Under the pieces are notes generated by a model that saw nothing but the letters and a program-made list of their open reading frames with translations, was not told the origin of the DNA and made no database searches. From Alphaproteobacteria bacterium (GTDB lineage Bacteria; Pseudomonadota; Alphaproteobacteria; CADEGL01): a stretch of DNA of 64,000 bases. Shown piece by piece: positions 1 to 64,000 of the stretch (the stretch's first letter is position 1; each line of letters opens with the position of its first letter). The translations under genes and the position numbers were made by a program. The DNA lies in the NCBI GenBank assembly GCA_026400755.1, contig JAPLOM010000025.1, positions 1 to 64,000 on the forward strand. Reading direction: 5' to 3'.

Positions 1-323
1 GCGAGGCCGACGTGTTGTCCCTCCATGGCTGGGTCGGCGAACAGCTCGCGCGCTCGAACGCCAAGGTCGATGCGTTCTATTTCTGCCCCCATCATCCGAC
101 GGAAGGTGCTGCGCCCTACCGGATCACGTGCGAATGCCGAAAACCGTCGCCGGGAATGTTACTGCGCGCGATGCGGGAATGGCCGGTCGATCCGGCCGGC
201 AGCTTTCTGATCGGCGACCGGCAGACGGATTTGGAGGCCGCGACGGCGGCGGGGGTTCCGGGGCATCTTTTTTCCGGCGGCAATCTTCTGCCGTTCGTGC
301 GGCGCATCGTCGAAGGCAAATAG
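1..323 (+). CDS. HAD-family phosphatase, D-glycero-D-manno-heptose 1,7-bisphosphate phosphatase (GmhB)-like, 5' truncated by window edge
   Basis: FYFCPHHP...CRKPSPGML...LIGDRQTDLEAA motifs typical of GmhB/histidinol phosphatase HAD family; frame open to the window edge. Confidence 0.8.
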   Translation, partial: EADVLSLHGWVGEQLARSNAKVDAFYFCPHHPTEGAAPYRITCECRKPSPGMLLRAMREWPVDPAGSFLIGDRQTDLEAATAAGVPGHLFSGGNLLPFVRRIVEGK

Positions 324-325
324 GC

Positions 326-1351
326 CTATCGCTTAACCCCCGGCGTGCGCGGCCCGCGCATCAGGCGTTCCCATGCGCCACGCCGCGCGGTGCGTCCCCG
401 GACAAACATCCGCACTGAAACGGACGCAAATCGGGCCAGCACAAGCGCGCTGACGACCGCCATGAAGCTCGACGGATAATAGGCCGTGAAGTTCTTGCGC
501 AGGAACCGCACGAGCGAGCGGTGCTTGTGCGCCTCGACCCGAATGGGACGGGTGCGGCTGCAAACGCCTTGGGTGTGCTCGACCACCGCACCCGGCACGA
601 ACAGGATCTTGAACCCCGCCGACTGGAATCGCAGGCACCAGTCCAAATCCTCGAAATGGAGAAAGTATCCGCTGTCCAAATGGCCCACCGCGTCGATCGC
701 GGCGCGACGCACCAGCATACAAGCGCCGGAAATGGCCGGCACCTCCGACGGCCGGTCGGGCAGCACGGCAGCGTCATAGGCATAGTCGCGGAAGCGCGGA
801 TGGTCCGGCATCAGCCGGTGCAGACCGAACGCGACGCAGAAGATCTGCCACGGGTTGGGAATATCCCGGCGGCAACCGCGCTGCTCGCTGCCGTCCGGAT
901 TCACGATCAGGGGCCCCGTCATGCCGACGTCCGGGCGCTCCTGGACCATCCATTTCAGGAGCGCCAGCGAACCGGCATGCATCCGGCAGTCGGGATTCAG
1001 CAGCAGAACGGATGTCCCGCGCGACACCGTGATGCCGGCATTGCAGGCATGGGCAAAGCCGTAATTGTCGTCAAGTTCGATGACGCGGACTTTGTTCGCG
1101 GGCACGCCTCCACGCAGGGAGGCCAGGCTGTCGTCCGACGATGCGTTGTCTACGACGATGACTTCCGTCGCGACCTCCGCCTGGCTCAGAACGCTTTCGA
1201 CCGCCGCGACGAGATAATCGCCGGCGTTGAAATTGACGATCACGACCGAGATGAGGTCGTCCACCCCGCCGGCGGCGTCTTCGGCCGGCAAGCTCTCAAG
1301 AGACGCGTTCACGCCGACACCCGTTCCGTTAAGAGGCGCCGACATAGACAT
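326..1351 (-). CDS. family 2 glycosyltransferase (rhamnosyltransferase-like)
   Basis: SVVIVNFNAGDYL, DNASSDDS, NPDCRM, FEDLDWCLR motifs. Confidence 0.88.
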   Translation of the reverse strand: MSMSAPLNGTGVGVNASLESLPAEDAAGGVDDLISVVIVNFNAGDYLVAAVESVLSQAEVATEVIVVDNASSDDSLASLRGGVPANKVRVIELDDNYGFAHACNAGITVSRGTSVLLLNPDCRMHAGSLALLKWMVQERPDVGMTGPLIVNPDGSEQRGCRRDIPNPWQIFCVAFGLHRLMPDHPRFRDYAYDAAVLPDRPSEVPAISGACMLVRRAAIDAVGHLDSGYFLHFEDLDWCLRFQSAGFKILFVPGAVVEHTQGVCSRTRPIRVEAHKHRSLVRFLRKNFTAYYPSSFMAVVSALVLARFASVSVRMFVRGRTARRGAWERLMRGPRTPGVKR

Positions 1352-2201
1352 ACTGCTTCAGCAATCCAGACCACCGCTCTACCCAACAGCAATCGTGATC
1401 CACGCCCGGCACCTCGATGATACTGATTCGGGCGGGGTCGGAAAATCGGCTGCGGTAAGATTGGGCGACCTTCGGCGGCACGTCCGAGTCGTCCTTGCCG
1501 ACGAAGTGGATCTGCGGAATCCGGGACAAGGTGGAGGCCATATCGGCCGGGTTGAGGGAGGCGGAAAGCGGCGAGACCTTGCGGATGGTAGTCCACGCCG
1601 CATGGTCCAGATTGCCGGCGACGGTCACGAGCTGGATCACGTCGGTCCTGCGCGCGGCGATCAAGGCCGCGATGGCGCCGCCCCCCGAGAAGCCGAACAG
1701 CCGCAGCCGCTTGGCGCCGGTGGCCCGCACCGTCTGGTCGATCGCCGCGTTCATGGCGGCGACCACCTCTTCCGAATAGCGCCCGCCGGACCAGTATTTC
1801 GGGCTGCAACGCGCGAGGTCAGCATCCGACTGGTACTGGCACGGCCGGGCTAGATAAAGGCGGTTGGCGGACGGATCTTCCGATGCCAGTTCCAGCGCGA
1901 TCGGAATCCGGGGCGTGGGGTCGGATGAAAGCTGGGTCTTGGTCACCCAGGCGAAACCGTCGCCCTCGATATAGACGCTCAGATCGCCGTTGGACGGTGC
2001 GCGGATGGAGCGGTAGCCGAGCAGGTTGAAAGGGCCTGCCGTGGTCTGAAAACGCTCCCAGCCGCCGCGGGCGGCCACCCGGTCGGCCATCTCGCGGCCG
2101 CCGTACAGGAACGCGGAATCGCCGCAGGCCGTGACGGACACGACCGCTAAAACGAAGAAGGCCCACCTTTTCAGGTGGGCCTTCAGGAACTCAAGCTTCA
2201 C
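1329..2201 (-). CDS. alpha/beta-hydrolase-like lipoprotein
   Basis: lipoprotein-like signal (VLAVVSVTAC), nucleophile motif GFSGGG, C-terminal GVDHD; start position uncertain because of an overlapping hairpin. Confidence 0.75.
   Translation of the reverse strand: MKLEFLKAHLKRWAFFVLAVVSVTACGDSAFLYGGREMADRVAARGGWERFQTTAGPFNLLGYRSIRAPSNGDLSVYIEGDGFAWVTKTQLSSDPTPRIPIALELASEDPSANRLYLARPCQYQSDADLARCSPKYWSGGRYSEEVVAAMNAAIDQTVRATGAKRLRLFGFSGGGAIAALIAARRTDVIQLVTVAGNLDHAAWTTIRKVSPLSASLNPADMASTLSRIPQIHFVGKDDSDVPPKVAQSYRSRFSDPARISIIEVPGVDHDCCWVERWSGLLKQYVYVGAS
2157..2184 (-). terminator. intrinsic terminator-like hairpin for the fragment ending at 2205
   Basis: perfect 12-bp stem GAAGGCCCACCT / AGGTGGGCCTTC with GAAA tetraloop on the minus strand, followed by TTCGTTTT. 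Confidence 0.75.
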
Positions 2202-2204
2202 GGA

Positions 2205-2402
2205 TCAGAACTGGTATCGGATCGTCCCCGTGCCCGTGTAGGAGATGTAGTCCGTCTGACCCACCTGGGACTGGAACTGCGCACCGCCCGAGAAGCGCGG
2301 GCTAATCGCGAACAAGATGCCTGCACCGATATTCGCCGAGTTTTTATACGCCGTCCCAGATTGAGAAATTCCACGAGTTCGGCGACATCGCATAGCTGGC
2401 AC
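2205..2402 (-). pseudogene. C-terminal fragment of an outer-membrane beta-barrel protein (probable remnant)
   Basis: SGTAYKNSANIGAGILFAISPRFSGGAQFQSQVGQTDYISYTGTGTIRYQF: alternating beta strands ending in aromatic F; no signal peptide or barrel body upstream before galE. Confidence 0.5.
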
Positions 2403-2447
2403 TTCATGTGAGGCGATCTTCCCATGCGTCCCGGTCGGAGTGAGACG

Positions 2448-3428
2448 TCATGTGGGCTTGCAAGATGTCTGCCAAATTAGCGCATCCCGGATGATGGATG
2501 TCAGGTCCGACCGCTCCGGACGCCAGTCCAGCTCCCGTTGCGCGGATTGGGCCGCCGTATAGAGCACGGGCGGATCGCCGGGGCGGCGCGGCGCCTTGCG
2601 GATCGGAACCGCGCGGCCCGTCACGGCTTCGATGGCTGCGACAATCTCGCGGACGGAAACGCCCTTGCCCGTGCCCAGATCGCAAACTACGGGTGCCGGA
2701 GACTCGGCCAGGCGCGACAAGGCCAGCACATGCGCCTCGGCCACGTCCGAGACATGGATGTAATCCCGAATGCAGGTGCCATCCGGTGTCGGGTAATCGT
2801 CGCCGAAAAGCTCCAGCGCGGGAGCCTTGCCGAGCGCCGCAGCTAGGGCGTTGGGAATCAGATGGGTTTCCGGCTCATGGGATTCGCCCGTCTCGCCGTC
2901 GGGATCCCCGCCGGCAGCGTTGAAATAGCGCAGGATGGCATAGCGTAGCTTGCCGCTCTCCGCGGCGCGGCGAATGGCGGCCTCCGCGGCAACCTTGGTC
3001 TCGCCATACGGGTTGGTCGGCGCGACCGGCGTCGTCTCCGTGATGGGGAGATGCGCCGGCACGCCATAGACCGCGGCGGTGCTGGAAAAGACCAGTGTAT
3101 CGACGCCGGCTGTCTGCATGGCCCCCAACAGGCATTCGGTGCCCGCGACATTCACGTCGCAATAGAGGTCCGGCTGCCGCACCGAAGCACCCACCTGGCT
3201 CAGCGCGGCGAAATGCAGGACGGCCTGGGGCCGCCAGCGCGCGAACACCGCATCGAGGCGCGCGCGGTCGCGGATATCGCCTTCTTCCAATGGTCCCCAT
3301 TTCACCAGGGCGCGGTGGCCAAGGGACAGATCGTCGTAGCTGACGGGATGCCAGCCGCTCCGTGCCAACGCCTTGCAGGCATGGCTGCCGATATAACCGG
3401 CCCCTCCGGTGACCAACGCCGCCCGCAA
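2448..3428 (-). CDS. galE: UDP-glucose 4-epimerase
   Basis: TGGAGYIGSHACKAL, SSTAAVYG, NPYGETK, RYFNAAGGDPDGE motifs. Confidence 0.92.
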   Translation of the reverse strand: MRAALVTGGAGYIGSHACKALARSGWHPVSYDDLSLGHRALVKWGPLEEGDIRDRARLDAVFARWRPQAVLHFAALSQVGASVRQPDLYCDVNVAGTECLLGAMQTAGVDTLVFSSTAAVYGVPAHLPITETTPVAPTNPYGETKVAAEAAIRRAAESGKLRYAILRYFNAAGGDPDGETGESHEPETHLIPNALAAALGKAPALELFGDDYPTPDGTCIRDYIHVSDVAEAHVLALSRLAESPAPVVCDLGTGKGVSVREIVAAIEAVTGRAVPIRKAPRRPGDPPVLYTAAQSAQRELDWRPERSDLTSIIRDALIWQTSCKPT

Positions 3429-3599
3429 CCGCCGCTCCTCCGTTCCGTCCGGCGCGAAACGGCACCGTGCGGTGGTTCTAACTGCTTCGGCGAAGCAAGG
3501 CGAGCGCCGCCATGCCTTGCCGCCCCCGCAGCGACGGGTTTAGATGGCCTGCGCGCCAACCCATGAGGCGCCTCCAGACCCGCATTCTCCCATGGCGCC

Positions 3600-4685
3600 A
3601 TGACCGGCTTCGCCGTTTCCCTGCCGAGCCCCCTTCTCGTCACCGGCGGCGCCGGCTTCATCGGCGCGAACTTCGTCCACCGCGCGGTCGCCTCCGGCGC
3701 GCGGGTGATCACGCTGGACGCGCTCAACTACGCCGGCAATCGCGCCAGCCTGACCTCTCTCGACGGCAACCCGAACCACATCTTCGTTCACGGCTCGATC
3801 GCGGACCGCGCGCTGGTCGACCGGCTTCTCGCGCAACACCGCCCGCGGGCGATCGTGAACTTCGCCGCCGAAACCCACGTGGACCGCTCGATTGACGACC
3901 CCGCACCGTTCGTCGAGACCAACCTGGTCGGAAACTTCACCCTTCTCGACGCCACGCGTGCCTATCTGCGCGCCTTGCCGTCCACCGAGGCCGAGAGCTT
4001 CCGCCTGCTCCACGTCTCGACCGACGAGGTCTACGGCTCCATCGAGGAAGGGCGTTTCACCGAAAACAGCCCGTTCCAGCCCAGCTCGCCTTATGCCGCC
4101 ACGAAGGCGGGAGCGGATGCGCTGGTGCTGGCCTATCACCGCACCTACGGGCTGCCGACCCTGATCACCAACGGCTGCAACAGCTACGGCCCCTACCAGT
4201 TCCCCGAGAAGCTGGTGCCGCTCGTGATCCTCAACTGCCTGGGCGAAGCGCCGCTACCGCTCTATGGCGACGGCGCGCATGTACGCGAATGGCTGCACGC
4301 GAGCGATCATTGCGCCGCCATCGCCGCCGTGCTGGCCCAAGGGCGGCCGGGCGAGACATACAACGTGAGCGGCAGCGTCCAGTGCACGAATCGCGAAATC
4401 GTCACCACCGTCTGTGCGATCTTCGACAAGCTGCGTCCGCGCGCGAGCGGAAAGCCCCATGCCGAACTGATCGTCCACGTGGCCGACCGGCCGGGCCATG
4501 ACCGGCGCTACGCGATCGATTCGGGCAAGCTGACAAACGAACTCGGCTGGCGACCTGAAATCGCGCTGACCGACGGCCTGGAACAGACGGCGCGCTGGTA
4601 TGTGACCAACGCGGCCTGGTGGCGCGAGACGCACCGACGCTATCGCGGCCAGCGCCTCGGCCTTGGGCAGGCAGCCGGATCGTGA
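3600..4685 (+). CDS. rfbB: dTDP-glucose 4,6-dehydratase
   Basis: TGGAGFIGANFV, FAAETHVDRSIDDP, HVSTDEVYGS, SPYAATKA motifs. Confidence 0.93.
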   Translation: MTGFAVSLPSPLLVTGGAGFIGANFVHRAVASGARVITLDALNYAGNRASLTSLDGNPNHIFVHGSIADRALVDRLLAQHRPRAIVNFAAETHVDRSIDDPAPFVETNLVGNFTLLDATRAYLRALPSTEAESFRLLHVSTDEVYGSIEEGRFTENSPFQPSSPYAATKAGADALVLAYHRTYGLPTLITNGCNSYGPYQFPEKLVPLVILNCLGEAPLPLYGDGAHVREWLHASDHCAAIAAVLAQGRPGETYNVSGSVQCTNREIVTTVCAIFDKLRPRASGKPHAELIVHVADRPGHDRRYAIDSGKLTNELGWRPEIALTDGLEQTARWYVTNAAWWRETHRRYRGQRLGLGQAAGS

Positions 4686-4692
4686 GAGCAGC

Positions 4693-5250
4693 ATGCGCGT
4701 GACACCCACGTCCCTGCCGGAAGTCCTGACGCTGGAGCCCGAGCGGCACGACGACGCGCGCGGGGCGTTCATGGAGCTTTGGCGCGAGGACAAGCTGGCG
4801 GCTGCGGGCATACGGGCGCGCATCGTTCAGACCAACCTCACCACGTCACGCAAAGACGTTCTGCGCGGGCTCCATTTCCAGGAGCCCAACGCCCAGGACA
4901 AGCTGATCGCCGTTCTGTCGGGTGCCATCTTCGACGTGGCCGTCGACATAAGGCGCAGCAGCCCACGCTTCGGGCGTTGGGTCGGGATCGAACTGAGCGC
5001 GGCCAACCGGCGGCAGCTTTGGATTCCGCGCGGCTTCGCCCACGGTTTCTGCGCCTTGGCCGATGACACTCAAGTCCAGTACGCCTGCACGGACTATTAC
5101 ACGCCGGCGCATGACCGGGCGATCCGTTGGGACGATCCCGCCCTCGGCATCGAATGGCCGGTGAAGTCCCCCATCCTATCGCCAAGGGACGGCGCCGCTC
5201 CGGCCCTGGCCGACGCACCCATCCTGCCCGCCTACCGAGCCCTGCCGTGA
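4693..5250 (+). CDS. rfbC: dTDP-4-dehydrorhamnose 3,5-epimerase
   Basis: VLRGLHFQ, DVAVDIRRSSPRFG, WIPRGFAHGF motifs; internal ATG at 4693 chosen as start. Confidence 0.92.
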   Translation: MRVTPTSLPEVLTLEPERHDDARGAFMELWREDKLAAAGIRARIVQTNLTTSRKDVLRGLHFQEPNAQDKLIAVLSGAIFDVAVDIRRSSPRFGRWVGIELSAANRRQLWIPRGFAHGFCALADDTQVQYACTDYYTPAHDRAIRWDDPALGIEWPVKSPILSPRDGAAPALADAPILPAYRALP

Positions 5251-6152
5251 AGATCCTACTCACCGGCGCCGGCGGCCAGCTTGGCCGCGTTCTAGCGCAA
5301 CCGCTTAAGCAAATGGGCGAACTGACAGCGCCAGGCCGCGATGCACTCGACTTGGCCGATGGCAAGGCGCTCAAGGATGCGCTGGAAGCAATCCAGCCCA
5401 CCCTGATCGTAAATGCCGCCGCCTATACCGACGTCGACCGCGCGGAGACAGAAACGCGCCAAGCCTATCTGGTCAACGCGGCCGCACCCGAGATCATGGC
5501 GCGCTGGGCGGCGACGCGCGGCGTGCCGCTGCTCCACGTTTCAACCGATTACGTCTATTCCGGCGCGGGCGATGCGCCGCACGACGAAGGCGAAGCGCCG
5601 GCTCCGCTCAATGCCTACGGCGCCTCCAAGCTGGCAGGCGATGAGGCCATCGCCCAATCGGGCGCCCCATACCTGATCCTGCGCACCTCGTGGCTCTACG
5701 ACGCCACCGGCCGCAACTTTCTCACCTCGATCCTGCATGCCGCGCGGACGCGCGAGGAACTCCGCGTGGTCGACGACCAGGTTGGCGCGCCGACGCCGAG
5801 CGCCCTCGTCGCCGCGGTCGCCATGGAAATCCTGCAAGCCGGCGATCCGCGCGAGACATTTGCCACATCGGGTGGCGTCGTCCATGCCGCCGCGGCGGGC
5901 GAGGCCAGCCGCCATGAATTCGCCCGTGCCATCGTCGACGGCTTGCGCAAGCGCGGCTGCGATTTCGCCGCCCAGCGCGTTGTGCCGGTGTCATCCGCCG
6001 AGGCGCCGGCGGCGGCCAAGCGGCCGCTGAACTCGCGCCTGTCGCTTGCGCGCCTGTCGGAGCGCTTCGGCATCGAGCCACCCGACTGGCGCGCGGCGCT
6101 CAAGCCCGTGCTGGATGCGGTGGCGCGCGCGGAGAAAAAGCCCGCGCCTTGA
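5247..6152 (+). CDS. rfbD: dTDP-4-dehydrorhamnose reductase
   Basis: KILLTGAGGQLG, NAAAYTDVDRAE, VSTDYVY, NAYGASKLAGD motifs; GTG start at 5247 overlaps rfbC stop. Confidence 0.92.
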   Translation: MKILLTGAGGQLGRVLAQPLKQMGELTAPGRDALDLADGKALKDALEAIQPTLIVNAAAYTDVDRAETETRQAYLVNAAAPEIMARWAATRGVPLLHVSTDYVYSGAGDAPHDEGEAPAPLNAYGASKLAGDEAIAQSGAPYLILRTSWLYDATGRNFLTSILHAARTREELRVVDDQVGAPTPSALVAAVAMEILQAGDPRETFATSGGVVHAAAAGEASRHEFARAIVDGLRKRGCDFAAQRVVPVSSAEAPAAAKRPLNSRLSLARLSERFGIEPPDWRAALKPVLDAVARAEKKPAP

Positions 6153-6186
6153 CTTCGCGCGGCCGCAGACGCCATCCTTCCCAAAC

Positions 6187-6287
6187 CACGTGAGGCTGGG
6201 GTGCCCAGGCGCGTTTTCCGCGCGCCGAGGCTGAGAACAGACCCAGGAACCTGAACCAGGTAATGCTGGCGGAGGGAGCAACACGGG
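6187..6287 (+). ncRNA. TPP (THI-box) riboswitch
   Basis: conserved core CTGGGGTGCC ... GGCTGAGAA ... ACCC ... GAACCTGAACCAGGTAATGCTGGCGGAGGGAGCAACACG; P1 closure CGTG/CACG. Confidence 0.93.
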
Positions 6288-6330
6288 TCGTGACGCGCTC
6301 GAATCCTTATTCTCGACGTTTCGTGATCCA

Positions 6331-6353
6331 GCCCTCCCCGCCGCAAAGGAGGA
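6331..6353 (+). promoter_or_regulatory. possible Shine-Dalgarno-sequestering hairpin of the TPP riboswitch leader
   Basis: CCTCC (6333-6337) complementary to SD GGAGG (6348-6352), just before ATG 6358. Confidence 0.45.
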
Positions 6354-6357
6354 ACGG

Positions 6358-7470
6358 ATGAATCGCGTCCTGCGCGCCGCCGCCGTCGCAACAACTCTGC
6401 TTTCGAGCATTCCTCTCGCCGCATCGGCCGAGAACGTACGTATCCCGGTGCTCGTTCCCATCACCGGCATCCTGGCGCTCGAAGGCACCAGCCAGCGCAA
6501 CGGCGCGGTCATGGCGCTGGACGAGAAGCCCAGTGGCATCGAAGCGGGCTATGACGTGACCGACACGGCGGCATCGCCCGAGACGGCCGTGAACGCGCTG
6601 GAGCGCGCGCTGTCACAGCCCAACGTGGTGGCCGTGGCGGCCTCCATCTTCGGCCCGCAGATGCTGGCCATGATGCCCATCGCCGCCGAACGCAAGGTGC
6701 CGCTCATCACCATCTCCGGCACGGCCAAGATCACCGAGATGGGCAACGCATACGTCTTCCGATTCTTCCCGACCGACGCCGTGGTCAAGGTCGCCCAGGC
6801 GCGCTATGTCGTCGAAGAGCTGAAGAAGACACGCGTCGCGCTCGTCTACCAAACCACGGCTTACGGGCAGAGCGGCCAGGCGCATCTCACGGACAATTTC
6901 AAACGCCTGGGCGCGCAGATCGTGTTCGAGGAAGGCTTGGCGCCCACCGTCAAGGACATGGCGCCGGTCCTCGCCAAGCTGAAGGCGGCCAACCCCGACG
7001 TGATCGTGTTGCAACTCCACTCCGGCCCGACCGCGTTGTTCGTGAAGCAGGCCGCCGGCCTGAATCTGCCCATCGTCGCGGGTTCGGCCATGCACCAGCC
7101 CTCGACCGCGGCGCTGCTCGAACCGGCCGAACTGAAAGGTGTCTGCGCCGAAAGCGGCTCCTCGCCCATTTCAGGCGGTTCTCCCACCATGGAGAAATTC
7201 ACCGCCGCCTACCGCGCCAAATTCAATGCCGAGCCCGATGCTTTCGCCGTCGCGCAGTATGACGGCACGCGCATGGTGCTGGACGCTATCGGCAAGGGTG
7301 CGCGCAATGCCGCCCAGGTGCGCGATGTGTTGGCGACCGGCAGTTACGAGGGTCTGGCCATGACCTACAAGTCGGACGGCACCGGCAACATGGCCCACGA
7401 CGCGGTGATCGTTTGTTACGACGGCTCGAGCCGCGTGCCCAAGATCGTCAAACGCTACGCCGCGCGCTGA
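6358..7470 (+). CDS. Liv-type (HAAT) ABC transporter substrate-binding protein
   Basis: Sec signal peptide, VPITGILALEG, Peripla_BP_6-like pattern; directly downstream of TPP riboswitch. Confidence 0.88.
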   Translation: MNRVLRAAAVATTLLSSIPLAASAENVRIPVLVPITGILALEGTSQRNGAVMALDEKPSGIEAGYDVTDTAASPETAVNALERALSQPNVVAVAASIFGPQMLAMMPIAAERKVPLITISGTAKITEMGNAYVFRFFPTDAVVKVAQARYVVEELKKTRVALVYQTTAYGQSGQAHLTDNFKRLGAQIVFEEGLAPTVKDMAPVLAKLKAANPDVIVLQLHSGPTALFVKQAAGLNLPIVAGSAMHQPSTAALLEPAELKGVCAESGSSPISGGSPTMEKFTAAYRAKFNAEPDAFAVAQYDGTRMVLDAIGKGARNAAQVRDVLATGSYEGLAMTYKSDGTGNMAHDAVIVCYDGSSRVPKIVKRYAAR

Positions 7471-7476
7471 TCGCGA

Positions 7477-8358
7477 ATGGACGCATTGACGCTCGTCCAG
7501 CTTCTGCTCAACGCGACGGCGCTGGGTGCGGCCTACGCGCTGGTGGCACTCGGCTTCGTCCTGGTCATCAACGCGACCGGCGCGGTGAACTTCGCCCATG
7601 GCGACCTCGTGATGGCCGGCGGCTTCCTGTCCGTGGCGCTGGCGGGCGCGCTGCCCCTGCCGGGTATCGTTCTCTTGCCGGTTGTCGCCGCGCTGATGGC
7701 GCTTCTCGGCCTCGCGCTCTCGGCGGCGGCCTATCTGCCCCTACGCAACCGGCCGCCGGTCTCGGTCTTCATCTCGACCATCGCCGTCGGCGTCATGCTG
7801 CAGAACGGCGCCAACGCGATCTTCGGCGCGGCGCCACGCGGCGGCCCGCCGCTCGCGGGCGACGGCGCGCTGTCGCTGGGCGGCTTGGCACTCGACCGCC
7901 AGTCGGCCGCCGTGATCGTGGCCGCCGCGATCCTCCTGGCCGCCACGCATCTGCTTCTCACGCACACCCAGCTTGGCAAGCGGATGCGCGCGACCGCCCA
8001 AGACCCCGAGATGGCGTGCGCGCTCGGCGTGCGCACGGGCCGCATGGTGGCGCTCACCTTCGCGCTTGCCGCGGCGCTGGCGGGCACGGCCGGGCTTCTT
8101 CTCAGCAACCGCTACTTCGTCACGCCGGCCGAGGGCGGCAGCCTGATGCTCAAGGCCTATATCGCGGTCGTCATCGGCGGCTGGGGCCGTATCGGCGGCG
8201 CTGTGATCGGCGCGTTCCTGATCGCCCTGTTCGAAAGCGTGATCGCGGCCTTCCTGTCCCAGCCCGTCGCCGAGGCCGCGCTTTACGCCGTGCTTCTGAT
8301 CGTGCTGTTCGTCCGGCCGGGCGGCATCCTGGGCGAAGTGGAAGGACGCCGCGCATGA
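7477..8358 (+). CDS. Liv-type ABC transporter permease (LivH-like)
   Basis: ALGAAYALVALGFVLVINATGAVNFAHGDLVM and AYIAVVIGGWGRIGGAVIGAFLI motifs. Confidence 0.93.
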   Translation: MDALTLVQLLLNATALGAAYALVALGFVLVINATGAVNFAHGDLVMAGGFLSVALAGALPLPGIVLLPVVAALMALLGLALSAAAYLPLRNRPPVSVFISTIAVGVMLQNGANAIFGAAPRGGPPLAGDGALSLGGLALDRQSAAVIVAAAILLAATHLLLTHTQLGKRMRATAQDPEMACALGVRTGRMVALTFALAAALAGTAGLLLSNRYFVTPAEGGSLMLKAYIAVVIGGWGRIGGAVIGAFLIALFESVIAAFLSQPVAEAALYAVLLIVLFVRPGGILGEVEGRRA

Positions 8359-10103
8359 GCGCCGCGTCCGCGCCGCCCGAACGCATCCTCCGCGCCGCCC
8401 ATGCGCCCTGGCTCGCGGGCGCCGCGCTGCTGGCCCTCTACGCGGCGTTCATGGGCGACATCTATGGGCTGCGGCTTCTGACCCAGGCGGGCATCTATGC
8501 CCTGCTCGTCATCGGCTATCAGTTCGTCTTCGGCCATGCTGGCGCCTTCTCGCTGGCCCAGGGCGCTTTCTTCGGCCTCGGCGCCTATGTCACCGGCATC
8601 CTGGGTGCGAAGCTGGGCTGGGGCTTCATGACCACTTTCCCGCTTTCGATCCTGCTGCCCGCCGCGTTCGCGCTTTTGGTCGCGGCACCCGTGCTGCGGC
8701 TGGAAACGCATTATTTCGCGCTGGCCACGCTGGGGCTCGCCCAGGTCGCGCTGATCGGCGCGGTGAACTGGGAGTCGCTGACCGGCGGCGCCAATGGATT
8801 GGTGGGCGTGCCGCGCGTGGTGCTGTTCGGCGCGCGGATCGCGCCGGGCTGGCCGCTTCTCCTGTTCGTCTGGGGCCTGGTCGCGCTCGGCGGCGTCCTG
8901 GCCTGGCGCCTGACGCGCGGTATGAAAGGCTTGGCCTACCGGACGGTGCGCGAGCGTCCGCTGGCCGCCGCATCGGTCGGGCTGGACGGCGGTACCCTGC
9001 GTGCGACCGCCTTCGTGCTGAGCGCCGCCTATGGCGGTGCCGCGGGTGCCTTGCACGCGAACAGCCTGGGCGTCGTCTCACCCGAGGCGTTCGACTTTTC
9101 GATCATGGTGGCCTGCCTGACCATGGCCGTGGTGGGCGGGCGCGGGCGCATCGCCGGCGCGATCCTGGGTGCGGTGCTGCTGGTCCATCTGCCGGAATGG
9201 CTGCGCGGGCTGGAGCAGTATTACCTGATCGCCTACGGTGCGGCGCTGCTGCTGGTCGTAATTCTGGCGCCGGACGGGCTGGCGGGCCTGGTCGATCGGA
9301 CGTGGCGACGCGCGCGCGGAACAACCGAAACTCTTCCCTTCCTACCGTCTTCGGCCGTGGTCGCGTTCACCGGCGGAGCCGCGCTTCACGTCGAATGCCT
9401 GACCAAAAGTTTCGGCGGCGTCACAGCACTCGACAGCGTCGAGCTACGCGTAGCGCCGGGCGAGATCGTCGGCCTGATCGGGCCCAACGGCTCCGGCAAA
9501 AGCACGCTCGCCAACCTCATCACCGGGCTCTACCGCCCCGACCAGGGACATATCCGTCTCGACAACGCGCCGTTCGAACCTCTGCGGCCTCACGAGATCG
9601 CGCGGCTGGGTGTCGCGCGCACGTTCCAAACCGCCGAACTGATCGGCGGCGCCAGCCTGATCGACAATGTCGCGGTCGCCTACGCCGCGACGGCGGACGC
9701 CAACCTGCCCCATGCGCGAGGTCGCGCGCTCAACGCGCTGGCGCAGGCGGGTCTGTCCGACCGCGCCTGGGAAGAGGCCGCCGCGCAACCGGCCGGCGTT
9801 CGAAGGCTGGCCGAGGTCGCGCGCGCCGTGGCGCGTAAACCGCGCTTCCTGGTGCTGGACGAACCCAGCGCAGGGCTGACCGACGACGAGCGCGCGACGC
9901 TGGCGCGTCTTCTGCGCGGCCTCGCGGCGGGCGGCGTCGCGGTGCTGGTGATCGACCACAACCTACCGTTCCTGTCCGGGCTGGCCGGGCGGCTCGTGTG
10001 CTTGGAAGCAGGCCGCGTGATCGCGGCGGGCACACCCGACGCCGTCCTGGCTCATCCCGACGTACGCCGCGCCTATCTCGGCGCGGCGGAGGACACGCCG
10101 TGA
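8355..10103 (+). CDS. fused LivM-like permease / LivG-like ATPase
   Basis: N-terminal LivM features (GYQFVFGHAGAFSLAQGAFFGLGAY, VGGRGRIAGAILGA), C-terminal ATPase with GPNGSGKST Walker A, QPAGVRRLAEVARA signature, FLVLDEPSAGL Walker B; ATGA overlap with upstream gene. Confidence 0.92.
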   Translation: MSAASAPPERILRAAHAPWLAGAALLALYAAFMGDIYGLRLLTQAGIYALLVIGYQFVFGHAGAFSLAQGAFFGLGAYVTGILGAKLGWGFMTTFPLSILLPAAFALLVAAPVLRLETHYFALATLGLAQVALIGAVNWESLTGGANGLVGVPRVVLFGARIAPGWPLLLFVWGLVALGGVLAWRLTRGMKGLAYRTVRERPLAAASVGLDGGTLRATAFVLSAAYGGAAGALHANSLGVVSPEAFDFSIMVACLTMAVVGGRGRIAGAILGAVLLVHLPEWLRGLEQYYLIAYGAALLLVVILAPDGLAGLVDRTWRRARGTTETLPFLPSSAVVAFTGGAALHVECLTKSFGGVTALDSVELRVAPGEIVGLIGPNGSGKSTLANLITGLYRPDQGHIRLDNAPFEPLRPHEIARLGVARTFQTAELIGGASLIDNVAVAYAATADANLPHARGRALNALAQAGLSDRAWEEAAAQPAGVRRLAEVARAVARKPRFLVLDEPSAGLTDDERATLARLLRGLAAGGVAVLVIDHNLPFLSGLAGRLVCLEAGRVIAAGTPDAVLAHPDVRRAYLGAAEDTP

Positions 10104-10807
10104 GCGCACTGTTGGAACTGCGCGGCGTCACCGTCGCCTATGGCGGCGCGCCGGTCGTCGAGGACGCGTCGCTGACCCTCGCATTCCGCGAGGTGGCGGC
10201 GCTGCTGGGCGCCAACGGCGCGGGCAAGTCCACCCTGCTCAAGGCCGTCATGGGCCTGGTGCCGCTCGCGCGCGGCGAGATCTTTTTGCACGGCGAGACT
10301 TTGACCGGCGTGCCGCCGGAAGAGCGCGCCCGACGCGGCATCGCCTATGTGCCGGAGGGACGACGAGTCTTCGGTGGCATGACGGTGCGCGAGAATCTGG
10401 AAGTGGCCGCCTGGTGCGACGCCGCTTCGCGCAGGCGGCGCCTGGACGAAGCCTTCTTCCTATTCCCGCAGCTGGCCGAGAAATCGTCCGCGCGCGCCTG
10501 GACCCTGTCGGGCGGCCAACAGCAGATGCTAGCCATCGGCCGCGCATTGATGCAGGCGCCTTCCCTGCTGCTGCTCGACGAGCCGTTCCTCGGCTTGGCG
10601 CCAGTGCTGGTGCGCGAGGTGGTCAACCGCATCCGCGCCGCCGCGGTCGGCGGCCCCGGCATCCTGATCGCCGAGCAAGCGTTCGACGCGGTCGCCGCGT
10701 TGGCGCCGCGCGGCTATGCGATGCGGCTGGGGCGCGTGACGGCGGAGGGAACGCTCAGCGAATTGCGCGATTCAGGGATGCTGGCCGAAAGCCTGCTGCC
10801 GCGCTGA
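10100..10807 (+). CDS. Liv-type ABC transporter ATP-binding protein (LivF-like)
   Basis: GANGAGKST, LSGGQQQMLAIGRALM, LLLLDEPFLGLAP; GTG start overlapping previous stop. Confidence 0.92.
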   Translation: MSALLELRGVTVAYGGAPVVEDASLTLAFREVAALLGANGAGKSTLLKAVMGLVPLARGEIFLHGETLTGVPPEERARRGIAYVPEGRRVFGGMTVRENLEVAAWCDAASRRRRLDEAFFLFPQLAEKSSARAWTLSGGQQQMLAIGRALMQAPSLLLLDEPFLGLAPVLVREVVNRIRAAAVGGPGILIAEQAFDAVAALAPRGYAMRLGRVTAEGTLSELRDSGMLAESLLPR

Positions 10808-10811
10808 GCGC

Positions 10812-11156
10812 TTATTTGCACTGCTCGCGCGCGACGAAGGAACCGCCCGTGCCGGTCTCGGGCCATATCGTGACCGTGGCGCCCTTGAATTTGACGATCT
10901 TGTCATAGCCGCACGCCAACTCGCGCGCCAGCTTGCGCACGTTATCCGGCGACTTGTATCCCTCGGCCTTCAGCGCGACCCACACCACGCCCGGCTCCTG
11001 CACCGACATCTCGGCGACCAACGGTTTCTCGGCCGCCCAATCGAGGAACGCGTCTTCCTTGTCCACGTTCTGGGGCTTGGCGGGCGCGGCAAAGACTGGC
11101 CCCGTGAAGAGCATGAGGGCGGCGCACGCCGCGATCGCGCGCATTGGGATCATCAT
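10812..11156 (-). CDS. small secreted protein of unknown function
   Basis: signal peptide RAIAACAALMLFTGPVFA; intact ORF convergent with livF-like gene. Confidence 0.65.
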   Translation of the reverse strand: MMIPMRAIAACAALMLFTGPVFAAPAKPQNVDKEDAFLDWAAEKPLVAEMSVQEPGVVWVALKAEGYKSPDNVRKLARELACGYDKIVKFKGATVTIWPETGTGGSFVAREQCK

Positions 11157-11246
11157 CGCGCCATTCTAGCCGACGGGGCCCGAGAATCCGATTGCCAGCG
11201 GGTGGAGAGGAGTTCTAAACAGCCCGGACCCCAAGGAGGACCGCAG

Positions 11247-11939
11247 ATGGCCGCAGGCACGGACAAGGAAGAAGCGGCGCGCATCACCGCGCGCGCTCTG
11301 TTGGACATCAAGGCGGTCAATTTCCGCCCCGACGAGCCCTACATCTTCACGTCCGGCCGCGTCAGCCCGGTCTATATCGACTGCCGCAAGATCATCGCCT
11401 TCCCCAAGCAGCGCACTGAGATCGTGACGCTGATGGCCGACCTGGTCCGGCGCGACATCGGCGTGGACGGCATCGACGCAGTCGCGGGCGGCGAGACGGC
11501 GGGCATCCCCTACGGCGCGTGGATGGCCGACCGCTTGAACCTGCCCATGCTGTATGTCCGCAAACAGCCGAAGGGCTTCGGCCGCATGGCCCAGATCGAG
11601 GGCGACATGCCGCCGGGCTGGACCGTGCCGCTGGTGGAAGACCTGGCCACCGACGGCGGCAGCAAGCACGTCTTCATCAAGGCGCTGCGCGAAGCGGGTG
11701 CGGTGGTGAAGGACGTGATCGTGGTGTTCCACTACGGCATCTTCCCGAAGAGCGTGGAGAGCCTGAAGGAGATCGGCGTGCGCCTGCACGGCTTGGCCAC
11801 CTGGCCCACCTGGCACGACGTGCTGGCGGAAGCGCGGCGCGGCAACGACTTCCCCGCCGCGAATTTGGATCAGATCGAAACGTTCCTGGCCGACCCCGAC
11901 GGCTGGGCCGCCGCGAACGCACATAAGGCGAAGCAGTAG
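11247..11939 (+). CDS. pyrE: orotate phosphoribosyltransferase
   Basis: FTSGRVSPVYIDCRK, GGETAGIPYGAWMAD, PLVEDLATDGGSK PRPP motif; ATG 11247 after AAGGAGG. Confidence 0.9.
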   Translation: MAAGTDKEEAARITARALLDIKAVNFRPDEPYIFTSGRVSPVYIDCRKIIAFPKQRTEIVTLMADLVRRDIGVDGIDAVAGGETAGIPYGAWMADRLNLPMLYVRKQPKGFGRMAQIEGDMPPGWTVPLVEDLATDGGSKHVFIKALREAGAVVKDVIVVFHYGIFPKSVESLKEIGVRLHGLATWPTWHDVLAEARRGNDFPAANLDQIETFLADPDGWAAANAHKAKQ

Positions 11940-12007
11940 TTCACGTTCTATTCCCCTATCCGAACCGGGGCCCCTTGACCGGGCCGCCCTGAACGGAAAT
12001 TCTTCCT

Positions 12008-12215
12008 TGTGTGTTGGTTCTCCGGTTTAGGCCGGAGAGGAAAGAGGGAACACGGTAAGCCGCATCTGCGGCCTAATCCGTGGCTGCCCCCGCAACTGTC
12101 AGCGGCGAGCCTTGGTCCGCATGGCCACTGGGAAACCGGGAAGGCCGGACCGCCACAGGCATTGACCCGCGAGCCAGGAGACCTGCCAGCACAGTCACCC
12201 AACCGATGGGTGGGG
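12008..12215 (+). ncRNA. cobalamin riboswitch
   Basis: GTTGGTTCTCCGG...AAAGAGGGAACACGGT...CCCCCGCAACTGTCAGCGGCGAG...GCCACTGGGAAACCGGGAAGGC...GCGAGCCAGGAGACCTGCC: adenosylcobalamin riboswitch core with B12 box. Confidence 0.95.
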
Positions 12216-12438
12216 CGTCCATACGGAGCGGTTCTTTCGCAGCGATGACGTTCGTTTCCGATGCGGGGGCCGTAGGGGGTGTTTCCTTCCACGTCGTTCC
12301 TGGACCTTGATCGACGATCGGCCCTTCTTGCGGCCGTAATGTCGATTGCACACGCGGCCGTGCGTCGCCTTGCGTGCTTCGCCTCAGGTCAACCCCACCG
12401 CGCGCGCCCTTTGGGCGCCGCAGACGAAGGAGCGCACG

Positions 12439-14526
12439 ATGACTTGGAACATTCGCCGAACGCGAACGGGACTGAACGTGGCGTTGGCCGCCTGCACGAC
12501 GGCCGTCTGGACGACCGCCGCACTGGCGCAACAGACCACGCAAACCACGCCGACGCCGCAACAGGAACTGCAGGAGGTCAACGTCACGGCCTCGCGTTTG
12601 GGCACCGGCATCGCCGGCACGTCCACCACCATCATCTCAGCGGAAGAGATCACGCGTTCGCCGGATATGACCTTACAGGATCTTCTGTCCCGGCAAGCGG
12701 GCATCCAAGTTCAGAATCTGTTCGGCGGCGTGGACGGCGCACGCGACACAATCGACATGCGTGGCTTCGGCGCCTCAGCCGTTTCCAACACATTGGTCCT
12801 GATCAACGGTCGCCGTCTGAACGATGTCGACATGGCCGGCGTCGACTTTACGGCCATCCCGAAAGACGCCATCGAGCGCATCGAAATCGTACGCGGCAAC
12901 GCGGGCGTGGTCCTGTACGGTAACGGCGCCATGGGCGGCGTGATCAACATCATCACCAAGACCGGCGTCGCCGTGCCCAACTCCTATCGCGCCGACATGT
13001 CCTACGGTTCGTTCGATTACACCCAGGCCAACATCGGGGCGAATCAGTCGGTCGGAAACCTGGCCCTCGCGCTTTATGGAACATCCATCAATTCAAACGG
13101 CTACCGCGAGAACAACCAGTTCCAAGAGCGCAACATCCAAGGCGACGCGCGTTACCAGCTGGAAGGGGGCGAGTTGTACCTGACCGTCTCGGCGGACACC
13201 CAGCGCCTCGGCCTGCCCGGCGGACGCCTGGTCACGCTGACAACCAGTCAGGTCATCACCGATCCGACCGGCACGTCCACGCCGGACGACTATGCGAACA
13301 AGCAAGGCCTCAACATCACCCTCGGCGGCACGCATAAACTTTCGGAAGGCGTGCAGATGATCATCGACGCCGGCGTGCGCAACAAGGATCAGCAATCGGG
13401 AATCTTCAGCACCTTCGGCCCCGCGTTCGACAGCTATAACAACACCACGCTGACCACCTCGTCCTTCACGCCGCGCCTGGATGCCCAGCACCAGCTCGGC
13501 GATCTGCCGGGCAAGCTTCTGACCGGCATCGACGTCTACGGCTCGCTCTACGATTCTGACCGCATGCTTCATCAGGGCGATGCGCCGATCCATCACTACG
13601 ACCTGACCCAGATCACCGTCGGCCCATATTTCCAGGAAACCATCACGGCGTGGGGCAATACCGACATCGCCCTCGGCGCGCGCACGGAAACGGCCATGGT
13701 CTCGGCAACGGACACCTATGACGCCAGCGCGCCCGGCGGCGCCTTCGGCGTCCAAGGTGTGCCCTACAACAACACTCAGACGGATTGGGGCGGCCATCTG
13801 GGCATCAGCCACAATCTGACCGACGTGTGGACCTTGTTCGGCCGCGTCGGGCGCAGCTTCCGCCTGCCCAACGTGGACGAGCGGGTCGGCTCGGTGCCGT
13901 TCGGCGTGCCGCCCAACTTCGCCCTGCAGACCCAGACCTCGCGCGACTTCGAGGGCGGGTTCCGTGTGAACTGGGAAGGCATCAATTGGCAGACCAGCGG
14001 CTATGTGATGAATCTCAACAACGAGATTTTCTTCAGCCCGGCCACCTTCACCAACACCAATCTGGATCCCACGCGGCGCATCGGCTTCGAGAACGGCGCG
14101 ACGTACCGGATTTCCGACCCCGTGCTGCTGAAGGGCTCGCTGACCTACATCAACGCCACGTTCCGCAGCGGCCAGTTCGAGGGCAACCAAATCCCTCTTG
14201 TCTCGCCCTGGACGGGGAATGTCGGCATCTCGTGGAACGTCTTCCAGAAGTACATCATGCTGGACGCCGACCTCCGCTATATCGGCTCGCGTCGGTTCGA
14301 CAACGACGCAGCCAATTTCCAGCCGATGATGCCCGCGGTCACGCTGGTCGACCTCAAGGTCAGCGGCCAGATCGAGCGGTTCAGTTGGGCACTGACCGTT
14401 CAGAACTTGCTGAATAAAGAGAACTACTTCGACTATGGTATTGCCAGTACCGCGACCTACGGCACATACAACGCCTACACGATGCCGGGCCGTAACTTCA
14501 CCGGCAAAATCGGAATCAAGTTCTAG
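12439..14526 (+). CDS. btuB: TonB-dependent cobalamin/corrinoid receptor
   Basis: TonB-box/plug region VNVTASRLGTG, RGNAGVVLYGNGAMGGVINIITK, C-terminal barrel ending ...GKIGIKF; downstream of B12 riboswitch. Confidence 0.9.
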   Translation: MTWNIRRTRTGLNVALAACTTAVWTTAALAQQTTQTTPTPQQELQEVNVTASRLGTGIAGTSTTIISAEEITRSPDMTLQDLLSRQAGIQVQNLFGGVDGARDTIDMRGFGASAVSNTLVLINGRRLNDVDMAGVDFTAIPKDAIERIEIVRGNAGVVLYGNGAMGGVINIITKTGVAVPNSYRADMSYGSFDYTQANIGANQSVGNLALALYGTSINSNGYRENNQFQERNIQGDARYQLEGGELYLTVSADTQRLGLPGGRLVTLTTSQVITDPTGTSTPDDYANKQGLNITLGGTHKLSEGVQMIIDAGVRNKDQQSGIFSTFGPAFDSYNNTTLTTSSFTPRLDAQHQLGDLPGKLLTGIDVYGSLYDSDRMLHQGDAPIHHYDLTQITVGPYFQETITAWGNTDIALGARTETAMVSATDTYDASAPGGAFGVQGVPYNNTQTDWGGHLGISHNLTDVWTLFGRVGRSFRLPNVDERVGSVPFGVPPNFALQTQTSRDFEGGFRVNWEGINWQTSGYVMNLNNEIFFSPATFTNTNLDPTRRIGFENGATYRISDPVLLKGSLTYINATFRSGQFEGNQIPLVSPWTGNVGISWNVFQKYIMLDADLRYIGSRRFDNDAANFQPMMPAVTLVDLKVSGQIERFSWALTVQNLLNKENYFDYGIASTATYGTYNAYTMPGRNFTGKIGIKF

Positions 14527-14559
14527 GAACCGGCGAACGATCAGGACAAGGAGACTGTC

Positions 14560-15135
14560 ATGACCCCTCTCAAGCTCTTCGGCGTTGGCGAACGCAGCGA
14601 GACGGCGCAGAGACGCGCCGTGAAAGCCGCGTGGATCGGCCTGCTGATCGTCCCGAGCGTGATGGCCACCGGTGCCTTGGCCTGCGTCGCACCCTTCGCG
14701 GCCGTGGCCGCGCTGGCCGGCTTGACCCTGCCGCGCCGCGAGGCCTTGCTGACCGTGCTGGCCCTGTGGATCGGCAACCAGGCCGTGGGCTTCCTGTCGC
14801 TCGACTATCCAACGGACGCCAACACGATCGGCTGGGGCATCGCCATGGGCGCCGCCGCGCTACTGGCCGTGTTCGCGGCCGAGCGGTTCCGTGCCCGCCG
14901 CGACGCTGCCGGACTGGCCATCGGCTTCGCGGCGGCCTTCGTGGTCAACCAGGTTGCCCAGTGGGCGGCTTCGGCGTTCTTGGGCGCGGGCGCCGGCTTC
15001 ACGCCGGAGGTCATCGCCTATGTCGCCGTCATCAACGCGGTGTGGTTTGTCGCCCTGGCGGCGGGCCACTTGGTGCTGGTCGCCCTGGCGGAGCGCCGCG
15101 CGCGCGTCGCATTGGCGTCCCGCAAAGCGGCCTGA
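14560..15135 (+). CDS. about 6-TM membrane protein of unknown function in B12 operon; candidate corrinoid transporter (BtuM-like role proposed)
   Basis: highly hydrophobic 191 aa, single Cys (C42), motifs NQAVGFLSLDYP and TIGWGIAMGAAA; genetic context only. Confidence 0.6.
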   Translation: MTPLKLFGVGERSETAQRRAVKAAWIGLLIVPSVMATGALACVAPFAAVAALAGLTLPRREALLTVLALWIGNQAVGFLSLDYPTDANTIGWGIAMGAAALLAVFAAERFRARRDAAGLAIGFAAAFVVNQVAQWAASAFLGAGAGFTPEVIAYVAVINAVWFVALAAGHLVLVALAERRARVALASRKAA

Positions 15136-15147
15136 GGATTTGGCGAA

Positions 15148-15177
15148 CCGCCGCGCGGATTCCGGTCCGCGCGGCGG
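15148..15177 (+). repeat. intercistronic inverted repeat/hairpin
   Basis: perfect 12-bp stem CCGCCGCGCGGA / TCCGCGCGGCGG with 6-nt loop TTCCGG. Confidence 0.85.
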
Positions 15178-15190
15178 CGCGTCATCCGTC

Positions 15191-15844
15191 ATGCGGCCGG
15201 AGCTTCGCCCGCCTTGGCTTCTTCTCGACTTCGGTAAGGACCTTCGTCTTATCGGCTGGCCCGTCGTCGGCGCGGCGTTGGGCCCCGCGCGCCGCGTGGC
15301 GTGGCTGCAGGTGCGAAACGCCGACCTGCCGCCCGACCGCGATCCCACCGTCTATTTCACCGAGCGCGCCCAAGCCGCGGGCGTTTCGTTTGATGCGGGC
15401 CTGATGACGGCGGCAGACCTGCGCGGCTTCGCCGTCGCCCAACGCGCTGGCGGCGTTTCGGTCGTGGCGACGGGCGGACTCGGCAACGCGGAAAGCGTTT
15501 TATCCGCGGCGAGCGAACCGCGGAACGCGGCCAAGGTCGGAACCATTAACGTGGTCGCCGTAATCGACCGCTCCCTCACCCTCGCAGCCCAGATCGAAGC
15601 CTTGTCGATCGTCGCGGAAGCACGCACAGCCGCCGTCATGAGCTTCGGCCTGACCATGATGGGCGACGAACGTCCAGTCACCGGAACCGGAACGGACTGC
15701 ATCCTGGTCGCGGCGCCGGGCGACAAGGCGGGCCTCGCCCATTGCGGCCTGCATACGTCCATCGGCCGCGCGCTGGCGGAAGCAGCCTACGAATCCGTCA
15801 GAAACACATGTGCATCATGCTTGCGCGCGCCTTCGCTCCGCTGA
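15191..15844 (+). CDS. cbiZ: adenosylcobinamide amidohydrolase
   Basis: VATGGLGNAES, GTINVVAVIDRSLTLAAQIEAL, GTGTDCILVAAP, TSIGRALAEAAYESV: CbiZ family pattern. Confidence 0.88.
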   Translation: MRPELRPPWLLLDFGKDLRLIGWPVVGAALGPARRVAWLQVRNADLPPDRDPTVYFTERAQAAGVSFDAGLMTAADLRGFAVAQRAGGVSVVATGGLGNAESVLSAASEPRNAAKVGTINVVAVIDRSLTLAAQIEALSIVAEARTAAVMSFGLTMMGDERPVTGTGTDCILVAAPGDKAGLAHCGLHTSIGRALAEAAYESVRNTCASCLRAPSLR

Positions 15845-16632
15845 TCCGCGCCGACGGGCGCGAGCGGCGGGTGGCGCTGGCTGCGTCGCTGGCGTTTCAT
15901 GTCATTGTCATTGGCGCTCTGATCTGGCTGTTGGTGCCCTCGGCGGATGAGCGCGTGGCCACGGTCACGATCGACGTCACCATTGTCGGGCCGGACGGGA
16001 ACGAGGCGCCTACCCAAACCGGCAACGCACACACCCCGTCCGCCGCACAAGGCGCGCCCAGCCAGCACAAGCCGCCCACAGCCGCCGCGCGGGAAAACCG
16101 GCCGCAAAGCGCGCCGGCCTCGTTGGATTTCCCGCCGCCCCCATCGCCGCCATCGAGCGACGCCGTCATTCCGCCCGCGACACCCGCACCGCCCGAGTCT
16201 TCGTCCGCCCCGGCAACGACCGCCAACGCGCCTCGCGCGGACGGTTTGGCACAGCCAGGCAGCGCGGGACAAACCGGCGCTGCGGGCGCCGCGTCCGCGG
16301 GCAACGGCGATGCCGCATCTGCTGGACAGCCGGGTTCGGGCGAGGGCGACCGCCCGCCGCGCTATAAGTTGGGTTCGGGCTCTACGCCCTACCCGCCCTA
16401 TCCTGTGGTCGCGCGGCGCAATGGCTATCAAGGGCGCGTGGTCGTGCGGCTAGCCGTGGCCGCCGACGGACGCGCGACGGGCGCCGAGGTGCTGGAGAGC
16501 AGCGGTTATGACGTCCTGGACCAATCCGCCGTAGAGACGCTGAGGGCGTGGAAACTGGAGCCCGCGCTAACGGCAGGTAAAGCGGTACCGGGAAGCGTCA
16601 ACGTACCGGTGCGGTTCCGCCTCAGCGGCTGA
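15808..16632 (+). CDS. TonB-family energy transducer
   Basis: N-terminal TM, Pro/Ala-rich linker, C-terminal PPYPVVARRNGYQGRVVVRLAVAADGRATGAEVLESSGYDVLDQSAVETLRAWKLEPA. Confidence 0.9.
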   Translation: MCIMLARAFAPLIRADGRERRVALAASLAFHVIVIGALIWLLVPSADERVATVTIDVTIVGPDGNEAPTQTGNAHTPSAAQGAPSQHKPPTAAARENRPQSAPASLDFPPPPSPPSSDAVIPPATPAPPESSSAPATTANAPRADGLAQPGSAGQTGAAGAASAGNGDAASAGQPGSGEGDRPPRYKLGSGSTPYPPYPVVARRNGYQGRVVVRLAVAADGRATGAEVLESSGYDVLDQSAVETLRAWKLEPALTAGKAVPGSVNVPVRFRLSG

Positions 16633-16633
16633 G

Positions 16634-16915
16634 CTAACCGATCTCGACGTCTTCCCAGAAGCCGATCCAATGATCGACCGGCTTCATCGACGCCAACGGC
16701 GCCTCGTACGACCACGCCGCCCGCGCGCTCACCGCCTTGCCCTCGGCCAAGTCGTAGAATTGCACCCCATGCGGGCATTCCAAGTCGTCGGCTGTTTTCG
16801 GCGTGGCGCGCAGCAACTCCATCCGCACGGCGTCGCGCGGGAAATACCGGTAGCCCTCCACTTCGAGCGTATGGTCGCTTTCCGCGACGATCTGTCCCTG
16901 CCAACGCGCCTTCAT
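16634..16915 (-). CDS. DUF427 family protein
   Basis: YRYFPRDAVRMELL...TADDLECPHGVQFYDL pattern typical of DUF427. Confidence 0.8.
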   Translation of the reverse strand: MKARWQGQIVAESDHTLEVEGYRYFPRDAVRMELLRATPKTADDLECPHGVQFYDLAEGKAVSARAAWSYEAPLASMKPVDHWIGFWEDVEIG

Positions 16916-16936
16916 GCGCCCGCTCCCCGTTTGGCG

Positions 16937-16968
16937 GCCGGCCTCGCAACTCGCATCGCGAGGCCGGC
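16937..16968 (-). terminator. terminator-like hairpin after DUF1428 gene (no clear U-tract)
   Basis: perfect 11-bp inverted repeat GCCGGCCTCGC / GCGAGGCCGGC, 10-nt loop, 11 bp past the 16979 stop. Confidence 0.45.
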
Positions 16969-16978
16969 ACCGTGGCCG

Positions 16979-17338
16979 TTACATGCTTACTGCGACCTTG
17001 AAGCCGCCATAAATCATACGCTTGCCGTCGAAGGGAATGTTCTTCTTGTCCATCATTGCCGCCAGACGCGGATCCTTCATGACCTTCTTCAGAACCGCAT
17101 CCCGGTGCGTGCGCGACTTGTAGACGATCCAGGAGAAGATCACCGTCTCGCCCGGCTTCTGCTTCACGCTGCGTGGAAAGGACGTCCACTTGCCCATGCT
17201 GACGTCGTCGGCGACGGTTTCATGAAACTCAAGCGCGCCGTGGTCCTTCCAGACCTTTCCCGACTTCTTCGCCATCGCGAGATAGGTTTTGAGTTTCTTC
17301 TTGGAGACGGGAACGATGAAGCCGTCAACGTAGGCCAT
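16979..17338 (-). CDS. DUF1428 family protein
   Basis: MAYVDGFIVPVSKKKLKTYLAMAKKSGKVWKDHGALEF pattern. Confidence 0.85.
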   Translation of the reverse strand: MAYVDGFIVPVSKKKLKTYLAMAKKSGKVWKDHGALEFHETVADDVSMGKWTSFPRSVKQKPGETVIFSWIVYKSRTHRDAVLKKVMKDPRLAAMMDKKNIPFDGKRMIYGGFKVAVSM

Positions 17339-17376
17339 TTTGTTTCCTCCTGAATGTTGCGGTTATGCAGGTCTCT

Positions 17377-17400
17377 ATAGTTAACTTGATAGTTAAGTAT
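17377..17400. promoter_or_regulatory. putative operator upstream of DUF1428 gene
   Basis: ATAG-TTAACT-TGAT-AGTTAA-GTAT inverted repeat. Confidence 0.5.
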
Positions 17401-17528
17401 TAAGGCGGCAATCTATTGGGGTCAACACCGCCCGCCTAGTTAGGGTTCCCCTAGAGAAAAACATTCACGCACGCTGTGACTATCCGGTGACGGTTCCGAT
17501 CCTCGTGCGGTTCTGCTATCTCCAAGGG

Positions 17529-19223
17529 ATGAGCCGCCCCCCGCGCCGTGCCTGGAGAATCCGACCACTTGGCGGTTTGCTCCTCGCCCTCCTGGCCCTT
17601 GTCCTTCCGTCCGAAAGTCACGCGCAAGCGACGCCGCGCGAGCAACTCACCGTCGGCATCACGCAGTTCCCGTCGACCTTCAATCCGATGATCGACGCCA
17701 TGGTGGCCAAGTCCTACATCCTGGGTATGGCGCGCCGGCCCATGATGGCCTTCGACAAGGATTGGAAGCTCGTCTGCATGATGTGCACCGAGATTCCGAC
17801 CTTCGAGAACGGCCGCGCCAAGTTGGAGACGCTGCCGGACGGCAAGAAAGGCGTCGCACTGCGCGTGACAATCGACCCCGCCGCGCGCTGGGGCGACGGC
17901 AAGCCGATCACCGCCGCGGACGTGATCTTCACCTGGGAGGTCGGCAAGAACCCGATGTCGGGGATCAGCAGCGCCGAAGGGTTCCGCCGCATCCTCAAAA
18001 TCGACACCATCGACGAAAAGACCTTCGTCATACATGTCGACCGGGTCACCTTCGATTACAACCACATGACAGGCTTCGACATCCTGCCCGCGCATCTGGA
18101 ACGCGCGGCCTTTGCCGATCCGGCGCAGTACAAGAACAAGACGCTCTACGACACCGACACGACCAATCCCGGCCTCTATGCAGGCCCCTACCGCATCACC
18201 GAAGTGGTGCGCGGCTCGCACGTCGTGCTCGACGAGAATCCGAATTGGTGGGGCAAGAAGCCCGGCTTCAAGCGCATCGTGGTGCGCGTGATCGAGAACA
18301 CCGCGGCGCTGGAGACCAACATCCTTTCCGGCGGCATCGACTACATCGCGGGCGAGCTCGGATTGAGCTTGGATCAGGCTCTGGCCTTCGAGAAGCGGCA
18401 GGGCAAGAAATTCAACATCGTCTACAAGCCCGGCCTGATCTACGAGCATATAGACCTTAACCTCGACAACCCCGTCCTCGCGGACAAGCGCGTGCGCCAC
18501 GCGTTGCTCTATGCGCTGGACCGCCAGGCCATCGACAAGAAGCTGTTCGACGGCAAGCAGGCCGTGGCCAACTCCTTCGTCAATCCGCTGGATTGGATGT
18601 ACGACAAGGACGACAAGACCTACCCCTACGATCCCGCGCGCGCGGCCGCACTTTTGGATGATGCCGGCTGGCGCAAGGGCGCGGGCGGGATGCGCAGCAA
18701 GAACGGCGCAGCACTGCAGTTCGAGATCAATTCGACCGCCGGCAACCGCTCACGCGAGCTGGTCGAGCAGGTGCTGCAGAGCCAATGGCGCGCGGCAGGC
18801 ATCGACGTGAAGATCAGGAACGAGCCGGCCCGCGTCCTGTTCGGCGACACGCTGCGGATGCGTCGCTTCCCCGCCATGGCCATGTTCGCCTGGGTCAGTT
18901 CGCCCGAGAACGTGCCGCGCGCGACCTTGCGCTCGGACGAGATTCCATCGGCGGCAAACAATTACGCCGGCCAGAACTACATGGGCTTCAAGAATGCCGA
19001 GGCAGACAAGCTGATCGACTCGATCGAGGTCGAACTCGACAAGGAGGCGCGGCGCGCCCTCTGGTACAAGCTACAGGCCGTCTACGCTGAAGAGCTGCCT
19101 GTCCTGCCGCTCTATGTCCGCTCGGACGCGTTCATCATGCCGCTGTGGCTTAAGGGCGTGGAACCTACGGGTCATCAATACCCCTCGACGCTGTGGGTCG
19201 AGAACTGGCGCGCGGCCAACTGA
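17529..19223 (+). CDS. ABC transporter substrate-binding protein, family 5 (peptide/nickel type)
   Basis: signal peptide, SBP_bac_5 pattern (DPAARWGDGKPITAADVIFTWE; DKRVRHALLYALDRQAID). Confidence 0.9.
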   Translation: MSRPPRRAWRIRPLGGLLLALLALVLPSESHAQATPREQLTVGITQFPSTFNPMIDAMVAKSYILGMARRPMMAFDKDWKLVCMMCTEIPTFENGRAKLETLPDGKKGVALRVTIDPAARWGDGKPITAADVIFTWEVGKNPMSGISSAEGFRRILKIDTIDEKTFVIHVDRVTFDYNHMTGFDILPAHLERAAFADPAQYKNKTLYDTDTTNPGLYAGPYRITEVVRGSHVVLDENPNWWGKKPGFKRIVVRVIENTAALETNILSGGIDYIAGELGLSLDQALAFEKRQGKKFNIVYKPGLIYEHIDLNLDNPVLADKRVRHALLYALDRQAIDKKLFDGKQAVANSFVNPLDWMYDKDDKTYPYDPARAAALLDDAGWRKGAGGMRSKNGAALQFEINSTAGNRSRELVEQVLQSQWRAAGIDVKIRNEPARVLFGDTLRMRRFPAMAMFAWVSSPENVPRATLRSDEIPSAANNYAGQNYMGFKNAEADKLIDSIEVELDKEARRALWYKLQAVYAEELPVLPLYVRSDAFIMPLWLKGVEPTGHQYPSTLWVENWRAAN

Positions 19224-19227
19224 CGCC

Positions 19228-20193
19228 ATGGGGCGCTACCTCGCCGGACGGTTGATCCAGACGGCGTTGGTCATGCTGGCCATGTCGCTGGCTGTCTATC
19301 TCTTGATCGGCCTGATGCCTGGCGACCCCATCGACCTGATGGTCTCGGGCGATCCGCGCATCACGGCGGCGGACTCTGAGCGCCTGCGCGCGCTGCACGG
19401 TCTCGACCGCCCCCTGTGGGAACGCTATCTGTCCTGGCTTGGCCCCGCGCTCGGCGGCGATCTGGGCTACTCGCGCCTCCATGCCCAGCCGGTCCTTTCC
19501 GTCCTGATGCCCTATCTCGGCAACACGGCGCTTCTGATGGGACTCAGCTTCGTCCTTGCCGTCGTGCTGGCGTTGCCGCTCGGCATCTGGGCCGCGCGAC
19601 GCGAAGGCGAACCGGTCGATCACGCGATCAACCTGTTCTGCTTCGCGGGCATCTCCGTGCCGCCCTTCTGGCTGGCGCTGCTGTTGATGATGCTGTTCGC
19701 GGTCGCCTTGGGCTGGCTTCCCGCGGGCGGGGTCGAGACGGTGGGCGGCGGCGGATTCTGGGACCGGGCGGTGCATCTGGTTCTGCCCGTCGCGACGCTA
19801 ACCTTGGCCAGTGTCGCGGGCTATGCCCGCTTCATGCGTGCGTCCACCATCGAGGTGCTGCGCCGCGACTTCGTGCGCACGGCGCGCGCCAAGGGCGCAT
19901 CGGAATCCCGCGTCGTCCTGCACCACGTCCTGCGCAACGCGCTTCTGCCCGTCATCACGTTGGTCGCGCTCAACTTCGGGGCCTTGTTCTCCGGCGCGCT
20001 CATCACCGAGACGATGTTTTCGTACCCCGGCATGGGCAAGATGATCTACGACGCGATCATGGCCAACGATTACAACCTGGCGCTGGCGGGGCTCTTGCTG
20101 GCCACGCTGCTGACGCTGCTGGCCAATCTGGCAGCCGACTTAGGTTACGCGGCGCTCGACCCGCGCGTCAGCCTGGAACGGGCGGCCGCCTGA
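19228..20193 (+). CDS. ABC transporter permease (DppB-like)
   Basis: LMPGDPID, RTARAKGASESRVVLHHVLRNALLPVIT, LALNFG...LSGALITETMFSYPGMG. Confidence 0.93.
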   Translation: MGRYLAGRLIQTALVMLAMSLAVYLLIGLMPGDPIDLMVSGDPRITAADSERLRALHGLDRPLWERYLSWLGPALGGDLGYSRLHAQPVLSVLMPYLGNTALLMGLSFVLAVVLALPLGIWAARREGEPVDHAINLFCFAGISVPPFWLALLLMMLFAVALGWLPAGGVETVGGGGFWDRAVHLVLPVATLTLASVAGYARFMRASTIEVLRRDFVRTARAKGASESRVVLHHVLRNALLPVITLVALNFGALFSGALITETMFSYPGMGKMIYDAIMANDYNLALAGLLLATLLTLLANLAADLGYAALDPRVSLERAAA

Positions 20194-20194
20194 C

Positions 20195-21139
20195 ATGATG
20201 CACGCGCTGACCGCGCCGCTGCTGCGCCACTCCGCCCACACACGCGGCTGGCATCGCTTCCTGGAGCACCGTCCGGCCGCGATCAGCGCGGTGGTGCTGG
20301 CCGTGCTGGTTCTCCTGGCCGCGTGCCAGCCCCTGATCGTCGCGGCCATGGGACATGATCCCGATGCGGTCGATCTCTTGGCCCGTTTCGAGCCGCCATC
20401 CTGGGGCCATTTGCTGGGCACGGACGAGTTGGGGCGCGACGTGTTTCTACGACTGCTCGCGGGCGGACGCGTCTCCCTCTTCGTCGGCGTGATCGCCGCG
20501 CTGATCGGCACCTTCGTCGGCACGCTGGTCGGTATCTGCGCGGGCTACTACGGCGGCCGGATCGATTCGATCCTGATGCGGACGACCGACGCGGTCATCG
20601 CCCTGCCTTTACTGCCGGTGCTGATCGTGGTCGCCGCGATCGACCCGGCGAAATTGGGTATCCCTGAAGCCTGGCGCGGCGGGGATGGCGCGGACCTCAC
20701 CCGCATCGTCGTCATCATCGCGCTGTTCGGCTGGACCACCGTGGCGCGCCTGGTGCGCGGCGCGGCGCTGGCCCTTCGCGAGCAAGAGTTTGTGCGCGCG
20801 GCCACGGCGCTGGGCGCGACACCCTTGCGGATCATGCGCGTCCATCTTCTGCCCAACATGGCTTCGCCCATCATCGTGGCCACCACGTTGTCAGTCGGGC
20901 ACGTCATCCTGTTCGAATCGGTTTTGAGCTTTCTCGGCCTCGGCATCCAGCCGCCGCGCGCGAGCTGGGGCAACATGCTGACCGGCGCACAGGAGCTGAT
21001 CTGGTCGGCGCCCATGCTGGTCGTCTATCCGGGCATGCTGATTTTTGTTACCGTGATGGCCTTCAATTTCCTCGGCGACGGACTGCAACACGCGCTCGAT
21101 CCGCGCGCGACCCGACGCGGAGAACGGAGAACCGCATGA
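20195..21139 (+). CDS. ABC transporter permease (DppC-like)
   Basis: HLLGTDELGRDVFLRLLAGGRVSLFVG, FVRAATALGATPLRIMRVHLLPN. Confidence 0.93.
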   Translation: MMHALTAPLLRHSAHTRGWHRFLEHRPAAISAVVLAVLVLLAACQPLIVAAMGHDPDAVDLLARFEPPSWGHLLGTDELGRDVFLRLLAGGRVSLFVGVIAALIGTFVGTLVGICAGYYGGRIDSILMRTTDAVIALPLLPVLIVVAAIDPAKLGIPEAWRGGDGADLTRIVVIIALFGWTTVARLVRGAALALREQEFVRAATALGATPLRIMRVHLLPNMASPIIVATTLSVGHVILFESVLSFLGLGIQPPRASWGNMLTGAQELIWSAPMLVVYPGMLIFVTVMAFNFLGDGLQHALDPRATRRGERRTA

Positions 21140-21924
21140 CGATCCCCCGCGAACCCTTCCTGACCCGCAAGACCTGGCCCGACGGCCAGGCCACCGTGGG
21201 CATCCTTCTGCTCGACACGAAATTCCCGCGCGTCTTCGGCGACGGCGGCCAGCCGCTGACGTGGCCCTTCCCCGTGCTGCTGAAGAAGGTCGAGGGCGCC
21301 ACGCCCTTTCGCGTCGTGGACCAACAAGCCGACGGGCTGCTCGATCCCTTCGTGAAGGCGGGCAAGGAGTTGGTCGCCAAGGGCGCCAACGGCATCACCA
21401 CCACCTGCGGCTTCCTGGCCATCTATCAGCGCGAGTTGGCCGAACGGATCGGCGTGCCGGTCGCCGCGTCCAGCGTCATTCAGGTGCCCCTGGTCCAAAA
21501 GCTTCTGCCCGCGAACAAGCGCGTGGCCATCATCACCGCCGATGCGCGCAACTTCACGCCGCGCCATATGGAAGGCGCGGGCGTGCCGGTCGACACGCCC
21601 GTGATTGGCACCGAGAACGGCGAGATCCTGACCCGGGTCTTCACCGACAAGGCAACCGAATACGACTTCGCGCGCTGCGAGGCCGACCTGGTGTCCGCCG
21701 GAAAGCAGATGCTGGAGAAGCATCCGGACGTGGGCGCCTTCGTGCTGGAATGCACCAACATGCCGCCCTTCGCCCCGGCCCTGGCCAAGGCGTTCGGCCT
21801 GCCCGTCTACGACATCTTCACGCTGATCTCGTGGTTTCAGATGGGCCTGCGCCCGACGCCGTTCCCGCGCCAGGAGCATGTCCGCGCGGCCGATTGGCAG
21901 CCCAAGATCAACGCCGCCGAGTAG
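21136..21924 (+). CDS. aspartate/glutamate racemase family protein
   Basis: GITTTCGFLAIYQ and FVLECTNMPPFAPAL catalytic Cys motifs; overlaps permease stop. Confidence 0.8.
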   Translation: MTIPREPFLTRKTWPDGQATVGILLLDTKFPRVFGDGGQPLTWPFPVLLKKVEGATPFRVVDQQADGLLDPFVKAGKELVAKGANGITTTCGFLAIYQRELAERIGVPVAASSVIQVPLVQKLLPANKRVAIITADARNFTPRHMEGAGVPVDTPVIGTENGEILTRVFTDKATEYDFARCEADLVSAGKQMLEKHPDVGAFVLECTNMPPFAPALAKAFGLPVYDIFTLISWFQMGLRPTPFPRQEHVRAADWQPKINAAE

Positions 21925-21930
21925 CGCCCG

Positions 21931-23088
21931 TCAGACCACGAACAGCTTTCGCTCCAAGGTGTGAAGCGATTCGCAGCCCGTTGCGGTCACGCGGATCGCG
22001 GCCGAGATGCCCACCGCCGCCTTACCCGGAATCTGCAGGAACGGGATCAGGTGGAAGCACATGTTCTCGCGGAACAGGCGCGTGTCGCCCGGCTTGATGT
22101 CCAGAATGTGCCCTTCACCCCAGCCGGGCGTGCAGGCCGTACCGATGCTGTAACCGACGCGGGTGTATTGCGTCGCACCGAACCGGTTGCGCGCGATCAC
22201 CTTGCGCCCTGCCGCGTCGGCATCGCCCGTGGGCACGCCAGGTTTGATCGCGGCTTCCGCCGCCGCCATGGCCTCCAACACCAGCTTTTCCGCGTCGCGC
22301 AGGTCGGCGCTGGGCTCGCCGACCGAGATCGTGCGCATCATCGGCGCGTTATAGCGGTGCACCGTGCCGCCGATCTCGAAGAAGACGCAGTCGCCCTGCT
22401 CGATGCGCCGGTCGCGCCACGTCGCATGGCTGACGAAGGAGCGCGGGCCGGAAACGACGAAGGGCTGCATCGAGCAGTAGTGGCCGCCCGCATGCAGCAT
22501 GCCGCGATAGACCTCGGCCGCGACCTCGTTCTCGGTCGCGCCCGCCTTGACCGCGGAGACGCCCGCGCGGACGCCGCCTTCGCTCGCTCGCGCCGCGCGG
22601 CGGATCATCTCGATCTCGGGCTCCGACTTCACCACGCGGCCTTCCTCGACGATGTGCGAGCAATCGACGAAGGTCGCGTTCGGGCAGCGGGGGAACAGCT
22701 GGTCCTGCTCGCTGGCGCGGAAGAAATAGCTGGAGCGTTCGTAGCCGATCTTTTTGTTCGCCAGGCCGAACTCGCGCAACGCGCCGGCCAGAATCTCCAT
22801 CGGCTCCTGATTGTCCTGGAACGGACGGCTGACCTCGATCCAGGTGTCGGATTCGACCACCGTGTCCTCGGCCGCCCGGGTGCTCATGAACGGCTCGCCC
22901 GCAGCGGGCACCACGAGGCCAGCAAAATACCAGAGGCCTTGCGTCTCGTAGCCGGTCAGGTAGTGGAGATTTTCGGGCGTGGTGACCAACATGGCATCGA
23001 CGCCACGCTTGGCCATACGCTCGCGCAGCTCCTTGAGGCGGCGCTCGTACTCGCCCATGGAAAACGCCAAATCCGTCCGCCGCCGCAT
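21931..23088 (-). CDS. M24 family metallopeptidase (Xaa-Pro peptidase-like)
   Basis: creatinase N domain plus M24 fold: RAARASEGGVRAG, SHATWRDRRIEQGDCVFFEIGG. Confidence 0.85.
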   Translation of the reverse strand: MRRRTDLAFSMGEYERRLKELRERMAKRGVDAMLVTTPENLHYLTGYETQGLWYFAGLVVPAAGEPFMSTRAAEDTVVESDTWIEVSRPFQDNQEPMEILAGALREFGLANKKIGYERSSYFFRASEQDQLFPRCPNATFVDCSHIVEEGRVVKSEPEIEMIRRAARASEGGVRAGVSAVKAGATENEVAAEVYRGMLHAGGHYCSMQPFVVSGPRSFVSHATWRDRRIEQGDCVFFEIGGTVHRYNAPMMRTISVGEPSADLRDAEKLVLEAMAAAEAAIKPGVPTGDADAAGRKVIARNRFGATQYTRVGYSIGTACTPGWGEGHILDIKPGDTRLFRENMCFHLIPFLQIPGKAAVGISAAIRVTATGCESLHTLERKLFVV

Positions 23089-23121
23089 GGGCGTTCTCCC
23101 CGTCGCCAGATCAGAAAGTGG

Positions 23122-24294
23122 TCAGCCCGCCTTGGTCAGGATCGTCTCGGCCAGCCGCGCCCAGTAGCTGGCGCCCACCGGCAGTGCCTCGTCGTTGAAG
23201 TCGTAATGGGGGCTGTGCAAACGGCAGTTGTTGGTGTCCGGGCCGTTGCCCATCCAGATATAGGCGCCGGGCCGGGCCTGGAGCAGGAAGGCGAAATCCT
23301 CAGACCCCATGCTGGGCGTGGGATCGAGCACCACGTTCTTCTCGCCGACCACCTGGCCCGCAACGCGCGCGGCCGTGGCGGCCTCCTTCTCCGTGTTGAT
23401 GGTGGAGGGATAGCGCCGCTCGTAACGCCAGCTCATGGTCGCGCCCATGGCCGCGCAGATGCCCTCGGCGATGCGCTTCATGTTCTCCTCGATGCGGTCC
23501 TGCACCTCGGGCTTGAACGAACGCGTCGTACCGCGCAGCGTCACTTGCTCAGGGATCACGTTCCAGGTGTCGCCGCCGTGGATCTGCGTCACGCTGATGA
23601 CCGCGGAGTCGAGCGGGTGGGTGTTGCGGCTGACGATGGTCTGGAAGGCCGTCACAATCTGCGCGCCCACGACCACCGGGTCGATGCCCTGGTGCGGCAT
23701 GGCGCCGTGGGCGCCCTTGCCGGTGACGACGATCTCGAAGATGTCGTAGGCCGCCATCTGCGGGCCGGGGCGGATGCCGAACGAGCCCACCGGCATACCG
23801 GGCCAGTTGTGCAGGCCATAGACCGATTCGACCGGGAATTTCTCGAACAGCCCCTGCTCCACCATCACCCGGCCGCCGCCCTCGTTCTCCTCGGCGGGCT
23901 GGAAGATGAAATGGACGGTGCCATCGAAGTTCTTGGTCTCGGCCAGATATTTCGCGGCGCCCAGCAACATGACCGTGTGGCCGTCGTGGCCGCAGGCATG
24001 CATGCGTCCTTCGTTCTTCGATTTGTGAGCGAAGCCGTTCTGCTCGTGGATATGCAGCGCATCCATGTCGGCGCGCAAACCGACGGCGCGGGCTCCGGCC
24101 CGTCCCTTCAGCGTGCCGACAACGCCCGTGCCGGCCAGGCCCCTGTGCACCTCGATGCCGAACTCAGCCAGCTTCTTGGCCACGAATTCGGAAGTCCGCT
24201 CCTCCTCGAAGGCCGTCTCCGGGTGGGTGTGGATATCGCGCCGCCATTCGGTCATCTCGCCATGGAACTCGGCGATGCGGTTGATGATGGCCAT
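23122..24294 (-). CDS. M20 family amidohydrolase (hippurate hydrolase-like)
   Basis: HTHPETAFEEERTS, MHACGHDGHT, FIFQPAEENEGGG motifs; ATG at 24294. Confidence 0.92.
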   Translation of the reverse strand: MAIINRIAEFHGEMTEWRRDIHTHPETAFEEERTSEFVAKKLAEFGIEVHRGLAGTGVVGTLKGRAGARAVGLRADMDALHIHEQNGFAHKSKNEGRMHACGHDGHTVMLLGAAKYLAETKNFDGTVHFIFQPAEENEGGGRVMVEQGLFEKFPVESVYGLHNWPGMPVGSFGIRPGPQMAAYDIFEIVVTGKGAHGAMPHQGIDPVVVGAQIVTAFQTIVSRNTHPLDSAVISVTQIHGGDTWNVIPEQVTLRGTTRSFKPEVQDRIEENMKRIAEGICAAMGATMSWRYERRYPSTINTEKEAATAARVAGQVVGEKNVVLDPTPSMGSEDFAFLLQARPGAYIWMGNGPDTNNCRLHSPHYDFNDEALPVGASYWARLAETILTKAG

Positions 24295-24438
24295 GTCCGG
24301 AACTCCTCGCCCCAAGGGCAATGCGGGTTTCGGCCGGAAGCTTAGCAGCGCCGCCGGGTCGCGCGTCAAGGCGCGCACGCGTTGGACTTTTGGCAGGCGA
24401 TTGGGGAAACTCCGCGCGCAACGCCAGGAAGCCAGTTC

Positions 24439-25766
24439 GTGACCAAGATTTATCCCGTCGTCCTGTCGGGCGGCGCCGGCACAAGACTCTGGCCGATGTC
24501 CCGGGCGCAGTACCCGAAGCAACTCCTGCCCCTGGTCTCGTCCCAAAGCCTGATCGTCGAAACGGTGCGCCGCGTCATGGCGTCCGACCGTTTCGCGCCG
24601 CCCACGATCGTCTGCAACGAGGCGCACCGGTTCGTGATCGCCGAGCAGCTGCGCGCCGAGGGCGTGGCGCCGCGCGCGATCCTGCTGGAGCCCGCCGCGC
24701 GCAACACAGCGCCCGCCATCGCCGCCGCGGCCTATCAGATCGTCGATCCGAACGCCCTGCTGCTGGTCCTGCCGTCCGACCATGTGGTGCGCGACCACGC
24801 GGCGTTCATGACCGCCGTCGATGCCGCCGCCCGCGCCGCCGAGGCCGGCGCCCTGGTCACCTTCGGCGTGACGCCGGACCGGCCCGAGACGGGCTACGGC
24901 TATATCCGGCGCGGCCGGCCCTTCGACCACGCGCCTGGCGCCTTCCGCTTGCGCGGCTTCGTCGAGAAACCCAACACGCGACGCGCCAAGCGCTATTTAT
25001 CCTCCGGCGACTACTACTGGAACGCCGGCATGTTCCTGTTCAAGGCCGGCGCCTATCTGGACGAGCTGCGCCGCCTGCGCCCAGAGATGGCCGAGGCCTG
25101 CCACCGCGCGGTCGAGCGCGGGCGCATGGATTTGGACTTCTTCCGCCTGGACGCCGAGGCTTTCACCGCCGCACCGTCCGATTCGATCGACTACGCCGTC
25201 ATGGAGCACACCGCGCGCGCGGCCATGGTGCCGCTGGATGCGGGCTGGAGCGACGTCGGCGCCTGGTCGGCCTTGTGGGAGATGGGCGAAAAGGACGGCC
25301 AGGGCAACGTCGTGCTGGGTCCGGCCACCCTGGATGCCGCGCATGGCAGCTATATCCGCAGCGAAGGCCCGGTGATCGCCGCCGTCGGGGTCGAGAATCT
25401 GGTCATCGTGGCGACCGAAGACGCCGTTCTGGTGGCCAGCAAGGATCAGGCGCAGAACATCAAGGGCGCCGTCGAGGCCCTGCGCCGCCAGGGCCGCACC
25501 GAGGCCGATTCCAGCCCGGTGGTCTACCGGCCCTGGGGCAGCTACCGGACCATCGACACGGGCGCGGGCTTCCTGGTCAAGCGCCTGACCGTGAAGCCGC
25601 GCGCCAGCCTGTCGCTCCAGCGCCACGCCCACCGCGCCGAGCATTGGGCGTCCACCGGCTGGCCAATCCGGGCGACCAACCCTTGCATCTGATCGAGGTG
25701 CAGTCTGGGGCGCTTCTGTCCGAGGACGATATCGAGCGACTTGAGGACCGATACGGCCGTTCCTGA
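24439..25766 (+). pseudogene. manC: mannose-1-phosphate guanylyltransferase/mannose-6-phosphate isomerase with internal deletion and frameshift in the cupin domain
   Basis: N-terminal LSGGAGTRLWPMSRAQYPKQ intact; RAEHW at ~25644 jumps to VHRLANPGDQPLHLIEVQSG...EDRYGR in another frame, missing the intervening cupin residues. Confidence 0.8.
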
Positions 25767-25882
25767 CGCCGGATTTGACCCCGCCTGGGCCGGGATTCGC
25801 TTGAGGCGGACCGGGTTAAGTTGGTAGATTACGGCCGATTTTTCCGAACGACGCCCTCTTACGTTCGAGCCAGGAGTATCCC

Positions 25883-27265
25883 ATGGCCATCGCCCCCAAT
25901 TCGCCCGCCGCGCGCGACATCGCGTACCAGCTTCACCCCTACACGAACCTGGAAGCGCACCAGAAGACGGGCTCGCTGATCATCCGCGAGGGCAAGGGCA
26001 TCTACGTCTACGACGACACGGGCAAGCAGTACATCGAGGGCTTGGCCGGGCTGTGGAGCATGTCGCTAGGCTGGGACCAGGAGCGCCTGGTTACCGCCGC
26101 CACCAACGCCATGCGCAAGCTGCCGTTCTACCACCAGTTCGGCGCCAAGGCGCACGAGCCGGGCATCGATCTGGCCGAGAAGCTGATCGAGATGGCGCCG
26201 GTGAAGATGTCGAAGGCCTTCTTCGCCAACTCGGGCTCCGAAGCCAACGACACCGCGATCAAGATGATCTGGTACTACAACGCCGTGCGCGGAAAGCCTG
26301 AGCGCAAGAAGATCATTGCGCGTCTGCGCGGCTATCATGGCGTGACGTTGGCGGCCGCCAGCCTCACCGGCCTGCCGCACCTTCACAAATATTTCGGCCT
26401 GCCGATCGCCGAGGTGAAGCACACGAGCTGTCCCTACTACTATCGAAACGCGCAGCCGGGCGAGACGGAGGAAGAGTTCTCCACGCGCATGGCCGCGGAT
26501 TTGGAGAAAATGATTCTCGACGAGGGGCCGGACACGGTCGCGGCCTTTTTCGCCGAACCGATCATGGGCGCCGGCGGTGTCATCCTGCCGCCCAAGACTT
26601 ATTTCGAGAAGATCCAGGCGGTCCTGAAGAAGTACGACATCCTATTCGTGGTCGACGAGGTGATCTGTGGCTTTTACCGCACGGGCAACGCCTGGGGTTC
26701 GCAGACCTACGGCCTGAAGCCGGACATCCTGACCTGCGCCAAGGCACTGTCGTCGAGCTATCTGCCCATCTCCGGCGTGATGATCACCGAGCAGATCTTC
26801 AACGTCTTGGCCAAGGGCAGCGCGGAGGTCGGCAACTGGGGCCACGGCTATACCTACAGCGGCCATCCGGTCGCGGCCGCCGTCGCGCTTGAGACGCTGA
26901 AGATGTACGAGGATCTCGACATCGGAAACCACGTCAAGCGCCTGGCGCCGGTCCTGCAGAACGGCATCCGCAAGTTCGCCGACCATCCGCTGGTGGGCGA
27001 CGTGCGCGGCATTGGCCTGATCGGCGCGATCGAGCTGGTCAAGAACAAGAAGACCAAGGAGGCCTTCGATCCGAAGTCCTTCGTCGGCGTCTATCTGACC
27101 AACCGCGCGCAGGAGCATGGCCTGATCGTCCGCGCCATGGGCGACCATATCGGCTTCTGCCCGCCGCTCATCATCAAGAGCGACGAGATCGAGGAACTGC
27201 TGAAGCGCTTCGGCAAGGCGCTGGACGAAACCTACGTGATGGCCAAGGACAAAGGCCTGGTCTAA
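25883..27265 (+). CDS. class III (omega) aminotransferase
   Basis: GLWSMSLGW, FFANSGSEANDTAIKM, FVVDEVICGFYRTG, TCAKALSSSYLPISGV. Confidence 0.92.
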   Translation: MAIAPNSPAARDIAYQLHPYTNLEAHQKTGSLIIREGKGIYVYDDTGKQYIEGLAGLWSMSLGWDQERLVTAATNAMRKLPFYHQFGAKAHEPGIDLAEKLIEMAPVKMSKAFFANSGSEANDTAIKMIWYYNAVRGKPERKKIIARLRGYHGVTLAAASLTGLPHLHKYFGLPIAEVKHTSCPYYYRNAQPGETEEEFSTRMAADLEKMILDEGPDTVAAFFAEPIMGAGGVILPPKTYFEKIQAVLKKYDILFVVDEVICGFYRTGNAWGSQTYGLKPDILTCAKALSSSYLPISGVMITEQIFNVLAKGSAEVGNWGHGYTYSGHPVAAAVALETLKMYEDLDIGNHVKRLAPVLQNGIRKFADHPLVGDVRGIGLIGAIELVKNKKTKEAFDPKSFVGVYLTNRAQEHGLIVRAMGDHIGFCPPLIIKSDEIEELLKRFGKALDETYVMAKDKGLV

Positions 27266-27271
27266 ACGAAC

Positions 27272-27307
27272 GGGCAAAACCCCGCCCGGGACGGCGGAGC
27301 TTTGCCC
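27272..27307 (+). terminator. terminator-like hairpin between aminotransferase and hemA
   Basis: nested inverted repeat GGGCAAA ... CCGCC/GGCGG ... TTTGCCC; no long U-tract. Confidence 0.35.
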
Positions 27308-27358
27308 CTTAGAGTCTTAATGCGGCGCCGTTGGACGGCGGCGAGTGACGGGCGAGCG

Positions 27359-28550
27359 ATGGATTACGAAACGATCTTCAAGACAGCCACCGCCAAGGTC
27401 AAAGCGGAAGGCCGTTACCGAGTTTTCGCGGACCTGGAGCGCCAGGCGGGCAACTTCCCGCACGCCACGTGGCATGGACCGAACGGGCCGCGCAACGTCG
27501 TGGTCTGGTGTGCCAACGACTATCTGGGCATGGGCCAGCATCCCGATGTGTGCGCAGCCATGCGAGAGGCCATCGGCAAATACGGCGCGGGCGCCGGCGG
27601 CACGCGCAACATTTCCGGCACCAACCACGCCCATGTGCTTCTTGAACGCGAGCTGGCCGACCTGCATGGCAAGGAGTCCGCGCTCCTATTCACCTCTGGC
27701 TTCGTTTCGAACGAGGCCAGTATCCGGACCATCGGCCTGCTTCTTGGCAACGTGGTGATCTTCTCGGACGAGATGAATCATGCGTCGATGATCCAGGGTA
27801 TCCGCGACAGTCGGGCGGAAAAGCGCATCTTCCGTCACAACGATCTGGCGCATCTGGAAGAGCTTCTTGCCGCGGTTCCGCGAGGACGGCCGAAGCTGAT
27901 CGCCTTCGAATCGGTCTACTCGATGGACGGCGATATCTCGCCCATCGGCCACATCTGCGACCTAGCGCAAAAATACGGCGCGATGACCTATCTGGACGAG
28001 GTTCACGCGGTCGGCCTCTACGGCCCGCGCGGCGGCGGCGTGGCGGAACGCGAAGGCCTGATGCATCGCCTGGACGTCATCGAGGGCACGCTGGGCAAAG
28101 CTTTCGGCGTGGTCGGCGGCTATATCGCAGGCTCGTCAGCCCTGATCGACGCCGTGCGCAGTCATGCCCCGGGGTTCATCTTCACGACCGCCCTGCCGCC
28201 CGCCATAGCGGCCGGCGCCCTGGCGTCCGTGCGTCACCTGAAGTCCAGTAATGCCGAGCGCCGCGCGCCTGAAGGCCATGCTGCGCCGCGCGGGCATTCC
28301 CTTCCTCGATTCCGTCAGCCATATCGTGCCGGTGATCGTGGGCGATGCGCGCCTTTGCAAGACGGCGACCGACGAGCTGCGGAGCCGTCATGGTCTTTAT
28401 GTCCAGCCGATCAACTATCCCACCGTGCCGCGCGGCACCGAGCGGCTGCGGCTGACACCGACGCCTTTCCACACCGATGCGATGATGGAAACGCTGGTCT
28501 CCGCCCTGGGCGAAATCTGGGACCGCCTGCACCTGCAGCGCGCGGCCTGA
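27359..28550 (+). pseudogene. hemA: 5-aminolevulinate synthase, frameshifted near C-terminus
   Basis: [51 protein letters not shown]; frame changes at ~28255-28268 (SSNAER | [12 protein letters not shown]). Confidence 0.85.
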
Positions 28551-28560
28551 ACCCGATCCT

Positions 28561-29517
28561 CTAGCGGAACGTCGCCCGGGGCTCGTCGAGCCCTTCCGGA
28601 TCCTGGTGGATGATGACTTCGGCGCCGGGAAAGGCCTCGCGCAACTTTGCCTCCACCGCGGCCGACACCTCATGGGCGCGCGCCAGCGTGGCCAACCGTT
28701 CCAATTCGATATGAAGTTGGATGAATTTGTCGCGGCCGGACGCGCGCGTGCGCAAGTCGTGGACGCCGCGCACCTCGGGATGGGACAGCGCGATCTCGCG
28801 GATACGCGTCCGCTCCTCGTCGGGCAGTTCGCGGTCCATGAGCTGGTCAAGCGACTGGCGGATGATCTCCCACGCACTCCAAACAATATAGACGGCGATG
28901 ATCGCGCCGAAGATCGGGTCGGCCAAATGCAGGCCGAACTGAGTCGCCAAGATCAGCGCCACGGCGACACTGATATTGGCCAACATGTCGCCGAGGTAAT
29001 GGAGCTTGTCCGCCGTGATCGCCAGGGATGCGGTCTTCCGCACGACGTAGCGCTGAAACGTCACCAGGCCCAGGGTCATGACCACGGAAACCGCCATCAC
29101 GACCAGCGCCAGCCCGCCCTCCTCGACCGCCTGCGGATGAACGAAGCGGCGCGCCACCTCGACCAGCAGGAAAAGGGCCGAACCCGCGATGAAGGCCGAC
29201 TGGATCAGTCCTGCCAGCGGTTCGGCCTTACCGTGACCGAACCGGTGTTCGCGGTCGGCCGGCGTCAGCGCCTGTCGCACGGCGAACAGATTCACCAGCG
29301 ATGCCACCGCATCGAGCATGGAATCGACCAGCGTGGCCAGCATCGAGACCGAACCCGTCGCCAACCACGCCGCGAATTTGAGCCCGATCAGGATCGCCGC
29401 GACCGACACCGAGGCATAGGTCGCCCGGCGCATCAGCCGCCCATGTTCGGCGCTCGTTTCCCGCGGTTGCGCCGCCGTCATGGGCTCACGGATAAAGCTG
29501 TTCAGTCCGCCAGCCAT
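28561..29517 (-). CDS. cation diffusion facilitator family transporter
   Basis: [44 protein letters not shown]. Confidence 0.92.
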
Positions 29518-30082
29518 CCGCCGCGCGATGGAACATCAGGCGGTCGTGCAGGCGGAACGTGCCGTCCTTCCAGAACTCGATCTCGTCAGGCACCAGACGG
29601 AAGCCCGACCAATGGGGGGGGCGAGGAACTTTACTGAGGCCGAATTTGGCCGCGAACTGCGCCACCTTCTTCTCCAGGACGAAGCGGCTTTCGAGCGGCC
29701 GCGACTGGTCGGATGCCCAGGCGCCAATCTGGCTGCCCCGCGCACGGGTGGTGAAATAGGCGTCGGCTTCCGCGTCCGACACGGTCTCGATCCGGCCCAC
29801 CACCCGCACCTGACGGCGCAGCGACTTCCAATGGAACAGCAAGGCTCCTTGCGGATTCGCCAGCAGTTCCTGCCCCTTGCGGCTCTCATAGTTGGTGAAG
29901 AAGGTGAAGCCGCGCTCGTCGGCATCCTTCAACAGCACCATGCGCGCCGAGGGCCGCCCCGCCGGCGTGGCGCTGGCCAACGTCATCGCATTCGGGTCGT
30001 TCGGTTCGCTTTTTTGCGCCTCCGCGAACCATTCGCGGAAAAGTCCGACCGGGTCGGCCTTGCGTTCGTCGTTCATGGGCAT
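29486..30082 (-). CDS. pdxH: pyridoxamine 5'-phosphate oxidase
   Basis: [47 protein letters not shown] at 30082. Confidence 0.9.
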
Positions 30083-30273
30083 AGTCCCGCTTTCGTTTCG
30101 CGATCCACAATACTCGACCGGCACCAGTCTTTTTAGACAGGATTCCCAGTCTGCGGCATAATTTGCGCCCCCGAGGGGGCCGGGGAAAGGGCCTATAGGA
30201 TGCGCGCCGCGGTGGTTCTACGCGGCGATCAAACCCAGGCAGAGGGGATCATTCTGAAAACGGAGACAGCACC

Positions 30274-30756
30274 ATGATCACCAAGAAAATGGGGATTGCC
30301 CTGGTCGTCGTTGCGACATCGGCCGCCTGCGCTCAGCAAGACGACGGCGGAAGCGGACTCGGCACCAAGACAACCATCGGCGCGCTCGGCGGCGCTGCGG
30401 GCGGCGGCCTGATCGCGGCGGCGGCCGGCGGCGGCGGCGCAGCCATCGCGGGCGGCGTCATCGTGGGCGGCCTGTTAGGCGGCGCGATGGGCAGCTATCT
30501 CGACAGTCAGGACAAGAAGACCGCGAACGAGACCGCCAACAAGGCACTGGAAAGCTCGCCCACCGGCCAGACCTCGACCTGGAAGAACCCGGATAACGGC
30601 AACAGCGGTACCGTGACGCCGACCAAGACCTTCAAGAATGCCCAAGGACAAGACTGCCGGGAGTATCAGCAGACCATCACGGTTGGCGGCAAGACCGAGC
30701 AGGCTTACGGCACGGCCTGCCGGGACGCCGAGGGCAACTGGCGCATCGTCAGCTAA
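30274..30756 (+). CDS. glycine-zipper surface antigen/lipoprotein (RT0821/Lpp0805-like)
   Basis: lipobox-like SAAC, Gly-rich zipper, C-terminal CREYQQTITVGGKTEQAYGTACRDAEGNWRIV. Confidence 0.85.
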   Translation: MITKKMGIALVVVATSAACAQQDDGGSGLGTKTTIGALGGAAGGGLIAAAAGGGGAAIAGGVIVGGLLGGAMGSYLDSQDKKTANETANKALESSPTGQTSTWKNPDNGNSGTVTPTKTFKNAQGQDCREYQQTITVGGKTEQAYGTACRDAEGNWRIVS

Positions 30757-30893
30757 ACCCCGGAATCCGCATGGAGAAGCAGGGGTGCGGGCAGCCGCGC
30801 TCCTGCCGATTCCAGCCCCTTCGCCTTCCTCGCTTGCCGGTATTTGTGTAGGATGCCGCTCCCTCGTTACCGGACGTCAAGGAGACAAGGCGA

Positions 30894-31736
30894 ATGACCG
30901 AAGCGCGCGGCCTCATGGCCGGAAAGCGCGGCCTCATCATGGGGGTCGCAAACGAGCGCTCGATCGCTTGGGGCATCGCCAAGACGGCGGCCGCCCACGG
31001 CGCGGAACTGGCCTTCACCTACCAGGGCGAAGCGCTGGAGAAGCGCGTGCGCCCGCTGGCCCAGTCCATCGGCTCCGAAATCCTGGAACCCTGCGACGTG
31101 ACGGATGCGGCCAGCGTGCAGGCCCTGTTCGAGACCTTGGGCAAGAAGTGGGGCAAGCTGGACTTCGCCGTCCACGCCATCGCCTTTTCCGACAAGGACC
31201 AACTCAAGGGCCGTTACGTCGATACGACGCGGGACAATTTCGTCCGCACGATGGACATCTCCTGTTACTCCTTCACCGAGATGTGCCGCTTCGCCGCCCC
31301 GTTGATGACCAATGGCGGCAGCCTTTTGACCCTGACCTATTACGGCGCCGAGCGCGTCATGCCGCATTACAACGTCATGGGCGTGGCCAAGGCAGCGTTG
31401 GAGGCCAGCGTGCGCTATCTGGCGGCCGACCTGGGTAAGCAAGGCATCCGCGTCAACGCGATCTCGGCGGGTCCGATCAAGACCCTGGCCGCGTCTGGCA
31501 TCGGCGATTTCCGCCACATCCTGAAGTGGAACGAACTTAACTCCCCTCTCCGCCGCAACGTGACGACGGAAGAGGTCGGCGGCTCGGCGCTCTATCTCCT
31601 GAGCGATCTGGGCAGTGCCGTGACGGGCGAAGTGCACCACGTGGACAGCGGCTACAACGTCATCGGCATGATGGCCGTGGACAATGCGGCCGAAGTCTCC
31701 GCCATGCTGGCCGATTTCAGCAGCGCCAAGTCCTAA
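30894..31736 (+). CDS. fabI: enoyl-[acyl-carrier-protein] reductase [NADH]
   Basis: GKRGLIMGVANERSIAWGIAK; YYGAERVMPHYNVMGVAKAALEASVRYLA. Confidence 0.94.
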   Translation: MTEARGLMAGKRGLIMGVANERSIAWGIAKTAAAHGAELAFTYQGEALEKRVRPLAQSIGSEILEPCDVTDAASVQALFETLGKKWGKLDFAVHAIAFSDKDQLKGRYVDTTRDNFVRTMDISCYSFTEMCRFAAPLMTNGGSLLTLTYYGAERVMPHYNVMGVAKAALEASVRYLAADLGKQGIRVNAISAGPIKTLAASGIGDFRHILKWNELNSPLRRNVTTEEVGGSALYLLSDLGSAVTGEVHHVDSGYNVIGMMAVDNAAEVSAMLADFSSAKS

Positions 31737-31739
31737 AGG

Positions 31740-32822
31740 ATGGCGGGTAACAGCCTCGGTCAGATTTTCCGTTTCACGACGTGGGGTGAAAGCCACGGCC
31801 CGGCGATCGGCTGTGTCGTCGACGGTGCGCCGCCGCGCATCCCGCTGGCCGAAACCGACATCCAGTCCTGGCTCGACCGGCGCCGTCCCGGCCAGTCGCG
31901 TTTCACGACCCAGCGCCAGGAGCCGGACCAGGTCAAAATCCTTTCCGGCGTGTTCGAGGGCGTCACCACGGGCAGCCCGATCTCGCTTGTGATCGAGAAC
32001 GTGGACCAGCGCTCCAAGGACTATTCGGACATCAAGGACAAGTTCCGCCCCGGCCACGCCGACCACACCTATTGGGCGAAGTACGGCATACGCGACTATC
32101 GCGGCGGCGGACGCTCGTCCGCGCGCGAGACGGCCTCGCGCGTCGCGGCCGGCGCGGTTGCGCGCAAGATCCTGGCCCAAGCGCTGGGCGGCGGCTTCCG
32201 CGTGCGCGGCGCCCTGGTCCAGATCGGCCCGCATGCGATCGACCGCGGCCGCTGGGACTGGGCCGAGACCGAGAACAACCCGTTCTGGTGCCCCGACGCC
32301 AAGACGGCGGAAAAATGGGCCAGCTATCTCGACGAGGTGCGCAAGGAAGGCTCCTCGGCCGGCGCTGTCATCGAAGTGGTGGCCGAGGGCATCCCGGCAG
32401 GCTTGGGCGAACCCGTCTACGGCAAGCTCGACGCCGATCTGGCCGGCGCGATGATGAGCATCAACGCGGTCAAAGGCGTGGAGATCGGCAGCGGTTTCGC
32501 CGCCGCCGCCATGCGCGGCGAGGATGCACACGATGAGATGCGCATGAAGGACGGCCGCATCAGCTTCCTGTCCAACCACGCGGGCGGCATCCTGGGTGGC
32601 ATCTCGAACGGCGAGCCCGTGGTGGCGCGCTTCGCCGTCAAACCGACCAGCTCCATTCTCACCCCACGCCGCGGCGTGACGGTCGACGGCAAGGATGTGG
32701 ATGTGCGCACCACCGGCCGCCACGATCCTTGCGTCGGCATCCGCGCGGTTCCGGTGGGCGAGGCCATGATGGCCTGCGTGCTGGCGGATCATTGGATGCG
32801 CCACAAGGCGCAGTGCAGCTAG
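31740..32822 (+). CDS. aroC: chorismate synthase
   Basis: [58 protein letters not shown]. Confidence 0.95.
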
Positions 32823-32838
32823 AGAGTTCGGAGCGGAC

Positions 32839-33411
32839 ATGCCCCAGCCCAAGCACGTGATGGCGTTGAAGGTCCCCAAGTCGCCCAAGCTCGACAAGGA
32901 GATGCGGGACTACTTCAAGCTATGCCAGGAGAAGCTGGGCTTCGTGCCCAACGTGCTGCAGGCCTATACGCTGCGGCCGGAGAAGCTGCGCAACTTCGTG
33001 GCCACCTACAACACGCTGATGCTGGGCGATTCGGGCTTGTCCAAGCTCGAGCGCGAGATGATCGCGGTCGTCGTCTCCAGCGTGAACCACTGCTATTACT
33101 GCCTCGTGGCTCATGGCCAAGCCGTCCGGCATCTGTCCGGCGATCCGGAACTGGGCGAGATGCTGACGCGGAACTACCGGGTGGCCAAACTATCCAAGCG
33201 CCACCGCGCCATGCTGGATTTCGCCTGGAAGCTGACCGAGACGCCGTCCAAGGTCGAGGAGCCGGATCGGCAAGCCTTGCGCAAGGCAAGCTTCAGCGAC
33301 GAGGACATCTTCGACATCTGCGACGTGGCCGCGTTCTATAACGCGTCGAACCGCATGGCCATTGGCACCGACATGATGCCGAACCCCGAGTACCACAAGC
33401 GCAGTCGCTGA
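32839..33411 (+). CDS. AhpD-like peroxidase-related protein (carboxymuconolactone decarboxylase family)
   Basis: NHCYYCLVAHG CxxC motif. Confidence 0.85.
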   Translation: MPQPKHVMALKVPKSPKLDKEMRDYFKLCQEKLGFVPNVLQAYTLRPEKLRNFVATYNTLMLGDSGLSKLEREMIAVVVSSVNHCYYCLVAHGQAVRHLSGDPELGEMLTRNYRVAKLSKRHRAMLDFAWKLTETPSKVEEPDRQALRKASFSDEDIFDICDVAAFYNASNRMAIGTDMMPNPEYHKRSR

Positions 33412-33417
33412 GCCGCT

Positions 33418-34686
33418 TTACCGCTTGAACAGGGCCGCCAGTTCGACGTGCGGGGACCAGAGGAACTGGTCCACCGGCAGGACGCGCACAAGCTTATAGC
33501 CGCCATCGACCAGGATGCGCGCGTCGCGCGCGAAGGTCGCGGGCTCGCACGACACGGCCAGCACCGTCGGCACGCGCGACTTGGCCAGGGCTGTCGCCTG
33601 GGCCTGCGCACCCGCGCGCGGGGGATCGAAGACGACGGCGTCATAGCCGCCCAGTTCCAGCGAGGCCAGCGGCTTGGTCATCAGATCGCGCACCTTGGTC
33701 GTGACGCGGTTGAGCCTAGCCGCCTTGGCGGTCTGCTCCACCGCCTGGACGAGGCGCGCATTATCGTCGAAGGACGCGACCGCCGCTCCGCCCTTGGCCA
33801 GCGGAAAGGTGAAAGTACCGCTGCCGGCGAACAGATCGGCCACGCGCTTGGCGCCGCCCACGCCCGCCATCACCACCTCGGTCAGTGCTGTCTCGCCTGC
33901 CTTGGTCGCCTGCAGGAAGGCGCCCGGCGGCACCTCGACGGGCACGCCGCCAAAGCTCACGCGTACCGGCCGCCGCTCCACCAGCGCTTCGGCGCGTGAT
34001 TCGGCCGGATGGCGGCGTGAAACGCGCGCGATGTCATGCTGCTCGGCCAGAACGCTGAAGCGCTTGCGACCGCCCTGCCCCAACGAAACCGTCGTGACCA
34101 GCAAGAGGTCCAAGCCGTTGTCGGTCATGTTGACCACAACCTCGACCTTTTCGCCCGGACGCAGCAGCGCGGTCAGGCAGGTGCGCAAGGGTGCGATCAG
34201 CGCGGCGATCTCCGGTGTGACAACGTGGCATTCCTTCAGGTCGATGACCCGGTGGCTGCCGCGCGCGTTAAAGCCAAACAGCATGTCCTCGTCGCGACGA
34301 AGGGCCGTGAAGTCGGCGCGGCGGCGCGTGGCGCGCGCGGCCGGGCGGATCGGCTCGATGCGTTCGACCGGCAGGTTCCGGCGCTTCAGTGCGCTGCGCA
34401 CCAAATCCTGCTTCCACGCCAGATAGGTTTCGTCGGACAAATGTTGGAGGGCACAGCCCCCGCACTCGCCGAAATGGCGGCACGGAGGTTGGGCACGCCC
34501 GGGCCCGGCCTCGACCAGCTTCGTCAGATGCGCGGCAAAGCCATCGCCTTGGGTCTCGCCCACGCGCGCGACGATGCGGTCGCCGGCCGCGGTGAACGGG
34601 ACGTAGAGGCGCTGGTCGCCCGCGCGCCCGACACCGTCTCCGCGCGCGGCGATCTCATCGATCTTCACTTCTACTTCGTGACGCAT
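33418..34686 (-). CDS. class I SAM-dependent RNA (uracil-5-)-methyltransferase, RlmD/RumA-like
   Basis: CRHFGECGGCALQHL, ADLFAGSGTFTFPLA, VFDPPRAGA, VLAVSCEPATFARD. Confidence 0.9.
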   Translation of the reverse strand: MRHEVEVKIDEIAARGDGVGRAGDQRLYVPFTAAGDRIVARVGETQGDGFAAHLTKLVEAGPGRAQPPCRHFGECGGCALQHLSDETYLAWKQDLVRSALKRRNLPVERIEPIRPAARATRRRADFTALRRDEDMLFGFNARGSHRVIDLKECHVVTPEIAALIAPLRTCLTALLRPGEKVEVVVNMTDNGLDLLLVTTVSLGQGGRKRFSVLAEQHDIARVSRRHPAESRAEALVERRPVRVSFGGVPVEVPPGAFLQATKAGETALTEVVMAGVGGAKRVADLFAGSGTFTFPLAKGGAAVASFDDNARLVQAVEQTAKAARLNRVTTKVRDLMTKPLASLELGGYDAVVFDPPRAGAQAQATALAKSRVPTVLAVSCEPATFARDARILVDGGYKLVRVLPVDQFLWSPHVELAALFKR

Positions 34687-35453
34687 CAGCCGTCCTTCCG
34701 CGCGGCGACGAGGAATTCCTTATTGCCGTCGTGTCCCTCGATCGGGCTGTCGATCACGTCTTCGACCATCCAACCCATCGCCGCGAGCCACGACCGGATA
34801 CGCGCGCAGACCTCATTATGCAAGACCGGGTCGCGCACGATGCCGCCCTTGCCCACCTGTCCTTTGCCGACCTCGAACTGGGGCTTGATCAGCGCGGCCA
34901 GCCGCGCGCCCGATCCGGTCAGCGCCAAGGGCGCGGGCAATACGACTTCGAGACCGATGAAGCTGGCGTCACAGACGACCAGGCCGGTCTCCTCCGGCAC
35001 CTCGTTGCGTGTCAGATGGCGCGCATTGGTCCGCTCCAGCACCGTCACACGCGGGTCCTGGCGCAGCTTCCACGCGAGCTGGCCATGGCCCACATCGACC
35101 GCATAGACGCGCGCGGCACCGCGCGAAAGCAGAACGTCGGTGAAACCGCCGGTGGACGCCCCCACGTCCAGGCAGATGAGACCCGCGGGGTCGATGCGGA
35201 AATGGTCGAGCGCGCGCACGAGCTTGAGCCCGCCGCGCGAAACCCAGGGATGGTCAGGCTCCTTGAGAGTCAGCGGCGCATCCGAGGCCAGCATCTGGCC
35301 CGGCTTTTCCACGCGGCGGTCGCCCGTCATCACCTTACCAGCGATGATCAAGGCCTGGGCGCGGGCGCGGCTTTCCACCAGGCCCCGCGCCTGGACCAGC
35401 GCGTCCGCCCGCGTGCGTCGCGGCCGCTCGGCTTTCGTGTTCCCGTCCGTCAT
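34686..35453 (-). CDS. tlyA: TlyA family rRNA methyltransferase
   Basis: S4-like N-terminus, ICLDVGASTGGFTDVLLSRGAARVYAVDVGHGQL. Confidence 0.9.
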   Translation of the reverse strand: MTDGNTKAERPRRTRADALVQARGLVESRARAQALIIAGKVMTGDRRVEKPGQMLASDAPLTLKEPDHPWVSRGGLKLVRALDHFRIDPAGLICLDVGASTGGFTDVLLSRGAARVYAVDVGHGQLAWKLRQDPRVTVLERTNARHLTRNEVPEETGLVVCDASFIGLEVVLPAPLALTGSGARLAALIKPQFEVGKGQVGKGGIVRDPVLHNEVCARIRSWLAAMGWMVEDVIDSPIEGHDGNKEFLVAARKDG

Positions 35454-35471
35454 CGCTCCGTCCCAAACAGA

Positions 35472-35495
35472 AACGGCGGCCTGCCGGCCGCCGTT
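35472..35495 (-). terminator. intrinsic terminator after dxs
   Basis: perfect 10-bp stem AACGGCGGCC / GGCCGCCGTT with 4-nt loop, followed on minus strand by TCTGTTTG. Confidence 0.7.
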
Positions 35496-35523
35496 CTTGT
35501 GCATCGCCGACGTTGTGTTTGCG

Positions 35524-37449
35524 TTACGCCCGGGCCGATCCGCTCTGGCTGGCGCGCCCCAACGCCGTCAGGGCCGTGGCGGCGATGCACTTCGCCGTCA
35601 GCCCGGCCAGCTCGATCTGCTTCTCCGGCTTATCGTGCTCGAAGAAAATGTCGGGGAAATGGACCGTACGGACCTTGAGGCCCGCGTCCAGCAACCCGTC
35701 GCTGGCCAGGAAGTGCAGCACATGGCTGCCGAAGCCGCCGATGGAGCCTTCCTCGACCGTAATTAGAACCTCATGCTCGCGCGCCAGGCGGCGGACAAGG
35801 TCGGTGTCCAGCGGCTTGGCGAAGCGCGCGTCGGCCACCGTGGTGGACAGGCCGTGGGCGGCCAGATCCTCGGCCGCCTTCACGCATTCGTGCAGGCGCG
35901 CGCCAAAGCTGAGCAGCGCGATGGAGGTGCCTTCCTTGACGATACGGCCCTTGCCGATCGGCAACGCCACACCCTGCGCCGGCAGCGCCACGCCCTGGCC
36001 TTCGCCACGGGGAAAGCGGAACGCGCTCGGACGATCATCGATCTGGACCGCCGTGGAAATCATGTTGACCAATTCGGCCTCGTCCGCCGCGCCCATCATC
36101 ACGATGCCGGGCAGGCAGGACAAATAGGCGATGTCGAAGGAGCCGAAATGGGTCGCGCCGTCGGCGCCCACACAGCCCGCGCGATCGATGGCGAAGCGAA
36201 CGGGCAGTTTCTGGATCGCCACGTCGTGCACGACCTGGTCGTAGGCGCGCTGCAGGAAAGTGGAATAGATGGCGGCGAAGGGCTTCATGCCCTCGCAGGC
36301 CAGGCCCGCCGCGAAGGTGACCGCGTGCTGCTCGGCGATGCCGACATCGAAGGTGCGCTTGGGAAAGCGCTTCTCGAAGGCGTTGAGGCCCGTGCCATCC
36401 GGCATGGCAGCATGGATGGCGACAATACGCTCGTCCTTCTCAGCTTCCTTGATCAACGCTTCGGCAAAGACCTTGGTATAGGTCGGCGCCTTGGCGGAAG
36501 CCTTGATCTGTTCGCCGGTCACAATGTCGAACTTGGCGACCGCGTGGCCCTTGTCCGGCGCGTTCTCCGCCGGGCCGTAACCCTTGCCCTTCTTGGTCAC
36601 CACATGGACCAGGATCGGGCCCGGCTCCTTGGCGTCGCGCACGTTGCGCAGGACCGGCAGAAGATGGTCGATGTCGTGGCCGTCGATCGGACCGATGTAG
36701 AAGAAGCCCAGCTCCTCGAACATCGTGCCGCCGGTGACCAGACCGCGCGCATATTCCTCGGCGCGCACCGCGGCCTGCTCGAGCGGGCGGGGGAATTTCT
36801 TGGCGATCTCGCGGCCGAGATGCCGCATGGAACGGTAGGGCTTGGACGAGACCAGACGTGACAGGTAGTTGCTGATGGCGCCGACCGCCGGGCCGATCGA
36901 CATGTCGTTGTCGTTCAGAATGACGATCAGCTTCGTGTCCCGCGCGCCCGCGTTGTTCATGGCCTCGTAGGCCATGCCAGCGCTCATGGAGCCGTCGCCG
37001 ATGACGGAGATGACGGTGTTCTTCTTGCCGTTGAACTCGGCGCCAACGGCGAAGCCGAGGCCAGCCGAAATGGAGGTCGAGCTGTGCGCCGCGCCGAAGG
37101 GGTCGTAAACGCTCTCGGACCGGCGGGTGAAGCCCGAGGGGCCGCCCGCCTGACGGATCTTACGCAACTCCTCGCGCCGGCCGGTCAAGATCTTGTGGGG
37201 ATAGGCCTGGTGGCTGACGTCCCAGATCAGGACGTCGTCCGGGGTGTTGAAAACGTGGTGGATGACGGTGGTCAGCTCGACCACACCCAGGCTGGCGCCA
37301 AAATGGCCGCCGATGCCGGAAACCGCGTCGATCAGGTCGGCGCGCACCTCGTCGGCGAGCTGCTTAAGCTGATCGGTGGTCAGACTCTTCATGTCCGCCG
37401 GGCTCTTGATCGTATCGAGCAGCGGCGTTCGGTTGCTTATTGGTGACAA
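35524..37449 (-). CDS. dxs: 1-deoxy-D-xylulose-5-phosphate synthase
   Basis: [49 protein letters not shown]. Confidence 0.95.
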
Positions 37450-37458
37450 GGATGGCTC

Positions 37459-38355
37459 CTAAGTTCGCCGATCGACGACGAAGCGAGCGACTTGAGCCAA
37501 AAGATCGACCCTTTTTCCAAATGAATCAAGATGTTTGACCGCCCGATCGGAGATCTCCCGGGCCTTCCGGCGGGCCCCATCGGTACCTAGAATCGACACG
37601 AAAGTGGCCTTCCCGGCGGCGGCATCCTTGCCCACCTTCTTGCCCACCTGCTCCTCGGTCCCCTCGGCATCCAGCAGGTCGTCGGCGATCTGGAAGGCCA
37701 ATCCCATGTCCCGGGCATAGTCCTGCAGGGCTTGGCGAGCGCTGTCCGGGGCCTGGCCCAGGATCGCGCCAGATTCGCAGGCAAAGCGGAACAAAGCCCC
37801 GGTTTTCATGGACTGGAGCTGGGTGATGGCCTCTAGGTCTAGTGAGCCGGTCTTGAGGGCCTCGGCCTGGAGGTCGAACATCTGGCCCCCGACCATACCC
37901 TCCATACCCGCCGCGCGGGCCAGGCTCAGAACCAACTCGGTGCGGACCTGAGCCACGTCATGGGTCTCGGCTCCCGCCAGGATCTCGAAGGCCAGGGTCA
38001 GGAGACCGTCGCCGGCCAGGATGGCCGTGGCCTCGTCGAACTGGATGTGGGTGGTCGGCTTACCGCGGCGCAAATCGTCGTCGTCCATGGCCGGCAGGTC
38101 GTCGTGGACCAGGGAATAGCAGTGGACGTATTCGAGCGCGATCGCGACCCGCATGGCGCGGCTGCGCGGCACCCCGAACAGGTCGGCGCTGGTCAGCACC
38201 AGAAATGGCCGCAGCCGCTTGCCGCCGTTGAGCGAGCCGTAGGCCATGGCCTCGCGCACGCGCGCGGCAAGCCCGCTCATGGCCGGCATCAGGGCGTCCA
38301 ACGAGCGGTTGACCTCCGCCGCGGTCGCGGCGAGAGCGGTTTCGAGCGCCGTCAT
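37459..38355 (-). CDS. ispA: farnesyl/geranyl diphosphate synthase
   Basis: GGKRLRPFLVL, HDDLPAMDDDDLRRGKPT, FQIADDLLDAEG. Confidence 0.93.
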   Translation of the reverse strand: MTALETALAATAAEVNRSLDALMPAMSGLAARVREAMAYGSLNGGKRLRPFLVLTSADLFGVPRSRAMRVAIALEYVHCYSLVHDDLPAMDDDDLRRGKPTTHIQFDEATAILAGDGLLTLAFEILAGAETHDVAQVRTELVLSLARAAGMEGMVGGQMFDLQAEALKTGSLDLEAITQLQSMKTGALFRFACESGAILGQAPDSARQALQDYARDMGLAFQIADDLLDAEGTEEQVGKKVGKDAAAGKATFVSILGTDGARRKAREISDRAVKHLDSFGKRVDLLAQVARFVVDRRT

Positions 38356-38362
38356 GGAAACC

Positions 38363-38614
38363 TCAGTCGATGTCCGCGGGTTTGACCCCAACCGATCCGT
38401 CGGGCCCCAGCGCGATCTGCTGGATCTTGGCCTCGGCCTCGCGCAGCTTGGCCTCGCAATGACGCTTCAGCGCCGCACCGCGCTCATAGGCCTTGATCGA
38501 ATCCTCAAGCTTGCCCTGCCCGTCCTCGAGCTTGCGCACGATGCCTTCGAGTTCGGCCAAGGCCGCTTCGAAGCTCATTTTCGCGATGTCCGGAGGGATC
38601 GTCGGGGCAGCCAT
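38363..38614 (-). CDS. xseB: exodeoxyribonuclease VII small subunit
   Basis: SFEAALAELEGIVRKLEDGQGKLEDSIKAYERGAALKRHCEAKL. Confidence 0.93.
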   Translation of the reverse strand: MAAPTIPPDIAKMSFEAALAELEGIVRKLEDGQGKLEDSIKAYERGAALKRHCEAKLREAEAKIQQIALGPDGSVGVKPADID

Positions 38615-38678
38615 GTTCGACCTGGATTGGGACGGCGTCAGTCTAGGGAAGCGGGTCGGACGCGGCAAGCACGTGGGC

Positions 38679-39608
38679 TTACGCCGCCATCAACGCCCGG
38701 ACATGCGCGGCGGAGGATTCGGCCAGAGCATCAAGGTCGTAACCGCCCTCCAGCGTCGAGACCAGCCGCCCGCGACACATCTCCTGCGCCACACCCGCCA
38801 ACCTTGCAGTCGCCCAGCCGAAATCCTCGGTCGTCAGCTCCATATTGGCCAAGGGATCGGCCGCATGGGCATCAAACCCGGCGGAGATGAAAACCATCTC
38901 GGGCCGGAACGCCTCCAGTGCAACCAGCACGCCCTTTTCCATCGCCAAACGGAACAGATCGGAATCTCCGCCCGGCGGCAGCGGCAAATTCAAAATGTTG
39001 TTGGCCACGCCGCGCTCGTCCATCGCACCCGTGCCGGGATAAAGCGGGGATTGGTGCGTCGAGGCATAGAACAGGTCGGCGTCGCGCTCGAAAGCGGCCT
39101 GGGTGCCGTTGCCGTGATGAACGTCGAAGTCGATGACGGCCACGCGCCGCAGATCGTGTTTCTTCCGCGCATGCAGCGCGCCGACGGCCACGTTGTTGAA
39201 CAGACAGAAGCCCATGGCGCGATCCGGTTCCGCGTGATGGCCCGGCGGGCGCACGGCGCAGAACGCGTTCTTCCCCTCACCCGCCATCACGGCGTCGACC
39301 GCAGCGCAGACCGCGCCCGCCGCGCGTAATGCGGCCTCGCCTGACCCGGGCGACAGCACCGTATCGGCATCGATCCGCGCCCGGCCATGAGGCGGCACGG
39401 CGCCCAGCACGCGCTGCACATGGAGCGCGGGATGGACGAGGGTGAGTTGCGCATCGTCCGCGCGCGGCGCCTCGCGCCGGTCGAGCGCGGCGAAGTCCGG
39501 CCCGTCCAACGCGTTCATGATCGCGGCCAGGCGCGCGGGGCGCTCCGGATGCTGCGGCCCGGGGTCATGGTCGAGGCACGCCGGGTGCGTGAACAGAAGC
39601 GTCGTCAT
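38679..39608 (-). CDS. histone deacetylase family protein
   Basis: HPERPARL, RPPGHHAEPDRAMGFCLFNNVA, DFDVHHGNGTQ. Confidence 0.93.
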   Translation of the reverse strand: MTTLLFTHPACLDHDPGPQHPERPARLAAIMNALDGPDFAALDRREAPRADDAQLTLVHPALHVQRVLGAVPPHGRARIDADTVLSPGSGEAALRAAGAVCAAVDAVMAGEGKNAFCAVRPPGHHAEPDRAMGFCLFNNVAVGALHARKKHDLRRVAVIDFDVHHGNGTQAAFERDADLFYASTHQSPLYPGTGAMDERGVANNILNLPLPPGGDSDLFRLAMEKGVLVALEAFRPEMVFISAGFDAHAADPLANMELTTEDFGWATARLAGVAQEMCRGRLVSTLEGGYDLDALAESSAAHVRALMAA

Positions 39609-39841
39609 TGCGTCCCCGCCTTGCGCAACAGGAAGCTGAAGACGCCGTCCGTCTCGTTCCATTCCAGCAGCGAATGGCCGGTGGATTGCGCGAAGGTCTG
39701 GAAATCCTTGATCGCGCCAGGATCGGTGGCCAGCACCTCCAACTCATCCCCCGCATTGAGGCGCCGCAACGCGCGGCGCGCCTTAAGGACGGGCAACGGG
39801 CAGCTCAGGCCGATGGTGTCGAGGGTTTGGCGATCGGACAC
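39605..39841 (-). CDS. TusA family sulfurtransferase
   Basis: DTIGLSCPLPVLKARRALRRL CPxP motif. Confidence 0.9.
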   Translation of the reverse strand: MSDRQTLDTIGLSCPLPVLKARRALRRLNAGDELEVLATDPGAIKDFQTFAQSTGHSLLEWNETDGVFSFLLRKAGTQ

Positions 39842-39848
39842 GGGCGCC

Positions 39849-40712
39849 TCAGAAGCGGTTGACGGGAATTTTGAGATAGCGCGTGCCGTTCTCTTCCGCC
39901 GCGGGCAAGACACCGCCGCGCACGTTGACCTGGACCGCGGGCAACAGAAGCTCTGGCAAGGGCAGCGCCTTGTCGCGTTCCGTCCGCAACCGCACGAACT
40001 CCTCCTCCGTCACCCCCTGATGAATATGGACGTTCTGGGCCTTTTGTTCCGCCACCGTCGTCTCCCAGGCCAAAGGCCGGCCATGGGGCATATAGTCGTG
40101 GCACATATAAAGGCAAGTCTCGGGCGGCAGTTCGAACAGGCGATGGATCGAGCGGTAGAGCGTAGCCGCGTCGCCGCCCGGGAAATCCACGCGCGAGGTG
40201 CCGTAGTCCGGCATGAACATCGTGTCGCCGACCCATGCATGGCCCTCGACGACATAGCTGACGCAGGCCGGCGTGTGGCCGGGCGTATGCATCACGCGGG
40301 CGGACAGGCCGCCGATCTTGAACGCCTCGCCGTCGCGGAAACGGTGGTCGAACTGGGAGCCGTCGGCCGGAAAATCCGGCGGCAGGTTGTAGATGCCCTT
40401 CCAGGTCGACTGCACGGTGGTGACGTGCTCGCCGATGGCCAGCTTGGCGCCCTTCAACTTGTCGCGCAGATAGCCGCCCGCGGACAGATGATCGGCATGG
40501 ACATGCGTCTCCAAAATCCAATCGACCGTCAGCCCTTCAGCGCGCACGAAGTCGCAAATCTCGTCTGCCAGCGCCGTTGAAGTGCGGCCCGCGCGCGCCT
40601 CGTAATCGAGCACGGGATCGACGATCGCGGCCCTGCGGCTGGCCGGATCGGCCACCACGTAGGACAGCGTCGAGGAATGTTTATCGAAGACGGCTTTGAT
40701 CGCGGGAGTCAT
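39849..40712 (-). CDS. MBL-fold persulfide dioxygenase (ETHE1/PDO-like)
   Basis: ILETHVHADHLSAGGYL HxHxDH motif, TPGHTPACVSYVV, VGDTMFMPDYGTSR. Confidence 0.88.
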   Translation of the reverse strand: MTPAIKAVFDKHSSTLSYVVADPASRRAAIVDPVLDYEARAGRTSTALADEICDFVRAEGLTVDWILETHVHADHLSAGGYLRDKLKGAKLAIGEHVTTVQSTWKGIYNLPPDFPADGSQFDHRFRDGEAFKIGGLSARVMHTPGHTPACVSYVVEGHAWVGDTMFMPDYGTSRVDFPGGDAATLYRSIHRLFELPPETCLYMCHDYMPHGRPLAWETTVAEQKAQNVHIHQGVTEEEFVRLRTERDKALPLPELLLPAVQVNVRGGVLPAAEENGTRYLKIPVNRF

Positions 40713-40821
40713 GAGCGGGCACGATTGTATCGGGTCCGCCCCCGGGAACGGTAGGGCGGATTGACTCGCCCGACGGCCTATAAGACCTTGGCCGCGAAGC
40801 GGCGCCACAAGGACAATCCCC

Positions 40822-41604
40822 GTGACGGCTTATACCGACATCCTGGCCGACACACCGAAGGCGGGTGTCCGCCTGATCACTCTCAATCGCCCGAAGGTCT
40901 TGAACGCCCTGCGCTCCACGTTGCTGGAGGAACTGGCGGCAGAGATCGCGCACGCCCGGGACGATGCTGAAATCCGCGTGGTCGTTCTTACGGGCAACGA
41001 GCGCGCCTTCGCCGCGGGCGCCGATATCGCCGAGATGGCCGACCGGACGGTGGTCGACGTGCTGGGCATGGACCGGCGCATGAGTTTCTGGCACGCGCTG
41101 CGCAGCTTTCCCAAGCCGCTGATCGCCGCGGTCAACGGCTTCGCACTCGGCGGCGGCTGCGAGCTGGCCATGTGTGCGGACATCATCGTGGCGGGCGAAG
41201 GCGCGCGCTTCGGTCAGCCCGAAATCAATCTCGGTCTGATCCCCGGCGCGGGCGGCACCCAGCGCCTCACGCGCGCGGTCGGCAAGTCTCGCGCCATGAA
41301 GATGGTGCTGACGGGCGAAGCCATCGACGCGCGCGCGGCCCTGGCCGCCGGCCTGATCGCGGAGGTGGTGCCGCCCGAACTCGCGCTCGACCGCGCCCTC
41401 GAACTGGCTGAGACCATCGCCGCCAAGCCGCCGGTTGCCGTGCGCCTGGCCAAGGAGGCCGTTTTGAAGGCGCAGGAGATGACGCTGGAGGCCGGGCTCG
41501 ACTACGAGCGCAAGGCCTTTGCCATGCTGTTCGCGACCGAGGACCGGCGCGAGGGCGTGCAGGCTTTCCTTGAAAAGCGCAAACCCGTGTTTAAGGGACG
41601 CTGA
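40822..41604 (+). CDS. enoyl-CoA hydratase (PaaF-like)
   Basis: AVNGFALGGGCELAM, FGQPEINLGLIPGAGGTQRL. Confidence 0.92.
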   Translation: MTAYTDILADTPKAGVRLITLNRPKVLNALRSTLLEELAAEIAHARDDAEIRVVVLTGNERAFAAGADIAEMADRTVVDVLGMDRRMSFWHALRSFPKPLIAAVNGFALGGGCELAMCADIIVAGEGARFGQPEINLGLIPGAGGTQRLTRAVGKSRAMKMVLTGEAIDARAALAAGLIAEVVPPELALDRALELAETIAAKPPVAVRLAKEAVLKAQEMTLEAGLDYERKAFAMLFATEDRREGVQAFLEKRKPVFKGR

Positions 41605-41605
41605 C

Positions 41606-42397
41606 GTGGCCTACGAAACGATCCTGTTCGACAAGAAGGACGGCGTGGCCACGATCACGCTGAACCGCCCCAACCAACTCAACGCCTTCACGGCGAAGAT
41701 GCACGAGGAGCTGCGCGCGGTCCTGGGCGAGATCGCCAAGGACGCCGAGATCCGCGCGGTCCTTTTGACCGGCTCGGGGCGCGGCTTCTGCGCGGGCCAG
41801 GACTTGCAAGAGGTGAAGCCGTCCGACGTCGGCGCCGGGCGCGATCTGGCCCAACGTCTCGACCGCAACTACAACCGCCTGATCCGCCTGCTGCGCAGTC
41901 TGGAGAAGCCGGTATTGGCCGCAGTCAACGGCGTGGCCGCAGGTGCGGGCGCGAACCTAGCGCTGGCTTGCGACATCGTGTTGGCCGCGCGCTCGGCCAG
42001 CTTCATCCAGGCCTTCGCGCGCATCGGCCTGGTGCCGGATTCGGGCGGCAGCTATTTCCTGCCGCGCAAGGTTGGCGAGGCGCGCGCCGCCGCCCTGTTC
42101 ATGCTGGGCGATTCCGTTTCCGCCGAACAGGCCGAAGCCTGGGGCATGATCTGGAAGTGCGTCGACGACGCGACGCTGGCAGGCGAGGCGCAAGCCCTGG
42201 CCGCGCGGCTGGCCGTGGCGCCAACCAAATCGCTCGGCCTCATCAAGCGGCTGCTGAACGCCTCGGCTACCAATACGCTGGACCAGCAGCTTGACCTGGA
42301 GCGCGATCTACAACGTATCGCGGGCGGCTCGGAAGACTATCGCGAGGGCGTGGCGGCATTCCGCGAGAAGCGCAAGCCCGCCTTCAAGGGGCATTGA
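41606..42397 (+). CDS. enoyl-CoA hydratase/isomerase (PaaG-like)
   Basis: SGRGFCAGQDLQEV, IGLVPDSGGSYFLPR; GTG start. Confidence 0.88.
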   Translation: MAYETILFDKKDGVATITLNRPNQLNAFTAKMHEELRAVLGEIAKDAEIRAVLLTGSGRGFCAGQDLQEVKPSDVGAGRDLAQRLDRNYNRLIRLLRSLEKPVLAAVNGVAAGAGANLALACDIVLAARSASFIQAFARIGLVPDSGGSYFLPRKVGEARAAALFMLGDSVSAEQAEAWGMIWKCVDDATLAGEAQALAARLAVAPTKSLGLIKRLLNASATNTLDQQLDLERDLQRIAGGSEDYREGVAAFREKRKPAFKGH

Positions 42398-43935
42398 TGC
42401 CGGGTCTCACGCGCGAAATGCCCATCGCCATCATCGGCGCCGGCACCATGGGCGCCGGCATCGCGCAAGTGGCCGCGGCCGCGGGCCATCCCGTGCTGCT
42501 GTTCGACGCACGGCAAGACGCACCGGCACGCGCGATCGAGCAGATCAAGGCATCGCTGGCCCGCCTGGTCGAGCGCAAGCGCATGACCGAGGCGGATGCG
42601 TCGGCGTTAGCCGCGCGCATCCGCCCATGTACGGCGCTAGCCGACCTCAAGGGCGCCGGTCTGGCCATCGAGGCTATCGTCGAGGACATGGCGATCAAGA
42701 AAGCACTGTTCACGGAACTCGAAAGCCTGCTCGGCCCAGACGCGGTACTGGCCACCAACACCTCGTCTCTGTCGATCACAGAGTTGGCGGGCGGGCTCAA
42801 GCGCCCCGAGCGCGTGGCGGGGATGCATTTCTTCAACCCCGCGCCGGTGATGCCGCTGGTCGAGATCATCCGCGGCTTCGCGACCGGGGCCGACGTGGCG
42901 CAGACCGTGTTCGACACGGCCAAGGCCTGGGGCAAGAAGCCCGTCCACGTGAAATCGACGCCGGGCTTTCTCGGCAACCGCGTGGCGCGGCCTTTCTATG
43001 GCGAGGCGCTGCGCACGCTGGAGGAAAGCGCGACCGACGTCGCGACCTACGACGCGCTGATCCGCGAGGCCGGCGGTTTTCGCATGGGCGCGTTCGAGCT
43101 GCTGGATCTGGTCGGCATCGACGTGAACTGGGCGGTCACGAATTCCGTTCACGACGCCTATTTCCACGACCCGCGCTATAAGCCGTTCCGCATCCAGGGC
43201 GAGATGGTTGCGGCCGGCCGGTTGGGCCGGAAAACGAAGCTCGGCTTCTACGACTATCGCGAAGGCGCGCCGCCGCCTCAGCCCCAGGACGCGGCACCGG
43301 CCCCCGCCCCCGCGCACGTCACCATCGAAGGCGATCTGGGCCCCGCCGCATCGCTTGAAGGCCGCGCCGATCGCGCGGTCATCGCCGTGCGCCGTCTACC
43401 GGGCGCAGGCGCGCTGGTCTTGCCGGAATGCCGCCTGGTTCTTTCCGACGGCCGCACAGCGACGGAGCGCATGGCACAGGAAGGTGGTGCGCCGCTCGTC
43501 CTGTTCGACCTCGCGCTCGACTATGCCGTGGCCCCACGCATCGCCATCGCCGCAGCCGACCAGGCGCCGCGCAGGGCGCTGACCGCTGCGACGGGATTCT
43601 TTCAGGCGCTGGGCATGAAGATTTCGGTGGTCGACGACATTCCGGGCCTGATCGTGATGCGCACCGTCGCGATGCTGTCCAATTTCGGTTTCGATGCGGT
43701 GCACGCGGGCATCGCGGACGCGGCCGGGGTCGATCTGGCCATGCAGGCCGCGTTCAACTATCCGCTTGGCCCCGTGACGTGGGCGGAGCGCATCGGCCTG
43801 GCGCACGTCGCGGCCACACTCGACAACATCGCCCGCGCCTACGGCGAGGATCGCTATCGCGCCTCGCCCCTTCTGCGCCGCCGCGCGGCCGCGGGCCTGA
43901 CGCTGAGCGGCACGCCCTTCCCCACTCCGAGGTAA
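42397..43935 (+). CDS. 3-hydroxyacyl-CoA dehydrogenase (PaaH-like)
   Basis: IAIIGAGTMGAGIAQVAAAAG, MHFFNPAPVMPLVEII, two C-terminal 3HCDH domains. Confidence 0.92.
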   Translation: MPGLTREMPIAIIGAGTMGAGIAQVAAAAGHPVLLFDARQDAPARAIEQIKASLARLVERKRMTEADASALAARIRPCTALADLKGAGLAIEAIVEDMAIKKALFTELESLLGPDAVLATNTSSLSITELAGGLKRPERVAGMHFFNPAPVMPLVEIIRGFATGADVAQTVFDTAKAWGKKPVHVKSTPGFLGNRVARPFYGEALRTLEESATDVATYDALIREAGGFRMGAFELLDLVGIDVNWAVTNSVHDAYFHDPRYKPFRIQGEMVAAGRLGRKTKLGFYDYREGAPPPQPQDAAPAPAPAHVTIEGDLGPAASLEGRADRAVIAVRRLPGAGALVLPECRLVLSDGRTATERMAQEGGAPLVLFDLALDYAVAPRIAIAAADQAPRRALTAATGFFQALGMKISVVDDIPGLIVMRTVAMLSNFGFDAVHAGIADAAGVDLAMQAAFNYPLGPVTWAERIGLAHVAATLDNIARAYGEDRYRASPLLRRRAAAGLTLSGTPFPTPR

Positions 43936-43937
43936 CC

Positions 43938-45143
43938 ATGGCCGACGCCTTCATTTGCGATGGGATCCGCACGCCTATTGGCCGCTATGCCGGTGCGCTC
44001 TCGTCCATCCGCACGGACGATCTGGCCACCTTGCCGATCCGGGCGCTGATGGCGCTTGCGCCTGCTACCGATTGGGGCCAGCTCGACGACGTCTATCTCG
44101 GCTGCGTCAATCAGGCCGGCGAGGACAATCGCAACGTGGCGCGCATGGCTGTGCTGCTGGCGGGCCTGCCGGTCGAAGTGCCGGGTGCGACCGTCAACCG
44201 CCTGTGTGGCTCGGGCCTGGAAGCGGTTGCCGCGGCCGCGCGTTCGATCATGGGTGGTGATAACCAGTTCCTCTTGGCCGGCGGCGTCGAAAGCATGTCG
44301 CGCGCGCCCTTCGTGATGCCGAAGGCAACGGAGGCGTTTTCGCGCCAAGCAGCCATCGAAGACACGACGATCGGCTGGCGCTTCGTAAACCCCGCCATGA
44401 AAGCTCGTTACGGCACCGACGCCATGCCGGAGACGGCGGAGAATTTGGCGGCAGAGCTGCAGATTTCGCGCGCGGACCAGGACGCCTATGCGCTGCGCAG
44501 CCAGCAGCGCGCGGCCAAGGCCCAAGCGGATGGCGTGTTCGCGACCGAGATCGTCGCCGTGCCGGTGAAGAAGGGACGCGGCGATCCGATACTGGTGGAC
44601 AAGGACGAACATCCGCGCCCCGAGACCACCATGGACATGCTGGCCAAGCTGAAGGCGCCGTTCCGCGAAGGCGGTTCGGTCACCGCGGGCAACGCCTCGG
44701 GCGTGAACGACGGCGCGGCCGCACTGGTCGTGGCGTCGGAAGCCGCCGTCAAGCGTCACGGCCTCAAGCCCCGCGCGCGCGTGCTGGGTACGGCCACCGC
44801 CGGCGTGCCGCCGCGCACCATGGGCATCGGCCCCGCCCCGGCGGCGCGTAAAGTTCTAGAACGCCTGGGCCTCAAGCTGTCCGCCATGGACGTGATCGAG
44901 GTGAACGAGGCCTTCGCCGCACAAGTGCTGGCCGTCACGCGCGATCTGGGCCTGCCCGATGATGCGCCGCACGTGAACCCAAACGGCGGCGCCATCGCAC
45001 TCGGCCATCCGCTGGGCATGAGCGGCGCACGCCTGGCGCTGACCGCCGTCAACCAGCTCGAGCGCACGAAGGCGCGTCATGCCCTGATCAGCATGTGCAT
45101 CGGCGTCGGCCAGGGCATCGCCATGGTGGTGGAACGAGTCTGA
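43938..45143 (+). CDS. 3-oxoadipyl-CoA/acetyl-CoA thiolase (PaaJ/PcaF-like)
   Basis: RLCGSGLEAV, NPNGGAIALGHPLGMSGAR, CIGVGQGIA. Confidence 0.93.
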   Translation: MADAFICDGIRTPIGRYAGALSSIRTDDLATLPIRALMALAPATDWGQLDDVYLGCVNQAGEDNRNVARMAVLLAGLPVEVPGATVNRLCGSGLEAVAAAARSIMGGDNQFLLAGGVESMSRAPFVMPKATEAFSRQAAIEDTTIGWRFVNPAMKARYGTDAMPETAENLAAELQISRADQDAYALRSQQRAAKAQADGVFATEIVAVPVKKGRGDPILVDKDEHPRPETTMDMLAKLKAPFREGGSVTAGNASGVNDGAAALVVASEAAVKRHGLKPRARVLGTATAGVPPRTMGIGPAPAARKVLERLGLKLSAMDVIEVNEAFAAQVLAVTRDLGLPDDAPHVNPNGGAIALGHPLGMSGARLALTAVNQLERTKARHALISMCIGVGQGIAMVVERV

Positions 45144-45532
45144 TGCCCGCGCCCTACCGCGGCGGCTGCTTGTGCGGCGCCATCCGCTATGAAGCCACCG
45201 CCGCGCCGCTCGGCGCCGGATATTGCCATTGCAGCCTGTGCCGCCGCGCGACCGGCGCCCCCATCTTCCTGGGCGTGGCATTCCCGCGCGAATCCTTCCG
45301 CCTGCTGCAGGGCCGGACACGCACCCATCCAAGCTCCGAGCGCGGCATCCGCCATTTCTGCGGCGATTGCGGCAGCGCGCTCTTCTTCGAACTGCTCGAC
45401 AAGCCGAAGCAATGGGAAGTGCTGATCGGTTCGCTGGACGATGCCAGCGGCATCGAGCCCAGCATCCATGTCTGCGTGTCGAGCGGCGTCGGCTGGCTGC
45501 AGATCGCTGATGGGCTGCCGCGCCGCGCCTGA
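45143..45532 (+). CDS. GFA family protein
   Basis: GGCLCGAIRYE, HCSLCRRATGAP, FCGDCGSALF. Confidence 0.92.
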   Translation: MPAPYRGGCLCGAIRYEATAAPLGAGYCHCSLCRRATGAPIFLGVAFPRESFRLLQGRTRTHPSSERGIRHFCGDCGSALFFELLDKPKQWEVLIGSLDDASGIEPSIHVCVSSGVGWLQIADGLPRRA

Positions 45533-45600
45533 ACATTCGGCCAGCGCATAAGAACGTTTAGAGGTTTAGACTAGGGACCTCCCCAAGCACGGAGCCCGCC

Positions 45601-46560
45601 ATGCCGCTCAAGACCAAGCTGACCGAACTGCTGGGCATCGAGCACCCCATCATCCTGGCCCCCATGGGCGGGGTGTCCGGCGGCGCGCTGGCTGCCTCGG
45701 TCACGCGTGCGGGCGGTTTCGGTTTGATCGGCGCCGGCTACGGCGACCCCGCTTGGATCGAACACGAATTCGCCGCCGCAGGAAACACGCCGGTGGGCAT
45801 CGGTTTCATCACCTGGAGCCTGGCCAAACAGCCGCAGCTTCTCGACCTGGCGCTGGCGCGCAAGCCGCGCACGGTCATGCTGTCCTTCGGCGATGCCGAA
45901 CCCTTCGCGCGCAAGGTGAAGGACTCCGGCGCAATCCTGATCTGCCAGATTCAGAACGTGAAGGATGCCAAGACGGTGGCGCGGCTCGGCGCCGACATCG
46001 TCGTGGCGCAGGGCACCGAGGCAGGCGGCCACGGCGCGGGCCGCGCGACCTTCACGCTCGTGCCCGCCGTCGTCGACGCCGTATCGCCTGTGCCGGTGGT
46101 GGCCGCCGGCGGGATCGCGGACGGGCGCGGCTTGGCGGCATCTCTCATGCTCGGCGCCGTGGGCGCCTTGATCGGCACGCGCTTCTCCGCCTCGCAGGAA
46201 TCCCTGACCCACCCGAATCTGAAGAAGCGCATCGTCGAGTCCGATGGCGATTCGACCACGCGGACGAAGGTGTTCGACACGGTGCGCGGCTATACCTGGC
46301 CCCATCCCTACGACGGACGTGCGATCCGCAACGACTTCCTGGAACGCTGGAACGGCAACGACGCCGGGCTGCAGGCAACCATGGCAACCGAAGGGCCGCG
46401 CTACAAAGACGCTGCCGCGCAGGGCGACACGAACACGATGGTAATGTTCGCGGGCGAAAACATCGACCTGATCCACGATCTGCCGCCGGCCGCCGATATC
46501 GTGGCGCGGATCTCGAAAGACGCCGAAACGCTTTTGTCGCGCCCGCCCGGCTTGCGTTAG
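45601..46560 (+). CDS. nitronate monooxygenase family protein
   Basis: HPIILAPMGGVSGGALAASV, AQGTEAGGHGAG, VVAAGGIADGRGLAASLMLGA. Confidence 0.9.
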   Translation: MPLKTKLTELLGIEHPIILAPMGGVSGGALAASVTRAGGFGLIGAGYGDPAWIEHEFAAAGNTPVGIGFITWSLAKQPQLLDLALARKPRTVMLSFGDAEPFARKVKDSGAILICQIQNVKDAKTVARLGADIVVAQGTEAGGHGAGRATFTLVPAVVDAVSPVPVVAAGGIADGRGLAASLMLGAVGALIGTRFSASQESLTHPNLKKRIVESDGDSTTRTKVFDTVRGYTWPHPYDGRAIRNDFLERWNGNDAGLQATMATEGPRYKDAAAQGDTNTMVMFAGENIDLIHDLPPAADIVARISKDAETLLSRPPGLR

Positions 46561-47414
46561 ACCGCCACCGCGAGCCGTCCGACCTCCGCCAGCACCGCGC
46601 TCCGCTGGTCGTCGGAGGCGTCGGCCCCGACGTAATAGGCCGTGACGAGAACAGGCGCGCGATTGGGCGGCCAGATGATGGCGACATCGTTCGTCGCGTT
46701 GTTACCGCCGGAGCCGGTCTTGTCGCCCACGCGCCAACCGCTCGGCGCGCCAGCCCGCAAGCGTTGGTCGCCGGTCTTGTTTGCGACAAGCCATGCCGTC
46801 AGTTGCGCGCGGGACGAATCAGACAGCGCCGTTCCGAGGACAGTCTTGCGCAAGGTTTCTAGCATCGCAGTGGGCGTGGTGGTGTCGCGCGGGTCGCCGG
46901 GCGCGGCCTCATTCAGCGCCGTCTCCCGCCGGTCGAGGCGTGTGAAGCCGTCACCGATCGAGCGCATATACGCCGTCAACCCGGAAGGCCCGCCGAAGCT
47001 GTCGAGCAGCAGGTTACCCGCCGTGTTGTCGCTGAGGGTCACCGCGGCTTCGCAAATCTCGCCGACCGTCATGCCGCCTTCGACATGTTTTTCGGTGACC
47101 GGCGAATAGGTCACCAGATAGTCCTTAGGATAGACCACGCGGCGGTCGAGACTTTCTTCCTTGCGATCGACCCGCGCCAGCACGAAGGACGCGGCTAGAA
47201 ACTTGAAGGTGCTGCACAGAGGAAAGCGCTCATCGCCCCGATACGCGCGCAGCTTGCCGCTGGCCACATCAAGGATGGCCACACCCAGGCGGCCGCCATG
47301 ACGCCGTTCGAGCGCAACGACGGCATTCTCGAAATCGTCCGCCCAGGCTCGAAGCGCCCAACAAGCCGGCGCCGCGAGCAACGACGCCGCCAATATCGTC
47401 CGGCGAGAAATCAC
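46557..47414 (-). CDS. class A beta-lactamase with Tat-type signal
   Basis: SRRTILAASLLAAP signal, STFK, SDN, ETALN, KTGSGG motifs; GTG start overlaps upstream stop. Confidence 0.92.
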   Translation of the reverse strand: MISRRTILAASLLAAPACWALRAWADDFENAVVALERRHGGRLGVAILDVASGKLRAYRGDERFPLCSTFKFLAASFVLARVDRKEESLDRRVVYPKDYLVTYSPVTEKHVEGGMTVGEICEAAVTLSDNTAGNLLLDSFGGPSGLTAYMRSIGDGFTRLDRRETALNEAAPGDPRDTTTPTAMLETLRKTVLGTALSDSSRAQLTAWLVANKTGDQRLRAGAPSGWRVGDKTGSGGNNATNDVAIIWPPNRAPVLVTAYYVGADASDDQRSAVLAEVGRLAVAV

Positions 47415-48631
47415 CCGCCGATCTTGCGCAGGTTGACCGCCGGATCGGCCAACTGGTCCGGCGTGACGGAAACCCCCGATGCCATCAAGCGCTCGAGGGT
47501 GCGCACCTCGCGCCCATTGTTGATCGCGTTGACGCCGACGATCTTGCCGCCGTGCAGATAGAACGCCGTGAAACTGCCCGAAGCGGGATCGCCGCGATAG
47601 GCCAGCCGATCCCAAGCCGAGGGCGCGCCGATCATCTGCAGATTGGTTTCATACTGGTCCGACCAAACCCACAGCCGGTCGTTATGGATGTGATTTTCGC
47701 CCGCCATGTTGCGGCCCACCGCCATGCCCTGGTCTTGCGCGTTCTGATAGGACTCGAGCCGCAGACGGCGCCCGGCCCAAGCGTTCGGCTGATTGGCCAC
47801 ATCGCCCGCTGCAAAAATGTCAGGGTCCGAGGTACGGCCATGCTCGTCCACGACGATGCCGTTGTCGACGACAAGGCCCGCTTCGGCAGCCAGTTCCACG
47901 TTCGGCACGATGCCGATGCCGATGATCAAGAGATCGCACGGAAGCGCCGAGCCATCGGCAAACAGGACGCGCTCGATTTTACCCACGCCTTCAAAACGCA
48001 CAATCTGGGCCCCCAGGCGCACGTCGGTGCCATGCTTCTTGTGCAACTCGACGAAATGAGCGCCCACCTCGGGCGCGATGGCCCGGCCCATCAACCGGTC
48101 CGCCGCCTCCAGCACCGTGACCGTGCAGCCGCAGGCACGCGCACTGGCCGCAGCCTCGAGACCGATGAAACCGCCGCCGATCACCACGACGCGCGGCGTG
48201 CCCTTCAGGAGCGCACGGATGGCGTGAGAATCCGCGATGGTACGCAGGTAGAAGACGCCCGGCAGGTCCGCGCCGGGCAACGGCAGCTTGCGCACCCGCG
48301 CGCCGGTGGCCAGCAGGAGCTTGTCATACTTGACAACTTCACCGCCGATCCGCACCTGGCGCGCACTGCGGTCGATACCAGTCACGGCCGCGCCCAGTTT
48401 CAGCTCAATAGACTTTTCCTCATAGAACGTGCGCGGGTGAAGCTGAACGCGCTCGATTCCCTCGTCGCCCTTGAGAAGCTGCTTGGACAAAGGCGGCCGT
48501 TCGTAGGGGATCCGCTCCTCCTCGCCAATCAGCACGATTCGCCCGCCAAAACCCGTGGTGCGCGCGGCTTGCGCTGCGCGCCCGCCGGCCTGCGAAGCGC
48601 CCACGATGACCAAGCTGTCCAATGACGACAT
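47411..48631 (-). CDS. NAD(P)/FAD-dependent ferredoxin reductase-type oxidoreductase
   Basis: VIVGASQAGGRAAQAAR, VVVIGGGFIGLEAAASA, DPDIFAAGDVA. Confidence 0.92.
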   Translation of the reverse strand: MSSLDSLVIVGASQAGGRAAQAARTTGFGGRIVLIGEEERIPYERPPLSKQLLKGDEGIERVQLHPRTFYEEKSIELKLGAAVTGIDRSARQVRIGGEVVKYDKLLLATGARVRKLPLPGADLPGVFYLRTIADSHAIRALLKGTPRVVVIGGGFIGLEAAASARACGCTVTVLEAADRLMGRAIAPEVGAHFVELHKKHGTDVRLGAQIVRFEGVGKIERVLFADGSALPCDLLIIGIGIVPNVELAAEAGLVVDNGIVVDEHGRTSDPDIFAAGDVANQPNAWAGRRLRLESYQNAQDQGMAVGRNMAGENHIHNDRLWVWSDQYETNLQMIGAPSAWDRLAYRGDPASGSFTAFYLHGGKIVGVNAINNGREVRTLERLMASGVSVTPDQLADPAVNLRKIGG

Positions 48632-48708
48632 GCAATTCTCCTCAACTTCTTGCGCACGATAGCGGCCCGTGCGAAGTAGCTTCAAGCGGCAAGAGCGAGA
48701 CGTTCCGG

Positions 48709-49143
48709 ATGACGAACCGTCAATATCCCGACCGGCCCTTCTGTGGCGTCGGCGTGGTGGTCTGGCGCGACGATGATGTCCTGCTGGTACGCCGCGGCCG
48801 CGCGCCCCGCAAGGGTGATTGGAGCATTCCCGGCGGGCTGCAGGAACTAGGCGAGACGGTGGCCGAGACCGCCCTCCGCGAGGTGCTGGAGGAAACCGGC
48901 GTGACGGTCCGCCTGACCGACCAGCTGGGCGTCGTCGATTCGGTGCGCCGCGACGATTCGGGCCGCGTGGAATATCACTACACGCTGATTGAGTTCGCCG
49001 CCGAATGGGTCGCGGGCGAGCCCGCGCCCAACGACGACGTGGACCGGGCCCAATGGGTGGCGCTCAGCGACCTCGACCGCTATGCCCTGTGGGACGAAAC
49101 GCGGCGCATCATCGCGCTGTCGCAGGAGCGCCGGCGCGGCTAG
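48709..49143 (+). CDS. NUDIX hydrolase
   Basis: Nudix box GGLQELGETVAETALREVLEETGV. Confidence 0.93.
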   Translation: MTNRQYPDRPFCGVGVVVWRDDDVLLVRRGRAPRKGDWSIPGGLQELGETVAETALREVLEETGVTVRLTDQLGVVDSVRRDDSGRVEYHYTLIEFAAEWVAGEPAPNDDVDRAQWVALSDLDRYALWDETRRIIALSQERRRG

Positions 49144-49853
49144 GCCGCGCAGCTGTTGCGCCGCGACCGGCCAATCCAGGCTTCGAGGAATGCGCGGGTC
49201 CAGTCTTCCACCGGCGGATCGTATATCTCGGCGGCGACGAGCTGCTGTTCCCCCGGCTGCGCCTCGGGCCGGTGGATGTTCACCGAGTCCGAAATCCAAC
49301 GCGCCATGATGGGCTTGGTCACTTCCGGATGGAACTGCAGACCATAGACGTTGCCGTCGACCCGGAATGCCTGGTTCGGGAATGCGTCGCCCGTGGCCAG
49401 AAGCTTGGCGCAGGCCGGAACCTCGAACCCTTCGCAATGCCATTGGTAGAAAACGTGTGGCGCATCGAGCACGCCGCGCCATTCATCCGTCGGCCGGATA
49501 GTCGTATAGCCGATCTCGTGAATTTCAGCCGGATGGCGCGACACCCGGCCGCCCAGCGCGTGGGCCAGCATCTGGGCGCCCAAGCAAATGCCGAGGAACG
49601 GCTTGCCGGATTCCAGCACGCGGGGAATCCAATCGATCTCGGCCTGGATGGGCGGGAGGGTGGTACGGTCGCTGACGCTTTGCGGCCCGCCAAAGATGGC
49701 CGCGCCAACGTGCCCGTCCATGGTGTCCGGCAGCGGGTCGCCGTGCAGCGGGCAGCGGATGTCGGAGGTATAGCCGAGTTCGCCGAGAATGCGGCCGACG
49801 CGGCCGGTGTCGGAGGTCCGCGAGTGGACGACGAGTAATACCTTGTCGCTCAT
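49140..49853 (-). CDS. class I glutamine amidotransferase family protein
   Basis: FGGPQSVSD, FLGICLGAQMLAHALGG, GLQFHPEVT. Confidence 0.9.
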   Translation of the reverse strand: MSDKVLLVVHSRTSDTGRVGRILGELGYTSDIRCPLHGDPLPDTMDGHVGAAIFGGPQSVSDRTTLPPIQAEIDWIPRVLESGKPFLGICLGAQMLAHALGGRVSRHPAEIHEIGYTTIRPTDEWRGVLDAPHVFYQWHCEGFEVPACAKLLATGDAFPNQAFRVDGNVYGLQFHPEVTKPIMARWISDSVNIHRPEAQPGEQQLVAAEIYDPPVEDWTRAFLEAWIGRSRRNSCAA

Positions 49854-49926
49854 CAGACGATGCGACAGTCCCCTTTGCGCATGAATGGCAGAATAGGCCT
49901 GTCTCGGAATCGCGGCAAGAATTCCC

Positions 49927-52251
49927 TCAGGCGGTCCTGCTACTATGAATCGCGCGCCAGACGCGCTCGGCCGTCAGCGGCATGTCCAGGTGGGTGACGC
50001 CGTAGTCGGCCAGGGCGTCCACCGCCGCGCCCACCAGGGCCGGCATCGAGCCCGTCGTGCCGGCTTCGCCCACGCCCTTCACGCCCAGCGGATTGGTCGT
50101 GCAGGGGATTTCGTTGAACGAGATGTCCAGATTCGGAAAGTCGGATGCGCGCGGCAGGCAATAATCCATCAGCGAGCCAGCCAGAAGCTGCCCCGAATCG
50201 GCATCGTAGGCCGTGTGCTCCATGAGCGCCTGGCCCAGCCCCTGGGCCAGGCCGCCATGGACCTGGCCCAGCACCAGCATGGGATTCATGATGCGGCCCA
50301 CGTCGTCGACGATCGTGTAGCGCACGACCTCGAGCTCGCCGGTCTCCGGGTCGATCTCGACCTCGCAGACGTGAGAGCCGTTGGCGAAGGTCTTGCCCTT
50401 CTGCTGATAGAACATGCGCTCGGCCAAGCCGAAGCCGGTTTCCTGGCTCCACGGCCCGGCGCGGAAGGCCGCGCGTGCCACGTCGGTCATGGGCACGCTG
50501 CGGTCGGTGCCCGCGATCGTGTAGCGCCCCATCGCGAAGGTCAGATCGGCCGGCGCGGCCTCGAGCAAATGGCCCGCGATCCGCTTTCCGGACTCGATCA
50601 CCTTGTCGATGGCGCCGTTCACGGCCGAGCCGCCCACCGACAGGAAGCTGGAGCCGCCCGTGCCGTTGCCGTAGGGCACTTGGTCCGAATCACCCTGGAC
50701 AAGTTGAATCGATTCGAACGGCACGCCCAGCCGGTCGGCCACAAGCTGGGCGAAGGACGTGGCATGGCCCTGGCCGTTGGTCTGCGTACCGACGATGACG
50801 ACCACGCCGCCGCCCGTGTTGAAGCGGATTTCCGCCATCTCGTCCGGTGAGCCGCCATTGATCTTCACATAGGCCGACATGCCGATGCCCAGCAGCTTGC
50901 CGCGCTTCCGCACCTCTTCCTTGCGGCGCGCGACGGAGGCCGCATCGGCGTTGGCCAGGGCGTCGGTCAGATTGCGTTCGAACTCGCCGCTGTCGAAGGT
51001 TTCGACCGTGGGCGTGGTGTAGGGCATAGCCGACGGCGGAATGAAATTGCGTCGCCGGATTTCGTCGCGCGTGATGCCGAGCTTCCGCGCCGCCAGATCG
51101 GTCAGCCGTTCGATCACATAGAGCGCCTCGGGCCGCCCCGCGCCGCGATAGGCCTCGGTCGGCACGGTGTTGGTGAACACGGCACGGACACGCAGGTGCG
51201 CGTGCGGGATGGCGTAGAGCCCCGTGATGCCCGCGGCATAGGACTTGGTCGGAATGCGGCGGCCGTTCGGCGCCACATGGGCGCCCAAGGCCGCCAGCGT
51301 GTCCGCGCGCACGGCCAGCATCTTGCCGTCGGCGTCGAGCGCAAGGGAGGCTCTCGTCCAATGATCACGCGCATGGGGATCGACCAGCATCGTCTCGCCG
51401 CGTGTGCCGACCCACTTGACCGGCCGGCCCGCGCGCTTCGACGCCCATAGAACCAGCACATGCTCGGCCAGCGCGGAAACGCGCACGCCAAAACCGCCGC
51501 CCACATCCGGCGTGACCACGCGCAGGCTATGTTTCGGGATGTTCATGACCTCGGCGATGAGGGCATGCACCTTATGCACGCCCTGACTCGGTGCATGAAG
51601 CGTGTAGCGCCCCTCTTCCACATCGAAATGCCCGAGGGCCGCAATGGGCTCCATGGGGAAACCGATGATGCGATTGCTCTCCAGCTCCACGTCCACCACG
51701 TGGGCAGCCTTCACGAAGGCACGCTCGACCGCGGCCGCATCGCCGATATCCCAGTCGATGGAGATGTTGTTGGGCGCTTCGCCCCACAAAAGCGGCGCAC
51801 CTTCCGCCGTGGCGTCCCGCACGGAAACAACGCACGGCAAGGCTTCGTAGGAAACGTCCACCAGCTCGACCGCGTCACGCGCGGCGTCCTCGCTTTCGGC
51901 CACGACGATAGCGACGGGCTCGCCCGCGAAGCGCACACGGCCCTGCACCAGCAAAGAGCGCGGCGGCGCGAAGGATTCGCTGCCGTCCCGGTTCTTGAAA
52001 CCGTCGTCGGTCTGCAGACCCTTAAGCCCATCCGCCGCCGCGTCCTCGCCCGTCAGCACGGCCAGCACGCCCGGAAGCTCGCGCGCGGCGGCCACATCGA
52101 TGGCTGTGATTTCGGCATGCGCATGGGGCGAGCGGACGATGACCATGTAAGCCTGGCCAGGAACGCTCATATCCTCGATGAAGCGGCCACGGCCGGTGAG
52201 AAGACGCGGATCTTCGCTACGCGAAACTGACTGGCCGAAACCGAAGCGCAT
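49927..52251 (-). CDS. xanthine dehydrogenase family molybdopterin-binding subunit (CoxL form II-like)
   Basis: FGFGQSVSRSEDPRLLTGRGRF; AYRGAGRPEA signature; GVKGVGEAGT. Confidence 0.92.
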   Translation of the reverse strand: MRFGFGQSVSRSEDPRLLTGRGRFIEDMSVPGQAYMVIVRSPHAHAEITAIDVAAARELPGVLAVLTGEDAAADGLKGLQTDDGFKNRDGSESFAPPRSLLVQGRVRFAGEPVAIVVAESEDAARDAVELVDVSYEALPCVVSVRDATAEGAPLLWGEAPNNISIDWDIGDAAAVERAFVKAAHVVDVELESNRIIGFPMEPIAALGHFDVEEGRYTLHAPSQGVHKVHALIAEVMNIPKHSLRVVTPDVGGGFGVRVSALAEHVLVLWASKRAGRPVKWVGTRGETMLVDPHARDHWTRASLALDADGKMLAVRADTLAALGAHVAPNGRRIPTKSYAAGITGLYAIPHAHLRVRAVFTNTVPTEAYRGAGRPEALYVIERLTDLAARKLGITRDEIRRRNFIPPSAMPYTTPTVETFDSGEFERNLTDALANADAASVARRKEEVRKRGKLLGIGMSAYVKINGGSPDEMAEIRFNTGGGVVVIVGTQTNGQGHATSFAQLVADRLGVPFESIQLVQGDSDQVPYGNGTGGSSFLSVGGSAVNGAIDKVIESGKRIAGHLLEAAPADLTFAMGRYTIAGTDRSVPMTDVARAAFRAGPWSQETGFGLAERMFYQQKGKTFANGSHVCEVEIDPETGELEVVRYTIVDDVGRIMNPMLVLGQVHGGLAQGLGQALMEHTAYDADSGQLLAGSLMDYCLPRASDFPNLDISFNEIPCTTNPLGVKGVGEAGTTGSMPALVGAAVDALADYGVTHLDMPLTAERVWRAIHSSRTA

Positions 52252-52417
52252 TGTGGCAAAACCTTCGTGACCTGGAAAATCGGCGGGCCAGACACATAGC
52301 AGATTTCACCGGTGGAAAACCGGCGAAAATCCCCGGCGCTTGAAGCCGCCTGGAACCGATGCTATCCCCGCTTTCATGCCAGATATCATGCATTATTGGC
52401 AATTCATGGAGGCATAA

Positions 52418-53278
52418 ATGCAGGCTACCGATTGGGACGACATGCGCTTCGTCCTGGCCGTCGGACGCACGCAGTCCTATGCGGCCGCGGCCCGGCAACT
52501 GCGCGTCAACGAAAGTACGGTCGCGCGCCGCGTGGCCCAGTTCGAGCGCCACCTGTCCGCGCGTCTGTTCGAGCGCAGTGACGGCATCCTTCAGCCAACC
52601 GACGCGGGCGCGGAGACCATCGCCCGCGCCGAACGGATCGAACTGGAGGTTCAGGCAACCGAAGGCCGCCTGGCTGGCATCAACGACCGCGCGGCCGGCA
52701 GCGTGCGCGTCACGGCGGCGTGCCTGTTCACCAACCATATTTTGGTGCCCGCCCTGCCTCGGTTGTTGAACAAGCATCCGTTACTGCGCGTCGAACTGGT
52801 GGCGGACGGACGCGACCTGAGCCTGACCAACCGTGAGGCCGATGTCGCCGTCCGCCTGGCCCGGCCCGAAAGCGATTCCCGCGCCATCGCCAAGCGGGTA
52901 GGGAAGCTGAGCTATGCCGTCTATGCATCCACAAGCCAGGCGGACGAAGCCTTACCCTGGATCGCCTATGACGACCGGCTGCGCGACCTGCCCCAGGCGA
53001 AGTGGATTGCGGATGAAATGGCGCGCGACGGCGCGGCCAAGCCGCAACTTCTGATCAACGACGCGGAGACGCTGCTGAAGTGCCTCGTATTGGGCCTTGG
53101 CAAGTCGCTCCTACCCGTCGAAGTCGGCGACAGGACACGCGGACTCGCGCGCGTCAGCGACGGGTCGAAACCCATGGCCCGCGAGATCTGGCTTCTGGTG
53201 CACCCGGAACTGCGCGACCTGACCCGCGTGAAGGCGGTGATGAACTGGCTGCAGGAGACCACCAGGAAACTGACCTAG
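52418..53278 (+). CDS. LysR family transcriptional regulator
   Basis: N-terminal HTH WDDMRFVLAVGRTQSYAAAARQLRVNESTVARRVAQFERHL. Confidence 0.9.
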   Translation: MQATDWDDMRFVLAVGRTQSYAAAARQLRVNESTVARRVAQFERHLSARLFERSDGILQPTDAGAETIARAERIELEVQATEGRLAGINDRAAGSVRVTAACLFTNHILVPALPRLLNKHPLLRVELVADGRDLSLTNREADVAVRLARPESDSRAIAKRVGKLSYAVYASTSQADEALPWIAYDDRLRDLPQAKWIADEMARDGAAKPQLLINDAETLLKCLVLGLGKSLLPVEVGDRTRGLARVSDGSKPMAREIWLLVHPELRDLTRVKAVMNWLQETTRKLT

Positions 53279-54420
53279 CCAAGCGTGGCCAGGGCCTGCT
53301 CCAGATCGGCGATGAGATCCTCCACGCGTTCCACGCCGATGGAAAACCGCAGCAGGTTCTTGGGCACCATGCTGTGCGGCCCTTCGACCGAGGCCCGATG
53401 CTCGACCAGGCTCTCGACGCCGCCGAGAGATGCCGCAGCCAGGAACAACCTCAAGCCGGACGCCACCTTCTGGGCCTCTCTCTCGCCGCCTCGGATGCAC
53501 AGCGACAACATGCCACCGAAGCCATTGGTCATCTGTCGCTTGGCAACATCGTGACCGGGATGGCTTTCCAGGCCCGGATAGAGCACCGATTCTACACGTG
53601 CGTGGTGCTCAAAATGCCGTGCGATCCGTAGCGCGTTGTCCGAAGCGCGCTCGAAGCGCAGAAACAGGGTTCGCAAGCCACGAATGAGGAGCCAAGCCTC
53701 GAAGGCGCCCAGCACGCCGCCCATCAGACCGCGCACCAGGCTGATCTCTTTCCAGCGCGCATCGGCCGCGCGCGCGATCAACACGCCGGCAAGGACGTCG
53801 CCATGGCCGTTGAGATACTTGGACGCCGAGTGGAAAACGATATCGGCGCCCAGCTCCAGTGGCCGCGTCGTGACAGGCGGCGCCACGGTGCTGTCCACGC
53901 ACAGGATCGCGCCGGCGCGATGGGCGGCTTCGGCTGCGGCCGCGATATCGATGACGTCCCACGTTGGATTGACCGGCGATTCGATCCAAACCAGTGTGGC
54001 GCCAGACCGGACGGCGACGGTCAACGCCTTCGGATCAGCTTGGTCGAAAAAGGTCAGGCCGACGCCGCGTTCCTTGGCCAGACGACGCATCCAGTCCTGC
54101 AGCCCGTGATACATGACCTGGGGCGCCACGATCCGGTCGCCTGTCTTAAGCGTCTCCAGCACGGCGGCGCAGGCGGCCAGGCCCGAGCCGAACACCCGCG
54201 CCTCCGCCCCGCCCTCCAGCTTGGCCAGAATGCTCTCGGCCTGGATGCAAGTCGGATTACCGTAGCGGCTGTAACGCAGGCCGCCGATCAGCTCGTAGTT
54301 CGCATCGCGCGCGAACGTGGTGGAGGGCTGCAGGGACGGCACCACCCCGCCCGTACGCGGATCGATGAAATGGTCCGCCTGCACCACCAAGGATTCGAGG
54401 GAATGTGAGGTTTCGCCCAT
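53275..54420 (-). CDS. Cys/Met metabolism PLP-dependent enzyme (cystathionine gamma-lyase/beta-lyase-like)
   Basis: YSRYGNPT, ESPVNPTWDVIDI, DIVFHSASKYLNGHGDVLAGV. Confidence 0.9.
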   Translation of the reverse strand: MGETSHSLESLVVQADHFIDPRTGGVVPSLQPSTTFARDANYELIGGLRYSRYGNPTCIQAESILAKLEGGAEARVFGSGLAACAAVLETLKTGDRIVAPQVMYHGLQDWMRRLAKERGVGLTFFDQADPKALTVAVRSGATLVWIESPVNPTWDVIDIAAAAEAAHRAGAILCVDSTVAPPVTTRPLELGADIVFHSASKYLNGHGDVLAGVLIARAADARWKEISLVRGLMGGVLGAFEAWLLIRGLRTLFLRFERASDNALRIARHFEHHARVESVLYPGLESHPGHDVAKRQMTNGFGGMLSLCIRGGEREAQKVASGLRLFLAAASLGGVESLVEHRASVEGPHSMVPKNLLRFSIGVERVEDLIADLEQALATLG

Positions 54421-54519
54421 CGCCGCGCCCTTTCGTTGACAGGGAGCACACAATAGGTGTCGCGCGTGCCCCAGCGCGGCGGATTTATTGCCGAACCGAC
54501 CGGCAAAAACGCACGCGGG

Positions 54520-55251
54520 TCAGAACACTACCTGCGCATTGTCGTAGATCAGCTTGGCGCCCAAAATAAGAACGAAGGAATAGCAGATTCGATAGAAGGG
54601 GATGGGCGGAATTTTGTTGTGGAGCCAAATTCCCAGCCCCATGCCGATGGGCGCGACCGGCGCCAGCACCAGCGAGGTCATGACGTTCTGGAAACTGAAC
54701 AGGCCAAGAATCCCGTAGGGCACGAACTTCATCCAATTCACGACGGTGAAAAACAGAACCATGGTGGCGACATAGGCGCGGCGGTCCAGCCGCTGGGGCA
54801 GCAGATAGACGGCGATGGGCGGCCCGCCCGCGTGCGCGACGCAACTGGTGAAGCCTGACAGGGCCGACCAGAACAAGCCCCGGCCCCGATGCGGCTTGGA
54901 CGCCGAGCGCTCCGCGCCGCGGCGCAACCACCATTCCAACCCGAACACGAAGGCCAGGATGCCGATCAGAAGCCCGACCGCGTGGTCGTCCAGAACGCCG
55001 AACAGAAGCCCACCAATCGCGATGCCGATGGCCGCGCCCGGCACGATAATGCGCATCTGGCTGCGGTCCCATTGGCCGCGATAACCCCAGATGCCGGTCA
55101 GGTCCCTCAGACACAGGATGGGCAGCGTGATGGCCGCTGCGACCGGCACGGGCACGGCCAAGGCCATCAGCGGGGTAGAAAGCGTACCAACCCCTTGGCC
55201 GAACGCACCCTTGGACACGCCCATGAGCAGGAGCGCCGGCACCGCCAGCAT
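54520..55251 (-). CDS. TauE/SafE family sulfite exporter-like membrane protein
   Basis: GVSKGAFGQGVGTLSTPLMAL, SGFTSCVAHAGGPPIAVYLLPQ. Confidence 0.9.
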   Translation of the reverse strand: MLAVPALLLMGVSKGAFGQGVGTLSTPLMALAVPVPVAAAITLPILCLRDLTGIWGYRGQWDRSQMRIIVPGAAIGIAIGGLLFGVLDDHAVGLLIGILAFVFGLEWWLRRGAERSASKPHRGRGLFWSALSGFTSCVAHAGGPPIAVYLLPQRLDRRAYVATMVLFFTVVNWMKFVPYGILGLFSFQNVMTSLVLAPVAPIGMGLGIWLHNKIPPIPFYRICYSFVLILGAKLIYDNAQVVF

Positions 55252-55273
55252 GTAAAATAGGGATCGGTGATCA

Positions 55274-56596
55274 TCACGCCCCGGCGTGGTGGCGCGGCAG
55301 CATGTCCTTGATCGCGTAGCTCAGCATGGTCGGGGCCACGAACCATGGCCGGCCCGTGTAGAGCGGACGGGTCTCGAACGGTAGATTGTCGAACGGCGTT
55401 GCGTTCTCCGCGTTGCGCCCGTTGAGGATGCGCAGCGCGGCTGTATGCCCCAGATGGGTGCCGATGGCGATGCCCGAACCGCAGCAGCCCAGCACGAAAT
55501 GCGCACCGTCCTCGCGAACGCCGATATGCGGCAGATACTGAAATGTAAACGCCACGAAGCCGTGCCAGGTATGGGTGACGCGCACACCCTCCAGCGACGG
55601 AAAGACCTGCAATAGCCGGCGGTGCAAGCGCGGCGCGGTGCGAGCCGGATCGGTCTCGGACAGAGAAGCCCGGCCGCCGAACATGATGCGGTTGTGCTCG
55701 GGCGTGAGGCGCATGCCGAAGATCAGCTTGCGCGTGTCGTGCAGCGCGCGTGGCGTGGGCATGGCCTGCTTCACGCGTTCCGGCGACAACGGCTCGGTTG
55801 CGATGATGTAGGCGCCCAACGGGATGATGCGGCGGCGCAAGTCCGGCGTCACGTCACCCGTATAGGCATTGGTCGCGATGAACAGATCGCGCGCCGTCAG
55901 CGTTCCACGCGGCGTGGTGATGCGGAACAGGCCGCCGTCGCGTTCCAGACGTGTCACGGGCGTATGCTCGGCGATGCGCGCGCCTGCGGACAGGACGCGT
56001 TCGATCATTCCCTGCTGGTACTTCGCAGGCTGAATGGTCGCATCGATATGGCGCAGCTGGCCGCCGAAGTAGAAGTCCGTGCCGATATGCTTGGTCTGCT
56101 CCGAGCGCGGCACCATATCGCCCGCGAAGCCGACCTCGCGCTTCAGGATTTCCAGCTCCCTTCCCATCGCATCGTAATCTTCCTGGCGATAGGCCGCGAC
56201 GAAGCGGCCGTTCCGCTCCAGGTCGCAGGAAATCTGCTCGCTCTCGATCAGAGTCTGGGTGAACTCAATGGCCGCGCGCCCCGACTTCATGATCGCCACG
56301 GCCTTGTCGCGCCCGTAGCTTTCAGAAAGCTGGCTGAAGCTGCGCTTGAACACCGCGCCCATCTGACCCTGGTTGCGCGACGCGCCGCCGTTGGTGACCG
56401 CGCCCATCTCGCAGACCAGCACGTCGCGCCCACCGCGCGCGAGCGTGAGCGCGGCCGACAGGCCGACATAGCCCGCCCCCATCACCACCACGTCGACCGA
56501 TTTCGGCAGCTCAACCGTGGGCAACGGCTTGTACGGCGCCGCGTCCCACCAATAGGGCTGGAACTTCACATCGGATGTGAAGACCGACGCGGCCAT
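55274..56596 (-). CDS. FAD-dependent oxidoreductase (DAO family, gamma-glutamylputrescine oxidase-like)
   Basis: VVVMGAGYVGLSAALTLARGG, C-terminal GCCGSGIAIGTHLG. Confidence 0.88.
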   Translation of the reverse strand: MAASVFTSDVKFQPYWWDAAPYKPLPTVELPKSVDVVVMGAGYVGLSAALTLARGGRDVLVCEMGAVTNGGASRNQGQMGAVFKRSFSQLSESYGRDKAVAIMKSGRAAIEFTQTLIESEQISCDLERNGRFVAAYRQEDYDAMGRELEILKREVGFAGDMVPRSEQTKHIGTDFYFGGQLRHIDATIQPAKYQQGMIERVLSAGARIAEHTPVTRLERDGGLFRITTPRGTLTARDLFIATNAYTGDVTPDLRRRIIPLGAYIIATEPLSPERVKQAMPTPRALHDTRKLIFGMRLTPEHNRIMFGGRASLSETDPARTAPRLHRRLLQVFPSLEGVRVTHTWHGFVAFTFQYLPHIGVREDGAHFVLGCCGSGIAIGTHLGHTAALRILNGRNAENATPFDNLPFETRPLYTGRPWFVAPTMLSYAIKDMLPRHHAGA

Positions 56597-56601
56597 GGAT
56601 T

Positions 56602-57921
56602 TTACGGGCGACGGCCGCTGCCGGACGGCAAGCGGTCAAGGAAGTTGTAGTACATGACGGCCGCACCCAGGAACCAAGGCGCGCCGGAATAGAACGGCCG
56701 TGTCTGGAACTGCAGGTCGTCATAGGCCGTCCGCGCATCCTGGTCACGGCCCAGCACCTTCAGCGCGATCTTGTGGCCGAGATACGGCGCCATGTGTGCG
56801 CCCGAGCCGCAATAACCCATGGCGTAATGGATGCCGTCATGGATGCCGATATGGGGCAGCGAATCGAAGGTATAAGCGACGAAGCCCATCCAGGAATGGC
56901 TGATCTTGACGTCCTTCACCTCCGGGAAGATGCCCGAGAGAACGTCGTGCAAGCGCGGGCCGGAAATGGCGGGGTCTGTCTCGCTGGCCGCGACGCGCCC
57001 GCCGAATACGAAGCGCCGCCCGTCGGGCGAGGCGCGATAGTAGTAGACGACGCGGCGCGTATCGCTGATGACGCGCATCTTGGGCATCAACCGCTTCATC
57101 ACGTCGACCGGCAACTCCTCCGTCGCCATGACGTAGCTGCCGATGGGGATCAGACGGCGGCGCAAATCGGGCGCGACGCCGTCGGTATAGCCGTTGGTCG
57201 CCATGATGACGTTCTTGGCGCGGATCGTGCCGCGCGCGCACGTGACGACGAACTCGTTGCCGTCCTTTTCCACCTTCGACACGGGACAGTGGATGGCGAT
57301 CTTTACGCCGGCCTTGATGGCGCGGTCCAGCATGGCGGCATGGAACTGGCCGGGATGGAGGCTCGCGTTGTTGTGGACCAGAAGCCCGCCGTAATAAGCG
57401 TCGGTGCCAATCTGCGCATGCTGCTCGGCGCGCGGGATCATGTCGGCGTCGATACCGCACTCGCGCTTGTAGACCGGCATATCGGCGGCCAGCCCGTCGT
57501 AGTCGCCGGGGCGATGCGCGCCCACGAAGCGGCCGCACACCGACCACTGGCAGTCGAGCGCCTCGCGCTTGATCAAATCCTCGATGTAATTGCGCGCGCT
57601 AGTCACTTCCTTGACCATCGCCACCGCACGGTCCTTGCCATACTTGGCGGACAGATCGCCGAGGCCCAGGCGCAGCTTGGTGCCGATCTGGCCGCCGTTG
57701 CGTGTGCTGCAGCCCCAGCCCGCATGCTCGGCATCGAAGGTCACGACCTCGCGCCCCTCTTTCGCCAAGGTCAGCGAGGCCGAGACGCCCGTGTAGCCGC
57801 AGCCCACCACGACCACGTCGGTACGTCCGGGCAGCTTGGGCTCCGGCAGAACCGGCCGCGGTGCGGCCTCCCACCAATAGGGTTCCATCTTGGCATTGGC
57901 AGCGAATTGGGCGTCGGACAT
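56602..57921 (-). CDS. FAD-dependent oxidoreductase (DAO family), paralogue of the adjacent gene
   Basis: VVVVGCGYTGVSASLTLAKEG, MGYCGSGAHMAPYLG. Confidence 0.88.
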   Translation of the reverse strand: MSDAQFAANAKMEPYWWEAAPRPVLPEPKLPGRTDVVVVGCGYTGVSASLTLAKEGREVVTFDAEHAGWGCSTRNGGQIGTKLRLGLGDLSAKYGKDRAVAMVKEVTSARNYIEDLIKREALDCQWSVCGRFVGAHRPGDYDGLAADMPVYKRECGIDADMIPRAEQHAQIGTDAYYGGLLVHNNASLHPGQFHAAMLDRAIKAGVKIAIHCPVSKVEKDGNEFVVTCARGTIRAKNVIMATNGYTDGVAPDLRRRLIPIGSYVMATEELPVDVMKRLMPKMRVISDTRRVVYYYRASPDGRRFVFGGRVAASETDPAISGPRLHDVLSGIFPEVKDVKISHSWMGFVAYTFDSLPHIGIHDGIHYAMGYCGSGAHMAPYLGHKIALKVLGRDQDARTAYDDLQFQTRPFYSGAPWFLGAAVMYYNFLDRLPSGSGRRP

Positions 57922-57990
57922 CGGTGACCTCCGGGCGGGGGCCGGAATTGTTACACGACGGCGAAGGCCGCAGCCAGCAATCGCGGCTTG

Positions 57991-58740
57991 CTATTCGATA
58001 CCGACAGCCTGTCCGAGGACGGGACCGATTTCGCCCCGGATGACAAGCCGCGCCATGTTGTCGAGCGGTGTGGGTTCGCGGTTGACGATGACCAGGCTGG
58101 CGCCCTTCTCGTGCGCCAAGGCTGGGAAGCCGGCGGCAGGGTAGACGACCAGGGACGAACCCACGGAGATGAACAGGTCGCAGGCGACGGTTTCGATCTG
58201 AGCGCGGTGCATTTCGGCCTGCGGCATGGACTGGCCGAAGGCGATGGTGGCCGGCTTGATGATGCCCATGCACGCGGTGCACTCCGGCAGGGTGCCATCG
58301 GCCACGAAGACCTGCTTGATCGGCTCCAGCTCGTAACGTTCGCCGCAATCCAGGCAGGTGGCGTAGGTGGTGTTGCCGTGCAGTTCGACAATCTTGGCAA
58401 CCGGCACGCCCGAAGTCTGATGCAGCCCGTCGATATTCTGCGTGATGACGCTGGAAGCCTTGCCGGACGCAATCAGCGCCGCGATGGCGCGATGCCCGCG
58501 ATTGGGCTTAGCCGTCAACAAGACCTTGTCGGTCTCGATCTTGCGACGCCAATACTCCTTCCGAGCCTCGGCGGAAGCCATGAACTCGCCGAACTCGATG
58601 GGCCGGTACTGGCTCCATAAGCCGCCCGGACTGCGGAAATCCGGGATGCCGGATTCCGTGCTGATCCCCGCGCCGGTGAAAAACACCACGCGCTGGCTCT
58701 CCGCCAACAGCGCGCGCAGTTCCGCGATTCCGTCCGCCAT
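57991..58740 (-). CDS. cobB: NAD-dependent protein deacylase (sirtuin)
   Basis: FFTGAGISTESGIPDFRSPGGLW, TQNIDGLHQ, CLDCGERYE/CTAC. Confidence 0.92.
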   Translation of the reverse strand: MADGIAELRALLAESQRVVFFTGAGISTESGIPDFRSPGGLWSQYRPIEFGEFMASAEARKEYWRRKIETDKVLLTAKPNRGHRAIAALIASGKASSVITQNIDGLHQTSGVPVAKIVELHGNTTYATCLDCGERYELEPIKQVFVADGTLPECTACMGIIKPATIAFGQSMPQAEMHRAQIETVACDLFISVGSSLVVYPAAGFPALAHEKGASLVIVNREPTPLDNMARLVIRGEIGPVLGQAVGIE

Positions 58741-58868
58741 CGCCCCACCGTTCCGTTCAATCGGACCTGGAAGTCTAGACCACAAGGCGTGCCTTGCCGA
58801 AGCCGTGTCCGTGCGGGCAACATTCCAGGTAACCGGCGCGGACGACGCCAGACTTTTGGGGGGATGCC

Positions 58869-59969
58869 ATGAAAATCCGAGAGATCGAAGCCGTTCCGGT
58901 TCAAGTGCCGCGCCTGCAAATCGACGCCGCGCACGCGACCTTCACCTTCTCCAAGTTCACCATCGTCTTCGTGCGCACGGACAACGGCATGGAGGGGCTC
59001 GGCGAAGCCAGCATCGAATCGCCCTGGACCGGCGAAGACCCGCACGCCTGCGCGCATGTCATCCGCACCTATCTGGCGCCCGCCCTGAAGGGGCACGACG
59101 TGCGCCGCATCCAGGACGCCAACCAGATCATGGACCGTGCCATCGCAAGCAACCCCTACGCGAAGGCCGCCATCGAGATGGCGCTGTGGGACCTGGCGGG
59201 CAAGGCCGCGAATATGCCACTGCACGATCTGTGGGGCGGCAAGGTGCGCGAGCGCGTCGCGATCAAGTTCGTGGTCAGCGGCTCGCCCGCCAAGTCGGCG
59301 GCGATGGCGAAGCGCGCGCTCAAGCGCGGCTTCCGCTACATCAAGATCAAGACCGGCCACGATTTGGAGGAAGATATCGCGCGTGTGCGTGCGGTGCGCA
59401 AAGTCGTGGGCGCAAAGGTGCCGGTGGGCATCGATTCGAATCAGGGCTGGTCGTTCACCGATACGATGAAAGCACTGCCCGCGTTGGAAGCGGCCAATAT
59501 TGGCTTCATCGAGCAGCCGTTCAGCCGGTACCCGATGGAAGCGTGGGCCGACCTGCGTCGCCGGACCCGTATTCCGCTGGTCGCGCACGAAAGTCTGTTC
59601 ACGGTGGATGACGCACGCCAACTGGCCAAGGACCGGCTGGTCGACGTCTTCGCGGTGACCCCGCCGACCCACGGCAGCTATATCGCCACGCGCGACATCC
59701 TGGCCATCGCCCGAGCCAACCAGATCCCCTGCCTCTTGGGCAGCACGATCGAACTGGGCATCACCTCGGCCTTCATGGCCCATATCGGCGTGTCGCACCC
59801 ATGCTTCGACGGCACGGTGCCCTCCGACATCGTCGGACCCTTCTATCACGACGAGGATATCGTGAATGAGAAGTTCCCCTTGGTGGACAGCAGCGTGGCG
59901 CCACCGCGCGGGCCTGGTTTGGGCGTCACCTTGAACAGCAAGGTCCTGAAGAAGTACCGTTCGGACTGA
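58869..59969 (+). CDS. mandelate racemase/muconate lactonizing enzyme family (enolase superfamily), atypical active site
   Basis: YIKIKTG (KxK), [14 protein letters not shown]; replaced C-terminal motifs HES and AVTPPTHGS. Confidence 0.85.
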
Positions 59970-60084
59970 GGCTTCACGATCACGGCTTATTGATCGCGGG
60001 CCGGTTGCGCGGGGTATCTTTCCGCCCCATCTCTTGAGAAGACCGGCCCCTCGGGGGCCCCACCTTCGATCCAGGAGGCAGGCC

Positions 60085-60744
60085 ATGTGGATGTTCGAGA
60101 AGAAGCTGAGGATGCCAACGCGCGAGGAGGCCCTGCCGGGCCGCTCCACCGCCATGCGGGTGCCCAAGGCTCATTTCGTCAACGGCCAGACCCTGACCGC
60201 GCCGTTTCCGGCCGGGATGGAGTTGGCCATGTTCGGCATGGGCTGCTTCTGGGGCGTCGAGCGCAAGTTCTGGCAAGCGCCGGGTGTGTTCACCACGGCG
60301 GTCGGCTATGCCGCCGGCCAAACGCCGAATCCGACCTATGAAGAGGTCTGCTCGGGCCGCACCGGCCAAAACGAGGTGGTGCTGGTCGTGTTCGACCCGA
60401 AGGTCACCAGCTACGAAGCGCTGCTGAAGATTTTCTGGGAGGGCCATGATCCGACCCAGGGCATGCGCCAGGGCAACGATATGGGCACGCAGTACCGTTC
60501 GGGCATCTATGTCTACTCGCCCAAGCAACGCGAAGCAGCCGAGCATTCGCGCGACATGTATCAGGCCCACCTGAACACGGCCCATTACGGCCCGATCACG
60601 ACCGAGATCCTCGACGCGCCGAAATTCTTTTACGCCGAGGATTACCATCAGCAGTACCTGGCCAAGAATCCCGGCGGCTACTGCGGCGTGGACGGTACGG
60701 GCGTGTCGTGCCCCATCGGCCTGCCGGAGCTGGCCACGGCCTGA
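60085..60744 (+). CDS. msrA: peptide-methionine (S)-S-oxide reductase
   Basis: [42 protein letters not shown]. Confidence 0.94.
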
Positions 60745-60751
60745 CGACGGA

Positions 60752-61459
60752 CTACGCTGGCGCCCGGTAGCGGCGCCAGCCTTCCGACCTGAGATCGCAA
60801 GCGGGACATTTGCCGCAACCATAGCCCCAGGCATGGCTGTGTGCGCGGTCGCCCATGTAGCAGCTATGGCTGTGTTCGCGGATCGCCTCCACCAGAGACG
60901 CGCCGCCCAGAGATTCCGCCAGCCGCCAGGTCTCGGCCTTGTCGATCCACATCAACGGCGTGTGCAGCACGAAGCGCCGCGCCATACCCAGGTTAAGCGC
61001 GAGCTGCATGGCCTTGATCGTGTCGTCGCGGCAATCGGGATAGCCGGAATAATCCGTCTCGCACATGCCGCCCACGATGTGGCGCAGGCCGCGCCGGTAG
61101 GCGACCGCCGCGGCGTAGGTGAAGAATAGAAGATTGCGCCCCGGCACGAAGGTGGAGGGCAGGCCCTCCTCTGTCATGCGGATCTCCGCATCGCGGGTCA
61201 GCGCGGTCTCGCTTATGGACGACAGCGACGACAGATCGACAAGATGGTCTTCACCCAACCGCCGCGCCCAATCCGCGTTCAGCGCGATCAACTCGCGCCG
61301 CACCGCGTGGCGGCATTCCAGTTCGACCGCGTGACGCTGGCGATAATCGAACGAAATGGTCTCGACCTTGCCAAAGCGCGCCAGCGCCCAAGCCAGGCAA
61401 GTGGCCGAATCCTGCCCACCGGAAAACAGCACCAATGCGCCTTCGTCACGTTCGCCCAT
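60752..61459 (-). CDS. queC: 7-cyano-7-deazaguanine synthase
   Basis: [36 protein letters not shown]. Confidence 0.93.
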
Positions 61460-61466
61460 GGCATCC

Positions 61467-62189
61467 TCAGAAAAATCCCTTGTCGATCAGCTTTACGCCA
61501 ATGGCGAGCAAAGCCAACAGGACCAGCTTGCGGAACAGCGCTTGCGGCACGCGACGGCGCAACCTCTGGCCGACCCACAGGCCCAGGAACGACGGCACGA
61601 CCGCCGCGATCGCCGTGGGCAGCACGCCGCCCGTGAACATCTGCCGGCCGGTGACGCCGATCATGAGCGGCACGGTGATGGCCGTCGCGACCATGCCGGT
61701 GAATTGGACGAAGCGCTCCTTATCGAAATGAAGGCCGTCGATATAGATCATCAACGGCAAGGCCAACGAGCCCGTGGCGCCGGTAACGATGCCGGTCGAT
61801 ATCCCCGTCAGCGGCCCAAGGACCTTCTCCCACCGACGCGGAATCGTGATCGGCACGGTCACCATACCCAGAACGGCGTAGAAGCACAGAATGATCCCCA
61901 ACACGCCGCAAAGCAGGTTCGGGTCGACGCTGAACAGGATCATGGTGCCGATGACGACGCCGATGGCAGCCGCCACGAATAACGACCAGTGGCGCCGGAG
62001 CAATTCCCAGAACGCGCCGCCCTGCACGCATTGATAGATGTTGGTCATGGCGGCGGGCACGGCCATCAGTTCAATCGCCGCGCGCAAGTCCATGGTCGCG
62101 GACAGAATCGCCAGCGACACGGTCGGAAGGCCGAGGCCAATCGTGCCCTTCACCAAGCCGCCGATCAGAAACGCGGCCAGGGCGATCAA
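61467..62189 (-). CDS. TauE/SafE family membrane protein
   Basis: [23 protein letters not shown]; multiple TM segments; non-ATG start likely. Confidence 0.85.
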
Positions 62190-62276
62190 AATGTGATGGG
62201 TGTCGAGGGGAATGGGCGATTCTCGCGTCGATGGAGGCCGGGCAACCTCGGCTGCGGGCCACGCCGCGTCAAGACG

Positions 62277-63497
62277 TCAGCCGGACAAGGATATCTTGCT
62301 CTTGCGGTAGGGAATCAGGGACAGGACCAGCAAGACGGCCAGGAAGGCGAACATGATCGCATAGGCCTGGGCGTGCGAGAGGCCCGCATTCAGGCTGTGC
62401 TCGATCACCTCGCCGGTCGCCACCTGCATGACGGCGGCGCCGATGAAGTTGAAGAAATTGAGCAGCGTGGCGCCACGCCCCTCCTTTCCGGCCGGAAAGA
62501 AGATGCGGCCATGGCCGATGGCCAGGCCGTAGGCCGCGCCGAACAAGCCGACGACGATCATCAGCACGACGGACAGCGTCACCGACGCGGATGGCCAGAT
62601 CGTCATCATGATCAGCGCCACGGCCGTCACCACCGACACGGCCATGACGAGGGGACGCGGCGAGCCCGCCCAGCGCTCGAGCCGTCCGATCGCATAGTTG
62701 AGCGCCGAAGCCGCCAGCACCATGCCGACCAGGACGTTGCCGCGATCGACCGGGCCCATGCCGAACACATCGGCCAGATAGGGCCCGCCCCACAAGGCGC
62801 GGACTGCCATGATGACGCCGCTGCACACCAGCACGAAGGGCAACAGCGGCCATAGCTCGCGCACACCCATCACCACGGCGATGCCCCGCACCGCCTGGCG
62901 TATGCTTTCCTGCGCCGGTGCCTTGGCGTCTTTGGCTACGCGGAAAACGACATAGAGCGTCAGCAGAAGCGTCGCCGCAGCCATGCCCCACATGGCACCG
63001 CGCCAACCCAGCCATTCGGACATAGCGGCCAGCGGAGTCGCGGCCAGGATCGCGCCCAGATTGCTGATCGCCAGCACGCCCGCCATCACCGACAGGAAAC
63101 GCTCTCGCGCCCAATTGCGCGCGATGTAGACGACCGTCGCCATGAACAACGGCGCGCAAGCCAGCCCCAAAAGAACCTGCGCGAAGATGGCGGTAGAGAT
63201 CGAAGGCGCGGCGGCGAACAGGCAGGCGCCCACGACACCGATGCTCAATCCCACCGTGACGGTCAGGCGCGGACCCCAGCGGTCGAGTGCGACGCCCACC
63301 GGCACTTGCGCCAACGCAAAGGAGAAGAACCAAACGCCGGACAACGTGCCGAGATCGGAGGCAGTCGCACGCAGATCGACGGACAACTCCGGCGCCAATA
63401 CCGCCAGATTGCTGCGGAAGAAGACGCTCAGCATCACGCCGAGCGTATACGCCACCAAATCCCTCATAGCCCGGAACTCTATGGCTAACACATTCAA
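62277..63497 (-). CDS. MFS transporter
   Basis: 12-TM pattern, FFSFALAQVPVGVALDRWGPR motif. Confidence 0.9.
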   Translation of the reverse strand: MNVLAIEFRAMRDLVAYTLGVMLSVFFRSNLAVLAPELSVDLRATASDLGTLSGVWFFSFALAQVPVGVALDRWGPRLTVTVGLSIGVVGACLFAAAPSISTAIFAQVLLGLACAPLFMATVVYIARNWARERFLSVMAGVLAISNLGAILAATPLAAMSEWLGWRGAMWGMAAATLLLTLYVVFRVAKDAKAPAQESIRQAVRGIAVVMGVRELWPLLPFVLVCSGVIMAVRALWGGPYLADVFGMGPVDRGNVLVGMVLAASALNYAIGRLERWAGSPRPLVMAVSVVTAVALIMMTIWPSASVTLSVVLMIVVGLFGAAYGLAIGHGRIFFPAGKEGRGATLLNFFNFIGAAVMQVATGEVIEHSLNAGLSHAQAYAIMFAFLAVLLVLSLIPYRKSKISLSG

Positions 63498-63553
63498 ATA
63501 TCTAAATATTTTCCAAATTTAGAATAACCTTTTAATCTATTTTAGATGGTTAT
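63496..63553. promoter_or_regulatory. AT-rich divergent promoter/operator region with several inverted repeats
   Basis: AAATAT-CTAA-ATATTT, TCTAAAT-N9-ATTTAGA, ATAACC-N18-GGTTAT in an otherwise GC-rich sequence. Confidence 0.5.
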
Positions 63554-63589
63554 ACAGTCTTCGCGAAACGGTGAACGGAGTGTGTGGCC

Positions 63590-64000
63590 ATGACGCCCTG
63601 GGTCTTGAGCAAGCGGTTCCTTTTCGAAGGCGACGAGATCGCTTACGCGGTGATGGGCAGCGGCCCCCCGCTGGTCCTGGTCCACGGATTTCCCGGCAAT
63701 TCCTTTTCGTGGCGCCAGGTGGCGCCGGCTCTGGCGCGCAAATACCGCGTCCACGTTTACGACATGCTGGGCTTCGGCCAGTCGGCCATGCGCGAAGGGC
63801 GCAAGGTCTTCGGCGATTCACAAACCAATCTATTGGCCGCGCTCCTGGAACACTGGAAACTGGACGCTCCGTTGATGGTGGCGCACGACATCGGCACCGT
63901 GCCCGCGCTTAGCGCCCATCTGTTCAAGTACCGCCAGTACGGGCGCCTGATCCTGCTGAGCGCGGCAGTGCTGAATCCGTCCGTCTCGGCGAACTCCATG
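63590..64000 (+). CDS. alpha/beta fold hydrolase, 3' truncated by window edge
   Basis: MTPWVLSKRFLFEGDEIAYAVMGSGPPLVLVHGFPGNSFSWRQVAPAL...VYDMLGFGQSAM; frame open to window end (absent from the ORF track because no stop). Confidence 0.88.
   Translation, partial: MTPWVLSKRFLFEGDEIAYAVMGSGPPLVLVHGFPGNSFSWRQVAPALARKYRVHVYDMLGFGQSAMREGRKVFGDSQTNLLAALLEHWKLDAPLMVAHDIGTVPALSAHLFKYRQYGRLILLSAAVLNPSVSANSM

Follow-up and report, generated by a model that had tools for sequence, protein, structure and literature searches.

Many Gram-negative corrinoid auxotrophs possess BtuB and lack BtuCDF, and in these organisms the inner-membrane importer is unknown (PMC6072759). The window analysed here, a stretch of 64,000 nucleotides from an alphaproteobacterial genome, raises the question of whether a small hydrophobic protein encoded at 14560..15135 (+ strand) could perform this step. 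A preliminary description had proposed that it acts as a stand-alone corrinoid transporter with an important cysteine, by analogy with BtuM, the solitary Cys-bearing cobalamin transporter of Thiobacillus denitrificans and its relatives (PMC6072759). Our analysis suggests that the protein is probably the missing inner-membrane B12 importer and that it is built unlike BtuM.

The gene lies in an operon with the order cobalamin riboswitch, BtuB-like receptor, candidate gene, cbiZ and tonB. The preliminary description had the operon position right and did not include the riboswitch, a full-length match to the RF00174 aptamer at the operon head (11998..12204, +; cmscan 111.6 bits, E 4e-27). The BtuB-like TonB-dependent receptor (12439..14526, +; start inferred) matches Pfam TonB_dep_Rec (E 1.7e-35) and Plug (E 1.1e-21), and its best NCBIfam model is TIGR01779, TonB-dependent vitamin B12 receptor, at 132 bits, under the equivalog cut-off. 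Downstream of the candidate gene are CbiZ, an adenosylcobinamide amidohydrolase of corrinoid salvage and remodelling (15191..15844, +; Pfam CbiZ E 2.4e-38), and TonB, the energiser of outer-membrane uptake (15808..16632, +; Pfam TonB_C E 2.6e-23), both with inferred starts. A strong GC-rich hairpin without a T-run separates the candidate gene from cbiZ (15149..15178, +; -40.3 kcal/mol for a 60-nt region in ViennaRNA), and could uncouple or tune expression.

The candidate is a real gene and more than a chance reading frame, because its comparison with an 89%-identical copy from another genome of the same genus gave a dN/dS of 0.17 over 79 nucleotide differences. This orthologue (L009) was the only match in a scan of genome contigs. 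The ORF starts with ATG and encodes 191 aa followed by a stop. As the preliminary description had claimed, the product is strongly hydrophobic and has exactly one Cys, residue 42 (codon TGC, 14683..14685, +). Hydropathy averaged over the family gives six hydrophobic stretches, consistent with a six-helix membrane protein. Lys and Arg residues per family member number 1.7 in L2, 1.9 in L4, and 2.3 and 2.2 in the termini, as against 0 in L1, 0.2 in L3 and 0.1 in L5. This charge pattern, together with hydropathy, predicts cytoplasmic termini and a position for C42 in loop L1, where helix 1 ends on the periplasmic side. By the same pattern the LDYP...WG motif would lie in periplasmic loop 3, within the conserved stretch NQAVGFLSLDYP...WGIAMG (14776..14850, +) that covers the end of helix 3, L3 and the start of helix 4.

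Relatives were found by protein and profile searches in 23 genomes from 18 alphaproteobacterial genera, and an alignment of 24 full-length alphaproteobacterial members was assembled using further flanks. C42, P45, Q74, G77, Y83 and W92 are invariant in all 24, and P84, G93 and G97 are nearly so, which bears out the impression of conserved motifs given by the first reading of the sequence. The invariant set contains no His, Asp or Arg, and no Cys column other than C42 is occupied in more than 3 of the 24 members. A search of plasmid records (tblastn) added copies from Methylocella tundrae and from two Cyanobacteria, Gloeocapsopsis dulcis and Acaryochloris marina, together with a fragment from Qipengyuania citrea. 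Lack of conservation of C42 had been named beforehand as a refutation of the proposed role; the residue is kept in 24/24 alphaproteobacterial members and also in the Methylocella and Gloeocapsopsis copies, and is absent from the divergent Acaryochloris copy. No member was found outside Alphaproteobacteria and Cyanobacteria, and viral contigs held no relatives; three weak tblastn matches (L008, L019, L020) were not family members. The annotated plasmid copies examined are all labelled 'hypothetical protein'. No Pfam or NCBIfam model matched above cut-off for 16 members, and DUF2919, the sole weak Pfam match (E 0.03-0.09), lies far below cut-off and was rejected. Single-sequence and profile searches found no relative in the PDB.

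The corrinoid link of the family is strong. A same-strand cobalamin riboswitch (RF00174) lies upstream of the member gene in the window and in 17/23 other loci (18/24 in all), representing 12 taxonomic families. The genomes for which riboswitches were counted contain 2-7 each, so well under one linked locus would be expected by chance. In four loci (L024, L025, L031, L091) 106-123 nt separate the end of the riboswitch from the member gene; in the remaining linked loci the distance is 2.1-3.5 kb, and most of these have an intervening TonB receptor. CbiZ neighbours the member gene in the window, L021, L088 and L089, TonB in the window, L021, L022 and L033, and an adenosyltransferase lies upstream of it in L024. 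BtuF-like proteins (PF01497) without a signal peptide overlap or abut the member gene (L024:6207-7004, L025:7057-7854, L026:7297-8064, L167:5380-6306, and directly downstream in L092); in L024, L025, L026 and L092 their start overlaps its stop. In L167 the Qipengyuania citrea fragment adjoins a gene annotated 'cobalamin-binding protein'. Four loci (L027, L029, L030, L032) are without both a linked riboswitch and any obvious corrinoid gene nearby; a linked riboswitch is also missing at L087. On the Acaryochloris marina plasmid the Cys-less member (L169:4708-5444) sits just behind a cobalamin riboswitch and ahead of class I ribonucleotide reductase genes.

Some of these neighbours would also fit a protein that carries a precursor of the lower ligand (dimethylbenzimidazole or alpha-ribazole) for corrinoid salvage, similar to CblT, which is a predicted S-component. 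The member gene accompanies cobT-cobS-cobU in L031, where cobT follows it, and cobT is found just downstream in L090, as DUF1636-cobT; moreover, CbiZ-type remodelling requires new lower ligands. We nevertheless regard this function as improbable, since BtuB-like receptors, TonB and BtuF-like proteins, one or other of which adjoins most members, deal with intact corrinoids.

The importer reading was examined further by asking which known B12 importers the member genomes contain. The genome of the window is 100% complete and has no FecCD/BtuC-type permease, no EcfT (PF02361), no BtuM and no CobH/CbiC, a marker of corrin-ring synthesis. Its sole weak FecCD match is ZnuB, located elsewhere beside ZnuC and Zur; the weak FecCD matches of G000 (the genome of the window), G001, G064 and G128 were rejected as BtuC because they are ZnuB or lie beside ZnuC, and that of G226 because it is LivH. 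Real use of corrinoids by this genome is implied by its second cobalamin riboswitch (G000:C8:51343-51555; L082:5344-5556), which lies upstream of genes for class I ribonucleotide reductase, the B12-independent isozyme. Six further member genomes (G001, G226, G241, G015, G128, G641) lack FecCD, EcfT, BtuM, PF06472 and CobH, although for G015, which is 77% complete, this is weak evidence. EcfT is absent from 18/23 member genomes (that of the window and 17/22 others). The importer reading rests on this combination, namely that the family sits in B12-controlled uptake operons of many Alphaproteobacteria, among them genomes in which none of the known types of inner-membrane B12 importer that could be searched for is present.

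Genes under riboswitch control are known to include a class of cobalt transporters (PMC3766115), and the candidate could in principle carry cobalt, or another metal or metal-chelate, under B12 control. The Gloeocapsopsis plasmid (L168), where the member is accompanied by a TonB receptor, DUF1636, two GTP-binding proteins, FolE and HisI and no riboswitch, resembles a metal-starvation cluster and points in this direction. Two observations make such a role very improbable: 13/23 member genomes, including that of the window, lack CobH and should hardly require cobalt uptake under B12 repression, and none of the invariant residues is a His.

Other observations speak against a solitary importer. FecCD-type permeases are present in 13/23 member genomes, in G418 (L083) the member gene comes after a riboswitch-SBP-FecCD operon, and the genome of the window encodes one SbmA/BacA-like ABC protein (PF06472), related to a mycobacterial B12 importer. 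The riboswitch-linked Acaryochloris copy without Cys and the five loci listed above weigh in the same direction. The FecCD permeases and the G418 operon indicate that the family does more than stand in for BtuCD. They also keep alive the possibility of an accessory membrane protein that binds corrinoids or modifies them chemically, for instance by base-off conversion or by decyanation with the help of a thiol, and passes them on to another importer such as a Btu ABC or SbmA/BacA-like one, for which co-operonic location with the SBP-FecCD transporter and the PF06472 protein would provide partners. We consider this role unlikely, because in the six member genomes without any known importer type there would be nothing to assist; one of them, G001, is the sister genome of that carrying the window and has no PF06472 protein.

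We favour direct import, and asked how closely the protein resembles BtuM. A BtuM reference was recovered, along with its relatives, from a riboswitch locus (L139) and identified by phmmer against PDB entry 8c7p, 'Cobalamin ABC transporter' (E 7.6e-42), with 8ovv also matched. Invariant positions of BtuM include Cys80, located in L3, and H28, D67 and Y85 (PMC6072759), which correspond to C79, H27, D66 and Y84 in the numbering of L139. The candidate is BtuM-like in its size (~190-200 aa, about 22 kDa), in having six helices with both ends predicted to be cytosolic from hydropathy and charge, in the single invariant Cys at the predicted periplasmic face, in the btuB context, and in a genome without an ECF module. 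In contrast, its invariant Cys would be in the loop joining helices 1 and 2 (L1), and is followed by P45, whereas that of BtuM is in L3 with a Tyr five residues on. Neither the CxxxxY motif of BtuM nor its H28, D67, Y85 and R153 have a counterpart in the family. The distributions also differ: BtuM was found only outside Alphaproteobacteria in a phylum sample of 399 genomes, and the present family only inside the class in an equal-sized sample.

Homology to BtuM was sought by profile comparison, as the preliminary description had advised, and gave no signal. Alignment with hhalign of 16 family members against 13 BtuM sequences yielded a probability of 0.2% (P 0.29), and 24 members against BtuM yielded 0.13%. 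An AlphaFold2 model built from two sequences, the window protein and L009, was of low confidence (pLDDT 54, pTM 0.37) and had no Foldseek match in the PDB at E<0.001; the matches of this poor model to GPCRs, ExbB and others are meaningless. BtuM, taken as a positive control, is likewise unmatched by any Pfam or NCBIfam model, so the missing S-component match says little about the fold of the candidate. That the protein is homologous to the S-component fold is a possibility we would hold only tentatively. It cannot be filed as BtuM, since that identity is not demonstrable from these alignments; as far as genomic evidence goes, it probably works analogously to BtuM. What this evidence supports well in the original proposal is a stand-alone corrinoid importer with an important Cys, in keeping with the riboswitch, btuB, tonB, cbiZ and cobT context, the invariant Cys on the predicted periplasmic side and the lack of BtuC, EcfT and BtuM in the genome. 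The structural analogy to BtuM as an S-component is not supported by the profile result, the placement of the Cys or the missing BtuM residues.

We consider it likely that the protein is an ATPase-free inner-membrane corrinoid importer, driven by cytosolic trapping, in which C42 would contact cobalt from the periplasmic side. The BtuB-like receptor and TonB would bring the corrinoid (B12, a cobamide or cobinamide) into the periplasm, where the six-helix protein, lacking an ATPase, would bind it at the periplasmic face and pass it to the cytosol. Processing would trap it there, by CbiZ in the case of the window operon and, in other species, by the adenosyltransferase, by CobT/CobS or by a BtuF-like binding protein that lacks a leader; the last of these would possibly act as a cytosolic corrinoid acceptor. 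Cys42 in L1 is the residue that probably touches the corrinoid; the likeliest form of this contact is ligation of cobalt by the thiolate, which in BtuM takes place from another loop. For cobalt ligation itself we put the chances slightly below even.

The protein can also be compared with ATP-driven systems. The BtuCDF ABC importer occupies the equal place in the pathway, after BtuB/TonB, and some members are coupled to a BtuF-like protein. In contrast to BtuCDF, the candidate has no match to the FecCD permease (PF01032), its operon encodes no ATPase, and the BtuF-like partners lack signal peptides. The ECF-type B12 importer (CbrT with EcfAAT) contains an S-component of similar size and helix number. 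Most member genomes lack the EcfT that such a system would include, and there is no Pfam S-component match, which is not decisive given that BtuM has none either.

For a set of Alphaproteobacteria, the family would fill the importer gap described above and offers in C42 a defined residue. Should it transport alone, BtuM would no longer be the single example of solitary B12 import; should cobalt also be ligated, and from a different loop, this would suggest that the chemistry evolved more than once. It is conceivable, though we would not presume it, that the family is a convergent second group of solitary, ATPase-free corrinoid importers whose cobalt-ligating periplasmic Cys sits in loop 1 and not in loop 3, and which in some lineages have a translationally coupled cytosolic acceptor of the BtuF fold.

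Searches of the literature for an earlier account of this family turned up only the label 'BtuN', without explanation. One of the organisms in which this label is used, Rhodocyclus, is a betaproteobacterium. There and in a Methylobacterium, 'BtuN' is named beside BtuB as a predicted B12 transporter in PATRIC/RAST-style annotations, and the text of these papers gives neither sequence nor mechanism with which the present family could be compared (PMC8954225, PMC7038796). If 'BtuN' is this family, the transporter role is an earlier prediction, and the mechanism and the Cys are without description in the cited text. Naming the family would mend the annotation gap left by 'hypothetical protein'.

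Two minor observations concern its neighbours and copies. In L034, L088, L089 and Methylocella tundrae the receptor and member genes are separated by a gene of the DUF7676 type; the order in Methylocella is riboswitch, TonB receptor, DUF7676-like protein and member. The Pfam match (PF24724) was run for the L034 copy alone. Proteins of this type are encoded at L166:4317-4919 and L168:3938-4879, the latter, from Gloeocapsopsis, appearing fused to an Fe-S/DUF1636-like domain; the DUF7676-type protein is evidently tied to the corrinoid uptake pathway of the member gene. Finally, the Qipengyuania citrea plasmid copy (L167:4989-5378) appears truncated, and its C-terminal part, from about helix 3 onward, is the only part that can be read.
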